From NCBI RefSeq assembly GCF_000317895.1, contig NC_019567.1, positions 186,001 through 250,000 on the forward strand: 64,000 nucleotides of DNA, given 5' to 3'. Position 1 is the first letter of the stretch. Each line of letters starts with the position of its first letter. The position numbers and the translations under genes were made by a program. This document shows positions 1 through 64,000 of the stretch, in pieces. Source of the DNA: Bdellovibrio bacteriovorus str. Tiberius. Its GTDB lineage: Bacteria; Bdellovibrionota; Bdellovibrionia; Bdellovibrionales; Bdellovibrionaceae. The notes under the pieces are model-generated. The model was given only the letters and a program-made list of their open reading frames with translations. It ran no database searches and was not told the origin of the DNA.

Positions 1-840
1 ACTCCGCCACCGATGGAATCAGATGAAGAAGACGTGGCTGAAACGCCACCACCTCCTCCGGCGCCGGTGATTCCGACGATGCCCAAGATCGGTGTGATCC
101 TGGGTGGGGGCGGGGCCAAGACCTACGCGCACATTGGTTTCTTGCATGAACTGCAAAGAGCGAAAGTTCCAGTTTACGCTATCGGCGGGGTTGAATTTGC
201 AGCTCCGATGGCGGCTCTTTACGCCAACAAAGAACTGGCCAACGATGTAGAGTGGCAGATGTTCAAGCTGAAGGATGAAGAAGTTCTGAAAAAATCCCTT
301 CTGGGCGGCGTGAACAAAAATAACGAAGTGACGGTGCTGAAGGACTTTGTCGGTGTGGCATTCAACCGCGCCAAAGTGGAAGACTTTAAAGTCCCGTTTG
401 CCTGTCCGTCATACAACTTGAAGAAGAATCAGGTTTACCTGATGAACCGCGGTGGCATCGATCAGTTGATGTACTCGTGCATGGCGTATCCGCCGTTCTT
501 TAAGCCTTATCAGAACAGTGTGGCGGGGGTTCGCGATATCACGGCTTTGGCGAATTACCTGCGCCAAAAAGGCGCCAACTATATCGTGATGGTCAATGTG
601 CTGCAGGCCCCGGGGGGCTCCAAGCCCTTCACGCTGGAGTCCAGCGCTACTGACAACGTCTTATGGAGTGAAATTGCGGGACTGTATAATAAGCCTTTGC
701 CAGGAGTTGACACTGTCATCTCGCTTGATACATCCAGCTATGGTATTATGGATTTCGACAAGCGTCGTGAGATCATGAACAAGGGCGCAGACTCTGCCGC
801 CCGTCAGTTGAAGGGTCTTACCCGCAAGTGGGGACTTTAG
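1..840 (+). CDS. Patatin-like protein lacking catalytic residues, 5' end outside window
   Basis: The reading frame is open to the left edge, so the true start may lie upstream; the first ATG is at 13. After a Pro-rich linker the protein has the patatin oxyanion-loop motif (GVILGGGGAK, then HIGFL) and the usual alternating order of the fold. The nucleophile elbow, normally GxSxG, reads GGVEFAA, so the serine is replaced. The late DGG/DGA motif, which carries the catalytic Asp, reads AGVRDI. Known patatins are Ser-Asp dyad lipid acyl hydrolases, and this copy is probably not active as one. It may be a binding or structural pseudoenzyme. It is followed 8 bp later by the aminopeptidase gene, whose Shine-Dalgarno overlaps this stop, so the two are probably co-transcribed. 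The family call is fairly sure; the role is unknown. Confidence 0.75.
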   Translation, partial: TPPPMESDEEDVAETPPPPPAPVIPTMPKIGVILGGGGAKTYAHIGFLHELQRAKVPVYAIGGVEFAAPMAALYANKELANDVEWQMFKLKDEEVLKKSLLGGVNKNNEVTVLKDFVGVAFNRAKVEDFKVPFACPSYNLKKNQVYLMNRGGIDQLMYSCMAYPPFFKPYQNSVAGVRDITALANYLRQKGANYIVMVNVLQAPGGSKPFTLESSATDNVLWSEIAGLYNKPLPGVDTVISLDTSSYGIMDFDKRREIMNKGADSAARQLKGLTRKWGL

Positions 841-848
841 GAGAATTT

Positions 849-2171
849 ATGAGCAGAAAACCCATCTATGATATGAACATCTTTTCCGAGAGAAGAAAAA
901 AAGCCGGGGAGCAAATCCCAGGTAGCGCCTTGGTAGTGGCTTCTCATCCGGAATACATCCGCAATCATGACTGTCATTTTCCGTACCGTCAGGATTCCAA
1001 TCTGTTTTATCTGACTGGCTGGGAAGAGCCTGAATCCGTTTTGATTCATCGTCCGGGTTTGACTCCAGAAACCGTGATGTTCGTGCGCCGTCGTGACGTG
1101 GAAAGAGAAACCTGGGATGGTTTCCGCTATGGACCGGAAGGCTGCGAGCGCGAATTTAAAATCGACAAAGCCTATCCGTTTGATGAACTGACCAAAGTGG
1201 CGCCTCAGCTTCTGAAAGAAGTGGATCGTGTTTATTACAGTCAGTACAAAAACCAGGAGATGGATCACAAGATGCAGGACATTCTGCAAACGGTGAAAGC
1301 TCTGCAGGGTCGCATGGGGAATGGTCTTTTGGCGATTCACGATGCGGATATTTTGCTGGGCGAACTTCGTCTGGTGAAATCTGAATACGAACTGACTCAG
1401 TTGCGTGAGGCGTGCGAAATTTCCGCTCAAGCCCATTTGGCAGCAATGCGTTTCACCCGCCCGGGTGTGACAGAGCGCCAGGTGCAAGGGGTGCTTGCGC
1501 ACAACTTCTATATGAGAGGCTCTGCCCGTGAAGGTTACAACTATATCGTGGCTTCCGGAAATGCCGCGACAACTTTGCACTACAACTTCAACGATCAGGT
1601 CTGCAAAGACGGTGATTTGCTGTTGATTGATGCTGGTGCGGAATTTAATTATTACACGGGCGATATCACCCGCACGTATCCGGTGAATGGCAAGTTCACG
1701 GACGAGCAGGCGCGTGTTTACGAAGGTGTGTTGAAAGTTCAAAAGCAGATTTGTGACTATGTAAAGCCAGGGATCTTCTTTAAAGACCTGCACGACATGG
1801 GCACGTCATTGCTGACGGATCTGATGCTGGATCTGGGTCTGTTGTCCGGTCGCAAGGATGATCTGATTCAGGCGCTGGCGCAGAAAAAGTATTATCCGCA
1901 CGGTATCGGCCACTGGCTGGGTATGGATGTGCATGATGCGGGTTTGTACTTTAAAAAGAATGAACCTCGTCCGATCGAAGCCAACATGTGCTTCACGATC
2001 GAACCGGGTCTTTATATTCCGGCAGACGACGCGTCGGCACCTCAGAAATACCGTGGTATCGGCATTCGTATCGAGGACAACCTGCGTGTGACTTCATCGG
2101 GTTCCGAGAACATGACTTCGTCTGTTCCGAAAGAGATTGCTGACATCGAAAAGGTTGTCGGCCAGGTTTAA
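849..2171 (+). CDS. pepP: Xaa-Pro aminopeptidase (M24B)
   Basis: This cytosolic metallopeptidase of 440 residues removes an N-terminal residue that precedes proline. It has the aminopeptidase P N-terminal domain (residues about 1-170) and a pita-bread catalytic domain. Dinuclear metal ligands are visible in order: Asp near 260 (LLIDAGAEF), Asp near 272 (GDITRTYP), His near 351 (PHGIGHWLG), Glu near 384 (FTIEPG) and Glu near 408 (RIEDN). The length matches E. coli PepP (441). The ATG at 849 was chosen over the upstream in-frame start at 828 because GGAG sits 5 bases before it and the family N-terminus fits. It lies directly behind the patatin-like gene and ends at a strong terminator. Confidence 0.93.
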   Translation: MSRKPIYDMNIFSERRKKAGEQIPGSALVVASHPEYIRNHDCHFPYRQDSNLFYLTGWEEPESVLIHRPGLTPETVMFVRRRDVERETWDGFRYGPEGCEREFKIDKAYPFDELTKVAPQLLKEVDRVYYSQYKNQEMDHKMQDILQTVKALQGRMGNGLLAIHDADILLGELRLVKSEYELTQLREACEISAQAHLAAMRFTRPGVTERQVQGVLAHNFYMRGSAREGYNYIVASGNAATTLHYNFNDQVCKDGDLLLIDAGAEFNYYTGDITRTYPVNGKFTDEQARVYEGVLKVQKQICDYVKPGIFFKDLHDMGTSLLTDLMLDLGLLSGRKDDLIQALAQKKYYPHGIGHWLGMDVHDAGLYFKKNEPRPIEANMCFTIEPGLYIPADDASAPQKYRGIGIRIEDNLRVTSSGSENMTSSVPKEIADIEKVVGQV

Positions 2172-2183
2172 ATGTTTAATGCC

Positions 2184-2215
2184 AAAAAGGCTCACCTCAG
2201 GGTGGGCCTTTTTTT
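2184..2215. terminator. Bidirectional intrinsic terminator
   Basis: An 8-bp stem (2189-2196 with 2201-2208, one G-T pair) and a 4-base loop are flanked by A5 on the left and T7 on the right. It lies between the convergent pepP and PAS-protein genes and can end transcription from both sides. Confidence 0.9.
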
Positions 2216-3530
2216 ATGCCATCATGCTGTTGTCAACATGGCGAAGACTTTGTGAAATCACGTAAAGATGATTCTTAAGCTCGCTGGAACGAACCAGGCC
2301 CCATTGGCTCTCGTTTTCGATCGAGCGCAGGGTTTTCTTAAAGCTGGCGGTCAGATTTTCCATGTCTCCCAGTAACGATTCCAGGGCGCTGGAAAATTCC
2401 TTCACCCGGGACATTTCGATTTTCCCCACGACACAAATCACGTCCATACCAGCGGTCACCTTCGACAGCATGTTGATAGACCGGTTCAGGGATTTGTTTT
2501 CATTGATCAATTTCTTGGCGGTTTCTTCCACGTCGGCAAAGTTGGCGGAAATAAGATTTTTCAGAAGATCGCAGTTCTTTAAAAGGAATTCCTCCTGATC
2601 GGAACTTTGGGTTTCCTCGATCAGGTGATTCATCATCTCAATCTGCAGACGTGACGTTGCCATGGAAAAATACATGCGCGAAGCCGCGATGCTGAAGTTG
2701 GCAAAGATCTCGTCAAACTCCCGCGAGCTTTCAGCAATTTCCAGCGCCAGTCGTTCCAGGTTCTTGGAAACCACACTGAGGGTTTTTCCAGCCTCGCCAA
2801 GTTTTGCGGCAGAGATGGTAAGGTTGGTCGTGACCATCTGCACTTCCCGGCAGATATCACTGATGCTTTGGGCCTGATTGTTGCGGCTGAATCGTTGGTT
2901 CAGCGAATCGGCCAGATCAAACGCAGTGCGCGCGGCTTTGGTGCATTTGCCCGAGGCCTGCTGCATTTCGCCCACACGTTCAGATCGATCGACGGTCAAA
3001 GAAGTTTTCTTTTCAAAGTGCAGCAGCAGTTGGTCACGGGACTTCATTTCTTCCAGCAGGGCGCGGGTCATAAAAGCGTCATAGCTATTAAAGCCCCGCT
3101 TGTGAAGTTCTGAAAGCAAAAGGCCTTCGCTTTGTTCCATGTTAAGCCCCGTCTTTTCGCGGGAAACCAGTTCAGTATAGATCTTTTGCACTTCGCCCAG
3201 AAAGACCGAGGTCGGTTTCAGTCGAATCGACAAATACCCATCGGCCATTGGAAAAGCCATGGCAAAGACCCAGTAGTACTTTCCGGTTCTGGATTTGTTC
3301 TTTACGAAAGCGGCGATGGGTTTGTTCGATTGCAAATAGTTCCAGAACAGTTTGAAAACACTGCGGGGCATATCCTGATGGCGAATGATGTTGTGGGGAC
3401 GGCCCAGTATTTCATCTTGTGAATATTCACTGACCCTGACAAAGACCTGATTGCCTGACTCGATTCGCCCCTTAAAATCAGTTTTAGAGAAGAACAGCTC
3501 ATCCAGTGCAAAGTCGGCTTCCAATGTCAT
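2214..3530 (-). CDS. PAS-domain sensor protein, chemoreceptor/Aer-like, soluble
   Basis: This protein of 438 residues has an N-terminal PAS domain of the Aer type (about residues 15-125; includes SQDEILGRPHN and the HQDMPRSVFK segment), which in this family binds FAD or haem and senses redox or oxygen. A long helical region with heptad-like Leu/Ala follows, reminiscent of a receptor signalling domain. I cannot find the highly conserved MCP hairpin tip or a HAMP domain, nor a clear membrane helix. The ATG at 3530 is preferred to the longer frame (3713) because AGGTGA precedes it and the extra N-terminus is low-complexity and unlike PAS proteins. It is transcribed alone, convergent with pepP. 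The output partner is unknown. Confidence 0.7.
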   Translation of the reverse strand: MTLEADFALDELFFSKTDFKGRIESGNQVFVRVSEYSQDEILGRPHNIIRHQDMPRSVFKLFWNYLQSNKPIAAFVKNKSRTGKYYWVFAMAFPMADGYLSIRLKPTSVFLGEVQKIYTELVSREKTGLNMEQSEGLLLSELHKRGFNSYDAFMTRALLEEMKSRDQLLLHFEKKTSLTVDRSERVGEMQQASGKCTKAARTAFDLADSLNQRFSRNNQAQSISDICREVQMVTTNLTISAAKLGEAGKTLSVVSKNLERLALEIAESSREFDEIFANFSIAASRMYFSMATSRLQIEMMNHLIEETQSSDQEEFLLKNCDLLKNLISANFADVEETAKKLINENKSLNRSINMLSKVTAGMDVICVVGKIEMSRVKEFSSALESLLGDMENLTASFKKTLRSIENESQWGLVRSSELKNHLYVISQSLRHVDNSMMA

Positions 3531-3827
3531 CCCATCACCTCGTGCAAGGTCCGCTTTATACTCGACAGAAAATTCGCAGCAACAAATATGAGATATCCAA
3601 TGGAATATTCCACCGCCTCGGTGGAGGTGTTCCTCGCATCTGTTGGGAGAAACGTTCGTCGAGTTTCCGGGCGCTGGTTGTTGCTGTGGGAGCGGATTTG
3701 CGGCGGTTATCATTTAGGGCCTGTAATAAGAGCAGATCGGAACGACCCTCTGCTGATCTGGTACGGAACACCTGCTTGGCATAAACATTGATCTCTAAGC
3801 CACTGAAAACTTAAACAGGAGATATCC

Positions 3828-5192
3828 ATGAAAAAGAATTCAGTGAACTGGAACAAGCTGGGCTTGGTGAGTCTTTTGCTTGCGGCAGGTCCCGCAGGCG
3901 CGGCGGATAAAACCGTGCATTGGGATACGAATGCCTATTGGAGAGGTGGCGATCAATCCTATCAATGTTATGACCGGGGTGGAATTTACCACGAAGGCAT
4001 CTGTCTGGAGGGCTCTGCTTCTGCGCAGGTGGCGGCGGTCATCAACAATGATCTTCGCCGCGAAGGTGGTAATGAAACTTCGATGGGCGACATGGTTACC
4101 GAGGTGGAAGGAAAGATTTCCAAAACTTTCGCCAATCGCCATTTCAAGCAGATCTTTATTTCGATCAGCGCCATCCCGAAAAATCAGGTGCTGGATTATA
4201 ACGAAAAGAATGAACAGAACTTCCATAACTCCGATCGTCTGCGCGCCGATGGTTACGTGGACCGTCCATGGTTCCTGGCAAATATCGGAGCCAACATTGC
4301 GATGACGGATTCGCAGGATGTGACTGTTCTTGCCGGCGCGTTCCCGGTCAGCGGCCTGAATCCACTGCAAGGCAAGCCCAGCCGGTACTATGTGACAGCT
4401 CCTTATGGTTTGATGGTTCGTTATGACAAAGGGATTCAGATGAACTATCAGCTGAAAGAAGAGCTGGATCGTGTGTTGTTGGCATCCTTTAGCGTTGTTG
4501 ACGGGGACACCATCAAAGGTGAATCCAGTCTGGATCCGGCAGACTCGCGTGCGAATTCCTATCCAGCCTATGGTGGCACGGTGGAATTGCGCGTAGCCAA
4601 CGCCCTTCGCAAGGTTTTCGACAAATCAGCTCCGTATCTGAAGAATCATGATCTTTATATCGGTGTGACGGGCGCGCATGGAGACGTGGGAAGCTTCCCG
4701 GGTGAAAAAAGAGCCCAGGATGATATGACCACTTACTTGGGATACATGTTCACATCCAAGTACGGTGAGGCCGAAGTGCGCGTCTTCCGCGCGGACTTTA
4801 CTCGTAACAAACAAGGTGATGGTAACGGCCGTCGTCCCCATGCCCAGCACGTGAATTCAAAAGCTCATGGTGTGGAAGTGGCGATGCGTGGAGTGGAGGC
4901 GGGGCCCTGCGCCTGGGACTTCTATTACAACCAGCATGTCTTTAATACGGACGCCGCATTTGCCGATGGTGAATTTACGTTTGAAAAGGTTCGCGGGGTG
5001 CGCGGCTGGGCTGCCGGCACCACTTGTCGTAATCTGTTGGGCATGAAGAATCTGGATATCGGTTTTGAATATGGCAGCACCCAGCTGGATCGCAAAGGTG
5101 CCAAGGAAAACCTGAAATATCCTAACAAGGCCAATCAGTTCAATTTGACGTTAAGCTATCGCTTTAATATGAATAAATTGTTCGTTAGATGA
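3828..5192 (+). CDS. Secreted, probably outer-membrane beta-barrel protein, unknown function
   Basis: This protein of 454 residues has a signal peptide (basic start, hydrophobic core near residues 11-23, cleavage after AGA near 25). The mature part is rich in alternating polar/hydrophobic segments, and the C-terminus (FNLTLSYRFN) resembles the closing strand of a Gram-negative barrel, although the last residue is Arg after a short extension. A good ribosome site (AGGAGA) lies 6 bases before the ATG. I do not recognise a named family. The last 8 bases overlap the end of the convergent HAD gene, so no terminator separates them. An outer-membrane location is inferred from composition. Confidence 0.6.
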   Translation: MKKNSVNWNKLGLVSLLLAAGPAGAADKTVHWDTNAYWRGGDQSYQCYDRGGIYHEGICLEGSASAQVAAVINNDLRREGGNETSMGDMVTEVEGKISKTFANRHFKQIFISISAIPKNQVLDYNEKNEQNFHNSDRLRADGYVDRPWFLANIGANIAMTDSQDVTVLAGAFPVSGLNPLQGKPSRYYVTAPYGLMVRYDKGIQMNYQLKEELDRVLLASFSVVDGDTIKGESSLDPADSRANSYPAYGGTVELRVANALRKVFDKSAPYLKNHDLYIGVTGAHGDVGSFPGEKRAQDDMTTYLGYMFTSKYGEAEVRVFRADFTRNKQGDGNGRRPHAQHVNSKAHGVEVAMRGVEAGPCAWDFYYNQHVFNTDAAFADGEFTFEKVRGVRGWAAGTTCRNLLGMKNLDIGFEYGSTQLDRKGAKENLKYPNKANQFNLTLSYRFNMNKLFVR

Positions 5193-5928
5193 AGCGATGG
5201 GACAGCCAGGAGAACTTTTCCGCGTTCTCCTGCAGTTCTTTTTCGGTCTTGAACAGTTTGTCATCACGGGAAGCGGCGCTGACGGCAAGGCTCAGATGCG
5301 TCGCGGATTGCAGCAGGTTGTAATCGCCCATGGTGTTGCCGGAAGCAAAGAACGGCCTTTTACCGCCGGTGGCTTCCAGAAGGGCTTCCACTTTTCCTTC
5401 ACGATAAGTGATCGTGCCTTTTTGGCGATCGCTGATCACGCCGTTATCCACTTGGGTTTCCACACCCAGCACATCGTTTTTAGTCAGTCCCAGCATTTCT
5501 GCGCCGGGCTCCACCGCCCATTTAACCGATGCGGTGATGATGTAGACTTTCACACCCCTGGAAAGAAACAGATCGATCAATTTCTTTTGCTCCAAAAACA
5601 CCGGCACTGGAAAGTGACCCTTGACCGCGTCAACGGCCCACTGGTGCACCTGCTCCAGTTTTTGTCCCTGACAGATTTGGGCTAGCCAAAGGTAGGCTTT
5701 GCGCGGATCTGCGGCTTTCATGTCTTCGTAGTGTTCCCAGGGTTGTGGCGGAAGAGTCACAAGTTTGTTGTCGATCTGGTGATGAAAGAAAGTTTCGCCA
5801 AGATCGGTATCCCACAAAGTACCATCCGCATCAAAGGCGGCCACAGGTGCAGAATCCTGTTTTAAAACTTGGTCCAGTGTCGTATTTATGCGGTTCCAAA
5901 TGTCGGTGGAATAGTCTTTGTATTTCAT
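5185..5928 (-). CDS. HAD-superfamily phosphatase (phosphoserine-phosphatase-like)
   Basis: This protein of 247 residues has the HAD motif I FDADGTLWD near residues 32-40 (nucleophile Asp33), motif II in KVYIITAS, and a late GNTMGDYNLL segment that fits motif IV with metal-binding Asp. The large insertion between motifs I and II resembles the helical C1 cap of SerB-like phosphatases. Members hydrolyse small phosphomonoesters in the cytoplasm; the substrate cannot be told from sequence. No signal peptide is seen. The Shine-Dalgarno is weak. It diverges from the acetyltransferase-like gene at 5980 and ends overlapping the convergent gene by 8 bp. Confidence 0.8.
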   Translation of the reverse strand: MKYKDYSTDIWNRINTTLDQVLKQDSAPVAAFDADGTLWDTDLGETFFHHQIDNKLVTLPPQPWEHYEDMKAADPRKAYLWLAQICQGQKLEQVHQWAVDAVKGHFPVPVFLEQKKLIDLFLSRGVKVYIITASVKWAVEPGAEMLGLTKNDVLGVETQVDNGVISDRQKGTITYREGKVEALLEATGGKRPFFASGNTMGDYNLLQSATHLSLAVSAASRDDKLFKTEKELQENAEKFSWLSHRFI

Positions 5929-5979
5929 AGTGTCTTAGTATGAAATATGAAAAGTAAAATGACAAGGAGACCTGAGGGC

Positions 5980-6435
5980 ATGAGCCTGTATTGCCGCGTG
6001 ATTCAGCCGGAAGATTTGCAACAGATTTTGGATCTGGAAAATAAAAAGCTCGCAGAAACCTATCCGGATGAAATGGAACGAATGATTGCCACCTGGAATT
6101 CCAAATTCCGTGTCGAGGCTCTGAACCATTACATCGCCCTGGGCTGGAGTTTTCTGGCTGAGGAGCAGGGCACAAACAAGCTGATGGGTTATTTCATTGC
6201 CCAGCCGCTGTTGTTCCTGGATGGACAGACTCAGACCCTGTGGGTGGAGCATGTGCAGTACAACTCCCTGCAGGCCCGCGATGAACTTTGTGAGCTGGCC
6301 TATAAATTGGGCCGCGAAAAGCATCTGCAACGGGTTTACTTCCCCAACGACAACGGAGTACCGAACTCCGTAAAAGCTTTCAAGGCCGAAAGCTGGCAGC
6401 CGGGGACTCTTTCAGTCAAGACGACAAAAGGATAA
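5980..6435 (+). CDS. GNAT-like acetyltransferase
   Basis: This small protein of 151 residues has the order of a GNAT fold: an N-terminal RVIQPEDLQQILDLE segment, a central strand with LMGYFIAQPL, and a later RVYFPNDN...VKAFKAESW stretch like the acetyl-CoA region and final strands. The Q/RxxGxG/A pyrophosphate loop is poorly conserved, so the call rests on overall layout. The ATG at 5980 is chosen over 5947 because AAGGAG lies about 10 bases before it. It ends 3 bp before the glpD frame, so they probably form an operon. The substrate is unknown. Confidence 0.55.
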   Translation: MSLYCRVIQPEDLQQILDLENKKLAETYPDEMERMIATWNSKFRVEALNHYIALGWSFLAEEQGTNKLMGYFIAQPLLFLDGQTQTLWVEHVQYNSLQARDELCELAYKLGREKHLQRVYFPNDNGVPNSVKAFKAESWQPGTLSVKTTKG

Positions 6436-6438
6436 GCC

Positions 6439-8073
6439 ATGAAGAATTTCTCCTTCGCGAACAGAATTCAAAATATCAACAAGATGAAATCCCAGGATTT
6501 TGATCTGGTGATAATCGGAGGAGGAATCAACGGAGCGGGTGTGGCGCGGGACGCCTCGGCGCGCGGCATGCGTGTGGCTTTGATTGAGGCCCGTGACTTT
6601 GCATCTGGCACGTCGTCAAAATCCTCCAAACTTATTCACGGCGGCATTCGTTATCTGGAAAACATGGAATTCAAACTTGTTTTCGAGGCACTCAATGAAA
6701 GAACCCGCCTGTTTGAAATGGCTCCGCATCTGGTGCATCCGTTGCGCTTTATGATTCCACTTTATCAGGAAAGCCGTGTGGGCATGGGTAAGATGGGTCT
6801 TGGCATGTGGCTGTATGATGCCTTGTCATTGTTCCAGGCACCTGAAATGCACGAACGCCTGAATGCCCAGGCCTCTATCGAGCGCATGCCGGCAATTCGT
6901 CCCAATAACCTGCTGGGATCTTATATTTATTCTGACGCCTATATGGACGATGATCGTCTGGTTCATGAAACCATGAGATCGGCGAATGAAAACGGCGCGC
7001 TGTGTGTGAACTATGTGAAAGCCACCGGGGTTAACTTTGGCCCGGATGGAAAAATCCAGTCAGTGAAGTGCGAAGATCAGCATTCCAGGGAAAAATTTTC
7101 TATCAAAGCCCGCCATGTGATCAGCAGTGTGGGCCCGTGGACTGACGAACTGGGTGAAAGCATCTTTAAAGACTGGAAAAAGATTCTTCGTCCCACCAAA
7201 GGGATTCATCTGACTTTGCCGAAGCACCGTCTGCCTTTGACCAGTGCGGTGGTGATGGGTGCGGAAAAAAGTGATCGCATCGTGTTCGGGATTCCCCGTC
7301 ACGAGATGATCATTATTGGAACCACGGACACCGACTTTAAGGAATCTCCGGAAAATGTGACCACCACACCCGAAGACGTGAAGTATCTGCTTTCAATCAC
7401 GGATCACTATTTCCCGGGTGCCAATCTGACAGCTCACGATATTATCGCAAGCTATGCCGGGGTTCGTCCGCTTGTGGCAGATGGCTCCAGCAGTGAAGGC
7501 AAAACCAGCCGCGAGCACACGATTCTGTCTGACGACCGCGGCATTACTTTTGTGGCCGGTGGAAAATACACGACGTATCGCTTGATGTGCGAACAAACCG
7601 TAAAAGCGGCTTTAAAATTCTTTACGTTTGAAGAGCGTGTGACCTGGGCTAAATCCAACACCATCAAACCATTGAATCCCTACACCAGTGTTGATGCCTT
7701 CCAACAAGCCAAGGTTCAGGCGGATTTGTGGGCGCGTGAAGCCGGGCACTCGGCGGAAGACATGCGCCTGCTGGCAGAACGTTATGGCATGGAAGGCGAA
7801 GAGATCTTAAACAGATATTCTTCCGACATGACTTACTGGCAGCTGGAGGCAGCTCAGGCGATTGATTCGACGATGTGTCTGCATATGCGTGACTTCTTTG
7901 CGCGCCGGGTTCCATTGTTCCTGGCGGATCGCAATCACGGCGTGAAGCACATGGAGGAAATCGGTAAAGTCTTCCAGGAAAAGCTGGGCTGGAACGAAGC
8001 CCGCCTGAAAGAAGAACTGCACATGCTGACTGAATACATGGCCCACGAAGTGGAATGGAAAAAACATTTCTAA
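6439..8073 (+). CDS. glpD: Aerobic glycerol-3-phosphate dehydrogenase
   Basis: This FAD-dependent dehydrogenase of 544 residues oxidises sn-glycerol-3-phosphate to dihydroxyacetone phosphate and passes electrons to quinone at the inner membrane. The N-terminal dinucleotide fold DLVIIGGGINGAG (about residues 22-34) is clear, followed by the family segments ARDFASGTSSKSSKLIHGG and RYLE. A C-terminal helical domain typical of GlpD/GlpA ends the protein. The first 15 or so residues before MKSQDFD look dispensable, so translation could also start at Met16. It lies 3 bp after the GNAT-like gene. It stops one base before the end of the convergent giant lipoprotein gene, with no visible terminator. 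In a predator it may let lipid glycerol from prey membranes be used, which is inference. Confidence 0.93.
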   Translation: MKNFSFANRIQNINKMKSQDFDLVIIGGGINGAGVARDASARGMRVALIEARDFASGTSSKSSKLIHGGIRYLENMEFKLVFEALNERTRLFEMAPHLVHPLRFMIPLYQESRVGMGKMGLGMWLYDALSLFQAPEMHERLNAQASIERMPAIRPNNLLGSYIYSDAYMDDDRLVHETMRSANENGALCVNYVKATGVNFGPDGKIQSVKCEDQHSREKFSIKARHVISSVGPWTDELGESIFKDWKKILRPTKGIHLTLPKHRLPLTSAVVMGAEKSDRIVFGIPRHEMIIIGTTDTDFKESPENVTTTPEDVKYLLSITDHYFPGANLTAHDIIASYAGVRPLVADGSSSEGKTSREHTILSDDRGITFVAGGKYTTYRLMCEQTVKAALKFFTFEERVTWAKSNTIKPLNPYTSVDAFQQAKVQADLWAREAGHSAEDMRLLAERYGMEGEEILNRYSSDMTYWQLEAAQAIDSTMCLHMRDFFARRVPLFLADRNHGVKHMEEIGKVFQEKLGWNEARLKEELHMLTEYMAHEVEWKKHF

Positions 8074-11000
8074 TTAAGGAATGAAATATTCAGAAACTGC
8101 CGGCAGACCATTTTGCATGGCCATAAAGACCAGGCGCTTTGGTTTTGGCCCGGAAGCGGCCTTGATCAGAATGCGACGGCCCTGGCAGGTGATAGAGTCT
8201 GTCGGCATCGGAAGCTCGGTCACCGTAAAGTGAGTTCCGGAACCCAGCGGCCATACGGCGGTATTTCCCAGATCCCCGGCGTTGTGAATCGCCACCTTGT
8301 AAAGTTTCTTATCGACATTGCCGCAGTAATAAATCGCCGATCCCGCAGAATCATAGGCATACGCACTTGGAATCTGCGGCAGGGTCAGCAGGGTTTTTAC
8401 ATTTCCGGAATACAGCACGTGCATCTTCGCCGTCAGGATCGACACATGCACCGGAGGCGTATACATCCAGCCACTGAGCTGATCAAAGTACACCGGTGCT
8501 GCAACCCGGTGAACCCCCACGATACCCAAAGAACAATCTGTGGAAAGTCCATCCGGACAGTCATCGGCATCAGAATCCAGACTGATACGGCCCCCAACGT
8601 GAAGAGTGGTCGTTGGTGTGATCAGACGGAAGGTGGCATTGTTATGAGCTGTCCCGTTCCAATAAAGGTTGTTCATCAAAAGATTGCCGGACTTGTAAGC
8701 GACGATTTCAGGAGAATACCCCGACAGCAGCAAGTCCCCATGGTTGATGGAAGTTTGAGTGTAGCTTGGGGTTGCCCCTTCCCCATTCAGAATTTGTTCC
8801 CACAGACCGGTGGCGCGATTTAAGCGGCAAATGCTGTGATAAACCGTATAAGTGCTTGGAGGAGTGATCAGCACCTGATGGTTTGCGCAGTTCATGTAAA
8901 CGTCGCCATTGGCAGGATTGGTGGCAAACTGATTGGCATCCCACCAGTTCCCCATAAGAATGGACTGCAGATTGGCGGCAACACCGAAGTTGACTCCACC
9001 GTTGGCACCATTACCCGCCACCAGTCGTACTTCCGGCAAAGAGCCCGGCGATACTTCACGCAGTTTGTTTTGCTGGTGATCCAGAAGCATCACGCCGTCG
9101 CCCACGCTGTGATCAATGTAGGTGACAGAAGCCAAACGCATATCAAATCCAGAACCACCATCGCCGGCGTCTTTGCGCTGACCAAACAGGGTGTAGACTT
9201 TCCCGTTCACCACAGTTCGGATAATTCCCCGCGCCGAGAAGAAGATCCGGCCATAACGATCGACAAAGACGTCATCCAGGGCCACCGGGCAGGATGTCGC
9301 ATCGATGCCATCTGCACATTCCCCCTGAACGCCGGTTCCCAGAACCCGTATCCATGTTCCATCATCCTGCAACTGGCTGACGCCATTTTCGGTGGATCGA
9401 TTCGCGCGGTACACGCGGCCATCCATGCCTTGGACTTCATAATAGTTCAGTGACGAGTTGCCAAACGGATGATTTGGGAAAACACCGTTACCAATCAGGG
9501 TCACCGGATCAAGTTCCGTCATCGGGCCATAAGCATTACCCGGCACACTGTGCACGCCTTGAACGTAAGCTTTTTGAATGGCACTGGTCGCAGGATCAAA
9601 TCTTAAGCTGAAGAAGGAATAAGCCATTGTATCCAGATCCCAGGCAGGCTGACCAAAGACACCTGTACCAGAGAATCGGACGCTTTCCACACGAGGAACC
9701 GCCAGGGAGCCTTTGTACAGACGGATGCGACCGCTGTTGTTTTTGGCGGCTTGCGGTTTTTCGGAAATGAAATACAGATCCCCGTTGGGCATCGGAATAA
9801 ATGGTGAACGTTTACGGATTGGCCAGGTTTCATCCACGGTCGGAGTTTTAATAATATTGATTTTTAAATCACGCGGATCGGCCACGGTGTCGGCAGTGTC
9901 AGTTCCAAGATTTCCCGCCGGGTCCGCGCCGATCAGGGTTTCGATTGTCATCGGAGTGACGTTGGTGTCGATTCGGCGGATCATCTCGCGGTCATAAACC
10001 AGAATGCGATTTTGATAATCGAGTGCGGTTCGCAAGATGGCCTTGGCGCGGGCTTGTTCCACCGGGATGCCGTCGCCGAAAGCATTTTCATTTTCTTTCG
10101 TCAGACGCAAAAGAACCTTCGAGTTGTTGGTGGTTGGATCGATATAGATGATCCCGTACGAAGAATCATTAAAGAAGATCTTTCCATCAGTGGTGACAAG
10201 CACCGTGCCCGGAGCCGTGTCCGTGTTCACGCTGGTGTTAAAGACGGTGCTCTTGGCATTGCCGTCATGTCCTGGGTCCTGATTGCCGGCGATCAGATTG
10301 TAAGCGCCGCTGTTCAGCGGGGGACTGGTAACCTGGGATGTTTGCCCGTTGTTGTCAGTCACACGAATCTGCAATTTAAAGAAAGTGTCGTTTGGAACGG
10401 TGGAGCTCCAAAGATAGCAACCCGTGCGGGGCGCCGAATAGGAACACGCGGTAGAGTTGCTGGAGTTGTTGGCCAGTGTGTTTGAAATCAAAGTGAACGG
10501 TTCACCGTCGATGGCGTAAAGCAGTTCGACTTTGGCGATAGTGCCATTGTCACTGGCTTGCCAGCTGATATGAGCGGCGGCGCCATTGGCAAAGTTCATA
10601 TCGAAAGTATTCGGCGGATTGTTGGGAGTGGCTGAATTCACGGTCAGGAAGTTTGCCACCACGGGCGGTGGGTCGTTGACGTAATTGATGGTGTTATAAT
10701 CTTTTTCAAGTGTGGCGGAATTGGTGCTGATATTGCCGCCGACATCCATCACCCACGCATAAATGTTATAACTGCCAAAATTAATTCCCAGGAAGAAATC
10801 AAAATCCACCAACGTCAGAGTGGGCAGTTCGGCAAGGCCCGGTTTGGGCGCCTTCACGCTGACCCAGCAGCTGTCGGAAGCGTTCGGTGCGCTGTTGGCA
10901 GTTTTAAGACAGAATTTAGTGATAGCCGTTTCTGCATCCGCAGCTTTCAAGCTGACGGTCACGTAAGATCGGACAGTGTCATCCGGATCCAGTTGTCCGT

Positions 11001-12957
11001 TTATTTTCATTTCACCGGCAGTGATCACAGGTTTGATTGTATCCAGAATCACATCAAAGGCATTGCTGGCACCGGTACCGGTCAGGCCGTGGCCATCCGT
11101 CAAGCGGGCGCGAACCTGCACATTGGTGTTATAGGCATTCGGTGTCCAGTTTACGGTGAAGGACTTGTTGTTCATCGGACCCGCAAGACCCAGCGCGCGA
11201 CTCGTCGCCACATTCCAGGTGGCGCCGCCATCAGTGGAATAGTCCAAATACAACGTGTCAGCGGCGCTCACGGTGGCTTCGGTGACATACACCACAAACG
11301 GATAGCTGACATTGATCGCCAAAGTCGGCACCGGATCCAAAGTCAGAATCGGCGCTTTGCTGTCATAAGTGATAGTAAAGACCGTCGCGGTGGAAACGTT
11401 ACCGGCTTCGTCACGGGCATAGAAGCGCACGTTGCGAAGGCCCTGTTGATCCCCATTGGCACTCAGATCAAAGGAATAGTTCTGAGCCGCTGTCGAGCAG
11501 GCAATCCAGCCGGAATCACCCAAAGCCGGAGGCGCATTGATTTCTTTTATCATAATGAAAGTCGCATCACTGCAATCGTTGACGGTGAATTGGGCATCAG
11601 GATTGTTTGTGGTTGCGGCGGTGTTCAGTGTCACCGACGGAGCCACGATCACATTGTCCCGTACCAAAGAATAAGCGGTGTGATGGGTTGTGTTGCCGGC
11701 TCCATCGGTCGAAGACAAAGTGAAGTTCTTCAATCCATCAACGGCCGTCAGGGTGACGTTGAAACTAAAAGTACCACCAACGCTGCACGTTCCGGTGGAC
11801 GGCGACGTTGTATAGTCGCCGGCAAAGCTCAACGAAGCGCCTGCCTCGCAAGTGCCAGACACAGTGACGGCAGACTTGTGTTTGCTGCCAGCCAACGGGC
11901 TTGTGATATTCAGTGCCGGGCCCGCGGTGTCGATGATGACCGCGCCGGATTCAATGACGGCGGTGTCGGGCTGCCAGTTGTCAGCCTGGTCCCCGGCAAT
12001 GAAACAAAGGCGGTATTCGCCATCCCCTGCAAAGCTGAAAGTCGCCGGAGTCCCCGCCGGAACCGGAGTGGTCGCCATGATCGCTGCCCACTGATTGCTG
12101 CAATCGGTGTCCTTCACAATCACATAGCGATATTGAGTGGCATCGGCAGGCACGGTTACAGTGACGGAGCGATCGGCATCGTTGTTGGAAAGAGCACTGC
12201 CTAAAGAACCGAAAGTCACCGGCAGAAGGGGCGCCAATGAATCCTTGTTGAAGGAAGAGCTGTTTGCCGTCCCTGTATTTCCGGCACTGTCGGTTTGGGA
12301 AACCTGTAAAATGGTTGCACCATCATTCAGGGCGCCCACAATCACCGGGCCACTGAAAGTGCCGTTGCTGCAGGTGAAGGTCGCCAGCGTCGTGCCCTGG
12401 AAAAGAACTGACACCGGTCCGTCATCATCTTCGCATGTCCCATCCACGGGCAAAGCGGCAATCAGCGCATTGCCAACTTCCGCTGGCAGTGGCGTGGCGA
12501 AGCTGACGTTCGGTGCGATGATGTCTTTGGTGACCGCAGTTTCATTCGAAGACTTCACGCCGGCCAAAGACGTCACTTCCAGTTTTACTGTGTACTCAGC
12601 ATCCGGCCAGCCTTGAGTGTTCACATCCAGACTGAAGCTTCCGTCCTGACAGACGGTGGTGAATACTTTTGGCTCCATGGTCGACAGGCTGTTCAGGCTG
12701 GGCTGAATGATGACTTCGATTTTCTGCTTCGGATAGTAACATTCACCGCGCAGATTATAGTTTGAAAGGCTGTCAGAGGAATTGATGATCAGGGATTCAA
12801 TTTTGGTTCCGGTACCGTCGGTCAGAACCGGTGCCGTCAGGGAATTATAGTCCGTAAGGTTGCCCACAAGGGTGCAACCCGAGACCAGACCCGTGATAAG
12901 GAAAATCCAAAGTGCCATTACGTTCATTGCATTACTTATCGGACGATGTTTCGTCAT
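8074..12957 (-). CDS. Giant Ig-like repeat lipoprotein with C-terminal propeller-like region
   Basis: This protein of 1627 residues begins with a lipoprotein signal whose lipobox is LVSGC (Cys near 28), so it is likely lipid-anchored and exposed at the cell envelope. Residues about 60-750 hold repeated Ig-like/bacterial adhesion modules (recurring 'D..GN.s.a' ends such as DSAGNTGTA, DGAGNTTHH, DEAGNVSTA) with scattered Cys pairs. The C-terminal half (about 880-1600) has repeated Gly/Asp-rich strands with VAGNG.NGG-type segments that suggest a beta-propeller (NHL-like). Such architectures fit surface adhesion or prey contact, but that is inference. No good Shine-Dalgarno precedes the chosen ATG; Met11 or Met14 could be used instead. 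The gene is transcribed alone. Confidence 0.75.
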   Translation of the reverse strand: MTKHRPISNAMNVMALWIFLITGLVSGCTLVGNLTDYNSLTAPVLTDGTGTKIESLIINSSDSLSNYNLRGECYYPKQKIEVIIQPSLNSLSTMEPKVFTTVCQDGSFSLDVNTQGWPDAEYTVKLEVTSLAGVKSSNETAVTKDIIAPNVSFATPLPAEVGNALIAALPVDGTCEDDDGPVSVLFQGTTLATFTCSNGTFSGPVIVGALNDGATILQVSQTDSAGNTGTANSSSFNKDSLAPLLPVTFGSLGSALSNNDADRSVTVTVPADATQYRYVIVKDTDCSNQWAAIMATTPVPAGTPATFSFAGDGEYRLCFIAGDQADNWQPDTAVIESGAVIIDTAGPALNITSPLAGSKHKSAVTVSGTCEAGASLSFAGDYTTSPSTGTCSVGGTFSFNVTLTAVDGLKNFTLSSTDGAGNTTHHTAYSLVRDNVIVAPSVTLNTAATTNNPDAQFTVNDCSDATFIMIKEINAPPALGDSGWIACSTAAQNYSFDLSANGDQQGLRNVRFYARDEAGNVSTATVFTITYDSKAPILTLDPVPTLAINVSYPFVVYVTEATVSAADTLYLDYSTDGGATWNVATSRALGLAGPMNNKSFTVNWTPNAYNTNVQVRARLTDGHGLTGTGASNAFDVILDTIKPVITAGEMKINGQLDPDDTVRSYVTVSLKAADAETAITKFCLKTANSAPNASDSCWVSVKAPKPGLAELPTLTLVDFDFFLGINFGSYNIYAWVMDVGGNISTNSATLEKDYNTINYVNDPPPVVANFLTVNSATPNNPPNTFDMNFANGAAAHISWQASDNGTIAKVELLYAIDGEPFTLISNTLANNSSNSTACSYSAPRTGCYLWSSTVPNDTFFKLQIRVTDNNGQTSQVTSPPLNSGAYNLIAGNQDPGHDGNAKSTVFNTSVNTDTAPGTVLVTTDGKIFFNDSSYGIIYIDPTTNNSKVLLRLTKENENAFGDGIPVEQARAKAILRTALDYQNRILVYDREMIRRIDTNVTPMTIETLIGADPAGNLGTDTADTVADPRDLKINIIKTPTVDETWPIRKRSPFIPMPNGDLYFISEKPQAAKNNSGRIRLYKGSLAVPRVESVRFSGTGVFGQPAWDLDTMAYSFFSLRFDPATSAIQKAYVQGVHSVPGNAYGPMTELDPVTLIGNGVFPNHPFGNSSLNYYEVQGMDGRVYRANRSTENGVSQLQDDGTWIRVLGTGVQGECADGIDATSCPVALDDVFVDRYGRIFFSARGIIRTVVNGKVYTLFGQRKDAGDGGSGFDMRLASVTYIDHSVGDGVMLLDHQQNKLREVSPGSLPEVRLVAGNGANGGVNFGVAANLQSILMGNWWDANQFATNPANGDVYMNCANHQVLITPPSTYTVYHSICRLNRATGLWEQILNGEGATPSYTQTSINHGDLLLSGYSPEIVAYKSGNLLMNNLYWNGTAHNNATFRLITPTTTLHVGGRISLDSDADDCPDGLSTDCSLGIVGVHRVAAPVYFDQLSGWMYTPPVHVSILTAKMHVLYSGNVKTLLTLPQIPSAYAYDSAGSAIYYCGNVDKKLYKVAIHNAGDLGNTAVWPLGSGTHFTVTELPMPTDSITCQGRRILIKAASGPKPKRLVFMAMQNGLPAVSEYFIP

Positions 12958-13127
12958 GTTTAACCGAAGATCACTGGCATTCAGCGAAATCTCGCGGAAA
13001 GGTGTCTCAAATTGTCACACCTGTCAGTGAAGTAACAGAAGACCCCTCTGGTTCCCTAACAAATGCATTATGACGTTGGCAGGGTCTTTGAAGTAAAGGC
13101 GGTGTTGACCGTGTGTGGAGGTATAGC

Positions 13128-14153
13128 ATGCGCATTCATCTACAACTTGCTTTGTCTGTTTTAGCTCTGTCCGTGGCGGCTTGCTCCAATGGTGGTGGCG
13201 GTGGCGGTGCGGCTCCGGTTCCGACAACATCTACACCCACGCCAACTCCTGTCGATGTTCAGGGTGAATTCACCTATGAATACAAATTCAACGGCTGCAC
13301 CACCGGTCGTCAGAAACTGACTTCCAAAAACGCTTATTGTGATGCCTTGTTGAACGATGCTTTGAATAACAACTGCGCCCGCGAAATGCGTATTGAGACC
13401 TACAACCGCATGTGCACCACCAACACTCAAGTCAGCAGTCCGGGCACTTTGCCGGCGATGAGCACGGCTCGTTGTGTGGTTAACGGGATGGATTTGAAAG
13501 ATCGTACGTTCCTGCAGAATATGAATCCTTTCAATCCGCAACGACGTCAGATTTATCGCGACATGTTCTGGAGCGGAAAGAACGATCAGGGTTACGACAT
13601 TCTGGGTAGTCTGGTTGATTCCTATGGCAAGGGCCGCTTGTTGTTAACACCATCGCAAACGGGTCGCGCCGCTTTGGGTGAAATCCAGCTGCATCAGCAG
13701 CGCGGGGACAGCAAGTTTTCCGTGCGTTCAGGCCTGGGTTCGCAGATCAGCCTGAAGGTCACCAATCTGGAAATTCAAAAAGAAGTCGAAGCGGTTTGTC
13801 TGTCGGACAAGTCTTTCAAGCGTACCAAGGCGGATCTGCGCCGGGTGAAATGCTCCCTGACTCACTCTGAATCCGGGCGCAAGGAAACCCGCCGTGATGA
13901 AGAGATCGTGTGGGATGTTGCCAACAAAGTAGAGCGCGAAATCTTCCGTGGACGTTCGACTGAAAGAATCACTCTGCGTCTGAAACCCGCTGCTGGTGGG
14001 CAAGACGAGCGCATCGCCATTGAGGCGGTGGATCTGGATATCGACAAAACCATGGTGGCGGAAACAACCTTGAACGAAGGTTTGGAGGTTCGCTTCCGTG
14101 GTCAGTTGACGGGCACGGACCTTGCGATCCAGTGCGCACCTGCGTCAAAATAA
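13128..14153 (+). CDS. Lipoprotein, unknown function
   Basis: This protein of 341 residues has a lipoprotein signal (lipobox LSVAAC), followed by a Gly run and a Thr/Pro linker before the folded part. It has several Cys residues (in CTTGRQK, CDALLND, CAREM, CTTNTQ, ARCVVNG) that could form disulphides outside the cytoplasm. The start at 13128 follows GGAGG by 6 bases, which rules out the slightly longer frame at 13113. I do not recognise a family. It is divergent from the giant lipoprotein gene and precedes mreB, which has its own promoter. Confidence 0.65.
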   Translation: MRIHLQLALSVLALSVAACSNGGGGGGAAPVPTTSTPTPTPVDVQGEFTYEYKFNGCTTGRQKLTSKNAYCDALLNDALNNNCAREMRIETYNRMCTTNTQVSSPGTLPAMSTARCVVNGMDLKDRTFLQNMNPFNPQRRQIYRDMFWSGKNDQGYDILGSLVDSYGKGRLLLTPSQTGRAALGEIQLHQQRGDSKFSVRSGLGSQISLKVTNLEIQKEVEAVCLSDKSFKRTKADLRRVKCSLTHSESGRKETRRDEEIVWDVANKVEREIFRGRSTERITLRLKPAAGGQDERIAIEAVDLDIDKTMVAETTLNEGLEVRFRGQLTGTDLAIQCAPASK

Positions 14154-14179
14154 ACTCAAAAAAGGCCTAAATATCAGTA

Positions 14180-15299
<1,120 letters not shown>

Positions 15300-15306
15300 T
15301 ATAGAA

Positions 15307-15330
15307 AGGGCATCCACGAAAGGGTGCCCT
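15307..15330 (+). other. Stem-loop after mreB without U tract
   Basis: A 9-bp stem (15307-15315 with 15322-15330, one G-T pair) and a 6-base loop lie 8 bases after the mreB stop. No T run follows, so it is a poor intrinsic terminator. It may protect the mreB message end or reduce read-through into the downstream operon. Confidence 0.5.
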
Positions 15331-15358
15331 CGAACGCACGAATGGACTTAAAGGTGCT

Positions 15359-15829
15359 ATGACCGAAGCTGACGTACAATCTATCGCTTTGTTTTTCTAT
15401 TTTTCCTTGCTTGATGATCAAAAAGCGATAGAGGCTTCATCCCAAGCGCTGGCCCTTTGTCGGGCTCGCAAGGCGCGAAATCCTGATTTAAAAAATTCTG
15501 TAGCCATCGTTGCCGCCACCAAAACGGTTTGGGACAAATTTAAAGTGCGCGTTTCCCGCGGACGTCCCAACACCACCGTGGAATCGGGCTGGCTGATTCC
15601 TGATGCCGTCGATCTGGGCCCATGGCGTGAATTTCAGAAATCCGCCTCAGAAGACGAGCTATTGACCGTTATTTGGTCTAAAATCCTGAAGATAAGTGAC
15701 GATGATATTTCAGCTGGTTTGGGCATTACCCAGGGCACTATTCGATATAGATTAGGCCGGGCGTTGCGCAAGCTGGGAAGCATGACCCAAGGTGTGAGTA
15801 AACTAAAGCATGGCTCAGCAGGAAAATAA
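15359..15829 (+). CDS. Sigma-70 region 4-like regulator
   Basis: This protein of 156 residues has a C-terminal helix-turn-helix like sigma region 4 (about residues 105-145: LLTVIWSKILKISDDDISAG, then GITQGTIRYRLGRALRKLG). The N-terminal half (IALFFYFSLLDDQKAIEASSQ...) has the helical look of a degenerate region 2, but I cannot see a convincing core-binding or -10-melting motif. It overlaps by 20 bp the next gene, which looks like a membrane anti-sigma factor, and that pairing is typical of ECF sigma loci. It could be a diverged ECF sigma factor or a LuxR-like regulator. AAAGGTG precedes the ATG. Confidence 0.6.
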   Translation: MTEADVQSIALFFYFSLLDDQKAIEASSQALALCRARKARNPDLKNSVAIVAATKTVWDKFKVRVSRGRPNTTVESGWLIPDAVDLGPWREFQKSASEDELLTVIWSKILKISDDDISAGLGITQGTIRYRLGRALRKLGSMTQGVSKLKHGSAGK

Positions 15830-16766
15830 AGTTCAGCTCTCCAAGAAAAATAAACGAGAGATTTCTCCGTTCATCGGGCATGAGCTGCTTTATGACTATT
15901 TGACGGGGACTCTGGATCCGGAACGCCGTTCCGCGGTTGAAGATCATGTGAAGTTCTCGCGCGATGCCCAGCTGGATCTGGGTAAAATCGAAAATGGTCA
16001 GAAGTACGCTGAACGCCTGGCCGACACACGTGTGTCCGAACCCATCATTTCACAAATCAACGCGCCTTCCAGCTATCTGACGGTGCTGATGCAAAAATCC
16101 AATTTCGACAAATGGCCTCAGGGTCTTAAATGGGGCTTGGAAGCTCTGGTTGTTGTCGGGGTGATTGTGACTTTGTTGTCCGTGACTCCATGGCAGAAAG
16201 TCATGCAGTTGGGCAGTTTGACCGGATCCAAAGATGTGATCCTGGCTGAAGTTTCCAAAACAGAAACCACCACCGTGGTGCAGGAAACTCCGGAATTCGT
16301 GGATGAAGGCGCTAAAGAGGCGACTCCTGCTGTAACGGCAAAAACTCCGGATAAACCTGCGGCAGCCACTCCGGTTGCGGTGGCTCCGGCGACACCGACA
16401 CCAGCGGCACCGGCTGCGGTGGCGGCAAAACCTGAAAAACCGGCAGAGACTGCTCCAGCAGCGGCTTCTGGTGGGTTCCTTTATCGCGGTGAAATCTCTG
16501 CGACTAACATTGAAAGCATTGGCCCCAAGATCAATGACAAGATCCTTGAACTGGGTGGTCGTAAAGCCGGTTCCGTGGAACTGGGTTGGAAGAAAACTCC
16601 GACATCCATGTATTATCACCTTACAATTCCTGAGGCGAAGTATCAGGACCTGATGAACTATCTGGGCACTTATGGGAAGACCAAATTTTCCAAAGAAAAA
16701 CACCCTCGTGTGATGCCGGACGGAATCATTCGTCTGATCTTCACTTTGGATGAATCCAAAAAGTGA
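15810..16766 (+). CDS. Membrane anti-sigma-like protein without zinc ligands
   Basis: This protein of 318 residues resembles a transmembrane anti-sigma factor. An N-terminal segment (about 22-70: HELLYDYLTGTLDPERRSAVEDHV) follows the layout of the zf-HC2 anti-sigma domain, but the usual Cys residues are absent (KFSRDAQ where CxxC is expected). One membrane helix lies near 109-128, followed by a long Ala/Pro/Thr/Lys linker (about 150-220) and a folded C-terminal domain outside the cytoplasm. The start overlaps the sigma-like gene by 20 bp, and the stop overlaps the kinase start by 4 bp (GTGA), so all three are translationally coupled. The role in a signal pathway is inferred from this context. 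Confidence 0.6.
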   Translation: MAQQENKVQLSKKNKREISPFIGHELLYDYLTGTLDPERRSAVEDHVKFSRDAQLDLGKIENGQKYAERLADTRVSEPIISQINAPSSYLTVLMQKSNFDKWPQGLKWGLEALVVVGVIVTLLSVTPWQKVMQLGSLTGSKDVILAEVSKTETTTVVQETPEFVDEGAKEATPAVTAKTPDKPAAATPVAVAPATPTPAAPAAVAAKPEKPAETAPAAASGGFLYRGEISATNIESIGPKINDKILELGGRKAGSVELGWKKTPTSMYYHLTIPEAKYQDLMNYLGTYGKTKFSKEKHPRVMPDGIIRLIFTLDESKK

Positions 16767-18730
16767 AAACACTCCGGAAGAAACCCAAACGATCCCTGCG
16801 CACGATCTTGATCATCTGGTTCGTCCTGTTTTCAGTCGTGCCGCTGGCGTTCGTCACCGGTTATTCCATGATCAAATACGAAAAAGCCATCGATCATGAA
16901 CTGTCCCAGCGCCTGAGCGGCAATGCCCGCGAAGTCGAATTGATTCTGGCGGATCTTTTGACAAGCATTCAGCAAAAGCGTGACCGTTATGTGCGTGATC
17001 CCAGCCTGGTGTATCACATGGCGGAAGGTGACAGTGGCACCATTCGCAATATTTCTTCCCAGTGGATCAAAGCCGACAATATTTCCAGTCTGACGTTCTT
17101 CAATCGTGAAGGCCGCATGCTGGCTTCGGTTTTCAAAGATGAAAAAGAAAACGTGCGCAGCTTCGTTCCCGTACAAGACGCCGTTTTCCTGTCAGCGAAA
17201 TACATGGCACAGGTCAAAGATCAGCGTGAAATTTCCCTGGCTGAATTCGGTGACAAACAAAAAGTAAATCTGATCCTGATCTCTAAAATCACCGGGGCCG
17301 GTGGCCGTGTTGTGGGTTACATGGAACAGGTGATGGATCTGAACAAAGCCTTTGTATCCAGAATTAAAAGCCGCCTGAAGCTGGAACTGATTTTTTTCTC
17401 GGATAACGGTCAGGCCATTGTTGCCAGTCACCCGGATTTTTATCTTTATAAAAAAGACTTCTTCCGTCCTTATTTCCGTCCGGGGGCAGAGCCTTTCTTT
17501 GATCTGAATGTGCGCAGCACGCCATATGGCTTTTTGATCTATCCACTGGATTGGGGTATCACGAAGTTCTATGTGGCTTTGGGTGCTTCCAAGAGCGAAG
17601 CCAAAGCGGTTCTGAAGAACGTGAACTATGCCTTTATCAGCGTCGTGGGTGCGGTTATTGTTTTGTTGGTTCTGACGATTCTGGTGACTTCAAGCTGGGT
17701 TCTGAAGCCGCTTTACGAACTGGTTGAAGCCCTGCAGTCCTTTGAATCCCAGGAACAGGCCGTTACCATCCCGGTGAAAAACGACACTGAAATTGGTCTT
17801 CTGACAGAGTCCTTTAATGAAATGAGCAAAAAAATCTGGGTGGCCCGGTCGGATCTTCGCAAGAAAATTACCGAGCTTGAAGCGGCCAACAAAGAGCTGA
17901 AAGACACTCAGACCAAACTTGTTCACTCTGCAAAAATGGTCAGCCTGGGTCAGCTGGTGGCAGGTGTGGCGCATGAGCTGAATAATCCGATTGGATTTAT
18001 TTACAGCAACATGACCCATCTTAAAGAATATTCTGAAAGACTGATCGAACTTGCTGAAGTCGCAGAAAAGGATCCGCCAAAACTTCCGGCCCTGAAAGAA
18101 GAGTACGAATTTGACTATATCGTGAAAGATCTGCCGAAGTTGGTGGCGTCTTGTCAGGATGGCGCTCGTCGTACCCGTGACATCGTTTTGGGTTTGCGCA
18201 ATTTCTCTCGCTTGGAAGAAGCCAAACTGCAGGAAATCGACGTTCATCAAAGTTTGGATACAACTTTGAATCTGTTGCAGGGTGAAATCAAAAACCGTAT
18301 CGAGATTCATCGCCAGTATGAGCCAACTCCGTTGATCCACTGTTATGCCAGCCAGGTGAATCAGGTGTTCATGAACATCCTGTCCAATGCAGTTCAGGCC
18401 CTTGAAGGCAGCGGTCACATCTGGATTTCCACTTCGGCTTTGAAGGACTATAAGGGTTCCAAGGACAAACGTGGTTGGGTGCAAGTCTCAATTCAAGACA
18501 GCGGTAAGGGCATGTCCGCCGATGTTCTGGAAAAGATCTTCGACCCCTTCTTCACCACGAAGGGTGTGGGTCAGGGGACAGGTTTGGGTTTGAGTATCTC
18601 TTACGGGATTGTTCAGAATCACGGGGGCGAAATTCAGGCCCGCTCGGAAGTGGGCGTAGGCACAGAGTTTATCGTGATCATCCCGGTTTATCCGCCGATT
18701 CAGGAAAAGAATCCCCAACTAATGTCCTAA
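16763..18730 (+). CDS. Membrane sensor histidine kinase with HAMP
   Basis: This protein of 655 residues starts at GTG, overlapping the previous stop. A membrane helix near 13-34 is followed by an extracytoplasmic sensor domain of about 250 residues (Cache-like), a second helix near 288-312, a HAMP segment, a coiled coil, an H box (VAGVAHELNNPIG, His near 404), an N box (VFMNILSNAVQAL), and the G1/F/G2 boxes (DSGKGM, FDPFFTTK, GTGLGLSIS). It autophosphorylates on His and must pass phosphate to a response regulator, which is not encoded next to it. Co-operonic with the sigma/anti-sigma-like pair. Confidence 0.9.
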   Translation: MKTLRKKPKRSLRTILIIWFVLFSVVPLAFVTGYSMIKYEKAIDHELSQRLSGNAREVELILADLLTSIQQKRDRYVRDPSLVYHMAEGDSGTIRNISSQWIKADNISSLTFFNREGRMLASVFKDEKENVRSFVPVQDAVFLSAKYMAQVKDQREISLAEFGDKQKVNLILISKITGAGGRVVGYMEQVMDLNKAFVSRIKSRLKLELIFFSDNGQAIVASHPDFYLYKKDFFRPYFRPGAEPFFDLNVRSTPYGFLIYPLDWGITKFYVALGASKSEAKAVLKNVNYAFISVVGAVIVLLVLTILVTSSWVLKPLYELVEALQSFESQEQAVTIPVKNDTEIGLLTESFNEMSKKIWVARSDLRKKITELEAANKELKDTQTKLVHSAKMVSLGQLVAGVAHELNNPIGFIYSNMTHLKEYSERLIELAEVAEKDPPKLPALKEEYEFDYIVKDLPKLVASCQDGARRTRDIVLGLRNFSRLEEAKLQEIDVHQSLDTTLNLLQGEIKNRIEIHRQYEPTPLIHCYASQVNQVFMNILSNAVQALEGSGHIWISTSALKDYKGSKDKRGWVQVSIQDSGKGMSADVLEKIFDPFFTTKGVGQGTGLGLSISYGIVQNHGGEIQARSEVGVGTEFIVIIPVYPPIQEKNPQLMS

Positions 18731-18771
18731 AGCTTTAGTCCAGTTAATCCGAGAAGAAAGACATGCGTATC

Positions 18772-18978
18772 ATGGCAGTCTTTCTTTCGATTTTGATGTT
18801 TTCCGGGATGGCAGTGGCAAAAAGTCATAAGCTGCATTTTTCTGGAAGAGTCGCAGAAAAAGTCGATGTGAAGACAGCGAAGAATGGTGAATTGCAAATC
18901 ACCAAAAATTCACCTCACCTTAAAGTCGTAGTTCACAAGCGGGCTCCGGCTTCTGTTGTCACAGTTCAAGCGCCCTAA
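18772..18978 (+). CDS. Small secreted protein preceding the pilus chaperone
   Basis: This protein of about 68-71 residues has a signal peptide (MAVFLSILMFSGMAVA, cleavage near AKS). The mature part is about 50 residues, basic and strand-rich. The frame opens at an ATG at 18763 (MRIM), with a GAGAAGAAAG stretch just upstream; the second ATG at 18772 is also possible and is the start given here. No family is recognised. It sits 68 bp before the chaperone gene and may belong to the same locus. Confidence 0.5.
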   Translation: MAVFLSILMFSGMAVAKSHKLHFSGRVAEKVDVKTAKNGELQITKNSPHLKVVVHKRAPASVVTVQAP

Positions 18979-19046
18979 GACTAGTTGTTAAGAACTGGTT
19001 TAAGAAGTCTTCTTTTGCCTAAAAATAGCCCCTATCATTGGGATAT

Positions 19047-19790
19047 ATGGCAAAAATCATCTCAATGTCACTGATCCTGATTTCGGTAACTTTGGCAGTT
19101 CCGTCCCTTTCGTGGGCCTTCCGATTTTCTCCCATGGTTGTGGAGTTTGCTCCCAGTGGATCCAGATCCACTCAAGTGCTGGTGATTGAAAATCCCGGAG
19201 ATGAAAAACTTCCCGTGCAAATTGAAGCCTTCGCTCGCACCACCAATCCCAAAGGGGAGGAAGTGCGCACCAAAACCGAAGACTTTGTGATCTATCCAGA
19301 GCAGGTTGTCCTGCTTCCAAAAGAAAAGCGCAATGTGCGCGTGTCATGGTCTGGCGAAATCAAGGACGGAAAAGAGAAAGCCTATCGCCTGGTGGCTTCA
19401 CAATTGCCGGTGGACTTCCGCGAAAAGAACTCTGATCCGAAAAAAACCAGCGTAAATTTGAAGTTCCTTTTGCAGTATGTGGCCTCGGCTTATGTGATTC
19501 CGGAAGGGGCCGCACCCAAGGTCATCGTCAAGGAAGTGAAACGTGTGGGGGCCCGCAAAGTGGCCGTGACGTTCACTAATGACGGAAAAGCCCATAAGGT
19601 TTTGCTGTTCAAGCATTTGAAAATCAAAGCGGGTGAAACCGTGATTGCGGATCTGACCACTAACAAAGCCGTTGAATCCATCAATCTTCTGGCAGGCGAC
19701 ACTGCCACAGCCGAAGTTGAAACCGCAAAAGATGTCCCGGCCAATCAGGCTTTGAGCGCCACCATTGAATTGAAGGATCTTGAGAATTGA
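19047..19790 (+). CDS. Periplasmic pilus chaperone (PapD-like)
   Basis: This protein of 247 residues has a signal peptide (cleavage after LSWA near 24) and two Ig-like domains in the order of PapD-type chaperones: an N-terminal domain with FSPMVVEFAPSGSRSTQVLVIENPG, then LLPKEKRNVRVSW where the family has its conserved Arg/Lys and motif, and a C-terminal domain from about 145. Such chaperones complete the fold of pilins in the periplasm and deliver them to the usher. The ATG at 19047 is used; a TTG at 19038 is the alternative. The stop overlaps the usher start (TTGA). Confidence 0.8.
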   Translation: MAKIISMSLILISVTLAVPSLSWAFRFSPMVVEFAPSGSRSTQVLVIENPGDEKLPVQIEAFARTTNPKGEEVRTKTEDFVIYPEQVVLLPKEKRNVRVSWSGEIKDGKEKAYRLVASQLPVDFREKNSDPKKTSVNLKFLLQYVASAYVIPEGAAPKVIVKEVKRVGARKVAVTFTNDGKAHKVLLFKHLKIKAGETVIADLTTNKAVESINLLAGDTATAEVETAKDVPANQALSATIELKDLEN

Positions 19791-22204
19791 GATCCGGTTT
19801 TGTTTTGCTTCTTTTTCTTCTGCTTCCGGTGCTGGTCATGGCCCAAGGCCGTCCGCCGTTGGGGAAACCCTTCCTGATGGCGCCTGTGGTTTTGGATGGC
19901 CGTCCGCTGACGGAAGCCTGGCTGTTCCCGCGCGATCGTGCTGAAGAGTTTTCTGTCGAGGCGCGCACTTTGCTGGAAGCGGTAAAGCCCTACATGAAGG
20001 ATGAATTGTTTTTGCGCCTGCAAAGCAATGTGACATCCGACGGTGTTTTGACCACGCAGTCTTTGGAGGCAGTGGGCTTTTTAGTGTCCTTTGATCCGCC
20101 CACGCTGGAGCTGCGATTAAGTCTGCCGGCCAAGTATCGCAAGGCCCAGGATCTGGATTTGAACTTTGTTGAATTTGAAAATCAGAAATATCTGCGACCC
20201 GATCAGCACAGTGGGTACTTGAATTTAAGAACCCAGCAATCCTGGCAATATGGGCCGGATGTGGAAAGTGAACGTCGCCCTCTGACGGGAAACCTGGAGC
20301 TGGTTGAAAACATCAGGGGCTTCGTCTTTGAATCCAGCGCGGATTTTTTAGAGGATGCCGATTCCCAATGGCGCCGGCAGGACACACGCATTCGCTATGA
20401 CGATGAAGAGCGCATGATCCGCTACACCTTGGGGGATTTGACCTTCCGTTCGACCGGTTTTCAAATCACTCCGTCTATCGCGGGTCTTGCGGCAACGCGG
20501 GAATTTGCGATCCAGCCGTATAAAACTTTAAGACCGCTCAGTGACACGGAAATCATCATCAAACGAACTTCCATTGTGGAAATCTATGTCAACGGCCTGC
20601 TGTTCAGTCAGGTGCGTTTGGCTCCGGGGGTTTTCAATATTCGTGATTTCCCTTTGGCAACGGGCCAAAGCAATGTGCGTATCAAGGTGAAGGATGATCT
20701 GGGGCAGGAAGAGGTTTATGACTTCTCGCTGCTTTATGAAAACAGCCTGCTGGCTCGCGGGGTGGAAGAATTCTCGTACGCTGCGGGTCTTCCGTGGCAG
20801 GCATCCGGTGGTGACCGGGCTTATGATGATTCTGCTGCCTTTGTCAGTTTGTACAACCGCCGTGGGATCACGGATCAGCTGACCGTGGGTCTGAACTATC
20901 AGGGTTACTATGAAAAGATGCTTTTGGGCGCTGAGGTTTCCGGTGTGTCGAATCTGGGATATTTGTCTTTGCAGGTGGCTCAAGGGTCGCAGTCGTCTCA
21001 GGAAAGTGGTTTTGCCGAACGCTTGACGTATCGAAGTCTGGACAAGGTTATGGGCCGGCAAATGCCCTTGTTATTGGCGTTGGAGTTTGAAAATCAGGAT
21101 CGTGAGTTCAGCCCGGTGACGGTGCAGGACCCGGTGGTGGATCCCTTGCGGTATTTGCGCCGTTATGATGCGCAGTTGAACTTCCGTTTGGATTCATCCT
21201 GGTTGTGGGGCGTGGGTGCCAACACTCTGGAATATATGACCGGTGAAGATCAGCGCACTTACAGATCCAACCTGATGATTCCGCTGAAAAGCCAGATGCG
21301 GCTGGAATTTGTGTATAATAAGATTCTTCAGGACAAAGAAGAAGACCGCTTCCTGATTTCATTCTATTGGAATGAAAGTCAGGGCTATTACAGTGCAAGT
21401 TCCTATTACGATTCACTTCAAAAAACCACCAATGCCACGGTGGCTCGCAACAACCGCTATCAGTATGATGACTATCGCTGGAATGCAAATATCCAAAACA
21501 GCGAGCTGGGTAACACCCGAAGCATTTCGGGGGAATATCTGAAGCAGCCCTTCAGTGTGCGATTGGATCACATGAACAATGCCCAGCAGGGGAGCGAATA
21601 CAACCTGACGTCGTTGGGCTTGAATACCGGCTTTGCCTGGGTGGGTGGCCATGGAGCCTTCACGCAGCCGGTGACCGACAGCTTTGTGTTGCTTCACGCC
21701 AAGAACCTGGAGGACGGACAGGCTATCATGATCAATCCGACCGGGGATCGTGGGCAGGCTCAATTGGGGCCGCGCCGAACCGTGGTGCTGCGTGATCAGT
21801 CGTCTTACTACCGAAACACGGTGAACGTGGATATCACGTCTTTGCCGATGGGCTATTTACTGGATAAAGAATTCTATGGAACTCAAACCACTTATCGCAG
21901 CGGGATTTTGTTGGATCTGAAGATCGCTAAAAAAGTGATGGTGAAGGGTCAGTTGCTGACGTCTTCAGACAAAGCAGTGGAATACGCCGCCGGAGATGTG
22001 TTTGATGCCAACGGACAGCTTGTTGATAACACCTTCTTTACCAACAAACAGGGCCGCTTCCTGATTGAAGGATTGGAACCTGGTGTTTACCGGGTTGTGA
22101 CAGATCAGTCGGGCCTTGCGCCATTCACATTTGAGATTCCAGGTAATGCCGATAAAATGCTTAATCTGGGCACTGTTAAAACCGGAACAAAGGAGCAACG
22201 ATGA
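19787..22204 (+). CDS. Outer-membrane pilus usher (FimD-like)
   Basis: This protein of 805 residues has a signal peptide (cleavage after VMA near 19) and usher layout: an N-terminal domain with the SLEAVGFLVSFDPPTLELRL region, a long strand-rich barrel in the middle, a plug-like segment (IVEIYVNGLLFSQVRLAPGVF) and a C-terminal domain with GRFLIEGLEPGVYRV. Ushers are the outer-membrane secretion and assembly pores of chaperone-usher pili. It starts at TTG overlapping the chaperone stop, with AAGGAT 8 bases upstream. It overlaps the tip-protein start by 4 bp (ATGA). At 805 residues it is close to the usual 800-850. Confidence 0.82.
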   Translation: MRSGFVLLLFLLLPVLVMAQGRPPLGKPFLMAPVVLDGRPLTEAWLFPRDRAEEFSVEARTLLEAVKPYMKDELFLRLQSNVTSDGVLTTQSLEAVGFLVSFDPPTLELRLSLPAKYRKAQDLDLNFVEFENQKYLRPDQHSGYLNLRTQQSWQYGPDVESERRPLTGNLELVENIRGFVFESSADFLEDADSQWRRQDTRIRYDDEERMIRYTLGDLTFRSTGFQITPSIAGLAATREFAIQPYKTLRPLSDTEIIIKRTSIVEIYVNGLLFSQVRLAPGVFNIRDFPLATGQSNVRIKVKDDLGQEEVYDFSLLYENSLLARGVEEFSYAAGLPWQASGGDRAYDDSAAFVSLYNRRGITDQLTVGLNYQGYYEKMLLGAEVSGVSNLGYLSLQVAQGSQSSQESGFAERLTYRSLDKVMGRQMPLLLALEFENQDREFSPVTVQDPVVDPLRYLRRYDAQLNFRLDSSWLWGVGANTLEYMTGEDQRTYRSNLMIPLKSQMRLEFVYNKILQDKEEDRFLISFYWNESQGYYSASSYYDSLQKTTNATVARNNRYQYDDYRWNANIQNSELGNTRSISGEYLKQPFSVRLDHMNNAQQGSEYNLTSLGLNTGFAWVGGHGAFTQPVTDSFVLLHAKNLEDGQAIMINPTGDRGQAQLGPRRTVVLRDQSSYYRNTVNVDITSLPMGYLLDKEFYGTQTTYRSGILLDLKIAKKVMVKGQLLTSSDKAVEYAAGDVFDANGQLVDNTFFTNKQGRFLIEGLEPGVYRVVTDQSGLAPFTFEIPGNADKMLNLGTVKTGTKEQR

Positions 22205-23121
22205 AACTGATCGTGGGTCTTCTGCTTGCAGCTCTTACTTTTGCCGCAGTCAGAGCTTCGGCCTGCTCTGCGATGGGCTTGATCTTGGCGCAGCCTGCGC
22301 CGTATTTCCAGACGGGCGGGACGATGAAGGACACCTTCAATGTCACTGTCTTTGGCAACACCACCAACGGAACCTGCAATTACTTTCTGACTTTCGATTA
22401 CGGATCTTCGAATTCCTATACCAATCGTTCCGCGAAAAAAGGTTCTGATGTCTGGCCGTATCAGGTTTCAGCCGACAGCGCCGGTTTGCAGATCTTAAAG
22501 AAATTTCCGGAAGTGAATTCATGCTCGGATGTTATCTGCGACAAACTTCAGGGAAGTACCTTTTATAATACGAAGACGTCGTCTTACACGGTGGCATTTA
22601 ATACGGCCAATGACTGGCGTTCGGCGGGAACTTACCTTGATACGGTGACGGTGCGTTTGTATCAGGGAAATACCTCGAACTATACGCTGGTGGCTTCGCA
22701 GGCGTTCCTGCTGACATTTGGTTCACACAAAAAGGCGGATTTGTCGGTGGTGTCTTCCGGGGGGACGTTTGATCTATCCAAAACCACTCACACCATCAAC
22801 TTCGGAAATAATCTGACCACCGGGGCGCAGGGCACGGCTGATGTGATTGTGAAGTACAACTCGGGCTACAATCTGTTTGCCTGGTCTGACAACGGTGGAA
22901 AGCTGAAGCAGGTCAATGGCACAGACACGATTGATTATACGTTTAAGATCAACGGAACCACTTATGCGATCCCGTGGTGGACTCAGATTGCCACCCAGAC
23001 GGGGACTTCCCCGGCCAGTGGGCTGGTGAATCCGGTGACGATCATCATCGGTAATACCAGCGGCAAGGCTCAAGGGTCGTACAGTGACACGATCAATCTG
23101 ACTATTCAATCCAGCCAATAA
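22201..23121 (+). CDS. Pilus tip/adhesin-like secreted protein (spore-coat-U type)
   Basis: This protein of 306 residues has a signal peptide (cleavage near RASA) and two Ig-like halves. Each ends in a short beta motif (GTYLDTVTVRLYQ and GSYSDTINLTI) typical of the spore coat protein U/CsuE-like domains that form archaic chaperone-usher pili. Four Cys in the first half (CSAMG, CNYF, CSDV, CDKL) could make two disulphides. By analogy with CsuE it would be the two-domain tip adhesin. ATGA overlap couples it to the usher. A strong terminator follows. Confidence 0.72.
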   Translation: MKLIVGLLLAALTFAAVRASACSAMGLILAQPAPYFQTGGTMKDTFNVTVFGNTTNGTCNYFLTFDYGSSNSYTNRSAKKGSDVWPYQVSADSAGLQILKKFPEVNSCSDVICDKLQGSTFYNTKTSSYTVAFNTANDWRSAGTYLDTVTVRLYQGNTSNYTLVASQAFLLTFGSHKKADLSVVSSGGTFDLSKTTHTINFGNNLTTGAQGTADVIVKYNSGYNLFAWSDNGGKLKQVNGTDTIDYTFKINGTTYAIPWWTQIATQTGTSPASGLVNPVTIIIGNTSGKAQGSYSDTINLTIQSSQ

Positions 23122-23152
23122 AAAAAAGCCGGTCACTGGGACCGGCTTTTTA
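23121..23152. terminator. Bidirectional intrinsic terminator
   Basis: A near-perfect stem (AAAAGCCGGTC paired with GACCGGCTTTT, short ACTGG-type loop) spans about 23124-23151 with A-rich and T-rich flanks. It separates the convergent tip-protein and pilin genes. Confidence 0.92.
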
Positions 23153-23174
23153 GTTTGTTTTTCAGTTTTTACAA

Positions 23175-23696
23175 TTACTGAGCAGCGATCGTCACGGTCA
23201 CAACGTCAGAGTATGTGCCGGATGGAAGAGCCGCAATTTCAGCTGCCGTGGAAGTGGCTTTAACAACCACAGAAACCGCAGAGCTTGTTTTCGCCGTCAA
23301 ACCACCAGAAGAAGCTTCACATGCCGCCGTCAGAGCGCAGTCAGCAATAGTGATTTTTGCCGAGGAATAATCCAAAGAGTATTTTACTTTCGCTGTGCCT
23401 GGGCCGCGCAATTCACCGGCTTGAGCAGAGGACACCGTGATCTTGTAACCACCCGTGGAGTTGGAAACTTCATGGAAGATGCTTGCGAAGGTCTTGGAAG
23501 TCACCGCTCCGTTTACGATCTGATCCACATTCAGAGTCTGATCCACGTTGGCATCGTTGCCACCCATGCTGGTCAGGGAAAGATAAGTGTTGTTTCCAAC
23601 AACACCAGTGATCGTCAAAGCGCCTTGGGAAGCGGCGAATGCGTTAACAGAGAAAGCCAGGGCACTGACAGCGGCAAGAGTTTTGATCATTTTCAT
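23175..23696 (-). CDS. Major pilin-like secreted protein
   Basis: This protein of 173 residues has a signal peptide (MKMIKTLAAVSALAFSVNAFA, cleavage near residue 21) and a single Ig-like domain that ends in GTYSDVVTVTI, the same closing motif as in the tip-like protein across the terminator. It is the expected structural subunit for the chaperone-usher locus, encoded on the opposite strand so it can be expressed at a different level. One Cys pair (CALTAAC) is present. The start at 23696 follows AAGGA by 8-9 bases; the longer frame (23714) starts inside that site. Confidence 0.75.
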   Translation of the reverse strand: MKMIKTLAAVSALAFSVNAFAASQGALTITGVVGNNTYLSLTSMGGNDANVDQTLNVDQIVNGAVTSKTFASIFHEVSNSTGGYKITVSSAQAGELRGPGTAKVKYSLDYSSAKITIADCALTAACEASSGGLTAKTSSAVSVVVKATSTAAEIAALPSGTYSDVVTVTIAAQ

Positions 23697-24035
23697 GGAG
23701 GGGGGTCCTTTCAAAGGGGTTCGGGGGTAATGAGTTAAGTTGACAAGTTCTTAACTTCACTTTCTGTGCCGACACCGGAAAGGCCCTAAAGTGGTTAATG
23801 ACTCGTGATTTGTGCGCAGTTTTTTGACATTTGAGACAAAATTTTAGCTCACCCGTTCGGCGTAGCCTGAAAAACCCGCGGCTTTGATCAAGGAAATGTT
23901 TGGAAGTCTCTGTTTTTAAACGAACTTTAACCGGGAACGTGAGGCAGTAAACCCACGGATCAATACTCTGAAAGTGTCTCATTTCAAGACAGTGCTAAAC
24001 TTGAGAAATGGAACACATTGTCCGATAAGGGGCTT
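23697..24035. promoter_or_regulatory. Divergent intergenic region, 339 bp
   Basis: This gene-free stretch holds the upstream regions of the pilin (minus) and a membrane protein (plus). Visible elements are an inverted repeat GTTAAG/CTTAAC (23734-23739 and 23750-23755) around TTGACAAGTT, and a TTGACATTTGAGACA stretch near 23824-23838. Exact promoters cannot be assigned with confidence. Confidence 0.4.
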
Positions 24036-24641
24036 ATGACATCGCAGAAGTCTCAAAAGGAAAACTCTATGCTTCTGGCTTTGCTGCTCTTTGTGGGGGC
24101 GGCAGTGATGATCTTTGTCTATTTGGGTTCAGAGGATCCACCGAAAAAAGTGGCCTCGGCCCCCGTCGCTGCGAAATCCGAAAAGTTTGAAAAGTCAGTG
24201 AACCGCCATCTGATGTTAACCAATGAAAAGATGGAGATGGCCCGCCAGCGCATGCAGGTGGAAAACGCGCGACTGATGAATTCGGATTTTAATTCCACCA
24301 CGGCTCAAAGTGCTTATCACAATGAAAACCGTCTGGATTTGACTTCAGATACGCGTGCTCAGGAACTGGCAGAAGAGTTGGGACGTGGTTCGCGCAAAGA
24401 GGAAAGTCTTTCTCCGCACGACATTGTTCAGAAAGAACTATTCAACGCCGAACAACAGGCCGAATATTCTCAGGCTTATAAAGAAGAGTACGCTCGTCAG
24501 TTTGTTGAAAACGCCCGCCGTGGTGGATACCGCGTGATCTTAAGTGAAGATTTGTCCCGCGTTTTGTCGGTGACTCCGATTCGCAATCCAAGTGGTGCCG
24601 GGATGAATGTGTTCGACTACAGTTCTGAGGCTATACAGTAA
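24036..24641 (+). CDS. Single-pass membrane protein, unknown function
   Basis: This protein of 201 residues has one N-terminal membrane helix (about residues 13-30, LLALLLFVGAAVMIFVYLG), then a long charged helical region rich in Glu, Arg, Met and Gln (likely coiled coil) and a short C-terminal domain with GYRVILSEDLSRVLSVTP. Start at 24036 follows AAGGGG by 4 bases; the longer frame at 24018 reads through that site. No family recognised. Its end overlaps the convergent RadC-like gene by 11 bp. Confidence 0.6.
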   Translation: MTSQKSQKENSMLLALLLFVGAAVMIFVYLGSEDPPKKVASAPVAAKSEKFEKSVNRHLMLTNEKMEMARQRMQVENARLMNSDFNSTTAQSAYHNENRLDLTSDTRAQELAEELGRGSRKEESLSPHDIVQKELFNAEQQAEYSQAYKEEYARQFVENARRGGYRVILSEDLSRVLSVTPIRNPSGAGMNVFDYSSEAIQ

Positions 24642-25047
24642 GACTGCGTGACACGCGGGGCTTTCGCCATTTCTTAAAATACCCATGATCAGCCATGCTA
24701 AAATAGTTGTTTTCACAAACGACCAGATGATCGTTCAGGGGAATTTCAAACATCTGTGCCAGTTGATGAATTTTCCGGGTCAGGATCAGATCCTGTTCTG
24801 ATGGCAGCACGTTCTGGCTGGGGTGATTATGCGCCAGAATAAATGAACTGGCATTGGCCTTGACCAGGCAGCGGAAGATGTCGCGCGGATGAATCATGCA
24901 AAAATCCACAGTCCCCCGAAACAGCATTTCTTTGCGCACCATATTCATTTGCGAGTCCAGGGCGATGACCCAAAGCTCCTCGGCATAGGGATTAATTTCG
25001 TTGCGCAGGATTTCATAGGCTTGCAGGCTTGTGGACACTTCTCTCAT
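24631..25047 (-). CDS. RadC-like JAMM domain protein, short form
   Basis: This protein of 138 residues consists almost only of the RadC/MPN domain. It has the JAMM metal motif HNHPS followed by Asp eight residues later (SEQD), and the family segments ELWVIALDSQMNM and FRCLVKANASSFILAHNHPS. Full RadC proteins (about 220 residues) carry an N-terminal helix-hairpin-helix domain, which is missing here. The ATG at 25047 has AAGGAC 6 bases upstream, so the longer frame to 25170 is unlikely. RadC's biochemical role is still unclear (a DNA-repair role was proposed and later doubted). It diverges from the lpoB-like gene. Confidence 0.8.
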   Translation of the reverse strand: MREVSTSLQAYEILRNEINPYAEELWVIALDSQMNMVRKEMLFRGTVDFCMIHPRDIFRCLVKANASSFILAHNHPSQNVLPSEQDLILTRKIHQLAQMFEIPLNDHLVVCENNYFSMADHGYFKKWRKPRVSRSLTV

Positions 25048-25207
25048 ATTTGTCCTTTGTTGCAAAATTACGGGGTTTTTAATGGAAATCTGGCCTGATT
25101 TAGCGGACGGATTTAGGACAGCCGTCCTGAAACGGAGGGGCATGACTTGCGCCCCGAAATACCCCAGCATAGACTTTGGAAGTGTCCGAAATGGACAGGA
25201 AGGTATT

Positions 25208-25807
25208 ATGAAAAAGAATCTGACTTTTGCAGCCGTGGCTCTTTCTTTCTTGGCACTGACCAGTTGTGGTCCGAAAGCTTTCGTGAAAGGCCAGTATGAC
25301 GACGTGAACCGTGAAAATCTTTTGAATGATCAGTGGTCTGAAACTGACATGCAGAAAGCAGTTCAGGATCTGGTGGCAAGTTTGATGACTTCTCCATCCA
25401 TCAATGGCGCTAAAAAAATGCCAGTGGTTATGGTGACCGGCCTTCAGAATAAAACCAGCGAACACATTGATACTCAAAGCATCATGGACATGGTTCGTGT
25501 TGAACTTATGAAATCCGGTAAAGTCGGCTTCATCGACAAGGAAGCCCGTCAGGATATCGCGGATGAATACAACTATCAGAATTCCGGCATGGTTGAAGAA
25601 GGCACCAAAAAAGGCCCAGGCGGTCAGATTGGCGCAGACTTCATCATCAACGGTCGTCTGGATTCCATCGTTCAGGAAGTCGGCAAAGACAAGTCCGTTT
25701 ACTACAAACTGACTTTGAATCTGACCAACCTGAAATCCAGTATGATCACTTGGTCTGACCAGAAACAAATCCGTAAAACATTTAAAAAGAAATCCATCGG
25801 TCTATAA
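25208..25807 (+). CDS. lpoB: LpoB-like penicillin-binding-protein activator lipoprotein
   Basis: This lipoprotein of 199 residues has the lipobox LALTSC and the LpoB fold order: PVVMVTGLQNKTSEHIDTQSIMDMVRVELMKSGKVGFIDKEAR, then GADFIINGRLDSI. In enterobacteria LpoB sits in the outer membrane and activates PBP1b. The start at 25208 follows AGGAAGG; the longer frame lacks a signal peptide. It is 3 bp from the next lipoprotein gene, and that pairing is common in proteobacteria. The target synthase is not in the window. Confidence 0.8.
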   Translation: MKKNLTFAAVALSFLALTSCGPKAFVKGQYDDVNRENLLNDQWSETDMQKAVQDLVASLMTSPSINGAKKMPVVMVTGLQNKTSEHIDTQSIMDMVRVELMKSGKVGFIDKEARQDIADEYNYQNSGMVEEGTKKGPGGQIGADFIINGRLDSIVQEVGKDKSVYYKLTLNLTNLKSSMITWSDQKQIRKTFKKKSIGL

Positions 25808-25810
25808 TTG

Positions 25811-27061
25811 ATGAATCGTTTTGCTCAAAGACTCACGCACGCCGTGGGTCTTTTTTTAGTTTTGCCCCTGATGGGCTGCGCGACTTACCAAAATAAGGTG
25901 CAGCCGGCCCGCGAGGCATTGGCTCGTCATGATTTCACCAAGGCACTGGCGGATTTAAAACCGCTGGCCGACAAGGAAAATGACGATCAGCTGGCGTACT
26001 TGATGGACTACGGTGTAGCCCTTCAGGTCGCCGGACAACTGAAAGAGAGCAATCAGATTCTGATGAAGGCCGACAAGCTGGCTGAACTGGTCGACTATCA
26101 GTCGGTTTCCCGCATTGCCGGTTCCCTGGCGCTGAACGAGGAAATGGTTCAGTACAAGGGCGACACTTTTGAAAAGATCTTCATCAATGCCTATCTGGCG
26201 ATGAACTTCCTTGAGATGGATCAGCTGGATGAGGCTCTGGTTGAAGCCCGTCGTATCAATGAAAAATATCTGAAATACCGTGCCGATGAAAAGCAGGCGT
26301 TTGAACTGAACTCGTTCAGTAAGTATTTGTCGGCGGTGATCTGGGAAGCCAGTCGCAGTTATGACGATGCTTACATCGCCTATGCCGAAGCCTATAAAAT
26401 TGACCCGTCCATTTCCACAATCCGCGAGGATCTGATTCGCTCGGCGAAACTGTCCCGTCGCATGGACAGCTACAAGGACTGGAAAAAGAAATTCCCCGAT
26501 GTTGTGGAATCCGACCGTTGGTATGATCGCGCAAACGGGGAGCTGGTGATTATTTATCAGCAGGGTTGGGGACCGCGAAAATCCGCGGGTAAAAATAATG
26601 GTCATACATTACCAACACTGGTGCCGGTGGTCAGCCAAACTCAACGAGCTCGCCTGTATCTTTCCACCGACGTTGAACCTTTCTTAAGCCGCGAAGTTTA
26701 CGATGTGCAGTCTGCTGCCATTAAAACCCTGGAAGAGGATTACGGAATTCTTTTCGCTAAACGAGTGGCGGGTGTTGCCACCAAAGCGGTGTTGTCCGAT
26801 CAAATCCGTCAGCAAAATCAGGCCTTGGGGGATTTGGCTTACATCGCCTTGTTGATGGCGGATCGTGCGGATGTGCGACAGTGGTCTTTCCTGCCTCAGA
26901 CTATTCAAATCATCCGGGTTCCGTTGCGCGCGGGAACCTACAAGTTCCGCCTGGAAGGTGTGGACTACAGCAATGCATCCACCGGGGAAGGTCTTGATTC
27001 CCGTGACGTGGAAATCAAAGCCGGTCAGAAGAAATTCGTGATCTGGAGATCCTTGAAATAG
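25811..27061 (+). CDS. TPR-like lipoprotein of the COG3014 type
   Basis: This protein of 416 residues has a lipoprotein signal (lipobox LPLMGC) and helical TPR-like repeats in the first half (EALARHDFTKALADLKPLAD, then helical pairs to about 210). The C-terminal half is strand-rich. In other proteobacteria proteins of this type are encoded next to LpoB-like genes, as here (3 bp gap). A role at the envelope with the LpoB-like partner is inference. The ATG at 25811 follows a TTG that could also start. Terminator downstream. Confidence 0.65.
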   Translation: MNRFAQRLTHAVGLFLVLPLMGCATYQNKVQPAREALARHDFTKALADLKPLADKENDDQLAYLMDYGVALQVAGQLKESNQILMKADKLAELVDYQSVSRIAGSLALNEEMVQYKGDTFEKIFINAYLAMNFLEMDQLDEALVEARRINEKYLKYRADEKQAFELNSFSKYLSAVIWEASRSYDDAYIAYAEAYKIDPSISTIREDLIRSAKLSRRMDSYKDWKKKFPDVVESDRWYDRANGELVIIYQQGWGPRKSAGKNNGHTLPTLVPVVSQTQRARLYLSTDVEPFLSREVYDVQSAAIKTLEEDYGILFAKRVAGVATKAVLSDQIRQQNQALGDLAYIALLMADRADVRQWSFLPQTIQIIRVPLRAGTYKFRLEGVDYSNASTGEGLDSRDVEIKAGQKKFVIWRSLK

Positions 27062-27074
27062 CTTATTTTGAATA

Positions 27075-27106
27075 AAAAAAAGGCCCCGCATTGCGGAGCC
27101 TTCTTT
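27075..27106 (+). terminator. Intrinsic terminator
   Basis: A 10-bp stem with one mismatch (27080-27089 with 27093-27102) and a 3-base loop is preceded by an A run and followed by T-rich sequence. It lies between the convergent lipoprotein and PHA-regulator-like genes. Confidence 0.8.
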
Positions 27107-27130
27107 AGAAACCCTTGCTGAAAGGTCTTC

Positions 27131-27676
27131 TTAGTTGTTCAACAAAGAAGTGCCTGGCAGGTTTGGAGTTTCGTCGTCTTGTTGAAGACCTGGAAGTACA
27201 GTCGCTTTTTCAGCAGCTACTTTAGCAGTAGTGTCTGTGTTGTAGCGAGTCGCCGCAGTTGCAACGCGGTTTTCCAAGTTTTGTTTAACGCTGTCAGTAG
27301 AAGCGTTTTCAACAACCGTGTTCACTTGTTGCTTGGTCATGTAGTCCTGAGGGAACGCGCCAAGTTTAGCCAAGTAACCAGAGATGCTGCCGTTACCGTT
27401 CTGGATGATCTCACGCAGTGTGAAAAGAGGAGCGTACTGAGATGCTTTCTTTTCAGCCTCGAAGATGATCTGAGTCAGAGTCGCAGCAGTGATGTCATTT
27501 TTAGACTTGTTGTCGATAACCATCACTTCTTCGTTAGTGCGGATCATCTTAGCGATATCGTCCAAAGTCACATAGCAGCTTTGTTGAGTGTCGTAGAGTT
27601 TGCGGTTCTGATAGCGCTTGATGATTTTAACTTTAGAATTTGGCTTCGATGTCATTGTTTCGTTTTGGTTGATCAA
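27131..27676 (-). CDS. PHA/PHB accumulation regulator family protein
   Basis: This protein of 181 residues has the polyhydroxyalkanoate synthesis regulator DNA-binding domain (about residues 16-80; IKRYQNRKLYDTQQSCYVTLDDIAKM). The following segment (TLTQIIFEAEKKA..LFTLREIIQNGNG) matches the associated repeat. Family members (PhaR) bind DNA and PHA granules. The C-terminal tail is Asn/Thr/Ala-rich and probably flexible. It starts at TTG with GGGAGG 5 bases upstream, which fits better than the ATG at Met8. No pha synthase gene is in the window. Confidence 0.85.
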   Translation of the reverse strand: MINQNETMTSKPNSKVKIIKRYQNRKLYDTQQSCYVTLDDIAKMIRTNEEVMVIDNKSKNDITAATLTQIIFEAEKKASQYAPLFTLREIIQNGNGSISGYLAKLGAFPQDYMTKQQVNTVVENASTDSVKQNLENRVATAATRYNTDTTAKVAAEKATVLPGLQQDDETPNLPGTSLLNN

Positions 27677-27760
27677 AAGTGCCTCCCAATTTGAAATTTC
27701 CCCAAAGTCCCAAGGGGTTAACAGTGCCTTATGATTCGGCGTCCCCTTGCGGATGGGCGC

Positions 27761-27794
27761 AACCTATCCCTGCCGCCACCCCTTGTCAAGGGGT
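27761..27794 (-). promoter_or_regulatory. Sigma70-type promoter with overlapping palindrome, PHA-regulator gene
   Basis: On the minus strand, TTGACA (27789-27784), a 17-base spacer and TAGGTT (27766-27761) form a promoter about 85 bases before the TTG start. A palindrome ACCCCTT-GTC-AAGGGGT at 27778-27794 covers the -35 box and could be an operator. Whether it binds the encoded regulator itself is not known. Confidence 0.55.
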
Positions 27795-27940
27795 CCAAAA
27801 ATCAAAAGAAAAGACTCTAGGCGTTATTTTTTCTGCAAATAGCCATTCGTTTTTTCGAATTTTACAGACCTTTGTCTAAAGTTTTTTCCAAAGCCCGCCG
27901 AAATGTTTAAGGACGACCTTCAATCTTTGGCGGATAATTA

Positions 27941-28444
27941 ATGAAAAATGAGCAAAAACAAGAGTTTAAGTCCTCTGGTGTCTTGGCCCTGCTGGGTCTT
28001 GTAGGGTTTTCTACGGCCATCATTGCGACCCCCTGGAATCGCCAGATTCAGGACTCTAAAAGTGAGACAGCCCGCCAAAAAGCAGAGGTCGTAGGGTACC
28101 AAGTTGTACAAATTTACCGCGAAGCATCAAAAAATACAGTGTCGGAAGACAAAGCCGGAGGCAGGCTGCCAGCTTCGGTTTCAGAGGATAAGTCCGCTTT
28201 GAATGCTGAAAACCTGCGCAGCACGGGGACCATGGGAACCGACCCGTGGGGGCAGCCGTATCGCTATCGCATTCTGTCCGGAGCCGCCGATGCTGCCGGC
28301 AAGATCAAAATCCTGGTGTGGTCGTCCGGTCCAAACCAGAAAATCGAAACGGCATCTCTCGATGACGAGGCTAAATCCCTGGACACTCAGCCTCTTTATG
28401 AAGGCGATGATCTGGGAGTCCTTCTGAGTGTGTCTCATAACTAG
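27941..28444 (+). CDS. GspG-like membrane protein with pseudopilin C-terminal motif
   Basis: This protein of 167 residues has one N-terminal membrane helix (about 13-30, GVLALLGLVGFSTAIIA). The C-terminal half has the calcium-loop pattern of type II pseudopilins (GTDPWGQPYRYR..., then ILVWSSGPN), like GspG's DPWGNPY and final G.DG strand. A classical prepilin peptidase site (G-F-x4-E) is not evident, so it may be a derivative of the family rather than a pseudopilin. No other secretion genes are adjacent; the TPR lipoprotein gene follows after 105 bp. Confidence 0.6.
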   Translation: MKNEQKQEFKSSGVLALLGLVGFSTAIIATPWNRQIQDSKSETARQKAEVVGYQVVQIYREASKNTVSEDKAGGRLPASVSEDKSALNAENLRSTGTMGTDPWGQPYRYRILSGAADAAGKIKILVWSSGPNQKIETASLDDEAKSLDTQPLYEGDDLGVLLSVSHN

Positions 28445-28549
28445 GCACTTTCTCATCCGCGTCCTTGGTCGCGTTTCCTCAATGGGCGCTTAAGCCGCAT
28501 CAAGCAATTCTCATAAGAAGCCGATCAGCCTAGTGACTAAGGAGATTTC

Positions 28550-30433
28550 ATGTTTCCATACACTAGGACCGCAATCATCGTTCCTTTCCTGATGACCCTC
28601 ACGGCTTGCGCGACCTTCACGTCAAATGAGTCTGACGATAAAGCCCCATACTACGAGGCATCATTCAACGATAGAAATCGCGCTCCTGCTTCCTTTGCTC
28701 CGGCGGTGGTCTCTCCGGAAGACAACGGTGCGGCCTCCTTGGATCCACTCTATATGCGCACTCAGGCGGACTATTACTTCGCGATGGGTGAGGCTTACGC
28801 TCTGGAAGGCAACTCCCAGAAAGCGGTTGAAGCTTTCAAGATGGTTCTTATTTACGACACGAACTCTCCGGCCGTGAACATGCGTCTTGCGGCAGAATTC
28901 CTGAAGCAGGGCATGATCACCGAATCTTTGGCGCAGGCTGAAGAAGCGGTGGCAAAAGATCCTAAGAACGTCGACAGCCACTTGTTGCTGGGTGGTTTGT
29001 ATTCTTCCCTGAAGCTTTATCCAAAAGCGATGGAGCAATACAACACCGTGATGAAGCTTCAGCCCGAGAACACTGAAGCGCCACTTTACATTGGTGCTTT
29101 GTATTCTGAACAGAAGCAGTCTGACAAAGCGGTGAAGTACTTTGAATCCCTGCTGAAAAATCCTGAATACAACACTCCATACCTGGCTCACTATTATATC
29201 GGACGTGTGCGTCTGGAGCAGTCTGAAGCCAAATATCAAAAGGCGGCAGAGGCTTCCTTCAAGAAAGCTCTGGAGCTGAAGCCGGACTTCGCTGATGCGG
29301 TTCTGACTTTGGGTGTTCTTTATTCCAAGCAGAAAACGGAAGACAAAGCCGTGTCCCTGTACCGTGCTTTCCAGAAAGAAAACTCTCCAAGCCCGCGTGT
29401 GGCAGAAGTCCTGGCGCAGATCTATATCGAGCGCGGTGACTATGAAAATGCCTACGAGCAGCTGGAAGTGATGGAAAATGATTCCGACGAGCCACTGAAT
29501 GTTCGCATGAAAATGGCTTTGATTCTGATTGAACAAAAACGATACGACACTGCGGTGGCGAAACTGGAAGAGATTCTGAAGGATGCTCCAGAGTCTGACA
29601 AAGTTCGTTTCTATCTGGCAGCGGTTTATGAAGAAACCCGTCAGCATGAAAAAGCCGTTAAAGAGTACACGAAGATCCCGTCCACCAGCACTTATTATGG
29701 TGAAGCCGTGGTTCACGCTGCTTACCTGCTAAAAGGGTTGGGCCGTTTGAATGAAGGTTTGGAAGTGGCGGCAGCGGGTTTGAAAGCACGCCAGGATCAG
29801 CCTCAGATCTTTGCGATGTATGCTTCCTTGCTGGATGAAAAAGGCGACTACAAAAATGCTTCCGCGACGCTGGAGCAGGGTTTGAAAAAGTTCCCGGAAA
29901 ACGCGCAGCTTCGTTTCTATTACGGTACGATCAACGACCGTATGGGCAACAAAGATGTGGTTGTGACCGAAATGCAAAAGGTTCTGGAACTGGATCCAAA
30001 CCACGTGCAGGGTTTGAACTATCTGGCCTTCACCTGGGCTGAAATGGGTGTGAAACTTCCGGAAGCAGAAAAACTGGCGCGTCGTGCGCTGGAGCTTGAG
30101 CCGACGGATGGCTATGTTCTGGATACTCTGGGTTGGATCTTGTACAAACAAAGCAAGTTCGCTGAATCCATCAAGTTCCTGGAGGCTGCTTACAAACATC
30201 AGTCCACAGTCAGCATCATTGCTGAACACTTGGGTGATGCTTACTACAAGCACTCGATGGTGGAAAAAGCCAAGAAGATGTACAAGAAAGCCGCAGACCT
30301 TGAAACTGAGCCTAAAAAAGTTCAGGAAATCCGCAGCAAGATCACTGCCATTGAAAAGCAGGAGCTGAACGGTACACCTCGCCTGCCAGCTTCGGTTGAA
30401 AAGCCAGTGGCAGAACACGCTTCTGAAAAATAG
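28550..30433 (+). CDS. TPR-repeat lipoprotein
   Basis: This protein of 627 residues has a lipobox (MTLTAC) and about 12-15 tetratricopeptide repeats from about residue 70 to 600 (e.g. YFAMGEAYALEGNSQKAVEA; GDAYYKHSMVEKAKKMYKKA). TPR arrays mediate protein-protein contact, and the lipid anchor would place it at the inner or outer membrane facing the periplasm. Start: AAGGAG 6 bases before the ATG. A strong terminator follows. Partner unknown. Confidence 0.85.
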   Translation: MFPYTRTAIIVPFLMTLTACATFTSNESDDKAPYYEASFNDRNRAPASFAPAVVSPEDNGAASLDPLYMRTQADYYFAMGEAYALEGNSQKAVEAFKMVLIYDTNSPAVNMRLAAEFLKQGMITESLAQAEEAVAKDPKNVDSHLLLGGLYSSLKLYPKAMEQYNTVMKLQPENTEAPLYIGALYSEQKQSDKAVKYFESLLKNPEYNTPYLAHYYIGRVRLEQSEAKYQKAAEASFKKALELKPDFADAVLTLGVLYSKQKTEDKAVSLYRAFQKENSPSPRVAEVLAQIYIERGDYENAYEQLEVMENDSDEPLNVRMKMALILIEQKRYDTAVAKLEEILKDAPESDKVRFYLAAVYEETRQHEKAVKEYTKIPSTSTYYGEAVVHAAYLLKGLGRLNEGLEVAAAGLKARQDQPQIFAMYASLLDEKGDYKNASATLEQGLKKFPENAQLRFYYGTINDRMGNKDVVVTEMQKVLELDPNHVQGLNYLAFTWAEMGVKLPEAEKLARRALELEPTDGYVLDTLGWILYKQSKFAESIKFLEAAYKHQSTVSIIAEHLGDAYYKHSMVEKAKKMYKKAADLETEPKKVQEIRSKITAIEKQELNGTPRLPASVEKPVAEHASEK

Positions 30434-30460
30434 ATTCTAAATTTAAAATTGAAACTAAAA

Positions 30461-30490
30461 AGCCCGCAGTTTCGCGGGCTTTTGCTTTTT
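30461..30490. terminator. Intrinsic terminator
   Basis: A 7-bp perfect stem (AGCCCGC with GCGGGCT, 6-base loop, 30461-30480) is preceded by AAAA and followed by a T-rich run. It serves the TPR lipoprotein gene and, weakly, the convergent membrane protein gene. Confidence 0.85.
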
Positions 30491-30494
30491 GTGC

Positions 30495-31133
30495 TTAAGA
30501 GGCTGGTTCGGTTTTCTTTTCCTGAAGCAGGCCCCGTTCTTTGGTGGCCAGGAATGAATAGTGAGTGACATAGAAGATCAGCGGCAAAGTCACAATGAAT
30601 CCGGCGCCCCACATAATTCCTGAAATCAACACGGCCAGCGCCATGTAAAAAGCGATGATGAAATATTCGCGGAAGTTTTTTATCGATGCCAGGGCGGCAA
30701 TATCAACCGATCTTGCAAGAGCAGTCCCGTTTTCAATGGTCATGCGCAAGGCATGAGTCAGCACCAGATAGAAATACACTGCCAGAATCAGCAGACCCCA
30801 GGACATCGGGACGGTGTGCAGGAAATCCTGCGGGCTTTCCAGGACTCCGATGGCCGACCCCAACAGCGTGCTGGTCGGTAAAAGAATCAAAGAGCAGATA
30901 ATAAATGACAGGGCATTTTCCTTCAGGAAATTCAGATCCCGTGGCCAGGCCTTCGTTGTCAGATAGCGATTGGTCACTTCCTGCAAAAACAGCAGGCCAA
31001 AGGAAATCAGCAGGGCACTAACATAAGGAGTAAAGCGCACCGCCAGAACGAACAGGGTGGCCGTACAGCCCAAAAAGAGGCTGTTTTTCCAGTCCGTTTT
31101 TAATTGAATCAAGGCTTGTTTAAGGGAATTCAT
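30495..31133 (-). CDS. Integral membrane protein, unknown function
   Basis: This protein of 212 residues has about five or six hydrophobic helices (near 20-45, 70-95, 108-126, 150-200). I recognise no family; the pattern resembles small DUF membrane proteins with a pore-free fold. It diverges from the LolB-like lipoprotein gene 17 bp away, so the two promoters overlap. Confidence 0.55.
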   Translation of the reverse strand: MNSLKQALIQLKTDWKNSLFLGCTATLFVLAVRFTPYVSALLISFGLLFLQEVTNRYLTTKAWPRDLNFLKENALSFIICSLILLPTSTLLGSAIGVLESPQDFLHTVPMSWGLLILAVYFYLVLTHALRMTIENGTALARSVDIAALASIKNFREYFIIAFYMALAVLISGIMWGAGFIVTLPLIFYVTHYSFLATKERGLLQEKKTEPAS

Positions 31134-31150
31134 TTCTCTATGCTAAGGCA

Positions 31151-31777
31151 ATGATGAACAGGTTCAATTATTTTTTCATGTTCGTATTAACCCTTTTCCT
31201 TTCCGGGTGTGTCACTAAGACAGTGAAAGAGGGTGCGTTTCAAAAAGCGCAGTGGGAAACCAAGGCCCTGATCAAAAATCAGAAGGAAAATAAGACCCAG
31301 TCATTAAATATAGATATCTTCGCGATCAAAAACGAAAGAGCGCGCTTTGAAATCACTGCTTTGCTGGGGTTTCAGGTGGCCAGTGTTGTGATGAGCCCGA
31401 CAGAGATCTCTTACGCTGTTTATCCTCAAAAGACGTTCTTCTATGGGCGCAATACCGAACGGGCGTTCGCCAATGTGATTGGCATGCCTTTGCATCCGAT
31501 GAATCTGGCCAACATCGCTTTTGATGAACCTGTCAGAGGACCCGGTTGGAAATGTGGATTGGATCCCGCAGGGCTTATTTATCAATGTGAGAATAGCGCA
31601 AAACAAACGCGCGTCGAATGGCTCAATCGAAAAGAAGGGCAAAAGAAAGTCGTAATTACGGCCCCGCAATTTGAAATGCAGTGGCTGTTTGAAGCACCCA
31701 AGACTGAGGTCCAGTTTAAACCAGAGCTGTTCACCTTGAGACAACCGCAAGGGTTCAAAGCAATACAACTAAATTAA
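31151..31777 (+). CDS. LolB-like outer-membrane lipoprotein
   Basis: This protein of 208 residues has a lipobox (LFLSGC) and a mature domain with alternating strands (ALIKNQKENKTQSLNIDIFAIKNERARFEITALLGFQVASVVMS) like the half-barrel of LolB/LolA or DUF4292 proteins. LolB receives lipoproteins from LolA at the outer membrane. The similarity is structural-pattern level only, so the function is tentative. Stop is followed by an AT-rich gap with a promoter-like region before prkA. Confidence 0.5.
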   Translation: MMNRFNYFFMFVLTLFLSGCVTKTVKEGAFQKAQWETKALIKNQKENKTQSLNIDIFAIKNERARFEITALLGFQVASVVMSPTEISYAVYPQKTFFYGRNTERAFANVIGMPLHPMNLANIAFDEPVRGPGWKCGLDPAGLIYQCENSAKQTRVEWLNRKEGQKKVVITAPQFEMQWLFEAPKTEVQFKPELFTLRQPQGFKAIQLN

Positions 31778-31853
31778 AAAACTCGTTAACCGTCTAGTAA
31801 TGAGGCATACTCTAACAGAGTAGGTGTGTCACCAATCACCTTGGGGAGAGAAT

Positions 31854-33929
31854 ATGGCCTCTAAGTTTGATCTGCATTCACTGGTCGCCAACTGGCAAAA
31901 CTCAAGCACTCATGCCAAAGAGCATTGGAGTGGCACCTTCGAGGAATATCTCGACCTGGTAAAACAAAATCCCAAAATCACGCGAAACGCCTATCAGCGC
32001 ATGTATGACATGATCGTTGAGGAAGGCACTGAAAACTATATCGATTTTAAAAAAGAAGTCATTCGCTACAAGTTCTTCGATGACGTTCACAACAACGGCA
32101 AAGACGCGGTCTTCGGTCTTGATGTGCAGTTGATGAAATTGGTGAATGTTCTGAAAGCAGCAGCCCTGGGTTACGGAACCGAGAAACGTGTGATCCTGCT
32201 GCACGGGCCGGTGGGAAGTGCGAAATCCACCATCTGCCGCATGCTGAAAAAAGGCCTTGAGCGCTATTCGCACACCAAGCAGGGTGCGGTGTACACGTTT
32301 GAATGGATCGATGAAAAGCTTGAGCTTGATGGCATTCTTGGAAAAGGTGTGAAGGTCTTCCATTCCCCAATGAATGAAGAGCCTTTGCTGTTGATTCCGG
32401 AAGAGCTTCGTTCCACGGTTTATGATTCCATCAACAAAGGCCAGGAAGGCAGCTTCCGTGTGCATGTGGATGGTGAATTAAGCCCGCCTTCCCGCTTTAT
32501 CTTTAAAGCCCTGATGGAAAAATACGACGGCAACCTGATGCAGGTTCTGTCGCACGTGCGTGTGAAAAGATTGTTCATCTCTGAAGCGGACCGTGTGGGT
32601 ATTGGTACCTTCCAGCCAAAAGATGAAAAGAATCAGGACTCCACCGAGCTTACGGGTGACATCAACTATCGTAAAATTGCTGAATACGGATCTGATTCCG
32701 ATCCGCGTGCTTTTAACTTTGACGGGGAGTTCAACGTCGCCAATCGCGGCATGATCGAATTCGTCGAGGTTTTGAAGCTGGATGTGGCCTTCCTGTACGA
32801 TCTGTTGGGGGCTTCGCAAGAGCACCGTGTGAAACCTAAAAAATTCGCACAGACCCATATCGATGAAGTGATCATCGGGCACACGAATGAGCCGGAATAC
32901 CGTCGTTTGCAAGACAATGAATTCATGGAAGCTCTTCGTGACCGTACCGTGAAGATCGACATTCCGTACATCACGCGCTGGAGAGATGAAATCAATATTT
33001 ACAAACGCGATTTCAATTCCCAGAAAGTGCGTGGAATCAGTATTGCTCCGCATACGGTGGAAATGGCTGCGATGTGGGCGATTCTGACCCGTCTGGAAAA
33101 ACCGAAGAAAGCCAATTTGACCCGTTTGCAGAAACTGAAGCTGTACAACGGAAAAACGCTGCCGAACTATACTGAAGACAACGTGCGTGAGCTTCGTAAA
33201 GAAACTCTGCGCGAGGGTCTTGAGGGTATTTCCGCCCGTTATATCCAGGATAAACTTTCCAACGCCCTGGTGGCGGCTCAGCAGTCCAACAAAGGATCTG
33301 TGAATCCGTTCATGGTGTTTAAAGAGCTTGAATCCGGTTTGAAAAGCCACTCGTTGATTGCCAATGAAGAGCTGAAGACCGAATTCAAAGAGCTTCTGGG
33401 TGTGGTCATGCAGGAGTACGAGGAAATCATCAAAGCTGAGGTGCAAAGAGCCATCAGTGCTGATGAAAGTGCCATGCAGCGACTGTGCGCCAACTATATT
33501 GATAACGTCAAAGCCTATACGCAAAGAGAACGAGTTCGCAATCAGTTCACCGGTAACGACGAGGAACCGGATGAGCGTCTGATGCGATCTATCGAAGAGA
33601 AGATTGAGATCCCAGAGTCCCGTAAGGATGATTTCCGCCGCGAGATCATGAACTACATCGGGGCCCTGGCTTTGGAAGGCAAGAAGTTCAATTATAAAAT
33701 GAACGAACGCCTGCACAAAGCCATCGAATTGAAGCTCTTCGAGGATCAGAAAGACAGCATCAAGCTGACCACTTTGGTAAGCAACGTTGCTGACAAAGAC
33801 ACTCAAGAGAAAATTGATATTGTAAAAACCCGTCTCATCAAGGACTTCGGTTACGATGAAATCTCTGCTACGGATGTATTGCATTACGTGGCAAGTATCT
33901 TCGCCCGAGGGGACGTAAAGAATAAATAA
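31854..33929 (+). CDS. prkA: Serine protein kinase PrkA (YeaG)
   Basis: This cytoplasmic protein of 691 residues has the PrkA AAA domain (Walker [10 protein letters not shown] near 118) and the C-terminal kinase-like domain. In E. coli YeaG acts with YeaH in nitrogen-starvation and stress survival; in Bacillus PrkA affects sporulation. Start at 31854 follows GGGGAGAG by 4 bases. Its stop overlaps the next start (TAATG), so prkA, yeaH and spoVR form a translationally coupled operon conserved in many bacteria. Confidence 0.94.
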
Positions 33930-35026
33930 TGTCGATACGCGAAGACCATAACAGATTCAGAGAGATCGTTAAAGGCAAGGTCAAAGAGGATCTGCGCAAG
34001 TACGTCTCTCAGGGCGAAATGATCGGGAAGCGTGAAGATGAATTCGTGAAGATTCCGCTTCCGCGCATCGATATTCCCAACTTCCGGTACGGTCCCAAAC
34101 AACAGGGCGGGGTCGGTCAGGGGGAAGGGCAGCCGGGTCAGGATGTCGGTGATCCGGGTGAAGGCGGACAGGGTCAGGCCGGAGAAGCTCCGGGCGAACA
34201 CCTTGTCGAAGTCGAAATGTCGATGGATGAACTGGCAGAGATTCTGGGTGAAAAACTGGAATTGCCGCTGATTCAGCCCAAGGGCGCCAAAAACATTGAC
34301 TCCCTGAAGACAAAATTCACAGGCCTTGCGCCAGTGGGCCCCGAGGGCTTGCGCCACTTTAAATCCTCTTATAAACGCGCTTTGAAGCGCATGGTGGGTT
34401 CCGGAACTTATAATTCCGAAGACCCGCTGGTGCTGCCGATCCGCCGGGATATGCAGTACAAGTCCTTCAAGAAAGTGCAGCAGCCACAAACTCAGGCCGT
34501 GGTCATCTATATGATGGACGTGTCGGGTTCCATGGGTGAAGAGCAGAAGGAAATCGTCCGTCTGGAAAGCTTCTGGATCAACACCTGGCTGCGCAAACAC
34601 TATAAGGGCCTTGAAACCAGATTTATCATTCACGACGCCTCGGCAAAAGAGGTGGACGAAGACACGTTCTTCCGCACCAGTGAATCCGGTGGAACCCTGA
34701 TCAGCTCGGCCTATAAGCTGTGTCAGGAAATCATCCAGACGGACTATCCCACGAATGAATGGAACATTTATCCGTTCCATTTTTCAGATGGCGATAACTG
34801 GTCGGGCGAGGATACGCGTCTATGTGTTAAGATGCTGCAGGAATTCTTCCTGCCGAACTGTAACGTTTTCAGTTATGGCCAGGTGGAAAGTAAATACGGC
34901 AGCGGGCAGTTCCTGAAGGATCTGCAAAAGGAATTTGGCGAGGATGAGAGGCTGACTTTGAGTCAGATCGAAAACCGCGACAAGATCCTGGATTCAATCA
35001 AAGATTTCCTGGGGAAAGGGAGATAG
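33929..35026 (+). CDS. yeaH: YeaH-type VWA protein (DUF444)
   Basis: This protein of 365 residues belongs to the DUF444/YeaH family. It has an N-terminal basic region, a long Gly/Gln-rich low-complexity linker (about 60-90), and a von Willebrand A-like domain with the metal-dependent site DVSGSM near 196. In E. coli YeaH works with the YeaG kinase. The ATG overlaps the prkA stop by one base. GTG of spoVR begins 4 bases after the stop. Confidence 0.92.
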
Positions 35027-35029
35027 CTC

Positions 35030-36559
35030 GTGGCTAATCTGACACCCGAACTTGAAGCCGAAAGAAAAAGAATCTGCCAGATTGCGAAAGATGCAGGCCT
35101 TGATTTCTTTGAGACGATCTTTGAGCTGATCACCTACGATCAGATCAATCAGTTCGCCGCTTACGGTGGATTCCCGGTGCGCTATCCGCACTGGAAGTTC
35201 GGGATGGAATACGAGCACCTTTCCAAGAGCTATGAATACGGCCTTTCCAAAATCTATGAAATGGTGATCAACACCGACCCGTGTTATGCGTACCTGATGG
35301 AAGGTAACGCCATGATGGACCAGAAGCTGGTCATGGCCCACGTGTACGGTCACTGTGATTTTTTTAAGAACAACATCTGGTTTTCCAAAACCAACCGCAA
35401 GATGATGGATCAGATGGCGAATCACGCCACGCGCATCCGCCGCTACATGGACCGTCATGGTCAGGATGTGGTGGAAAACTTCATCGACGTGTGTTTGTCC
35501 CTGGAAAACCTGATCGATCGTTATAGTCCTTATGTGGAAAAGTCTGTGGTAAAGCCGCAGAATCCGCCACCGGCGCAGGAACCAAACTATTTGCTGCGCG
35601 TGGATCGCTCTTACATGCGCGACTATATCAACCCGCCTTCTTTCGTTGAAGAGCAGCGCCGCAAGGCCGATGCTGAAGCTCAGGCCAAAGCGCAGCGCTT
35701 CCCGGCGGAACCGGAAAAAGACATTCTTAATTTCTTCATTCATTATGCTCCGTTGACCGATTGGCAGCAGGATGTGCTTTCGATCATCCGTGATGAGGCT
35801 TATTATTTCTCGCCTCAGGGTATGACGAAAACTATGAATGAAGGCTGGGCATCTTACTGGCACTCGAAACTGATGACGACCAAGATTTTGGATGATTCTG
35901 AAATCATCGACTTTGCCGATCACCATGCCGGCACGATGGCGATGGCTCCGAACGGGTACAATCCTTACAAGGTCGGCATCGAACTTATGCGCGATATTGA
36001 AGACCGTTGGAACAAGGGTCAGTTCGGCCGCGAATGGGAAGAGTGCGATGACGTGCGCGAGCGCAAGCACTGGGACAAGAAATTGGGTCTGGGCCGCGAC
36101 AAGATCTTCGAAGTCAGAAAGGTCTGCAATGATGTGACGTTCATTGATCAGTTCCTGACGGAAGACTTCTGCGTGCGCAACAAAATGTTTGTGTACAAGT
36201 TCAATAAGAAAACCCAGAAGTTCGAGGTCGACACCAAGGACTTCAAGGCGATCAAAGCCCAATTGTTGTTCCATATGACGAACTTCGGTCAGCCGATCAT
36301 TCGCATTGAGGACGCCAACTTTGAAAATCGCGGGGAATTGCTTTTGACCCATCTGCACGAAGGCATCGACATGCAGCCGGATTTCATGAGCGAAACCCTG
36401 AAAAACGTTTTCAAACTTTGGAAGCGCCCGGTGAATATCGCGACCGTGATGGATGAAACTCCGCAGCTTTTTAGATTCGATGGAAAAGAGTATACTCAGC
36501 ACAAGTTGGGTGAAGAGCCCAGCCCTAATCCATCCAATCAAGAGAGCTCAGGTTCGTGA
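35030..36559 (+). CDS. spoVR: SpoVR family protein (YcgB)
   Basis: This protein of 509 residues matches the SpoVR/YcgB family across its length (FGMEYEHLSKSYEYGLSKIYEMVINTDPCYAYLMEGN..., NEGWASYWHSKLM). In Bacillus it affects spore cortex formation; in Gram-negatives it is co-expressed with yeaG-yeaH and its activity is unknown. It starts at GTG with GGGAGATAG upstream. It overlaps the Sui1 gene by 4 bp (GTGA). Its presence in a non-sporulating predator may relate to resting or growth-phase transitions, which is inference. Confidence 0.93.
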   Translation: MANLTPELEAERKRICQIAKDAGLDFFETIFELITYDQINQFAAYGGFPVRYPHWKFGMEYEHLSKSYEYGLSKIYEMVINTDPCYAYLMEGNAMMDQKLVMAHVYGHCDFFKNNIWFSKTNRKMMDQMANHATRIRRYMDRHGQDVVENFIDVCLSLENLIDRYSPYVEKSVVKPQNPPPAQEPNYLLRVDRSYMRDYINPPSFVEEQRRKADAEAQAKAQRFPAEPEKDILNFFIHYAPLTDWQQDVLSIIRDEAYYFSPQGMTKTMNEGWASYWHSKLMTTKILDDSEIIDFADHHAGTMAMAPNGYNPYKVGIELMRDIEDRWNKGQFGREWEECDDVRERKHWDKKLGLGRDKIFEVRKVCNDVTFIDQFLTEDFCVRNKMFVYKFNKKTQKFEVDTKDFKAIKAQLLFHMTNFGQPIIRIEDANFENRGELLLTHLHEGIDMQPDFMSETLKNVFKLWKRPVNIATVMDETPQLFRFDGKEYTQHKLGEEPSPNPSNQESSGS

Positions 36560-36918
36560 AAAATACTCGCTTAGTTTTTAGTACTGATCCCCGTGACAAC
36601 GTAACATGTCCGAATTGTAAGGAATTGAAATCTGAATGCCGCTGTCGTCCCGAGGACACGGTGCAAGAAGGACAATTCACAGTAGTGTTCCGCTTGGAAA
36701 AAGGGGGACGCGGTGGAAAGACGGTCACGGTTCTTGATGGATTCCCTCGTAATGAAGAGTACTTAAAGACTTTGGCCAAAGAATTTAAAGCCAAATGCGG
36801 CGTCGGTGGAACCCACATCCTGGGCGACAAGGCCGGAATGATCGAGATCCAGGGTGACAAAAGAGACCAACTGAAGAAGATTCTGGAAGCGAAGAAGATC
36901 AAGTTTAAAGGCATGTAA
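36556..36918 (+). CDS. yciH: SUI1/eIF1-like translation factor (YciH)
   Basis: This protein of 120 residues has an N-terminal zinc-knuckle-like segment (CPNCKELKSECRC, four Cys) and the SUI1 domain from about 40 (FRLEKGGRGGKTVTVLDGF, then FKAKCGVGGTHILGDKAGMIEIQGD). YciH is a proposed fidelity factor for translation initiation. It starts at GTG overlapping the spoVR stop, so it is coupled to the prkA operon. Confidence 0.9.
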   Translation: MKNTRLVFSTDPRDNVTCPNCKELKSECRCRPEDTVQEGQFTVVFRLEKGGRGGKTVTVLDGFPRNEEYLKTLAKEFKAKCGVGGTHILGDKAGMIEIQGDKRDQLKKILEAKKIKFKGM

Positions 36919-37014
36919 AACTGGACCCTGTGCAGCTTGCACTTTACATGTGTAGGGCTCATGCTTTTAAATATGAACATGTTTACGACTTCCACTCCTT
37001 TAAGGGGAACGGAC

Positions 37015-37692
37015 TTGGCTGCAAAAAAAATCGTGATTGTAGATGACTATGAAGAAAGCTGTAAGCTCCTGGCAGAGATTCTCAGCTCCACGTATGAGTG
37101 TTCCTACACGTCTGACAGCACCTCTGCGTTCCGCCTGATCAATGAAAAACGCCCGGATCTGATTCTGCTGGATTATAAAATGCCAGGCGTGATGGGTGTG
37201 GATGTGTGCCGTATGGTTCGCGAAAGCGATTCCACGAAAAACACGCCGATCATCTTCGTTTCCGGTGCGGCGACGATTGATGAAAGAATCAAAGCGTTTG
37301 AAACTGGCGCTGATGATTTCATTTCCAAGCCTTTCCACGTGAAAGAGCTGATTTTGCGAATCAAAGCTCGCCTTTCTGAAAAAGAGCCGGAAGCGGCCTC
37401 TGAACTGAATGCGGCGAATTTGAAAATGAACCTTCTTTCCCGTCAGGTGTTTGTCGATGGTGAAGAAGTGAATCTGACGCCAAAACAGTTCGATATTCTG
37501 AAGCTGCTGGTGGCGGGGAAAAACAACCTGGTCACTCGTGAAAAATGTCTTTCAGAAATCTGGGGGGACACGGAAGTGACCTCCCGAAATGTGGATTCAC
37601 AGATCAACTATCTGAAACGTAAAATTCACAAGTTCAACGGTCGCATTGTGGCGGTTCCTTCGTTGGGCTATCGCCTGGAAGCCCAGGAATAA
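37015..37692 (+). CDS. OmpR/PhoB-family response regulator
   Basis: This DNA-binding response regulator of 226 residues has a receiver domain (acidic pocket DDYEES, phosphoacceptor Asp in LILLDYKMPG, Lys in FISKPFH) and a C-terminal winged helix (NLTPKQFDILKLLV ... NVDSQINYLKRKIHKF). The TTG at 37015 is chosen because AAGGGGA lies 6 bases upstream and it gives the canonical short N-terminus before KKIVIVDD. Upstream in-frame ATGs at 36973 and 36979, or 36937 and 36961, are possible. No kinase is adjacent; the kinase at 16763 has no partner nearby either, but a link is only speculative. Confidence 0.88.
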   Translation: MAAKKIVIVDDYEESCKLLAEILSSTYECSYTSDSTSAFRLINEKRPDLILLDYKMPGVMGVDVCRMVRESDSTKNTPIIFVSGAATIDERIKAFETGADDFISKPFHVKELILRIKARLSEKEPEAASELNAANLKMNLLSRQVFVDGEEVNLTPKQFDILKLLVAGKNNLVTREKCLSEIWGDTEVTSRNVDSQINYLKRKIHKFNGRIVAVPSLGYRLEAQE

Positions 37693-37739
37693 TTCTAAAG
37701 ATTCTTGCCCTCGGGGTTTTCTGGGTCCACACTTAAAGT

Positions 37740-38552
37740 ATGGACGCAGCAAAACCCTTGCTGATTGGTCTTTCTCCTCGTCTGTTGTACAAAACTCCGG
37801 ACGGGTTTGAGATCAAAAGCAAATCCATTCAGTACCTTGAGCAGAATCTTGCTCACTTGATCGCAAAGCACGGCGGGTTGGTCTTTATGGTTCCTTCTTT
37901 GGAATCGTCGGGCTTGCTGGAAAAAGACGATCTGAACGTTCACCAATATGCGGAAATTCTGGATGGTTTGGTCCTTCAGGGCGGCGTGGATATCTGTCCA
38001 ACCTTGTATGGTGAAGAACCCATCGAAGTCATGGCCAATCATAAGACCGATCCGATTCGTGATCGCTATGAGCTAAAACTGCTAAAAGCCTTCGCGACTC
38101 GCAATAAACCCGTACTGGGTATCTGTCGTGGCTTTCAGTTGATGAATGTCTTTAAGGGCGGAACTTTGTTCCAAGATCTGCCAACGCAGCTTCCCAGCAA
38201 TTTGGCGCACTTTAAATCCGAACTTTATGAAAAGCTCACGCACCGGGTGGAAATCACTCCGGGCGGAATGCTTCAACAGATGTACACGGCGGGTGGGGAG
38301 ATTGTCTCGATCCACCATCAGGGTGTTAAAAAACTGGGGAATGGTTTGCAAGTCGAAGCGACATCCGAAGACGGTTTGGTGGAGGCGTTTAGCTCCACGC
38401 AAGACGGTTTCTTTGTGGGCGTTCAGTGGCACCCGGAATTCCACATCGACGAGGAAGAAAGATTCCTGTCATCAGAACCACTGGTGAAGAAGTTCCTGGA
38501 GGCCTGCAAGGGCCCCCTGGTGAAACCTTCGGAAAATATCCTGGGTCTTTAA
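37740..38552 (+). CDS. Class I glutamine amidotransferase, peptidase C26 type
   Basis: This protein of 270 residues resembles gamma-glutamyl-gamma-aminobutyrate hydrolase (PuuD) and other C26 peptidases that cut gamma-glutamyl amide bonds. It has the nucleophile elbow LGICRGFQ (Cys near 128) and the late WHPEFH catalytic His/Glu motif. No PuuA/PuuC-like genes are nearby, so the substrate is open. It ends 13 bp before the convergent helicase gene, without a terminator between them. Confidence 0.88.
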   Translation: MDAAKPLLIGLSPRLLYKTPDGFEIKSKSIQYLEQNLAHLIAKHGGLVFMVPSLESSGLLEKDDLNVHQYAEILDGLVLQGGVDICPTLYGEEPIEVMANHKTDPIRDRYELKLLKAFATRNKPVLGICRGFQLMNVFKGGTLFQDLPTQLPSNLAHFKSELYEKLTHRVEITPGGMLQQMYTAGGEIVSIHHQGVKKLGNGLQVEATSEDGLVEAFSSTQDGFFVGVQWHPEFHIDEEERFLSSEPLVKKFLEACKGPLVKPSENILGL

Positions 38553-38565
38553 ATAAAACTAAAAC

Positions 38566-40098
38566 TTAGTCCTTGTTGCGCAGACGGCTCCAGAAGCTGC
38601 GCTTCTTTGGTGCATGCTCGCTTTTACCAGCGGACTTGCCTTCACTTTTATGAGAAGGCTTGTGAGCTGGTTTAGCGTGCGCAGGTTTTGAATGAGCTTT
38701 GTGAGAAGCTGCGCCTTCAGATTTACTCTCTGATTTAGCGTGGGGCTTGCTGCCGCCACCGTGGGCAGGCTTATTACCGCCGTGAGGTTTGCCTCCAGCT
38801 TTCTTTCCGCCGCCGTGGCCGCCTTGAGGGGCACCACCGCCGCCACCTTGACGACGTTGACCACCGCCACGGTTTTTAGCTTTGTTTTGCAGGCGCTGGC
38901 CTTCAAGGATGGCTTTGGCTTTACCCACAGTCATCACCGGAGCATTGGCAATTTCAGTGGAATGGAACGGATGATCTTCAACCACGTTCACTTTGGTGCG
39001 TGTGGTTTTCTCAATCGCAAACAGGAAGGATCTTTCTTCCGCGGTACAGAAAGAAATGGAAACACCAGCAGCGCCTGCGCGCGCAGTTCTTCCGATACGG
39101 TGAACGTAAGATTCTGGAATGTGCGGAAGTTCAAGGTTGATCACGTGAGTGATGCCGTCGATATCAATACCGCGGGCCGCGATGTCCGTCGCAACAAGCA
39201 CGCGCACATCACCGTTTTTGAATTCTTCCAGCGCACGCTGACGCTGGTTCTGGGATTTGTCACCGTGAATGCCGGCAGCGGTAACGCCCGCTTTGGTCAA
39301 ACGATCCACCACGCGGTTCGCGCCGTATTTCATCTGAACAAACACCAGCACTTTGGACAAAGCTTCATCCTTCAGAATGTGCAGTAATAGATCCAGCTTC
39401 TGTGGCTTATCGACGAACATCACATGTTGCTCAACTTTTTCGGCCGTGGAGGAAACCGGAGTCACCTCCACTTTCTTCGGATTCACCAGAATACGGTTGG
39501 CCAAAGTCTGAATCTCGTGCGGCATAGTTGCAGAGAAGAACAGGTTGTGACGCTTTTGTGGAAGCAGCGGCAGGATTTTTTTAATATCCTGCATGAAGCC
39601 CATATCCAGCATGCGATCGGCTTCATCCAAAACAAAGATTTCCACGCGATCCAGTTTCAGATGTTTTTGTCCGTGCAGATCCATCAGACGACCCGGTGTC
39701 GCCACCAGAATGTCCACGCCACCTTGCAGGGCGCGCACTTGCGGGTTTTGTCCCACGCCACCAAAGATCACGGTGTGCTTCATGTTCAGGTGTTTGCTGT
39801 AAGCTTCGATGTTTTCGTGAATCTGAATCGCCAGTTCACGCGTCGGAGTCAGAATCAGGCAGCGCGGGGATTTGGGTTCGATCTTGCGCGTGTGTTTGGA
39901 AAGGTTTTGCAGGATAGGCAATGAAAACGCCGCGGTTTTCCCGGTGCCGGTCTGGGCGATGCCCAATAGATCGTGCCCTTCAAGAATAACAGGAATTGCT
40001 GCCAACTGAATTGGGGTTGGAGTTTCGTATCCTGCTTCTTTAAGTGAAAATTGAAGAGGGGCAATCAAAGGAAGGTCAGTAAATTTAGTCGTCGTCAT
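38566..40098 (-). CDS. rhlE: DEAD-box RNA helicase, RhlE-like, with long basic tail
   Basis: This protein of 510 residues has the helicase motifs Q (TPIQ), I (AQTGTGKT near 49-56), Ia (PTREL), GG, Ib (TPGR), II (DEAD), III (SAT), IV to VI (ARGIDIDG, HRIGRTARAG). The core ends near 385. The remaining ~110 residues are Gly/Lys/His/Ser/Ala/Pro-rich and disordered, ending KRSFWSRLRNKD. RhlE proteins unwind short RNA duplexes in ribosome assembly and RNA decay. A clear ribosome site is not seen at the ATG. Confidence 0.93.
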   Translation of the reverse strand: MTTTKFTDLPLIAPLQFSLKEAGYETPTPIQLAAIPVILEGHDLLGIAQTGTGKTAAFSLPILQNLSKHTRKIEPKSPRCLILTPTRELAIQIHENIEAYSKHLNMKHTVIFGGVGQNPQVRALQGGVDILVATPGRLMDLHGQKHLKLDRVEIFVLDEADRMLDMGFMQDIKKILPLLPQKRHNLFFSATMPHEIQTLANRILVNPKKVEVTPVSSTAEKVEQHVMFVDKPQKLDLLLHILKDEALSKVLVFVQMKYGANRVVDRLTKAGVTAAGIHGDKSQNQRQRALEEFKNGDVRVLVATDIAARGIDIDGITHVINLELPHIPESYVHRIGRTARAGAAGVSISFCTAEERSFLFAIEKTTRTKVNVVEDHPFHSTEIANAPVMTVGKAKAILEGQRLQNKAKNRGGGQRRQGGGGGAPQGGHGGGKKAGGKPHGGNKPAHGGGSKPHAKSESKSEGAASHKAHSKPAHAKPAHKPSHKSEGKSAGKSEHAPKKRSFWSRLRNKD

Positions 40099-40148
40099 GT
40101 GACGGACTTTCTACAGGTCAGGGGGAGGTCTGTAAACCTCTATCTTCC

Positions 40149-41090
40149 TTAAGGTTTTTTAGCAGTTCTGGCGGCAACCTTTTGCGCGGTTTTGAGTAGT
40201 TTTTGCACGGCCCAGAGGATGTCTTTGTTGTATCCAAACACCTTGGCGGCGTCTTTGGCAGAGACCCAGTCAACGCCCTGGTGATAAGAGGCATCTTCAA
40301 TTTTGCCCGGCGGGACCCATTTTTGATCCAAAACACCGACATAAAACACTGTACGGCAGGCGTGAACTTTGCCGTCCCAAGGAAAATTATAAACTCGCTC
40401 AAAGGCGGAATCTTGCAGAATGCGGATCTTGTAGCCGGTTTCTTCCAGGCATTCGCGGGCCGCGGTGGCGGCCGGGGTTTCGCCTTTTTCAACGGCGCCA
40501 CCTGGCAGGAAGAAATAAGGCACTTGCGCGGTCGGATCCACGGCGTGGAATCCCAGAACTTTTCCTTCGTGCAGAACCACGACGCTGGCCCGGTCGCGGA
40601 AAACCTTTTGTGCTTTTTCAGATTTTTTTTCATCACGGCGGCCTTTGAAAAAGCCCTGCAAAAGTTCACTGCAGTCGTCTTCAAGAATGCCGGCGCTGAC
40701 TTCGACCTGATGATTCAGGCGAGAATCATTCAGGATGTGATAAAGACTTTCAACCGCTCCGGCTTTGGCGTCTTTGGCTCCATAAACCACTCGTGAAATG
40801 CGCGATTGTTGAATGGCGCCGGCGCACATCACACAAGGCTCTAAAGTCACATACAAAGTGCAGTCACTTAAACGCCAGCTGCCGCGCTTTTGTGAGGCCT
40901 TATGCAAAGCCAAAAGCTCGGCGTGTCCCAGGGGGGATTGCTGGCGTTCACGGGTGTTGATCGCGTAAGAGATCATCCCCTCAGGTCCCACAACGATGGC
41001 GGCAACGGGCACTTCGTCACGCTCGGCTGCTTTTTTTGCCAGCGCGACAGCTTTGCGCATCCATTTTTCGTCGTGGGCAGGGGTGTTCAC
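40149..41090 (-). CDS. tadA: tRNA adenosine deaminase TadA fused to Nudix hydrolase
   Basis: This protein of 313 residues has two domains. The N-terminal half is TadA (zinc motif H56-A-E58, and PCVMC with Cys86 and Cys89), which makes inosine-34 in tRNA-Arg. The C-terminal half from about 165 is a Nudix hydrolase with the full box (Gly-Gly-Ala-Val-Glu start near 197, core RECLEETG near 212-219). TadA is normally about 150-170 residues alone, so the extra domain is a fusion. The Nudix substrate is unknown. It starts one base into the TerC-like gene's stop region, so the two are a minus-strand operon. Confidence 0.9.
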   Translation of the reverse strand: MNTPAHDEKWMRKAVALAKKAAERDEVPVAAIVVGPEGMISYAINTRERQQSPLGHAELLALHKASQKRGSWRLSDCTLYVTLEPCVMCAGAIQQSRISRVVYGAKDAKAGAVESLYHILNDSRLNHQVEVSAGILEDDCSELLQGFFKGRRDEKKSEKAQKVFRDRASVVVLHEGKVLGFHAVDPTAQVPYFFLPGGAVEKGETPAATAARECLEETGYKIRILQDSAFERVYNFPWDGKVHACRTVFYVGVLDQKWVPPGKIEDASYHQGVDWVSAKDAAKVFGYNKDILWAVQKLLKTAQKVAARTAKKP

Positions 41091-41845
41091 TATTTGCTTT
41101 CCTCAGCGAAACGCTCACGCAGTTTCACAGGCTCAGCCGGTTTCTTGCGACGCATGCGAATGTTCAGCATTTCCACACCGACAGAGAATGCCATGGCGAA
41201 GTAAACATAACCTTTTGGAATGTGAACTTCCAAAGCTTCCACGATCAAAGTGAAGCCGATCATCAGCAGGAAACTCAATGCCAGAATCTTAAGTGACGGA
41301 TGAGAATCCACGAAGTTGCTGATGGATTTCGCCGACACGATCATCACCGCGGCGGAAATCACAACGGCTGCGATCATCACGGAAATCTCATTTACCATGC
41401 CCACTGCTGTGATGACGGAATCCAGAGAAAAAACGATATCCAGCAAAAGAATCTGGATAATCACGGCATTGAAAGAATGTGCGACTGGATTGGACTGGGA
41501 ACCCTCAACACCTTCCAGCTTGTGATTGATCTCCATGGTGGCTTTCACAATCAGGAACAGACCGCCCAGAAGCAGGATCAGATCGCGGCCCGAAATTTCC
41601 TGACCAAACACTTCAAACAGCGGCGCTGTCAGGCCGATGATCCATGACAAAGAGAACAGCAGGATCACGCGTGTGATCACGGCAAGACTCAGGCCGGCGA
41701 TGCGGGCTTTGTCCTGCTGCTCTTTCGGAAGTTTTCCGGCAAGGATAGAGATAAAGATGACGTTGTCGATGCCCAGAACCAGTTCAAGGGCAAACAGAGT
41801 GAAGAACGCGATCCAGATTTGGGGATTCGCAAGCATTTCCATCAT
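41090..41845 (-). CDS. TerC family integral membrane protein
   Basis: This protein of 251 residues has about seven membrane helices and the TerC family signature (ELVLGIDNVIFISIL near 20-35, and the repeat LLLDIVFSLDSVITAVGM) with conserved Asp in each half. Family members include Mn2+ exporters (Alx/MntP-like) and tellurite-resistance TerC. The substrate is unassigned; Mn2+ export is a reasonable guess. A GGAG lies 9 bases before the ATG and is partly inside a hairpin. TadA-Nudix follows with overlapping stop and start. Confidence 0.85.
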   Translation of the reverse strand: MMEMLANPQIWIAFFTLFALELVLGIDNVIFISILAGKLPKEQQDKARIAGLSLAVITRVILLFSLSWIIGLTAPLFEVFGQEISGRDLILLLGGLFLIVKATMEINHKLEGVEGSQSNPVAHSFNAVIIQILLLDIVFSLDSVITAVGMVNEISVMIAAVVISAAVMIVSAKSISNFVDSHPSLKILALSFLLMIGFTLIVEALEVHIPKGYVYFAMAFSVGVEMLNIRMRRKKPAEPVKLRERFAEESK

Positions 41846-41846
41846 A

Positions 41847-41874
41847 AAGGGGAACTCCTATTGTTGTTCCCCTT
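41847..41874 (-). promoter_or_regulatory. Hairpin covering the TerC ribosome-binding site
   Basis: A perfect 9-bp inverted repeat (41847-41855 with 41866-41874) with a 10-base loop lies between the zincin stop and the TerC ATG. On the mRNA the AGGAG lies at the loop/3' stem junction, and the 3' arm lies between it and the start codon. It may serve as an RNA switch or as a weak end to the upstream transcript; no U run follows, so it is not a classical terminator. Confidence 0.5.
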
Positions 41875-41883
41875 ATTTATAAA

Positions 41884-42942
41884 TTACTTCAAAGGTGTTG
41901 GGTACTTCAGATCGCGGTTCAGGAAGTCCTGCATCCAGAATTTTTTAGCAAACAAGCCGTCCCACTTGGTTTTCAGGTTGTGGGTGGCAAATGGGGTTTG
42001 GATTTCATACTCAAAGTCCGCATGCTGGGACATCACATAAAAGGTCAAACTTTCGGCAAAGTCCTCCCATGGGCTGACGGCCGCATAGGTGGTGACAAAG
42101 TCGGTCGGTGCCAGTTGATGATAGAATTCTTCCATGTCGGCGATGCCAAGGCGTTCTTTGCAGTCATAAAAGCACAACTTTGACCACAAAGGGAACAACT
42201 GGGATTCTTTGGGTTTGGCGGGTGATTGCCAGCTCAGGGCGGACCATGAATTTGGTGCAGGAACCATCTTCAAAAAATCATCCGGGTTGTTGGTGGGATC
42301 ACAGGTTTCCCCGGCCGGGCAGACATAGTCATTGGCTTTGTTGGAAAAGTCCAGAATGTGGCCGATTTCGTGAACGATCACATAGTGCAAAGCTGACAGG
42401 GAATTCGGCAGTACGATGCTGGAACGAGGCCCCTCTGGCAGATGCACAAACGGAGGCGGCGTCAGTCCAAAAGCCTTCTGTTCTTTCCACCCGATCACCG
42501 AAGTGGCGTCGTAGTTTTGCTCTAACAAAGCTCTGCGAAGTCCCATGAAGGAACCCTTTGGCTGGCTATTGGAATCCCAGGTAAGAACCCCGGCGTATCC
42601 CAAAACTTCGGTGTCGTTTTCGATGAAGATCACCTGCATCGAGCAGAAGGTTTGTTGAAGTTTTGCCGGGATCACATCATAGATACGCTCCAATGCTGGA
42701 GCCATGGTTTCACTGCCGGGTTGGCAGCGGCGGGATTCTTTTGGATCCTGAATCGGATTCACAATGCAGGCGATTTCCTTCAGGCGGGCGCGGCAGTCGG
42801 TGGGTGCGGCCTGCTGGGAAAAGGCGGTAGCTGCCTTCGAAAAGCGCAGTTCATCGGGTTTAAGGACATAGAACGCTTCCCAAGCATAGGCTTGGCTGGT
42901 TCCGACGAACAACAGTGATATCAGATAGATAAGTGCTTTCAT
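41884..42942 (-). CDS. Secreted zinc metallopeptidase-like protein (HEIGH zincin)
   Basis: This protein of 352 residues has a signal peptide ([20 protein letters not shown], cleavage near 20) and the HEIGHILD zincin motif (His191, Glu192, His195). A likely third ligand or support lies in [12 protein letters not shown] about 100 residues later. About ten Cys (C50, C59, C73, C100 and CPAGETC etc.) suggest disulphides, so it is periplasmic or secreted. In a predator a role in prey degradation is plausible but not shown. It lies upstream of the TerC gene on the same strand. Confidence 0.78.
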
Positions 42943-43038
42943 AGGGTCCCCTCTGTTGCATTTGTCCCATCCGATTTTGGCCTGTTCAATAAAAAAGCAC
43001 CGACTTGAGAATAATATACCGCGTCAGGACCCCAGAAC

Positions 43039-43067
43039 TTGCCCCTTTTGTGCTGCTTTGTTATACA
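43039..43067 (+). promoter_or_regulatory. Sigma70-type promoter upstream of rpsU
   Basis: TTGCCC (43039-43044) and TATACA (43062-43067) are separated by 17 bases, about 48 bases before the rpsU start. It is the best match before the rpsU-yqeY-dnaG-rpoD operon. Confidence 0.5.
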
Positions 43068-43114
43068 CTCTTTCTCTCAAATTCATAATCCACACGGGAA
43101 GGAAGGTGATTGTC

Positions 43115-43315
43115 GTGGCAATGGTTAAGATCAAAGACGGTGAGTCTTTTGAATCTGCGTTCAGAAAATTCAAAAAGTCTTGCGAAAAAGCAGGTATTCT
43201 TTCTGAAGTTAAAAAACGCGAAAACTTTGAAAAACCTTCTGTAAGACTTAAAAAGAAGTCTATCGCCGCTCGTAAGCGCGCTGTAAAAAAATCCAGAAAA
43301 GGTTGGAACGACTAG
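43115..43315 (+). CDS. rpsU: Ribosomal protein S21
   Basis: This protein of 66 residues begins (M)[24 protein letters not shown]..., which aligns with the S21 family start. It is small-subunit protein S21, needed for initiation on structured mRNAs. The GTG at 43115 is chosen because AAGGAAGG is 8 bases upstream and the family N-terminus fits; ATG at 43121 would lose two residues. The longer frame up to 42956 is not coding. It is first in the macromolecular-synthesis operon, as in E. coli. Confidence 0.95.
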
Positions 43316-43407
43316 TTCCCTTTTTGAAAGTTTGTTTTTTCAAGAGGCGACCACTGGTCGCCTCTGTTTTATGACCGAATCCCATCTTAAGTCCTTTTGG
43401 AGGCACT

Positions 43408-43854
43408 ATGGAAATCAGAGACAAAATCTCCGCTGACGTTAAAGCTGCCATGATCGCAAAAGAATCCGCTAAATTGGGAGCTCTTCGCATGCTCCAGGCT
43501 GCGATCAAAAACCGTGAAATCGACATGAGACCGGAACCCATCACTGCTGATGAAGTGATGAACGTGGTTAAAAAGCTGGTAAAACAGCGTAAAGAATCCA
43601 TCGAACAATTCCAGACTGCAGGTCGTACAGACCTTGTTGATCAGGAAACCGCGGAACTGAAAGTTCTGGAAGTTTATCTGCCAGCACAAATGGGCCGTGA
43701 CCAAATCGAAGCTCTTGTTACCGAAGTAATTGCAGCATTGGGTGCTAAAACCGTGAAGGACATGGGTCCTGTGATGAAAGAAGTCATCGCGAAATCCGGC
43801 GGCGCCGCAGACAACAAAGTAGTGAGCGAAGTTATCAAGTCCAAGCTTTCTTAA
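43408..43854 (+). CDS. yqeY: GatB/YqeY domain protein
   Basis: This protein of 148 residues is of the YqeY type (MEIRDKISADVKAAMIAKESAKLGALRMLQAAIKN... ends with VVSEVIKSKLS). The domain is related to the tail of GatB, which binds tRNA, but YqeY function is unproven. GGAGG precedes the ATG. In many bacteria it lies between rpsU and dnaG, as here. Confidence 0.93.
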   Translation: MEIRDKISADVKAAMIAKESAKLGALRMLQAAIKNREIDMRPEPITADEVMNVVKKLVKQRKESIEQFQTAGRTDLVDQETAELKVLEVYLPAQMGRDQIEALVTEVIAALGAKTVKDMGPVMKEVIAKSGGAADNKVVSEVIKSKLS

Positions 43855-43868
43855 TTTGTTGGAGAGGC

Positions 43869-45737
43869 ATGCGATTTTCACAAGACTTTATCGAGAAGGT
43901 GTCCGAGGCCAATAACCTCGTCGACATCATCTCACAATATACTCAGTTGAAACCTAGTGGTAGCGGCCTTATGGGCCGCTGTCCGTTTCCTGATCACGCT
44001 GAAAAAACGGCGTCTTTCTCCGTTTCTGAAACCAAACAGGTCTATCACTGTTTCGGTTGTCACAAGAGTGGCAACCTGTTTTCGTTTTTGCGCGACTATC
44101 AAGGGATGAGTTTCCCTGAGGCAGTGGAATACCTTGCCGGTCGTGCCAGCATCCCGATGCCAGCTCCGGACAAGGAAGATGCGCAACGTGATCAGGCCAG
44201 CGATAAAAAGAAGTTGTTGTTAAAAGTAAATAAGCTCGCGGCTGATTATTTTTCAGAGCAACTTAAGCGTGTTCCAAATGACCACCCGGTGAAGAAATAC
44301 ATCGCCAGTCGTGGTCTGTCCCAGGAAGTGATCGAAGCTTTCGGTGTGGGTTATGCCGTGCCTGAATGGGACGGCCTGGAACGATACCTGCTTAGCAAGA
44401 ATGTGCCGATGGCGCTGGCGGAAGAAGCCCGCCTGGTGAAGGCCCGCAACAACAAGTCCGGACACTTTGATATCTTCCGTGACCGCTTGATGTTCCCGAT
44501 TCTTTCCGCGATGGGTGAACCGATCGCTTTCGGTGGCCGTTATTTAGAGAAAAAAGAAACTGAACCCAAGTATCTGAACTCTCCAGAGACTCCGGTCTTT
44601 GTGAAGGGGAAGGTATTGTACGGATTGTCGCAGACAGCCCGTTACATCCGCAGCGACGATCTGGCCCTTATCGTTGAAGGATACATGGATCTGGTGTCCC
44701 TGTATCAAGCCGGCATTCGCAATGTCGTGGCGACGATGGGAACCGCGCTGACGCCGGACCACGGGAAAATGCTTAAGCGCATGACCAAAAACGTGGTGGC
44801 CCTGTTTGACGGGGACAATGCCGGGATGGAAGCTGCCGAGCGCAGCTTGCCGATCCTGCTGGCAGCGGATCTGTATCCCAAGGGGCTGACGCTGCCGAAT
44901 GGAATGGATCCGGACGATTATGTGAAGAAATACGGATCTGAGGCCCTGAAAATTGAACTGGATCGCGCTCCGGATCTGTTTGTGATGATTTTGGCCCGTT
45001 GGATGGAAGGTTATCGCGGTGACGCCTCTGAAAAGGTGAAGCTGGCGGATAAGTTGAAGCCCTTGTTTGAGTCCATCCCGGATCTGCGTTTAAGAGACCT
45101 GTACTTGGCAGAGGCGGCCCAGAAAATGAACGTAGGGCTTCCTTGGCTGCGTCAGGCTGTGGGAATACAAGGCAGCGGCCCTGTAAATTCACAAAATCGC
45201 CCTGCGATGACTAGGACGGTGCAGCCAAACCCGAATATGGGCTCGGCTAACCAGAAACCCCCGCAAGAGGTGTCCTCTAGTGTAGAGGGAGGCAAAATCA
45301 GTCTGCAGGGTGCCTCTAAAGCAGAGCTGATGCTGTTGGGATTGGTACTCAAAAGTCGTGCCAATTTCGATCAATTTGTGAATGAAAATCTGCTCGAGAG
45401 TGTGGCCCATGAAGGAGTGAAAAAGATCCTCGAAAAAGCCACGGATGTGTATAGACAAGATCTCGGTAAATTTGATAAATTGACCAGTCTGCTTGTCTCT
45501 TACGTCGATCAGCCTGAATATTTATTCCAAGTGAGCCCAGCGAATGAGGGCGATCCAGGGTACGACGAAGAGGCAGAAATGAAACTCCTGCGCGATTGCT
45601 TTAAGCGCGTAAAAGAAAATTTCCTGCGCGATCAAGCAAAGCGCTTAGCACGTGATCTTAAAAACGAACCTAGTTCGGATAAGTTGGAACAGATTATGAA
45701 TATTCAGAGAAACCGAATCTCTCTGAATAAAGGGTAA
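43869..45737 (+). CDS. dnaG: DNA primase DnaG
   Basis: This protein of 622 residues makes RNA primers for DNA replication. It has the CHC2 zinc finger (Cys38, His43, Cys61, Cys64), the RNA-polymerase/TOPRIM core (LIVEGYMD near 265, followed by the DGDNAG metal site), and a C-terminal helicase-binding region after about 455 that follows a Pro/Gln/Asn-rich linker. Start ATG at 43869 follows GGAGAGG by 3-4 bases. It lies 14 bp from yqeY and 14 bp from rpoD. Confidence 0.97.
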
Positions 45738-45751
45738 AAGGCGGGTATTTG

Positions 45752-47581
45752 ATGAAACCGAACCTACCAAACAAACAAGAGAAAGAGCCTGTGAAGGTTC
45801 TTTCTTTGCAGGAACAGGAAACTCTGATTAAAGAAGAAATCCAGAGATTCCTGAAGCTTGCAAAGGAGAAGGGTGCGCTGACCATTGAGGAAATCAATGA
45901 GCTCCTTCCCCCTGAAATTCTAGCTCCATCTGTGCTGGACTCGTTCATGCAGGGCCTTGAGGCCGGTGGTGTAGTAATTTCAGACTTGTCTGAAAGTTCG
46001 AAAGAGGAAGAGGGCGAAGGCTCCTTCCTGGAAAACGTCGATTCTGAAGACGAAGAAATTGATGATGAAGAAAAAGCCGAAAGTGAAGACGTTAAGGGCA
46101 ATGACCCGGTACGCCTTTACCTGCGCAAAATGGGAAGCGTTTCCCTTCTGACCCGTGAAGGGGAAGTGGAAATTGCCCGTCGTATTGAAAAAGGGGAGCG
46201 CGAGATCGTTCGTGCGATCCTTTTGTCCCCTCTGGGTACCTACGAGATCATCCAGCTTGGTAAGCGCCTTGATGAAGGCCGTATCAAAGTTAAATCGATC
46301 TTCCGTGGTCTTGAGGACGAGGACACTCAGTACGATGAAAAGGAATACATCGATAAGATCCATGAGCTTATCGGTCGTGTGACTGAATACCAGAAAGCGG
46401 CGGAAAAGCTGTTCCTGACTCTTCGTAAAGAAGAGACGAACACTCCGGCTCGTCAGGCTGCCATGAAAGAGCTTGTTGTCATGAATGACAAGTTGATGGC
46501 GAACTTCGAGTCCGTGAATTTCAACCGTAAAACTATCAACCGCGTTGTGATCAAGTTCAAAAACCTGGTGAACCGTATCGGAACTCTTCGTCGTCGTATC
46601 AAAGACGGTGTTGAACGCACGTTCTCCAAAGACGTTGCAGCGATGGCTGAACGTATGAAACTGATCGATGCGAATGAAAAAGAACTGACCCGTATGACCC
46701 GCGATACTGGTTTGAACTATCAGAAGTTCAAATCCTACGTATTGCAGGCTCAGGAAGCGGAAAAGCGTATCAGCCGTTTGGATTCAGAAACTGAAATGAA
46801 TCACAACTGGGTGAAAGAAACCTACACGGCCATCTGGAAAGGTGAGCGTGAAGCTGATGCCGCGAAATCCGAGTTGGTTGAAGCCAATCTTCGTCTGGTT
46901 GTATCCATCGCGAAGAAGTACACCAACCGCGGTCTGCAATTCCTGGATCTGATCCAGGAAGGTAACATCGGTTTGATGAAAGCCGTGGATAAGTTCGAAT
47001 ACCGTCGTGGTTACAAATTCTCGACTTATGCGACTTGGTGGATCCGTCAGGCGATCACTCGTGCTATTGCCGATCAGGCGCGCACGATCCGTATCCCTGT
47101 GCACATGATCGAAACCATCAACAAACTTGTTCGTACATCCCGTTACCTGATCCAGGAACTTGGCCGTGAGCCGACCCCGGAAGAAATCGCGGATAAAATG
47201 GACATGCCAGTTGATAAGGTTCGCAAGGTTCTGAAAATTGCGAAAGAACCTATCTCTCTGGAAACTCCAGTGGGTGAAGAGGAAGATTCACACCTGGGCG
47301 ACTTTATCGAGGACAAAAAGGTTATCAATCCTGCAGAAGCGATTGTGAATCTGAACCTTGCTGAACAAACCCGCCGTGTGCTGTCGACTTTGACTCCAAG
47401 AGAAGAAAAAGTCCTGCGCATGCGTTTCGGTATCGGGGAAGAATCCGACCATACTTTGGAAGAAGTGGGTCAGGACTTCAACGTAACCCGTGAGCGTATC
47501 CGTCAGATCGAGGCGAAAGCTCTAAGAAAGCTTCGTCATCCTTCTCGCAGCAACAAACTAAAAGCGTTTGTTGATTCCTAG
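45752..47581 (+). CDS. rpoD: Primary sigma factor RpoD
   Basis: This protein of 609 residues has region 1.1-like acidic N-terminus (a run of Glu/Asp near 85-115), a non-conserved insert, region 2 ([61 protein letters not shown] reading), region 3 and region 4 with the helix-turn-helix ([27 protein letters not shown]). It is the housekeeping sigma70. ATG at 45752 rather than the preceding TTG. Terminator downstream. Confidence 0.97.
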
Positions 47582-47621
47582 GGGCCCGCGGCCGCAGTGC
47601 CGTCAGGCTGAAGCAGCTCTT

Positions 47622-47656
47622 ACTTCAAAGGCTCCCTTCGGGGAGCCTTTTTTCGT
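47622..47656 (+). terminator. Intrinsic terminator after rpoD
   Basis: A 10-bp stem (47627-47636 with 47641-47650), a UUCG tetraloop and a T run end the macromolecular-synthesis operon. Confidence 0.93.
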
Positions 47657-47724
47657 TTAGGCTAATGCACTGTGGTTTTGCCAAGCCTTTTTTAGTTTGA
47701 TAGGCTCTCTTCATTCCAGATCGT

Positions 47725-47801
47725 GGGGGGCTAGCTTAGTTGGTTAAAGCACGGTGCTCATAACACTGGGATCGGGGGTTCAAGTCCCTCGCCCCCTACC
47801 A
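47725..47801 (+). tRNA. tRNA with CAU anticodon (elongator Met, or Ile2)
   Basis: A 77-base cloverleaf with encoded CCA. Acceptor arms 47725-47731 and 47791-47797, D arm GCTT...AAGC, anticodon arm CGGTG-CTCATAA-CACTG, T arm GGGGG...CCCTC. The anticodon stem lacks the three G-C pairs of initiator tRNA. CAU can be Met or, with lysidine, Ile2; sequence alone does not settle this. Island-like sequence begins just after it, as is common for integration at tRNA genes. Confidence 0.93.
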
Positions 47802-47974
47802 TTTTAAACCGCTGCAAAGGCGGTTTTTGTATTTCTAAGAGTTCGTAAGTAAAAACAAATAATTAAGACAGAAATCGCGATAGGTCAGAAATTTTAAATA
47901 TCATTCGAAATCACTCGAAATAACCACATTTGCAGTCTGTTTGTAGCTTGTGGACGCTACAGGTTTTCAAAACG

Positions 47975-48400
47975 CTACGGCTGAGATTTTTGATTTTTGA
48001 AGTAGTCCAAAAAGTATCTCGAGAACTCCATGTTTAGCTCTCGAATCCATTTTGGTGAGGACTTCTCCTCAATGAGGTCTGTAAACCTGGTATCAAAGTA
48101 GTTTTCTTGAAAATGAAAGACGCCGTTACGGTACCGTTTTAGATATTTCAGGTTCTCTTCATTTTTTAATAATTCGTCTATCTTGGGGTCGGAAATTTTT
48201 AAATTCTGCCAGCCTTCTACAACTACAAAAAGCTCTCCATACCAAAATGACATATACATGATGTACTCTAGATGCTCGATGCTCTCTGTGTTGAGAACGT
48301 CTTGCCTTTTAGATTTGAGCAATTGTTCGCAGTGGACTCGCATCCTATCTGCCCAAATAAAATATCTATGTAGGCTCATCATTTTTTCTGAAACGGACAT
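47975..48400 (-). CDS. Hypothetical protein, last gene of GIY-YIG/FRG operon
   Basis: This protein of 141 residues is helical and acidic/basic mixed (FYLKRYRNGVFHFQENYF-like segments such as LKYLKRYRNGVFHFQ). I recognise no family. It follows the FRG gene by 22 bp on the same strand, so it is likely co-transcribed and part of the same module. No signal or membrane segment. Confidence 0.5.
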   Translation of the reverse strand: MSVSEKMMSLHRYFIWADRMRVHCEQLLKSKRQDVLNTESIEHLEYIMYMSFWYGELFVVVEGWQNLKISDPKIDELLKNEENLKYLKRYRNGVFHFQENYFDTRFTDLIEEKSSPKWIRELNMEFSRYFLDYFKNQKSQP

Positions 48401-48422
48401 AATTAGTTAGACCGCCTTTGTC

Positions 48423-49262
48423 TTAGCCAAAGAATTTATAAGAAAGAGCTTTTACCAGCGAGTCCTCAGTCGGTCCCATAATGTATGAGTCCGTGATGCC
48501 CTTACCTGTGAGATAATGCATGACCTTTTGTCGTTCTCGCCTTGGGATGCTGAACTTCAATGTTACGTCCTGTGCCTTATCATTCTTGGTGAGTACAAGT
48601 TCGTGCTGAGCGAAACTTTGAATGGATCCTGCTTTGGTAAGGCAAACCGTATATTCACTTTTTTGATTTTCATGGCGAGGGTGTATATCCAGAGTATTAC
48701 CAATACTTAGAATCCTGGGACTCGAAGAGTTCACAATTTTTCCCCAGTTTAAGTACTCTAACAAAACATAGATAGAAACAAAGTCGCTATCAGATTGATC
48801 TCTAAAAGCAAAAAATGCCGCTATGTCATGAGATTGCGACCAATCCAATAATGGTGATGGAAAACTATGATGGCGTAAATAGGCAAGTGCCGGAATATAT
48901 TTGTGAATATTTTCAGGCGTAAGAATTAAGTCAAAATCAGCAATATCGCCTAGGTCATGAAATATCGGAGCGGAAGGAAAGCTCTGACAAATTTCCCTAC
49001 AGGCCATTTTAGCTATTGATAAATATTCTACTATTGGCGTCTCTGATCTACCACTGGCTCTATTCAATGTTGAGTCGAGCGACCAATTTGAGTTGGCATG
49101 ACCCCTAAAAAGCGGTGGAGATACATATGTAGATCCTTGCTCCTCTTTTAAGGATTGAAGAGTTGTGCTCAGTCTATCCATTTCTTGCTGGAAATCTTCC
49201 CAGGAATTAACTTCATTAAACGTTTCAAAAGGTATTTCGATAGTTTTTTTAAATCTCTCCAT
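48423..49262 (-). CDS. FRG-domain protein
   Basis: This protein of 279 residues carries the FRG domain: the LFRGHANSNWSLDSTLNR segment (51-68) and HHSFPSPLLDWSQSHDIAAFFAF (131-153) are its hallmarks. FRG proteins are of unknown activity but are often found in phage-defence islands and near toxin-like genes. The ATG lies 5 bp after the stop of the GIY-YIG gene, so these form one operon. Confidence 0.85.
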   Translation of the reverse strand: MERFKKTIEIPFETFNEVNSWEDFQQEMDRLSTTLQSLKEEQGSTYVSPPLFRGHANSNWSLDSTLNRASGRSETPIVEYLSIAKMACREICQSFPSAPIFHDLGDIADFDLILTPENIHKYIPALAYLRHHSFPSPLLDWSQSHDIAAFFAFRDQSDSDFVSIYVLLEYLNWGKIVNSSSPRILSIGNTLDIHPRHENQKSEYTVCLTKAGSIQSFAQHELVLTKNDKAQDVTLKFSIPRRERQKVMHYLTGKGITDSYIMGPTEDSLVKALSYKFFG

Positions 49263-49267
49263 GGAGG

Positions 49268-50167
49268 CTAAGCTGCTTCTTCCAGCTCACATTCAAAGAG
49301 TGGTTTTCCATCAGAGACCCGTTTCCAGTCGGTACGTCCGTTAGTTTGACCACCTCTCACAACGGCTGCCGCTGCTGATGGAGATTTAAACTCCATGTCC
49401 TGAGTTGTTTCCAGGAAGTTTGGATTTTGAGAGGGTCTAACAGCCTTTGAATTTGTTATTTGTTGCCACAATCCAAAGTAGCTGTGACTTTTGAAGCTGT
49501 CTCTTGCGCTTTTCCGTATCGGCGAGCCAGCCTTGAGAACAAATGATCCATCGGTAACGTGCATCAGCGCCTTCTGGTTTTCGCCATCATCAGAAAGATC
49601 TTTTGGGAGGGTTAGATAGTATGTTGGGGCATCTCCCGTGTATTGTATCGGATCATCCATGCGTTTTTCCGTCAGAAACAATCCGAATCCTAAAGTCTCA
49701 AGTACAAATATCATATTTGCCAAAAATTCTTCCATCGCGCAGACATCAGGCTCAGGAAGCTTAGATCCAGATGGCATATCTTCGTTCATTACTTTCAGCG
49801 ACGAGACGGAAAGTTTCGCCAAGCGTACGAGTCTCTCTTCCAAGTATCTGACATGTGCCTTAGTTAAATCACGACTGACAAATACTATGAAATTTTCCCA
49901 CCAGTCTTTTTTCGCGTGCTGAATAATTCGCTTAGAAGAAGAGTCGGTTTCTCCGATGTAAATTTTTGTGAGGTCTGAGTCCTCGTCGTCATGTAGTAGC
50001 AAATAAATACCAGTTTCCTCTAATTCAGAGATATCTCTCATTTGCTTCAAGTGACTTCTATTTCCCATAAACGCTTTGCCAGTCCAATTTACGATTTCAA
50101 TGCTCTTGAGGGATCTGGCATTAAGTCCGCGAACATAAATTTTTAAAGTTTTGCCGATTATATTCAT
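49268..50167 (-). CDS. GIY-YIG nuclease-like protein with C-terminal DUF4357
   Basis: This protein of 299 residues has a GIY-YIG-type nuclease domain (Gly53-Ile-Tyr, Tyr70-Ile-Gly, Arg near 80) and a C-terminal DUF4357 segment (SPSAAAAVVRGGQTNGRTDWKR) with a modified-base/DNA-binding look. The two are often fused in defence-related nucleases. No ribosome site is obvious before the ATG. It is first in the minus-strand operon, divergent from the methyltransferase gene. Confidence 0.75.
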   Translation of the reverse strand: MNIIGKTLKIYVRGLNARSLKSIEIVNWTGKAFMGNRSHLKQMRDISELEETGIYLLLHDDEDSDLTKIYIGETDSSSKRIIQHAKKDWWENFIVFVSRDLTKAHVRYLEERLVRLAKLSVSSLKVMNEDMPSGSKLPEPDVCAMEEFLANMIFVLETLGFGLFLTEKRMDDPIQYTGDAPTYYLTLPKDLSDDGENQKALMHVTDGSFVLKAGSPIRKSARDSFKSHSYFGLWQQITNSKAVRPSQNPNFLETTQDMEFKSPSAAAAVVRGGQTNGRTDWKRVSDGKPLFECELEEAA

Positions 50168-50305
50168 TAAGTTTTGATCGGTAATTTCACGTCTTTTTGG
50201 AGTACTGAAAACATAGACATTGGTAAAGAACGTCTAGTTAAAGCTGTTCAGAATTAAACAAATTTCTTATTTCAGGACCTATTTTAGACTTGAATCCCGT
50301 TACTT

Positions 50306-50352
50306 AAGGAGGGCATTAAACAGATAAGAAATCCACGTACTTACGCGTGGAG
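50306..50352 (+). promoter_or_regulatory. Leader with strong orphan ribosome site and ribosome-site hairpin
   Basis: AAGGAGG at 50306-50312 is followed by no canonical start codon at the right distance. A 6-bp stem (50332-50337 with 50346-50351, 8-base loop) holds the GTGGAG that serves the methyltransferase ATG at 50358. The hairpin could hide that ribosome site. An ATT at 50315 would open a very short frame overlapping the start, which is only speculation. Confidence 0.4.
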
Positions 50353-50357
50353 TAAAC

Positions 50358-51803
50358 ATGGAAAAAAATAAAGTTAATAAAGCCCAGGGAATGTACCCAA
50401 CACCAATATCTCTCGTCAAAAAAAGCGTGCATCTATCTTTCTCCAAGTCAGATTTAAAAAAAGACTACTATCTGATCGAGCCTGGTGCCGGTACGGGAAA
50501 TTATGTTATTGGCTATTGGGAGTGTGCTTTTGCTGCTTTAGATAAGCGTAGTATGGAAAGGCTAGTTGCCAACACAATCTGTTTCGAAAATCATAAAGAA
50601 ACTTTCGGCATCCTTAAGTCTGAAACTGAAAAATGGCTTAGGTCTAAGAATATCGCTAGTCGTCCTAGTCTGATAAAAGACAACTTTCTGCTTTCAGCAG
50701 GCAAGCACATTAAAACGAACAAACCAATTTTTGTAATTGGGAATCCTGCTTGGGATGAATACACGACAAGAAAACATGACGAGACAAATATTACTGAAAT
50801 TAAAGAAATAAGAAATGAACGCAATAAAGAGCACGAGTACTTTCGTAGTCTAGGGCACAAGAATGTTTATCAGTCATTTCTTCACGTCATTTTCTCACTT
50901 TCTTCCGCTGAGCTTACTTTGTCATTTGTGCTTCCAAGACAATTTCTTGGGGATAAATCAAGTTCGGAATTACGTAAAGAAATGCTGAGCAGTGGAGTCG
51001 TCAAGATTAACTCGTTCAAAAACAAGGACAATCCTGAATACGAATTTGAGTGTGTCGATAAGAATTTCGAAATTATCCTCCTGACTTATAAACGTACTTC
51101 ACACAGAAAATCAGAAAACCTTTTTGTATGCAGAGGTCTTGAGAGAACTTATTTTTCGATTTCTGCTATCGGAGAGGATGCTACTATTCCTTGCCCAAGT
51201 TCAAATGAAGAAATTGAGTTAAACGCTGACTTACTATCAAGGCATTCTCTTGAAGAGTGGGCTGATCGTTATGGGGTAGAGATCTCCATGGGGAAAGTAA
51301 AACACTACGAAGCGGGATATAACAAAGCTTTGTCAGGAAAGACCATTTCTCCCTATGATGTTCATTCTGGAAAGACATTAAAGTTGGTACTTAATAAAAT
51401 TCTTCCCAACTCTAATAGAAAAATCAAAGCTGCATTGGTTTCAAGCAATAAAGATGTCAATGAGTCGTTGGTTGAGATCAGTTGTCCGAACCAAGAAGTT
51501 CTTCATTATCTCTATTTGATGCTAAACTCTAAAGCAATTGACTCGGCATTAAGAAGTCTTGTCAGTAATATCAACCTAAACATTTTCAGATTGCTTTCGC
51601 TGCCAATTCCAGCTCCAGACGAAGTAGCGCTTAGACAATCTCGGAAATTGGTTGATCGGATTCTCAAAGACTCAATCGATCCAAACCGCGGAAGCCAAGA
51701 AATGTCTGAAAAGGTATTTGGCGTGCGTGCTAGCAAGCTAAAAATGCTTGAGGGGATCTACTTCGATCACGCTTACGGAAAAGATTTAGAGAAAGCAGCT
51801 TAA
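50358..51803 (+). CDS. Adenine-specific DNA methyltransferase-like protein
   Basis: This protein of 481 residues has the SAM-binding motif I PGAGTGNY near 42 and a motif IV-like segment VIGNPAWDEY near 128. The catalytic motif is normally (N/D/S)PP(Y/F/W); here the second Pro is Ala. The remainder (target-recognition-like region, ending with LSLPIPAPDEV where specificity domains often contact DNA) fits a gamma-class N6-adenine enzyme. It begins an operon with mcrB (3 bp gap) and mcrC. Whether it is catalytically active is uncertain. Confidence 0.75.
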   Translation: MEKNKVNKAQGMYPTPISLVKKSVHLSFSKSDLKKDYYLIEPGAGTGNYVIGYWECAFAALDKRSMERLVANTICFENHKETFGILKSETEKWLRSKNIASRPSLIKDNFLLSAGKHIKTNKPIFVIGNPAWDEYTTRKHDETNITEIKEIRNERNKEHEYFRSLGHKNVYQSFLHVIFSLSSAELTLSFVLPRQFLGDKSSSELRKEMLSSGVVKINSFKNKDNPEYEFECVDKNFEIILLTYKRTSHRKSENLFVCRGLERTYFSISAIGEDATIPCPSSNEEIELNADLLSRHSLEEWADRYGVEISMGKVKHYEAGYNKALSGKTISPYDVHSGKTLKLVLNKILPNSNRKIKAALVSSNKDVNESLVEISCPNQEVLHYLYLMLNSKAIDSALRSLVSNINLNIFRLLSLPIPAPDEVALRQSRKLVDRILKDSIDPNRGSQEMSEKVFGVRASKLKMLEGIYFDHAYGKDLEKAA

Positions 51804-51805
51804 GA

Positions 51806-53485
51806 ATGGCCAAAAAGAAAAAGAAAGATTACCAGATTTCTAATGAGGCACATCTCTTTGGGATGGCTCTTGCCTTCTTAAAGGAAAATAATGGAATTTC
51901 AAGATCAGAATTTCCGGGGAAATTTATTTCTTATTTGGAAGCAAATAAATTTTTGCTTCCAGATGACCTAAAGCTTCGGGGAGACCTAGGGCTGTCCAGA
52001 GAAACCGAAAAAGCAATTGAAGTGAATGTTCGTAATCTCTACTCAAGCCATACAACCCTTTTTAAAACTGGGCAAGTTGTCGAAAAAGGTGGAGCTTTCT
52101 ATCTTGCGGCTGTGGCGGCAGGAGCGACGAAGAAAAATGAGTCATTTTCTGTGCGAAATTCCGACATGGAAAACGTAATCTATTATGGTCCTCCAGGGAC
52201 GGGTAAGACCTATCTCGCAAAACGTCAGAATCCTGGTGCAGAGCCAACTTTAATTCAGTTTCACTCTTCTTACACTTATGAGCATTTCATACAGGGAGAG
52301 CGGCTTGTCTCAATCGGTGATCATCGAACTACTCAGATTGTCGATGGTCCACTAATGATTTGCTATCGACGGGCAACTGACACGCCAGTCAGAACCAAAG
52401 TTTGTGGACGAATACATGAGGAAAGGAAAGATGAAACAGAGATCATTTTTCCTACCGGATTACTTTCTAGATATGGGATCAACGATCCAGAAGATTTATT
52501 GGTGTCCTTCGATCCTGGCGATGAAGATGGTTTTTTGGAACCTTTTGAGCTACTCGGTGCCTCCGCAAAATTCAATAAAGAGTCTCTGCCTAAGAATTTG
52601 ATCTCCAAGAATGGAGATTTAATTGAAGTCGAGTTTAAATCGGCCTCGTGGGTGAATAAGAGCCCCCAACTTCTAATCGTCGATGAAATTAATAGAGCTG
52701 ATGCCTCAAGAGTATTCGGTGAACTAATGACTGCGCTGGCAGATATTGATGATGATGGAAACTCACAACCAATTGCACTTCAATATAGTGGTGAAAAGTT
52801 TCGTTGGCCAGATAATCTAAGAATGATCGGAACGATGAATAGCGCTGATAGATCTATTGGTGAAATTGATCAGGCGATGAAAAGAAGATTTAAAATTATT
52901 GAATGTCCTCCTCGTCCGGATCTTCTAAAGACTGAGGAAATAAGAAAAATTCGTCGTGCGATTGATGAGATTTCTCATGAGGTAGACCTCGCAAAGCTTA
53001 AGAAGAATGTAAAATCAGACATTAAAATCGATAAAGCGACTTGTGATAGCATCATTGATTTCTATAATAAGATTTGCGATTCCTTTGTCGGAAATCCTGA
53101 GTACCTCATTCCCTTGCCAAGCATGTCCCTTATGGCGCTTCACGACGTCTTAGATCTTCACAAAGACTCAATATTCGCTGTCGAGCGAAAGAAGATAGGC
53201 CATAGTTTTCATATGGAAGTATCTCAGTCCATTGCAGAAAAAATTGTGACGGCTATACATCAGGGAGAAATAAGCGAAAAGTTAATGAACGAAGATTTTG
53301 CGAAGTCTCTTAGGGCTTACTACGAAGAGTTTGTATCGCAGGAAATCAAGCCACAGGTTGCGTCAATTTGTTTGGAAAATGATCTTACAATCAAAGAAAT
53401 TATTAAGTCGTGGTCACAGCGTGAAAAAGAAAGCTTGAAGTCATATTTGGGAAAATCCGTAAGTGATAAAGCAGCTAAAGTCTAA
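51806..53485 (+). CDS. mcrB: McrB-type AAA+ GTPase
   Basis: This protein of 559 residues has an N-terminal domain (about 1-120, DNA-recognition region), then the McrB AAA+ domain: Walker A GPPGTGKT near 127-134, Walker B LIVDEINRA near 288, the signature GTMNSADR near 342, and the Arg finger in KRRF near 358. McrB hexamers use GTP to drive DNA translocation and call the McrC nuclease. It overlaps the McrC frame by 23 bp. Confidence 0.9.
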   Translation: MAKKKKKDYQISNEAHLFGMALAFLKENNGISRSEFPGKFISYLEANKFLLPDDLKLRGDLGLSRETEKAIEVNVRNLYSSHTTLFKTGQVVEKGGAFYLAAVAAGATKKNESFSVRNSDMENVIYYGPPGTGKTYLAKRQNPGAEPTLIQFHSSYTYEHFIQGERLVSIGDHRTTQIVDGPLMICYRRATDTPVRTKVCGRIHEERKDETEIIFPTGLLSRYGINDPEDLLVSFDPGDEDGFLEPFELLGASAKFNKESLPKNLISKNGDLIEVEFKSASWVNKSPQLLIVDEINRADASRVFGELMTALADIDDDGNSQPIALQYSGEKFRWPDNLRMIGTMNSADRSIGEIDQAMKRRFKIIECPPRPDLLKTEEIRKIRRAIDEISHEVDLAKLKKNVKSDIKIDKATCDSIIDFYNKICDSFVGNPEYLIPLPSMSLMALHDVLDLHKDSIFAVERKKIGHSFHMEVSQSIAEKIVTAIHQGEISEKLMNEDFAKSLRAYYEEFVSQEIKPQVASICLENDLTIKEIIKSWSQREKESLKSYLGKSVSDKAAKV

Positions 53486-54857
53486 ACTTAGTCAAAGTGC
53501 GCTGGAGCATGAATATGCTGGGATAGACCAAGACGGTGTTTATCTGCCAAAGTCGCTCAAGATGCTGTCTGGTGAAGATCTGAGAACGGCATTGCGTGGT
53601 GTTCAGTGCGCCTGGCAGAGGACTACGATGGGTAAAGGCATTTACTCAACCGACTCTGTAACCACCGATGCGTGCACTCATAAAGAATTTCTGGAGTTCC
53701 TAGTTTTGGTTTGGTTACGCCGATTCAATTTTGTGTTAGCACAGCACTTAAATCCTATTTTTGTCAGAGTAAGCAAGTCTCAAAATTTTTGTCTTGGATA
53801 TGTTGATTATTCAAAGTTCGAAATTGAGAGCGAACTCGGGCAGACAGCATTCAATTGCGTATACAGTGAACTTACTTTTGATCGCGCGGAGTTTAGAGTA
53901 ATCAAAGATGGCTATGTCCAATTTGTTAATCATTTAATCGCGCTAGGCCTCAATACGAAGTCGATTGTGCGAGAATGTACGAATGGACTTCAAATTGTGA
54001 AAGACATTCCGAAGTCATCTGATCCGATTTCAAATGCGCATAATGTTCGTCTAAGATCTGGGATAGATATTATGAAGAACCCCAGTTCTATCGAGCTACC
54101 AGTTAAGATGATGAGCCTCACAGAAGTGATCGATTTTTTTTCTCACTATCTGATGTATGGAATTAAAGGTGTTTCTAAGGACAAGTTTCGCTTCAAAGGC
54201 CTGCTTTTTAATCTGAACTACTTGCTTGAAATAGTTTTGCGGTGCTCTCTTCGTTCGCTTTATTCAGACTATTCGTTGCAAACTGAAGTTTTTAAAGATG
54301 ATGAAATTAATGAGATACAAGTCATTCGGAATGGACAAGTTGTCAGATATAGAAACATGCGTCCCGACTGTCAGGGCGTTTTCTCTGAATTTCATCCGTC
54401 AGTTCCTAAGAAGTTGGCAAAGGATTTTAAAAACTCAATTTATCTCTTCGATGCTAAACACAAAGTACTAGTGAAAGATCAGCAGGTAGAGGATACAAAA
54501 AGGAACGATTTATATCAGATTGTTTCTTATGCTCGAACACACAATAACAGATTAAGTCTCCAGTCATTTTACGGTTTAGTTTGTCTGGATGAGGTAACCG
54601 GTATTGTTCCTTACGGAGATATCCTTCAAGGGAGATATATTAGATTTGGATCGGACTCTAATGCTCTCACGAACAAAATAATTTACGATGAAAACGAATT
54701 TGATATATTTCAGATTCCAATTAATTTCGCTCAACTCTTATTTGATGTCGGATCGGTGGCAACAAATGAGGAAGTTGATAAAATATTTTTTTTATTTGGA
54801 GTTGAGTTGTTATCTTCTATTCAAGAAACAAAAACTGCTCTGAGGTCTGCAGCTTAA
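53463..54857 (+). CDS. mcrC: McrC-type PD-(D/E)XK nuclease
   Basis: This protein of 464 residues has the McrC-like N-terminal region and a C-terminal nuclease core: MRPDCQGVF near 298, then FDAKHK near 328 (D...DxK) and DLYQIVSYA near 347. Together with the AAA+ partner it should cleave DNA recognised by McrB. It starts at GTG inside the mcrB end. Its last 41 bases overlap the convergent ASCH gene, which is unusual and means no terminator between. Confidence 0.8.
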   Translation: MIKQLKSKLSQSALEHEYAGIDQDGVYLPKSLKMLSGEDLRTALRGVQCAWQRTTMGKGIYSTDSVTTDACTHKEFLEFLVLVWLRRFNFVLAQHLNPIFVRVSKSQNFCLGYVDYSKFEIESELGQTAFNCVYSELTFDRAEFRVIKDGYVQFVNHLIALGLNTKSIVRECTNGLQIVKDIPKSSDPISNAHNVRLRSGIDIMKNPSSIELPVKMMSLTEVIDFFSHYLMYGIKGVSKDKFRFKGLLFNLNYLLEIVLRCSLRSLYSDYSLQTEVFKDDEINEIQVIRNGQVVRYRNMRPDCQGVFSEFHPSVPKKLAKDFKNSIYLFDAKHKVLVKDQQVEDTKRNDLYQIVSYARTHNNRLSLQSFYGLVCLDEVTGIVPYGDILQGRYIRFGSDSNALTNKIIYDENEFDIFQIPINFAQLLFDVGSVATNEEVDKIFFLFGVELLSSIQETKTALRSAA

Positions 54858-55242
54858 TAGAGTTTGTATAAACGATGCCTCGTCTTTTAGAAACGGGTAT
54901 TGACTGCTTAAGTGGATATATTTTTGAAATAGTCCATCCCCATTTATTTTTTTTCTTATCCCACTTCCAATCAGATTTCCGATCTACCAAATGTCGATTT
55001 GAGTCCTTATAAAATGCAGCCTCACTTGTGTATTCAAAACAGGAGTCGAAAATGACTACAGCAATCGCACGCGCTGAGAAATTTCCCACACTACCTGGCG
55101 TCTCAATAAGCCACATTGGAATATTGAGATACTTTTTGGGGATGGGGTAAAATCTTGTTTCTACAGTTTTATTTCCAAGCCTTATTTCTTGAGAAATTGG
55201 ATACTGTATATTTAATCCTGGAAGAGTTATTTCCTTTTTCAT
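54817..55242 (-). CDS. ASCH-domain protein
   Basis: This protein of 141 residues has the ASCH signature G-x-K-x-x-E-x-R (LGNKTVETR, 22-30), then a strand with ETPGS...ARAIAVVIF and Trp residues late (WGWTI), as in PUA-like ASCH folds that bind RNA or modified nucleotides. Its ATG follows directly on the radical SAM stop (TAA then ATG), so they are coupled. Its 3' end overlaps the end of mcrC by 41 bp. Confidence 0.75.
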   Translation of the reverse strand: MKKEITLPGLNIQYPISQEIRLGNKTVETRFYPIPKKYLNIPMWLIETPGSVGNFSARAIAVVIFDSCFEYTSEAAFYKDSNRHLVDRKSDWKWDKKKNKWGWTISKIYPLKQSIPVSKRRGIVYTNSIKLQTSEQFLFLE

Positions 55243-56613
55243 TTATAGACTAGGACCATCCCCAAGAGGTCGGTGTAAACTTTCTTCGGAAACTGGAAGC
55301 TGCGACTTATGAGCGGTAAATTTTAAGCGAGTCTCGAATGGTATATCTCGACTGTTGGTATGAAATGCCGGAACTCTATCTTTGATATTGCAGCAATCTT
55401 TTTTGTTTGACCAAAGATCCTGGTCTTTCCAAAAATGATTTTCTCCGTTGCCAATATAACATGTGGTAAACTGCACATTGCTTTGCTGGCATCTTTTTTT
55501 GATCTGTTCATAATAATAACGAATTTCGTTGTCGCTAAAGTGAAAATCACGTTTAGATTTTCGCACCTCATCCGTATAGAAGTTTCGTAGCCCAAATCCT
55601 GTAGCCTTTTCCAATTGAGTTAGCGAGTAGGTACTAAATCTTCCAAACCCTGCCAAGATCGACTTCACACCTGATGCGGCCATTTCATCGACCATATCGA
55701 AAGAGAAATAGTCAAATTTTGGAGTTTCATCTGTTTTTTGGAAGTTCGCATCCGTAAAGTACCCATCTGGATGGATTGGGAAAACTGGATTTATTCGGAT
55801 AGTCGTCCAGTATCCAGCCTCGCTAATTTTTTTAATGGCAGCGAGACGTCTTTTGGCAGAGGGCGCACCAGGCTCAATCTTTTTATTCATTTCATCATTG
55901 GTGGATGAAATGCTGAACTGGATTGATGTTAGTTTCGGATCAATCAAGGACATATATTCATCTGTTGCTACTAAGTCTGAGCGCGTGAAGATTACATATG
56001 GATAGTTATAATGTTTTAGGATCTTTAGAAGATGCTGAGTTACTTTATACTTTTGATCCATCCACATGAATGAGTCACTCATAGAGCCAATTCGGAGAGG
56101 AATCCTTTTTTCTAGTATTGGTCGCCATTTTGAAGTTTTGTCGGTTTCAAATACTGTGTAGAAGACATTGTGAATTTCGTTAATATTTAAAGGTACTGGA
56201 AAGGGGTTGTTCCAGTAACCATGTACAGTCAATTGCGCTTTGGCATAACAGTAAACGCAGTTATGAACGCATCCTCTTCCGTACGTGTCGATTTCGAATG
56301 CGTACAGGCATTGTTGGCAAGTCGCGTGTGAATTGACGACTTTGAATGGAGTTTTAAAAAGAATGCCACCACGAATATCGACTTTTTTGCTTCTAATCTC
56401 TAAGTCTTTTATAGGCGTCCAATCGTAAGTGTCTTTGAACGATGATTTAGCAATTAATTTGCTTTCCTCGTCTTGAAGGTCATCAGTAATTGGAGTGTCC
56501 GATACAAAATCACCCGTGATTTTTAATCCTCTATGCAGATCGAGATTAATCAGCGAAGCCCCTTTGGATGGGTTGTTGTTTAGGTCGGCGACTGTAAGAT
56601 CATTGTTGTCCAT
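55243..56613 (-). CDS. Radical SAM protein, spore-photoproduct-lyase-like
   Basis: This protein of 456 residues has the radical SAM cluster motif GRGCVHNCVYCYAK (Cys115, Cys119, Cys122; CX3CX2C), a second Cys pair CQQC before it (99, 102), and segments of the SplB/COG1533 family (RIGSMSDSF, VIFTRSDLV, IEPGAPSAKRR, RINPVFPIHPDG). No Cys is present for more than 200 residues after the cluster, so the H-donor Cys of true spore photoproduct lyase (about 43 residues on) is missing. Three more Cys lie near the end (TTCYIGNG, KKDCCN). Start at 56613 follows GAGGAG by 5 bases. It overlaps the small regulator gene by 14 bp and abuts the ASCH gene. Confidence 0.85.
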   Translation of the reverse strand: MDNNDLTVADLNNNPSKGASLINLDLHRGLKITGDFVSDTPITDDLQDEESKLIAKSSFKDTYDWTPIKDLEIRSKKVDIRGGILFKTPFKVVNSHATCQQCLYAFEIDTYGRGCVHNCVYCYAKAQLTVHGYWNNPFPVPLNINEIHNVFYTVFETDKTSKWRPILEKRIPLRIGSMSDSFMWMDQKYKVTQHLLKILKHYNYPYVIFTRSDLVATDEYMSLIDPKLTSIQFSISSTNDEMNKKIEPGAPSAKRRLAAIKKISEAGYWTTIRINPVFPIHPDGYFTDANFQKTDETPKFDYFSFDMVDEMAASGVKSILAGFGRFSTYSLTQLEKATGFGLRNFYTDEVRKSKRDFHFSDNEIRYYYEQIKKRCQQSNVQFTTCYIGNGENHFWKDQDLWSNKKDCCNIKDRVPAFHTNSRDIPFETRLKFTAHKSQLPVSEESLHRPLGDGPSL

Positions 56614-56797
56614 AAATCTCCTCTTTTTGGCTCTTCGGCTTTGCAACTGATTTCAGCTTTAGCGAAGGGTTCTCGATAAAAGACAAAATCGCGTGCCTTG
56701 CCAGCGATGAAAAATCGAAAAAGGAGTTCTGTTTTAGGAACTCCTGAATCAACTTCTCTTCATTTTCGGAAAAACGGATTGCTCTTGTCTTGGCCAT
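56600..56797 (-). CDS. Small ribbon-helix-helix-like regulator
   Basis: This protein of 65 residues starts MAKTRAIRFSENEEKLIQEFL, like CopG/RHH antidote- or repressor-type proteins (strand then two helices). The ATG at 56797 is used; no strong ribosome site is visible. Its end overlaps the radical SAM start by 14 bp, so it leads a three-gene operon with it and the ASCH gene. It may repress its own operon, which is inference. Confidence 0.6.
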   Translation of the reverse strand: MAKTRAIRFSENEEKLIQEFLKQNSFFDFSSLARHAILSFIENPSLKLKSVAKPKSQKEEIYGQQ

Positions 56798-56944
56798 GTG
56801 ACGCCGTATAACAACTGCCTTAATGATGGGCAATTCGTTTGATGGTGTTTTACAAATTTATACGGATCAGGGCTAATGACCAATAGCGTCATACCTGAGG
56901 CTCAATCTAAGCCTATCTATAATGCCCCATTTTGAGGGTGTAAG

Positions 56945-57571
56945 TTACCTGCTAAACGCAAAAGGGAAAAAATGTGGGGCAAGCTCAAAGTCAATTTCAG
57001 CCCGCTTTTCAATCTTAGAGTATCCATACATAGCCAGGTCACACGTGCCTAGGGCCATTAGTGGCAGGTTACCGTGGAAGCTGGCTGTTGCGATTTTAAT
57101 CGTACCTTTGATTAGAACTCTATTTGAGCTTTCTAAAAATGAGGCACGATCTTTTATGAAGCGATGAGCGCTCACCCCAGTATCAATCATTGCGATACCT
57201 GAAGCCAAAAAATCGCCGATGTTCAGACTCCCGAGATTTTGCGCAATTTTGGGGGAGATAAGGTTTTTGGTAACCGCTGTTTGGACACCAGGAAGTGGGA
57301 TGCCGTTTGTCGTTAAAGAGTCTTTGCCGACTTCTCTAGCGAATCTAAATCCAAAGCGCCCCCACAAATCGGAGTCAACAATACTATGGCCACCGTATAG
57401 ACGATGGAAACCGCCGTGCTTAAGTATGCCGCCATTCATGGTGTCCATAGTCTGGCTAACAGCGTTTGCGGTAAAACGAATGCCCTTCGTTAATTCGGTA
57501 ACGCCTTCTGAAGCCGAACTTCCCATGCAGAGCGCGTAGCTTTTGCATTTCTTCAAATAAATTTTCATAGC
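56945..57571 (-). CDS. Unrecognised protein, Gly-rich
   Basis: This frame reads about 208-254 residues depending on start; codons from 57709 to 57571 are all possible. The Met at 57571 (MKIYLKKCKSYALCMG) and the one at 57607 are the best guesses. The product has Gly/Ile/Ala-rich stretches (NGGILKHGGFHRLYGG, LASGIAMIDTG) and no motif I know. It may be an integral or secreted protein or a decayed gene. It is divergent from the small gene at 57673. Confidence 0.35.
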   Translation of the reverse strand, partial: AMKIYLKKCKSYALCMGSSASEGVTELTKGIRFTANAVSQTMDTMNGGILKHGGFHRLYGGHSIVDSDLWGRFGFRFAREVGKDSLTTNGIPLPGVQTAVTKNLISPKIAQNLGSLNIGDFLASGIAMIDTGVSAHRFIKDRASFLESSNRVLIKGTIKIATASFHGNLPLMALGTCDLAMYGYSKIEKRAEIDFELAPHFFPFAFSR

Positions 57572-57649
57572 ATCTAATGCCACTTTGTTGGGCACAATGC
57601 CAATCATATTTGTTCGAGGGCTTCGAAATTTGTTTATACATTTGCATAA

Positions 57650-57672
57650 AATCGTATGTACAATCGTATGTA
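57650..57672 (+). repeat. 11-bp direct repeat before small DNA-binding gene
   Basis: Two perfect copies of AATCGTATGTA (57650-57660 and 57662-57672) with a 12-base period end at the ATG of the next gene. This is a typical layout for a repressor operator. Confidence 0.6.
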
Positions 57673-57876
57673 ATGAACACACAAAAAGAATCTCAGATAT
57701 TGGCAGCAATTAGAAAATCAGAACCTAAAAAGAAAAGGGTAACTTTCTTTATATCTGCAAACGCCAAATCAGGTTTGGCTGCGTGGTGTGGAAAACACGG
57801 TGTTACTGAAAGTTCTGCCATAGAGGAAATGATACGGTCTACGGTTCCTGAAAAGTTCTTTAAGCAGGAGGATTAG
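57673..57876 (+). CDS. Small DNA-binding-like protein
   Basis: This protein of 67 residues (RVTFFISANAKSGLAAWCGKH, TESSAIEEMIR) has the length and layout of an RHH/CopG-type regulator. It lies just after a direct repeat and its stop overlaps by one base the small terminase start. It may regulate the terminase genes. Confidence 0.55.
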   Translation: MNTQKESQILAAIRKSEPKKKRVTFFISANAKSGLAAWCGKHGVTESSAIEEMIRSTVPEKFFKQED

Positions 57877-58331
57877 TGGCAAGACATCCCAAAGACACCA
57901 CTCCAAAGCTCACAGATCAATTGATCGAAACCATCGCGCAAGCGATTCGTGTCGGTTCCTACGTAGAAACGGCAGTTGCCCTTGCGGGAGTATCAAAAGA
58001 CTCGTTCTATCGTTGGCTTCGTCAGGCAGAAAGCGACGATTCGACACTTCTGACAGTAAAATTATCGGACGCAGTAAAAAAGGCGTTAGCTGAATCAGAA
58101 AAGCGTGATCTGGATGTGATCGATAAAGCAGCGCAAGAGGGCGAATGGACGGCTGCTGCCTGGAGACTTGAAAGAAAATTTCCCAACAAATGGGGACGCC
58201 AATCAAAGGTTCAACTCGAACATACTGGAATGGATGGCGGGCCAATTGAAATTCAGTCGATGACTGAGGATGAAATGGAGACGCGCATTGAAAAGCTCTT
58301 ACAGAAACGAACTGTCCTTATCGAGGACTGA
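57876..58331 (+). CDS. Phage terminase small subunit-like protein
   Basis: This protein of 151 residues has an N-terminal helix-turn-helix (KLTDQLIETIAQAIRVGSYVETAVALAGVSKDSFYRWLRQAE) and a helical middle, as in small terminases that recognise phage DNA. It starts at GTG overlapping the previous stop. It overlaps the large subunit gene by 62 bp. Confidence 0.75.
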   Translation: MARHPKDTTPKLTDQLIETIAQAIRVGSYVETAVALAGVSKDSFYRWLRQAESDDSTLLTVKLSDAVKKALAESEKRDLDVIDKAAQEGEWTAAAWRLERKFPNKWGRQSKVQLEHTGMDGGPIEIQSMTEDEMETRIEKLLQKRTVLIED

Positions 58332-59766
58332 AAAAATTGAACTTCTAAAGCTTTTGGAAAATGAAAGTTACGAGCTGGCCGAGAAAAGCCTCTCTCGCTT
58401 CGTCATGGACGCTTGGGACGTGCTTGAGCCCAAGAACGCATATTTGCATAACTGGCATATTGGATTGATCACAGAGCATCTAGAGGCCGTAAGCAATGGC
58501 GATGAAAAGCGTCTGATCATTAATATTCCACCCCGTTACATGAAAAGCCTTTGCGTAAGTGTGATGTGGCCTGTCTGGTCTTGGATTGCACGTCCAGAGA
58601 ACCGTTGGATTTTTGCCAGTTACTCTCAATCTCTCGCAACGAAACATTCAGTTGATCGCCGTCATTTGATTCAATCGCCCTATTTTCAGAATCGGTGGGG
58701 GAAGTTATTTTCTCTAACTGACGATCAGAATCTTAAAACTGAGTTTTTGAACACACGACGTGGTCACATGATTGCAACTTCTGTCGGCGGTACGGCAACG
58801 GGCAAGGGTGGCGACATAATTGTGGTTGATGATCCTCACAATCCTTTAGAAGCAAGTTCGGATGTCTTAAGGCAGAAAGCTATCGACTTCTTTGATCAGA
58901 CCCTGACGACTCGTTTGGATAATAAAAAGAATGGGGCCATCGTCGTCGTTATGCAACGGCTGCACGAAAATGATTTGACGGGACATCTTTTAGAGCAAGG
59001 CGATTGGACGCACCTCTGCGTTCCAGCTTTGGCGGAGTCTCGAACAATCTATAATTTTCCTGTTTCGGGAAAAGTGAAGATTTGCAATGAAGGCGAAATT
59101 CTATTTCCCAAGCGTGAGGACACTGCAGAGATCGACCGACAGAAGCGAGCTTTGGGCAGCATTGCGTTCGCAGCTCAGTATCAACAGCAGCCAACTCCTA
59201 GCGAGGGGGCAATAATTCAGAAATCATGGTTCAGATATTATTCTGAGCTACCCATCAAGTTCGACGAAATAATTCAGTCTTGGGATATGAGTTTTAAAGA
59301 CTCTGAAAATTCAGACTACGTTGTTGGTCAAGTATGGGGTCGTGTTGGCGCGAACAAATATCTTCTAGATCAAACTCGGAAAAGAATGGCGTTTCCCGAT
59401 ACTGTTCGTGCGTTTAAAGCAATTACGGAAAAGTGGCCGCGAGCCTTTCGAAAACTTGTAGAGGACAAAGCAAATGGATCTGCGATCATATCGACTTTGA
59501 AGGATAGCATTCCAGGAATTATCGCGATAAATCCGACAGAGTCAAAATTAGCGCGGCTCTCGGCAGTCTGCCCGCAAATTGAAGCTGGAAATGTATTCTT
59601 ACCTGATCCCAATCTAAACCCGTTGGTAAGTGATCTGATTGATGAGGCACTTCGATTTCCGCGTGGGAAACATGATGATCAAGTCGATGCGATGACCATG
59701 GCGCTGAACGATTTTCAGAGCCGTCATAAGGCAATTACGTTTTTGGATAAAATCACAAAATTTTAA
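58270..59766 (+). CDS. Phage terminase large subunit
   Basis: This protein of 498 residues has the ATPase Walker A (PPRYMKSL near 87-94), Walker B (IIVVDDPH near 183), and the RNase-H-like nuclease acidic residues in SWDMSF near 337 and HDDQVDAM near 467. It packages and cuts DNA in phages. It appears complete, but there is no portal, protease, capsid or tail gene in the window. The next gene is a nuclease on the other strand. Confidence 0.88.
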   Translation: MKWRRALKSSYRNELSLSRTEKIELLKLLENESYELAEKSLSRFVMDAWDVLEPKNAYLHNWHIGLITEHLEAVSNGDEKRLIINIPPRYMKSLCVSVMWPVWSWIARPENRWIFASYSQSLATKHSVDRRHLIQSPYFQNRWGKLFSLTDDQNLKTEFLNTRRGHMIATSVGGTATGKGGDIIVVDDPHNPLEASSDVLRQKAIDFFDQTLTTRLDNKKNGAIVVVMQRLHENDLTGHLLEQGDWTHLCVPALAESRTIYNFPVSGKVKICNEGEILFPKREDTAEIDRQKRALGSIAFAAQYQQQPTPSEGAIIQKSWFRYYSELPIKFDEIIQSWDMSFKDSENSDYVVGQVWGRVGANKYLLDQTRKRMAFPDTVRAFKAITEKWPRAFRKLVEDKANGSAIISTLKDSIPGIIAINPTESKLARLSAVCPQIEAGNVFLPDPNLNPLVSDLIDEALRFPRGKHDDQVDAMTMALNDFQSRHKAITFLDKITKF

Positions 59767-60719
59767 TCGGCAGTTAGGTTTTCGATATGAGGCTTCAAAG
59801 CCTCGTGAAGTCTAATCATGGCGTCAATCATCTGCTCTTGAAGTCTGGCCCTGCTTTGAGGATTGTTAAAAGGATCGCCATCAATCGATATTCTAATTCG
59901 CGACGACCTGGCGCTTTCCATTCGTTCCCACTCAATTGGTCCGCCAAACACTCGTTCAATTTCGGCTTGGTGTTTCCGAATTTGATCGAACATTTTCTTG
60001 TTCTTCGCTCCGCCTTCTTGCTTGTCTTTGTCGATGACAAGTTCAGCGGTGCCTCTTTTGCGAGTGACAGTATAAGCAAAGTAAATTCCGCTCTGTCCGG
60101 CTCCCATGTTGATATAATGAAATCGCACTGGGGAGATTGTGCTAAAAAGTTTCGTCTTACCTTTGCTTTTCTCAAGTAGCTCAGACCAAAAAGAATATCG
60201 ATCCAGGTGATTTGCGGCCCACTCCTTCTTTTTCTCGCCCACCTCTTTGATTTTTTGATTTGGCATAGCTAGGACAGTAAAAATAGGTGCGAACGGTGAG
60301 TCGCCAATTTTAGCGGCTTCGACTCGGACTAAATAGAAGCCTACATCTGTTGAGGATGCTTCATTCAGCCACTCAATGACCTTTTGATGTTCTGGGCGTG
60401 GTTCAGTTGTGATCCAAATTGCCTTCTTTGCATCGAGATTCACAAGATAAGTCAAAAGCTGTCCAAGATGATTGTGATTTGTCTTTTCAAGTTGGTTCTC
60501 TATGACTACGGCTCCGCCTTCATCATCTTCACAAACCAAATCGATGCTGAAATCGCCAACTTTTTGCTCTCGCGCTGTAACGGATAATTCAAAGCCTAAC
60601 CGTTCGGTTAAGGCGTCAATATGCAGTTCAAGCCAGCGGGTGAAATTATGTGCTTCGTGTTTGAATGCCTGGCGTACAGGTACGATCTCGAGTTTTGCAA
60701 CTTCTCTTAACTTGCTCAT
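59763..60719 (-). CDS. PD-(D/E)XK nuclease-like protein with DUF4268
   Basis: This protein of 318 residues has an N-terminal nuclease fold (Asp56/Asp60 in VGDFSIDLV, then Glu74-x-Gln76 in VVIENQLEKTNHNHLGQLLTY) and a DUF4268-like C-terminal half. Similar proteins occur in defence islands. It overlaps the XRE gene by 4 bp (ATGA) and is the last of a recombinase-XRE-nuclease operon. Its end overlaps the terminase stop by 4 bp on the other strand. Confidence 0.75.
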   Translation of the reverse strand: MSKLREVAKLEIVPVRQAFKHEAHNFTRWLELHIDALTERLGFELSVTAREQKVGDFSIDLVCEDDEGGAVVIENQLEKTNHNHLGQLLTYLVNLDAKKAIWITTEPRPEHQKVIEWLNEASSTDVGFYLVRVEAAKIGDSPFAPIFTVLAMPNQKIKEVGEKKKEWAANHLDRYSFWSELLEKSKGKTKLFSTISPVRFHYINMGAGQSGIYFAYTVTRKRGTAELVIDKDKQEGGAKNKKMFDQIRKHQAEIERVFGGPIEWERMESARSSRIRISIDGDPFNNPQSRARLQEQMIDAMIRLHEALKPHIENLTAD

Positions 60720-61078
60720 GATCTACTTTTAACTCGACGGAACTTTACTTCGAAGATGCCGCCAATCCATTCATCACCAAGCAAGGAACTGAGTTCGGTA
60801 TGCTTTTTGGATTCTTCATCAGATCCACTTCCAAACATGAGATTGTCCAAGGTAACTCCAAGAGCATCGGCCACCCTTTTAACTTGTCGGACGTCACGGG
60901 GATTACTTCCCGCAAGCCATCCCGAAAGAGATTGCTTGGGTACGCTTGCTTTTCGCGCTAACTGAGCTGCGCTTAAGTCATGAGTGTCTAGATAAAATCT
61001 AAGCTGCTTTTTCAAATTCATTGAATTTACAATCGGCATTTTAATTCGAGTGTTTGATGTTAAGTCCGGCTTCTTCAT
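60716..61078 (-). CDS. XRE-family transcription regulator
   Basis: This protein of 120 residues has a Cro/CI helix-turn-helix (about 35-57, LSAAQLARKASVPKQSLSGW). A short C-terminal part ends FEVKFRRVKSRS. It starts 2 bases after the recombinase stop, with GAGGAT upstream, and overlaps the nuclease start. It is a likely autoregulator of the operon. Confidence 0.85.
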   Translation of the reverse strand: MKKPDLTSNTRIKMPIVNSMNLKKQLRFYLDTHDLSAAQLARKASVPKQSLSGWLAGSNPRDVRQVKRVADALGVTLDNLMFGSGSDEESKKHTELSSLLGDEWIGGIFEVKFRRVKSRS

Positions 61079-61080
61079 TG

Positions 61081-61800
61081 TTAATCCTCATTGCCGGACG
61101 ATTTGTCCTTTTCGTCGGACTTCTGAGTGCCCACTATTCGTTCGTTTGTGGGGCATTCAGATTCCGAATTTTGTCGGTTGAAATCATTGGGTTTTTTGAC
61201 CGATGTTTCAGAGGGGTTTTTGGGGCACGCCTTGAGTACGCGCCAGATCGTCCCCTTAGATACTCCTGTGCGCTTTTGAATTTCTCTTTGGGAACAGCCT
61301 TCCTGATCTAACGAGAGAATCACATCGGAGTCGATGGTTCGGGGGCGTCCCAATGTCTTTCCCTTAGCCTTTGCATGCTGAAGCCCTAAAAGCGTTCTTT
61401 CTCGGACCAGGGCCTTTTCAAATTCGGCGAGGCTACCCAGAACTTGGACAAACAACCTTCCGCTTGGAGTGGTGTAGTCGATATTGTCAGTGACGGCGAC
61501 GAACTCAATTCCAAGTGCTGAAAAGTCATCCAATGCTGTCACTAGATGTTTTAGAGAGCGAAATAGGCGATCCATTTTGAGGACGACTATGGCGTCGATT
61601 TCACGGCATTTAGCCAACTCCATGAGTCGCTTAAGGCCAGGACGTTTATCGTTTCCTCCGGTATATCCGTGATCGATGATCTCATGCTCAATTTTCCATT
61701 CACGCGAACGACAGAAACGTCGAAGTGTCGAAAGTTGAACTTCGGGATTCTGGTCGTGGTGCGATGTGGATACTCGAGCGTAGATGGCGGCATTTTTCAT
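61081..61800 (-). CDS. Serine recombinase (resolvase/invertase family)
   Basis: This protein of 239 residues has the catalytic Ser11 (YARVSTSHHD), the segment VLKMDRLFRS with Arg contacts, LAEFEKALVRERT, and a C-terminal helix-turn-helix (CSQREIQKRTGVSKGTIWRVL). It is a small serine recombinase, so it may act in inversion or resolution rather than as a large integrase. The C-terminal ~40 residues are charged and disordered. It begins the minus-strand operon. Confidence 0.92.
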   Translation of the reverse strand: MKNAAIYARVSTSHHDQNPEVQLSTLRRFCRSREWKIEHEIIDHGYTGGNDKRPGLKRLMELAKCREIDAIVVLKMDRLFRSLKHLVTALDDFSALGIEFVAVTDNIDYTTPSGRLFVQVLGSLAEFEKALVRERTLLGLQHAKAKGKTLGRPRTIDSDVILSLDQEGCSQREIQKRTGVSKGTIWRVLKACPKNPSETSVKKPNDFNRQNSESECPTNERIVGTQKSDEKDKSSGNED

Positions 61801-61837
61801 ATTCGATGCATGGTATCAGTAATGCTGCAATATGTCA

Positions 61838-61890
61838 ATACATTTGGATATACAAACGTAGTGCCAGTAATTACCATTACTTTATGGCAC
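61838..61890. promoter_or_regulatory. Divergent control region with inverted repeat
   Basis: Between the recombinase and the next regulator gene lie ATACATTTGGATA (61838-61850) and an inverted repeat GTGCCA-GTAAT...ATTAC-TGGCAC (61861-61890). The 3' half of the repeat covers the ATG at 61884. This layout fits autoregulation. Confidence 0.45.
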
Positions 61891-62111
61891 TTAAGAAAAA
61901 AGACGTACGAAACAAAAGACCTAATCCAATTTCTTTCCGAATGTCAGAACAGGCGAAAAGATCTTTGGAGATACTGGCTAAGGTGATGAATATGACCCAG
62001 GTTGAGGTCATAGAAGCATTGCTAGCTGAGGGGTATCAAAAGGCAAAGAAGAGCTATCCTGAAGATATGAAGAAGGCTGAGAAGTCCAGTCGACCACTGT
62101 CGGAGAAATAG
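61884..62111 (+). CDS. Small RHH-like regulator
   Basis: This protein of 75 residues (PISFRMSEQAKRSLEILAKVMNMTQVEVIEALLAEGYQKAKK) resembles RHH or CopG proteins. ATG at 61884; an upstream frame from 61725 is not likely, as it crosses the divergent promoter. It ends immediately before the next start (TAG then ATG), so the two are an operon. Confidence 0.6.
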   Translation: MALKKKDVRNKRPNPISFRMSEQAKRSLEILAKVMNMTQVEVIEALLAEGYQKAKKSYPEDMKKAEKSSRPLSEK

Positions 62112-63119
62112 ATGACTGAAGGTGATAAATCCTTCCAGGAGCTTTCAAGAAGGCACGATAAACTTGAGTGGCTTGTCGAAAAATTAAAATCCCATCGGTG
62201 GCCAGTTGGCCCTAAACGACTATATTGGATCGATGCCCTTGCCAGGTTGTCTCAACGGGCGGGAACTCGAGAGCTGTTTGAGAGTGAGGATGGCAGCTTT
62301 ATGCCTGAGAAGCCTTATCATGAACATAGCTATGCGTTTCAAAGAGATGCCCATCTTGAAGCATTCAATAACAGCTACGAAAATACTTTGAACAAAGTTT
62401 TGGTAAGCAAAACAACTTCAGCCGATTTTAAAGTTCTAATTCTTGATGAATATCTGAAGTTTCTTGCCAGAAACCACTTTGCATTCAGCGATGCAAAGTC
62501 GAACGCTCCATTGACAGCTGCATCGTTTCTATTTCCTGACATTGAACAACTAAAAGTCAGTTGGCTGCCAACTCTAGGTGAGAAAGAGTTAGTTGGTAGG
62601 CTAAGAGAAGAGCGAATCAGGCTCGTGGCGGAGTCCAGAAATAAAAAACGTAAGGACGCCGTCAGAATTGGATATAAGGTTTCTCAAGCGGTACTTGGTG
62701 ATCCATTCTTTCCGCTTTCGTTTAAATTAGTCATCCAGTTCATTATTTCAAACTCGTCCGGCTTAGATATGACCCAGCGCAAATCTCTTTTAGGTATGCA
62801 GCTCTCAGACGTAGGCGATGAGATTTTCAAGTCCAAAAATTACGACCCTCACCAAGTTGATAATAGATCGAGGATTCAGTTTCAAAAGGACATAATCTTT
62901 GCTTACTTTTATGGATGTCTGAGGAACTATGGATCGACTGAAGCAACTAACTCCTTGCCATTGGACTTTCAAATACTGAGTCAAACTTTGGCGCTGATTG
63001 AGGAGTTCCATCCCGATTATAAATTACGAATTACGGGCATAGACTCTATTAAAAGTATTGTGTCTGAATTTGATGAAAAGGCCCTTTCATATCGTTGGGC
63101 TGCCCCTCCAACTGACTAA
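62112..63119 (+). CDS. Unrecognised 335-residue protein
   Basis: This protein of 335 residues is mainly helical with no signal peptide or clear motif. It starts with ATG one base after the regulator's stop. Middle segments such as VRIGYKVSQAVLGDPFFPLSFKLVIQFIISNSSG could be a helical repeat. It may be a partner of the regulator, like an effector in a two-gene defence module, but this is only a guess. Confidence 0.5.
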   Translation: MTEGDKSFQELSRRHDKLEWLVEKLKSHRWPVGPKRLYWIDALARLSQRAGTRELFESEDGSFMPEKPYHEHSYAFQRDAHLEAFNNSYENTLNKVLVSKTTSADFKVLILDEYLKFLARNHFAFSDAKSNAPLTAASFLFPDIEQLKVSWLPTLGEKELVGRLREERIRLVAESRNKKRKDAVRIGYKVSQAVLGDPFFPLSFKLVIQFIISNSSGLDMTQRKSLLGMQLSDVGDEIFKSKNYDPHQVDNRSRIQFQKDIIFAYFYGCLRNYGSTEATNSLPLDFQILSQTLALIEEFHPDYKLRITGIDSIKSIVSEFDEKALSYRWAAPPTD

Positions 63120-63242
63120 ATATATAATATTATTAGACTTTAATTCTGACTAAATTCGTTGGCCCCCTAATCCCACTCATTTAGCCAACCTACTGATTTC
63201 GATCTTATTGTTGATGCTGTTGTTTCAACATGGAGGTCAGTA

Positions 63243-63443
63243 GTGAGTCTTAAGAAATTAATTGAGCAAAAAGGCATATCCCAGATCCAGTTGGCATCTG
63301 AACTCGGAGTTTCAGATGCATCGATTTCAAAGTGGGTGAATTGGGGATTTCCCATTCCCCCTAAGCATCTTCACAAGGTTGCCAAGATACTGAATTGTGA
63401 AGTCGAAGTTTTAAAGAAATTGAAGTCTGGAGGTCATAAATGA
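63243..63443 (+). CDS. Cro/XRE-like helix-turn-helix protein
   Basis: This protein of 66 residues has an HTH in SQIQLASELGVSDASISKW (13-31), like phage Cro. It starts at GTG with GGAGG 7 bases upstream. It overlaps the next gene (ATGA), so it begins a small operon that leaves the window. Confidence 0.8.
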   Translation: MSLKKLIEQKGISQIQLASELGVSDASISKWVNWGFPIPPKHLHKVAKILNCEVEVLKKLKSGGHK

Positions 63444-63688
63444 AACTGACCCCATATCAAAAGACGACTCTTGGTAAAAATGTCGAACTTGGAATAATTC
63501 TATTGAGCATTATTGAAGAGCGAGCATTGAACCTGCAGAGCACTTTAGCACCGCTACTAAAGATGGACCCAGATTCTGTGGCGTTTAGAGATTATGTGAA
63601 CAATCTTGCGGGATACAACCAATTACTCAGCGTAATTCAGATCAACCTTCTTTGGAACGGCAATCCCAGTTCCATGAAAGTTCATTGA
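63440..63688 (+). CDS. Hypothetical small protein
   Basis: This protein of 82 residues is helical with no recognised family. It overlaps the HTH gene by 4 bp. Likely a phage-type accessory gene. Confidence 0.5.
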   Translation: MKLTPYQKTTLGKNVELGIILLSIIEERALNLQSTLAPLLKMDPDSVAFRDYVNNLAGYNQLLSVIQINLLWNGNPSSMKVH

Positions 63689-63696
63689 GGTGTGCG

Positions 63697-63930
63697 ATGA
63701 AAGTTGAAACGCTGTTGCTCCTAATGGAGCACGCAATGATGCGAATGCAATTCAAGGTTTTCCGTGGATACCAGCGCAAGATTCGCGAAAAGACAAACTA
63801 CGATTTAAAGGTCGATTTCACTGGGCTCGAAACCGCAATCGTAGCTTGTGAGCAGTTTCTGAATGTTTCAGAAGAATTAATTATAGCCGAAGATTCCGAG
63901 TATGGACGCTGGGGGAAGGGAACTCTATGA
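63697..63930 (+). CDS. Hypothetical small protein
   Basis: This protein of 77 residues (MKVETLLLLMEHAMMRMQFKV..) is mostly helical. ATG at 63697 follows GAGG by 6 bases. It overlaps the next gene by 4 bp (ATGA). No family recognised. Confidence 0.5.
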   Translation: MKVETLLLLMEHAMMRMQFKVFRGYQRKIREKTNYDLKVDFTGLETAIVACEQFLNVSEELIIAEDSEYGRWGKGTL

Positions 63931-64000
63931 AGAGAAATGGAAAGCAACAACAGATCAGAAGTAATCAGGCAAAAAAAGTAATTGATCAGATCTTGACCCA
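63927..64000 (+). CDS. Partial CDS at right edge
   Basis: An ATG at 63927 overlapping the previous stop (ATGA), preceded by GGGGGAAGGG, opens a frame to the window end (first residues MKRNGKQQQIRSNQAKK). It is basic and cut by the window edge; no family can be given. Confidence 0.4.
   Translation, partial: MKRNGKQQQIRSNQAKKVIDQILT

Follow-up and report, generated by a model that had tools for sequence, protein, structure and literature searches.

A candidate DNA-modification cassette of RHH, SPL-like radical SAM and ASCH proteins beside restriction systems in Bdellovibrionota

Three genes encoding an RHH protein, a radical SAM protein resembling spore photoproduct lyase (SPL; the protein is called rSAM below) and an ASCH protein form a minus-strand operon in the window, i.e. 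the whole 64-kb stretch of DNA analysed here from the predatory bacterium Bdellovibrio bacteriovorus str. Tiberius. The module was found at 31 loci, nearly all of them in Bdellovibrionota, and in 29 of the 30 readable loci its neighbours belong to a system of restriction or defence that includes an amino-DNA-methyltransferase. We tentatively take it to be a cassette for DNA modification that serves as an accessory to restriction systems: jointly with the partner methyltransferase (MTase), it would make or edit a mark on a DNA base, and its ASCH protein would read or present that base. To this reading we give a little under half of our credence. What carries it is the operon and its conservation, the obligate pairing of rSAM with ASCH, the swapping of restriction partners, the predicted fold, the invariant cysteines and the links to phage enzymes.

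The three genes overlap or abut one another (Table 1). Namely, the RHH gene runs from an ATG at 56797 to a stop at 56602-56600 and overlaps by exactly 14 bp with the rSAM gene, which starts at an ATG at 56613 with a strong ribosome-binding site (agaggag) and stops at 55245-55243, directly abutting the ATG of the ASCH gene at 55242. These positions agree exactly with the tight coupling described in an earlier note on this DNA. The ASCH gene ends at 54817 and has a 41-bp convergent overlap with the McrC gene of an MTase-McrBC system standing tail-to-tail with the trio. The earlier note had proposed this neighbour, too, and the Pfam search of the window bears it out, detecting McrBC, AAA_5/McrB and Eco57I MTase domains in addition to Radical_SAM (2.4e-10). 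The arrangement is not a product of chance, because it is also found at 30 other loci. As for an island attachment site at tRNA-Met 47725, no repeat of the 3' end was present in the window or in the 60 kb downstream. The window and one other locus, L005, have a prophage-like flank in common, and their modules are approximately 48% identical.

Table 1. Genes of the module and of its partner system in the window.
Feature	Coordinates	Strand	Basis
RHH (CopG/Arc-like) small DNA-binding protein, 65 aa	56600..56797	-	sub-threshold family matches; upstream homologues
SPL-like radical SAM (rSAM), 456 aa	55243..56613	-	PF04055; profile family A4; AlphaFold model; M6 gp53 relation
ASCH (PUA-like) protein, 141 aa	54817..55242	-	AlphaFold fold; GxKxxExR; position 3' of rSAM
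McrC-like protein, convergent to ASCH gene	53463..54857	+	PF10117 E 2.5e-10
McrB-like AAA+ NTPase	51806..53485	+	PF07728 E 1.1e-12; NF008457 McrB E 7.3e-25, under its cut-off
Eco57I-type adenine DNA methyltransferase, partner system	50358..51803	+	PF07669 E 3.2e-6, over cut-off; TIGR02987 E 1.2e-13, under cut-off

The pairing of rSAM with ASCH is strict. ASCH lies directly downstream of rSAM in all 31 loci. A scan of 369 genomes with the ASCH profile gave 34 matches, all of them adjoining an rSAM of clade 1, the family itself being patchy (30 of the 369 genomes). The earlier note had raised the prospect that the pair might be unique to this strain or have a known housekeeping function; it is conserved across the phylum and has no housekeeping context. 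Clade-2 rSAMs have no ASCH and are neighboured by aminotransferase, PP-loop and carbamoyltransferase genes. Viral contigs scanned with the window rSAM, the ASCH protein and profile A1 yielded distant phage rSAMs and no close relatives, and therefore phages do not commonly carry the module. Matches on plasmids were mostly to housekeeping PA0069, Rv2578c or mobile-pair-B proteins. An origin in Bacteroidota (L004) is unsupported, coming from one of 296 genomes and a small MAG contig that is possibly misbinned. Aligned RHH homologues stand upstream of rSAM in 23 of the 31 loci; in the other eight, the upstream DNA gave no clear match, although some of those contigs stop at this point. The RHH protein has sub-threshold matches to RelB antitoxin (NCBIfam) and DUF6290 (Pfam) and none to the PADLOC 2.0.0 defence models, and is probably a regulator of the operon. 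To call it so, as was done before, is an ordinary step, although the protein is not a universal part of the module.

The restriction partners vary in kind. Their MTase gene is Eco57I, N6_Mtase or N6_N4_Mtase, and the 29 loci divide into type IIG-like systems (12), McrBC with an MTase (6), type III (4), DruE-like with an MTase (3) and other MTases (4), L047 being the sole readable locus without a restriction neighbour. Mapped on the rSAM tree, partner type requires about 12 changes, compared with a minimum of 4 and a mean of 13.9 after shuffling. Since at least five kinds of partner have been swapped this often, the tie between module and restriction looks functional and repeatedly re-made rather than inherited. 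What is more, the genes are in close contact, with 4-bp convergent stop-codon overlaps in 10 loci and a module codirectional with the MTase in 7. PF07669 MTases occur in 256 of the 369 genomes, and the module is dispensable for restriction because most MTases of the same families in the phylum do without it. Of the modification or repair function tied to defence that the earlier note had suggested, the tie to defence stands on these loci; the modification or repair part we infer, with backing from an M6-type phage rSAM that has three of the cysteines discussed below.

Residues of rSAM are numbered here on the translation of window positions 55246-56610 (minus strand) without Met1, and one is to be added for the full protein. 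Membership in the Radical SAM superfamily follows from PF04055 (41.3 bits against a cut-off of 29.5), and the cysteines of the CX3CX2C motif are invariant across 35 sequences. In the window protein, the next cysteine comes 253 residues on, in agreement with the stretch of more than 200 Cys-free residues noticed earlier; what that survey overlooked are five further invariant cysteines, namely a CxxC before the cluster (C98, C101) and C384, C406 and C407 near the C-terminus. There are thus eight invariant cysteines among the 35 sequences, several of which have exactly those eight, and no conserved cysteine lies between C121 and C384. The mark of SPL is a conserved hydrogen-donor cysteine some 50 residues after the cluster. 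Such a donor, whose presence the earlier note had made a check on its proposal, is not conserved in this interval of the family: position 176 is Ser or Ala, and only 6 of 28 clade-1 sequences have Cys there. The AlphaFold model of rSAM has SPL as its nearest solved fold (Z 18.6, rmsd 3.6, 284 residues), the next-nearest being at Z 15.4, and is also similar to RlmN (Z 13); together with the Radical_SAM domain, it fits the CX3CX2C motif and SplB/COG1533 layout first read from the sequence. PDB sequence matches of the A4 profile to designed armadillo repeats were set aside as spurious repeat matches. Still, rSAM falls below the cut-offs of the SPL families (PF20903, 22 of 27 bits; TIGR04070, 27 of 400 bits), of PA0069 and Rv2578c (82.9 of 360 and 68.7 of 430 bits) and of the viperin model (19.1 of 180 bits), and PADLOC 2.0.0 has no strong model for it, the sole match being pVip (E 2.9e-4). 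As modelled, rSAM has an SPL-like fold without a conserved donor Cys. It resembles SplB in this fold and in CX3CX2C, and differs from it by the missing donor, the five extra invariant cysteines, the non-spore-former hosts and the restriction context.

Among phage proteins, M6 gp53 (phrog_9252), likewise an SPL-like COG1533 rSAM of similar length, can be aligned with 288 columns of the rSAM profile, as far as the C-terminus (hhalign E 1e-11), with the C-terminal TCY and (D/Q)C-RVPxF motifs inside the match. C101, C384 and C407 are common to it and the rSAM family and absent from PA0069, Rv2578c and mobile-pair-B proteins; C98 and C406 are missing from gp53. The housekeeping COG1533 proteins PA0069 and Rv2578c are alike in the rSAM core, where PA0069 is in fact closer than gp53 (4.8e-17, 188 columns), but they lack the extra cysteines, and module rSAM scores far under their family cut-offs. 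In the rSAM tree, gp53 sits on a long branch and is unplaced. In SN1, the thymidine-modification cassette has as its rSAM a homologue 99.8% identical to gp53 (PMC9476957). Unlike the module rSAM, to which it is 24% identical, gp53 is phage-borne and stands amid hydroxymethylase, kinase, PLP and pyrophosphorylase genes with no ASCH or RHH, whereas the scanned neighbours of the module are restriction and island genes, with no thymidine-hypermodification or hydroxylation genes among them. Another phage family, near phrog_13321 (IMG/VR, MT835521.1), has C101, the cluster cysteines and C406C407, the CC motif being kept in 79 of 81 proteins, and in the tree is split off together with the module from PA0069/Rv2578c (100/99). 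Its members differ in their length of about 280 aa, in the absence of C98 and in a Cys that occupies position 180; neither ASCH nor RHH was found at their loci, and a ParB-like or DNA-MTase gene lies within three genes in 46 of 81.

None of the sequence libraries puts a name on the ASCH protein, and none of the PADLOC 2.0.0 defence models matches it. The G-x-K-x-x-E-x-R motif pointed out earlier is present (GNKTVETR), the AlphaFold model (pLDDT 90.5) has the ASCH fold, and by fold and motif the protein belongs to the ASCH domain. The model matches CXorf40A/EOLA1 (Z 13.5), ZmASCH (11.6) and TRIP4-DNA (9.9), and more distantly EVE, YTH and McrB-N (Z about 6); it shares fold and motif with these PUA-like base readers and differs by its strict pairing with rSAM. 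The ASCH enzyme YqfB, an ac4C amidohydrolase, has a Lys21-Thr24-Glu74 triad and Arg26 (PMC6972931). In an alignment by motif, K25 and R30 match, but all of 30 ASCH sequences have a Glu (E28) in place of Thr24, and the triad is not preserved. EOLA1 has been suggested as an RNA binder (PMC6803910), and ASCH domains were predicted to be 6mA readers by Iyer 2016, as cited in PMC11037411. We predict that the module ASCH is a base or nucleic-acid reader.

If the module is a DNA-modification cassette, RHH would probably repress or tune the operon, and the [4Fe-4S] cluster on CX3CX2C would reduce SAM to yield the 5'-deoxyadenosyl radical, with a putative second iron-sulphur site from C98/C101, C384 and C406/C407 joining in the chemistry. 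The presumed substrate would be a base in duplex DNA, as for the rSAM of the phage M6 cassette, most likely the one methylated by the partner MTase or a neighbour of it, or else another base at MTase sites, and the product may be a hypermodified base. ASCH might then flip out and hold, or read, this base and so give specificity or a self/non-self call to the partner nuclease (McrBC, type IIG, type III or DruE-like). Radical-SAM chemistry on DNA bases has precedents in the hypermodification of phage DNA and in the repair of spore photoproducts, SPL being a DNA-acting rSAM. That said, these cysteines by themselves do not imply a DNA substrate, since clade-2 rSAMs keep all eight without an ASCH. 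A more specific proposal, possible but rather doubtful in our opinion, is restriction with an rSAM-hypermodified base, for example on N6-methyladenine, as a self/non-self mark on bacterial chromosomes, made by an SPL-fold enzyme of the phage-hypermodification kind, read by ASCH and plugged into type IIG, type III, McrBC and DruE-like systems.

With SPL as the nearest solved fold and COG1533 labelled 'DNA repair photolyase', one could also think of a repair cassette, in which an ASCH-guided rSAM would reverse a lesion in the manner of SPL and shield the host from restriction- or infection-linked damage. We regard this as improbable, given the lack of a conserved donor Cys after the cluster, the extra invariant cysteines, which to our knowledge SPL does not need, and ties to MTases, not repair genes. 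Just as improbable, in our judgment, is RNA modification or tRNA repair tied to defence, where rSAM would modify RNA and ASCH bind it, backing up restriction by, e.g., abortive infection: DNA restriction systems are the partners in 29 of 30 loci, the related phage rSAMs have DNA MTase or ParB-like genes close by, and the cassette to which M6 gp53 belongs hypermodifies DNA, even if RNA-acting ASCH relatives such as EOLA1 and the RlmN-like aspect of the rSAM fold would agree with it. The amino-MTase in the partner systems and the proposal of ASCH as a 6mA reader (PMC11037411) would suit an m6A eraser or control module, with rSAM oxidising or removing the partner's N6-methyl and ASCH locating the mark. 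With a restriction enzyme next door, however, loss of the self mark would do harm unless it were tightly controlled. We also know of no rSAM demethylase of DNA, and think this option less probable than repair or RNA modification.

Finally, the module could be mobile or selfish, perhaps in the manner of a toxin-antitoxin system, and lodge in defence islands without working with its partner. This is unlikely too, if a shade less so than repair: patchy spread, near-random partner types on the rSAM tree and the similar modules on the prophage-like flank of the window and L005 speak for it, but random placement in islands would hardly pick amino-MTase systems 29 times in 30, nor does it sit well with the very tight contact to restriction genes, be it through stop overlaps or codirectional order. 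That rSAM makes a modified nucleotide as a viperin-like small-molecule antiviral is very unlikely, the weak pVip match in PADLOC being outweighed by the score far under the viperin cut-off and by the tight MTase ties.

In keeping with the earlier note's remark that it had not seen the module described, no description turned up in the literature searched, including papers on EVE/ASCH (Bell et al.), Dnd, BREX, YprA-helicase and archaeal dark matter. The EVE/ASCH-restriction associations of Bell et al. 2020 (PMC7641849) likewise place a PUA-like reader beside restriction genes; the module differs in its SPL-like rSAM partner, which the passages retrieved from that paper do not describe. Our results suggest an unknown chemical DNA mark used in phage defence. 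If true, a chromosomal cassette plugging into many restriction systems would be a sign of an uncharted bacterial DNA mark and a general add-on to restriction. The module would link the SPL-like enzymes of many phages to the same chemistry, and it makes directly testable the long-standing, unproved prediction that ASCH is a reader of modified adenine.

The three genes of the cassette, encoding a small RHH regulator-like protein, a radical SAM protein (rSAM) and an ASCH protein, have the coupled minus-strand layout that the earlier note had read from the sequence (see table). As that note also had it, they stand tail-to-tail with methyltransferase-McrBC genes; namely, the ASCH gene runs into the 3' end of a convergent McrC gene, which is preceded on the plus strand by genes for McrB and an Eco57I-type methyltransferase (MTase). 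The region belongs to a low-GC island (36-46% vs ~50% GC) extending from ~48 kb to ~70 kb in window coordinates. The genes there matching the PADLOC candidate defence families PDC-S14 and PDC-S15 are more defence cargo of this island. Moreover, a terminase-resolvase flank is common to the window and the homologous locus L005, even though identity between their rSAMs is just ~48% and they carry different restriction genes: the comparison reveals cassette exchange at one site of a prophage-like or satellite-like element.

Coordinates of the cassette genes and of other features mentioned in the text
Feature	Sequence	Position	Strand	Remark
RHH gene	window	56797-56600	minus	
rSAM gene	window	56613-55243	minus	14-bp overlap with RHH gene
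ASCH gene	window	55242-54817	minus	ATG abuts rSAM stop
GIY-YIG/DUF4357 protein	window	49268-50167		PDC-S14 match, 1.4e-80
FRG-domain protein	window	48423-49262		PDC-S15 match, 4e-26
Terminase small/large, DUF4268 nuclease-like, HTH, resolvase genes	window	56945-61800		
Same flank	L005	4676-9530		
MTase partner remnant	L041	7883-8779		type IIG, cut down to TaqI_C part; rSAM-ASCH intact
Clade-2 locus	L064	7016-14099		all eight Cys
Phage rSAM locus	L038	5306-6828		near phrog_13321

The pair is by no means unique to this strain. One genome-collection scan gave five relatives at 48-66% identity, each with ASCH directly downstream. The genome of the window clusters with Bdellovibrionota, the phylum of the named relatives L003 and L005, and a profile search found rSAM homologues in 38 of 369 genomes of this phylum; 35 flanks were retrieved. 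In the 31 loci of clade 1, rSAM is followed by ASCH at a spacing of -45 to +13 bp, and RHH lies just upstream in 23. In the reverse direction, an ASCH profile gave 34 matches in 30 genomes, every one adjoining a clade-1 rSAM site, and ASCH was absent from the 10 other rSAM homologues examined, namely seven full-length ones (clade 2; L064-067, L070-072) and three fragments, one of which (L073) still has RHH. The rSAM-ASCH pairing is obligate. Outside Bdellovibrionota a single copy turned up, in a Cyclobacteriaceae MAG (L004, JALHOT010000042.1; 1 of 296 Bacteroidota genomes), and reflects either transfer or misbinning.

The defence link proposed in the earlier note was borne out by the neighbour search, in which 29 of 30 readable loci had a restriction or defence gene following ASCH (the L007 sequence stops at ASCH). 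The exception, L047, on a 4-kb contig, has no such gene next to ASCH, and in L005 one 235-aa gene intervenes. The partners are type IIG/DrmMI-like Eco57I MTases of ~1100 aa (12 loci, one a remnant), McrBC with MTase (6), type III Mod/Res (4), DruE-like helicase with MTase (3) and other N6 MTases (4), some kinds being assigned through sequence clusters whose representative was the protein scanned; an amino-DNA-MTase is common to all. Module and partner are in tight contact: ten convergent pairs share an overlap of exactly 4 bp, and in 7 loci the MTase follows on the module strand, 59-127 bp downstream. Mapped onto the rSAM tree, the kind of partner switches 12 times (against a minimum of 4 and a mean of 13.9 after shuffling), and therefore module and partner are not co-inherited. 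Since, in addition, 256 of 369 genomes encode MTases of the partner class, usually with no module, the cassette is an optional partner, joined repeatedly to different systems. Neighbours of the type IIG MTase include a small cold-shock-like gene (8 loci) and a Z1-domain gene (4); a DUF2779 gene recurs no more than ~8 kb away from the module at 10 loci (L003, L006, L041, L045, L046, L049, L052, L054, L061, L063).

Is the rSAM a photoproduct lyase? Its AlphaFold model (pLDDT 84.8) has a predicted fold nearest to spore photoproduct lyase (SPL; Z 18.6 over 284 residues, the next structure reaching 15.4). Eight cysteines are invariant in the 35 rSAMs of both clades, C98xxC101, C114x3C118x2C121, C384 and C406C407 (numbered on the translation of window 55246-56610, minus strand, without Met1), and several of the proteins have no others. 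Unlike in SPL, no Cys is conserved in the donor-Cys interval of these 35 sequences, and the likely donor column, placed by position ahead of conserved Asp179, is mostly Ser/Ala, with Cys in 6 of 28 clade-1 sequences. The absence of a conserved donor Cys agrees with the earlier note, and the module rSAM is therefore by definition not an SPL. SPL, the housekeeping families PA0069 and Rv2578c and antiviral viperin all gave family scores under cut-off.

Relatives of this rSAM are also found in phages. Its best PHROG, 13321 (6.6e-30), has no assigned function; related 280-aa rSAMs occur in 80 IMG/VR loci and MT835521.1, keeping the CC pair in 79 and C101 in all 81, and in the tree they group with clades 1 and 2 apart from PA0069, Rv2578c and a further rSAM group, mobile-pair-B (support 100/99). 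Within three genes of the phage rSAM, 46 of 81 loci have a ParB-like, C5-MTase or N6-MTase-like gene, the last label given by eye without a Pfam match. This widespread family (L077-L156, L038) adjoins ParB-like and DNA-MTase genes, and a PAPS-reductase-like PP-loop gene or a 254-aa family is sometimes nearby. The second PHROG match, 9252 ('DNA repair photolyase'), is gp53 of Pseudomonas phage M6, a protein considered to rearrange a glycyl-thymidine in DNA. It aligns with the module rSAM profile over 288 columns reaching the C-terminus (hhalign, E 1e-11) and shares C101, C384 and C407; PA0069 aligns over the core alone, but more strongly there. Because the tree cannot place gp53, its probable kinship with the module rSAM rests on the common C-terminal region and cysteines. 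The M6 genome contains 5-(2-aminoethyl)deoxyuridine (PMC6449724). Phage SN1 encodes a protein 99.8% identical to gp53, which PMC9476957 lists as the rSAM in the thymidine-modification cassette. DNA MTases are often fused to ParB-like domains (PMC12783734).

As for the ASCH protein, its model (pLDDT 90.5) has a predicted ASCH fold resembling CXorf40A/EOLA1 (Z 13.5), ZmASCH (11.6) and TRIP4 with DNA (9.9); the base readers EVE, YTH and McrB-N are distant matches (Z ~6), possibly just through a common arrangement. Invariant residues are K25, E28, T29, R30, Y32, E47, T48, Y71, H84 and W103. An ac4C amidohydrolase role is unlikely, since an invariant Glu replaces the nucleophile Thr24 of the ASCH enzyme YqfB (PMC6972931). 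Reading of 6mA by ASCH domains appears as a proposal in PMC11037411.

The cassette most likely acts with the partner MTase to write or edit a base mark on DNA, the ASCH protein presenting or reading the marked base. Of the earlier idea of nucleotide modification or repair tied to defence, the neighbour search supports the defence link, and modification is the most likely activity. The data show the order of the genes, their obligate pairing, the switching of partners, the predicted fold, the set of cysteines and the links to phages; we infer a second Fe-S site, a DNA substrate with its product, and a role in self/non-self discrimination. A main doubt on the DNA-mark reading comes from clade 2, where the same cysteines occur in a biosynthetic setting. 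In particular, clade-2 rSAMs with all eight (L064, L065, L066, L067, L070, L072) neighbour a class V aminotransferase of cysteine-desulfurase type, a 120-aa protein, a PP-loop (QueC/DUF7411-like) protein and GDSL hydrolases, some loci adding a carbamoyltransferase with SxtJ; such a locus is perhaps a sulphur-dependent biosynthetic cluster.

In agreement with the earlier note, which had not seen the module described, a full-text search of open-licence papers returned no account of it, and PADLOC has no model; a description elsewhere, as in subscription literature, is possible. Enzymes of the phage-hypermodification type are known from phages, and what is new here would be a DNA-modification enzyme of this type in a chromosomal, restriction-linked cassette.
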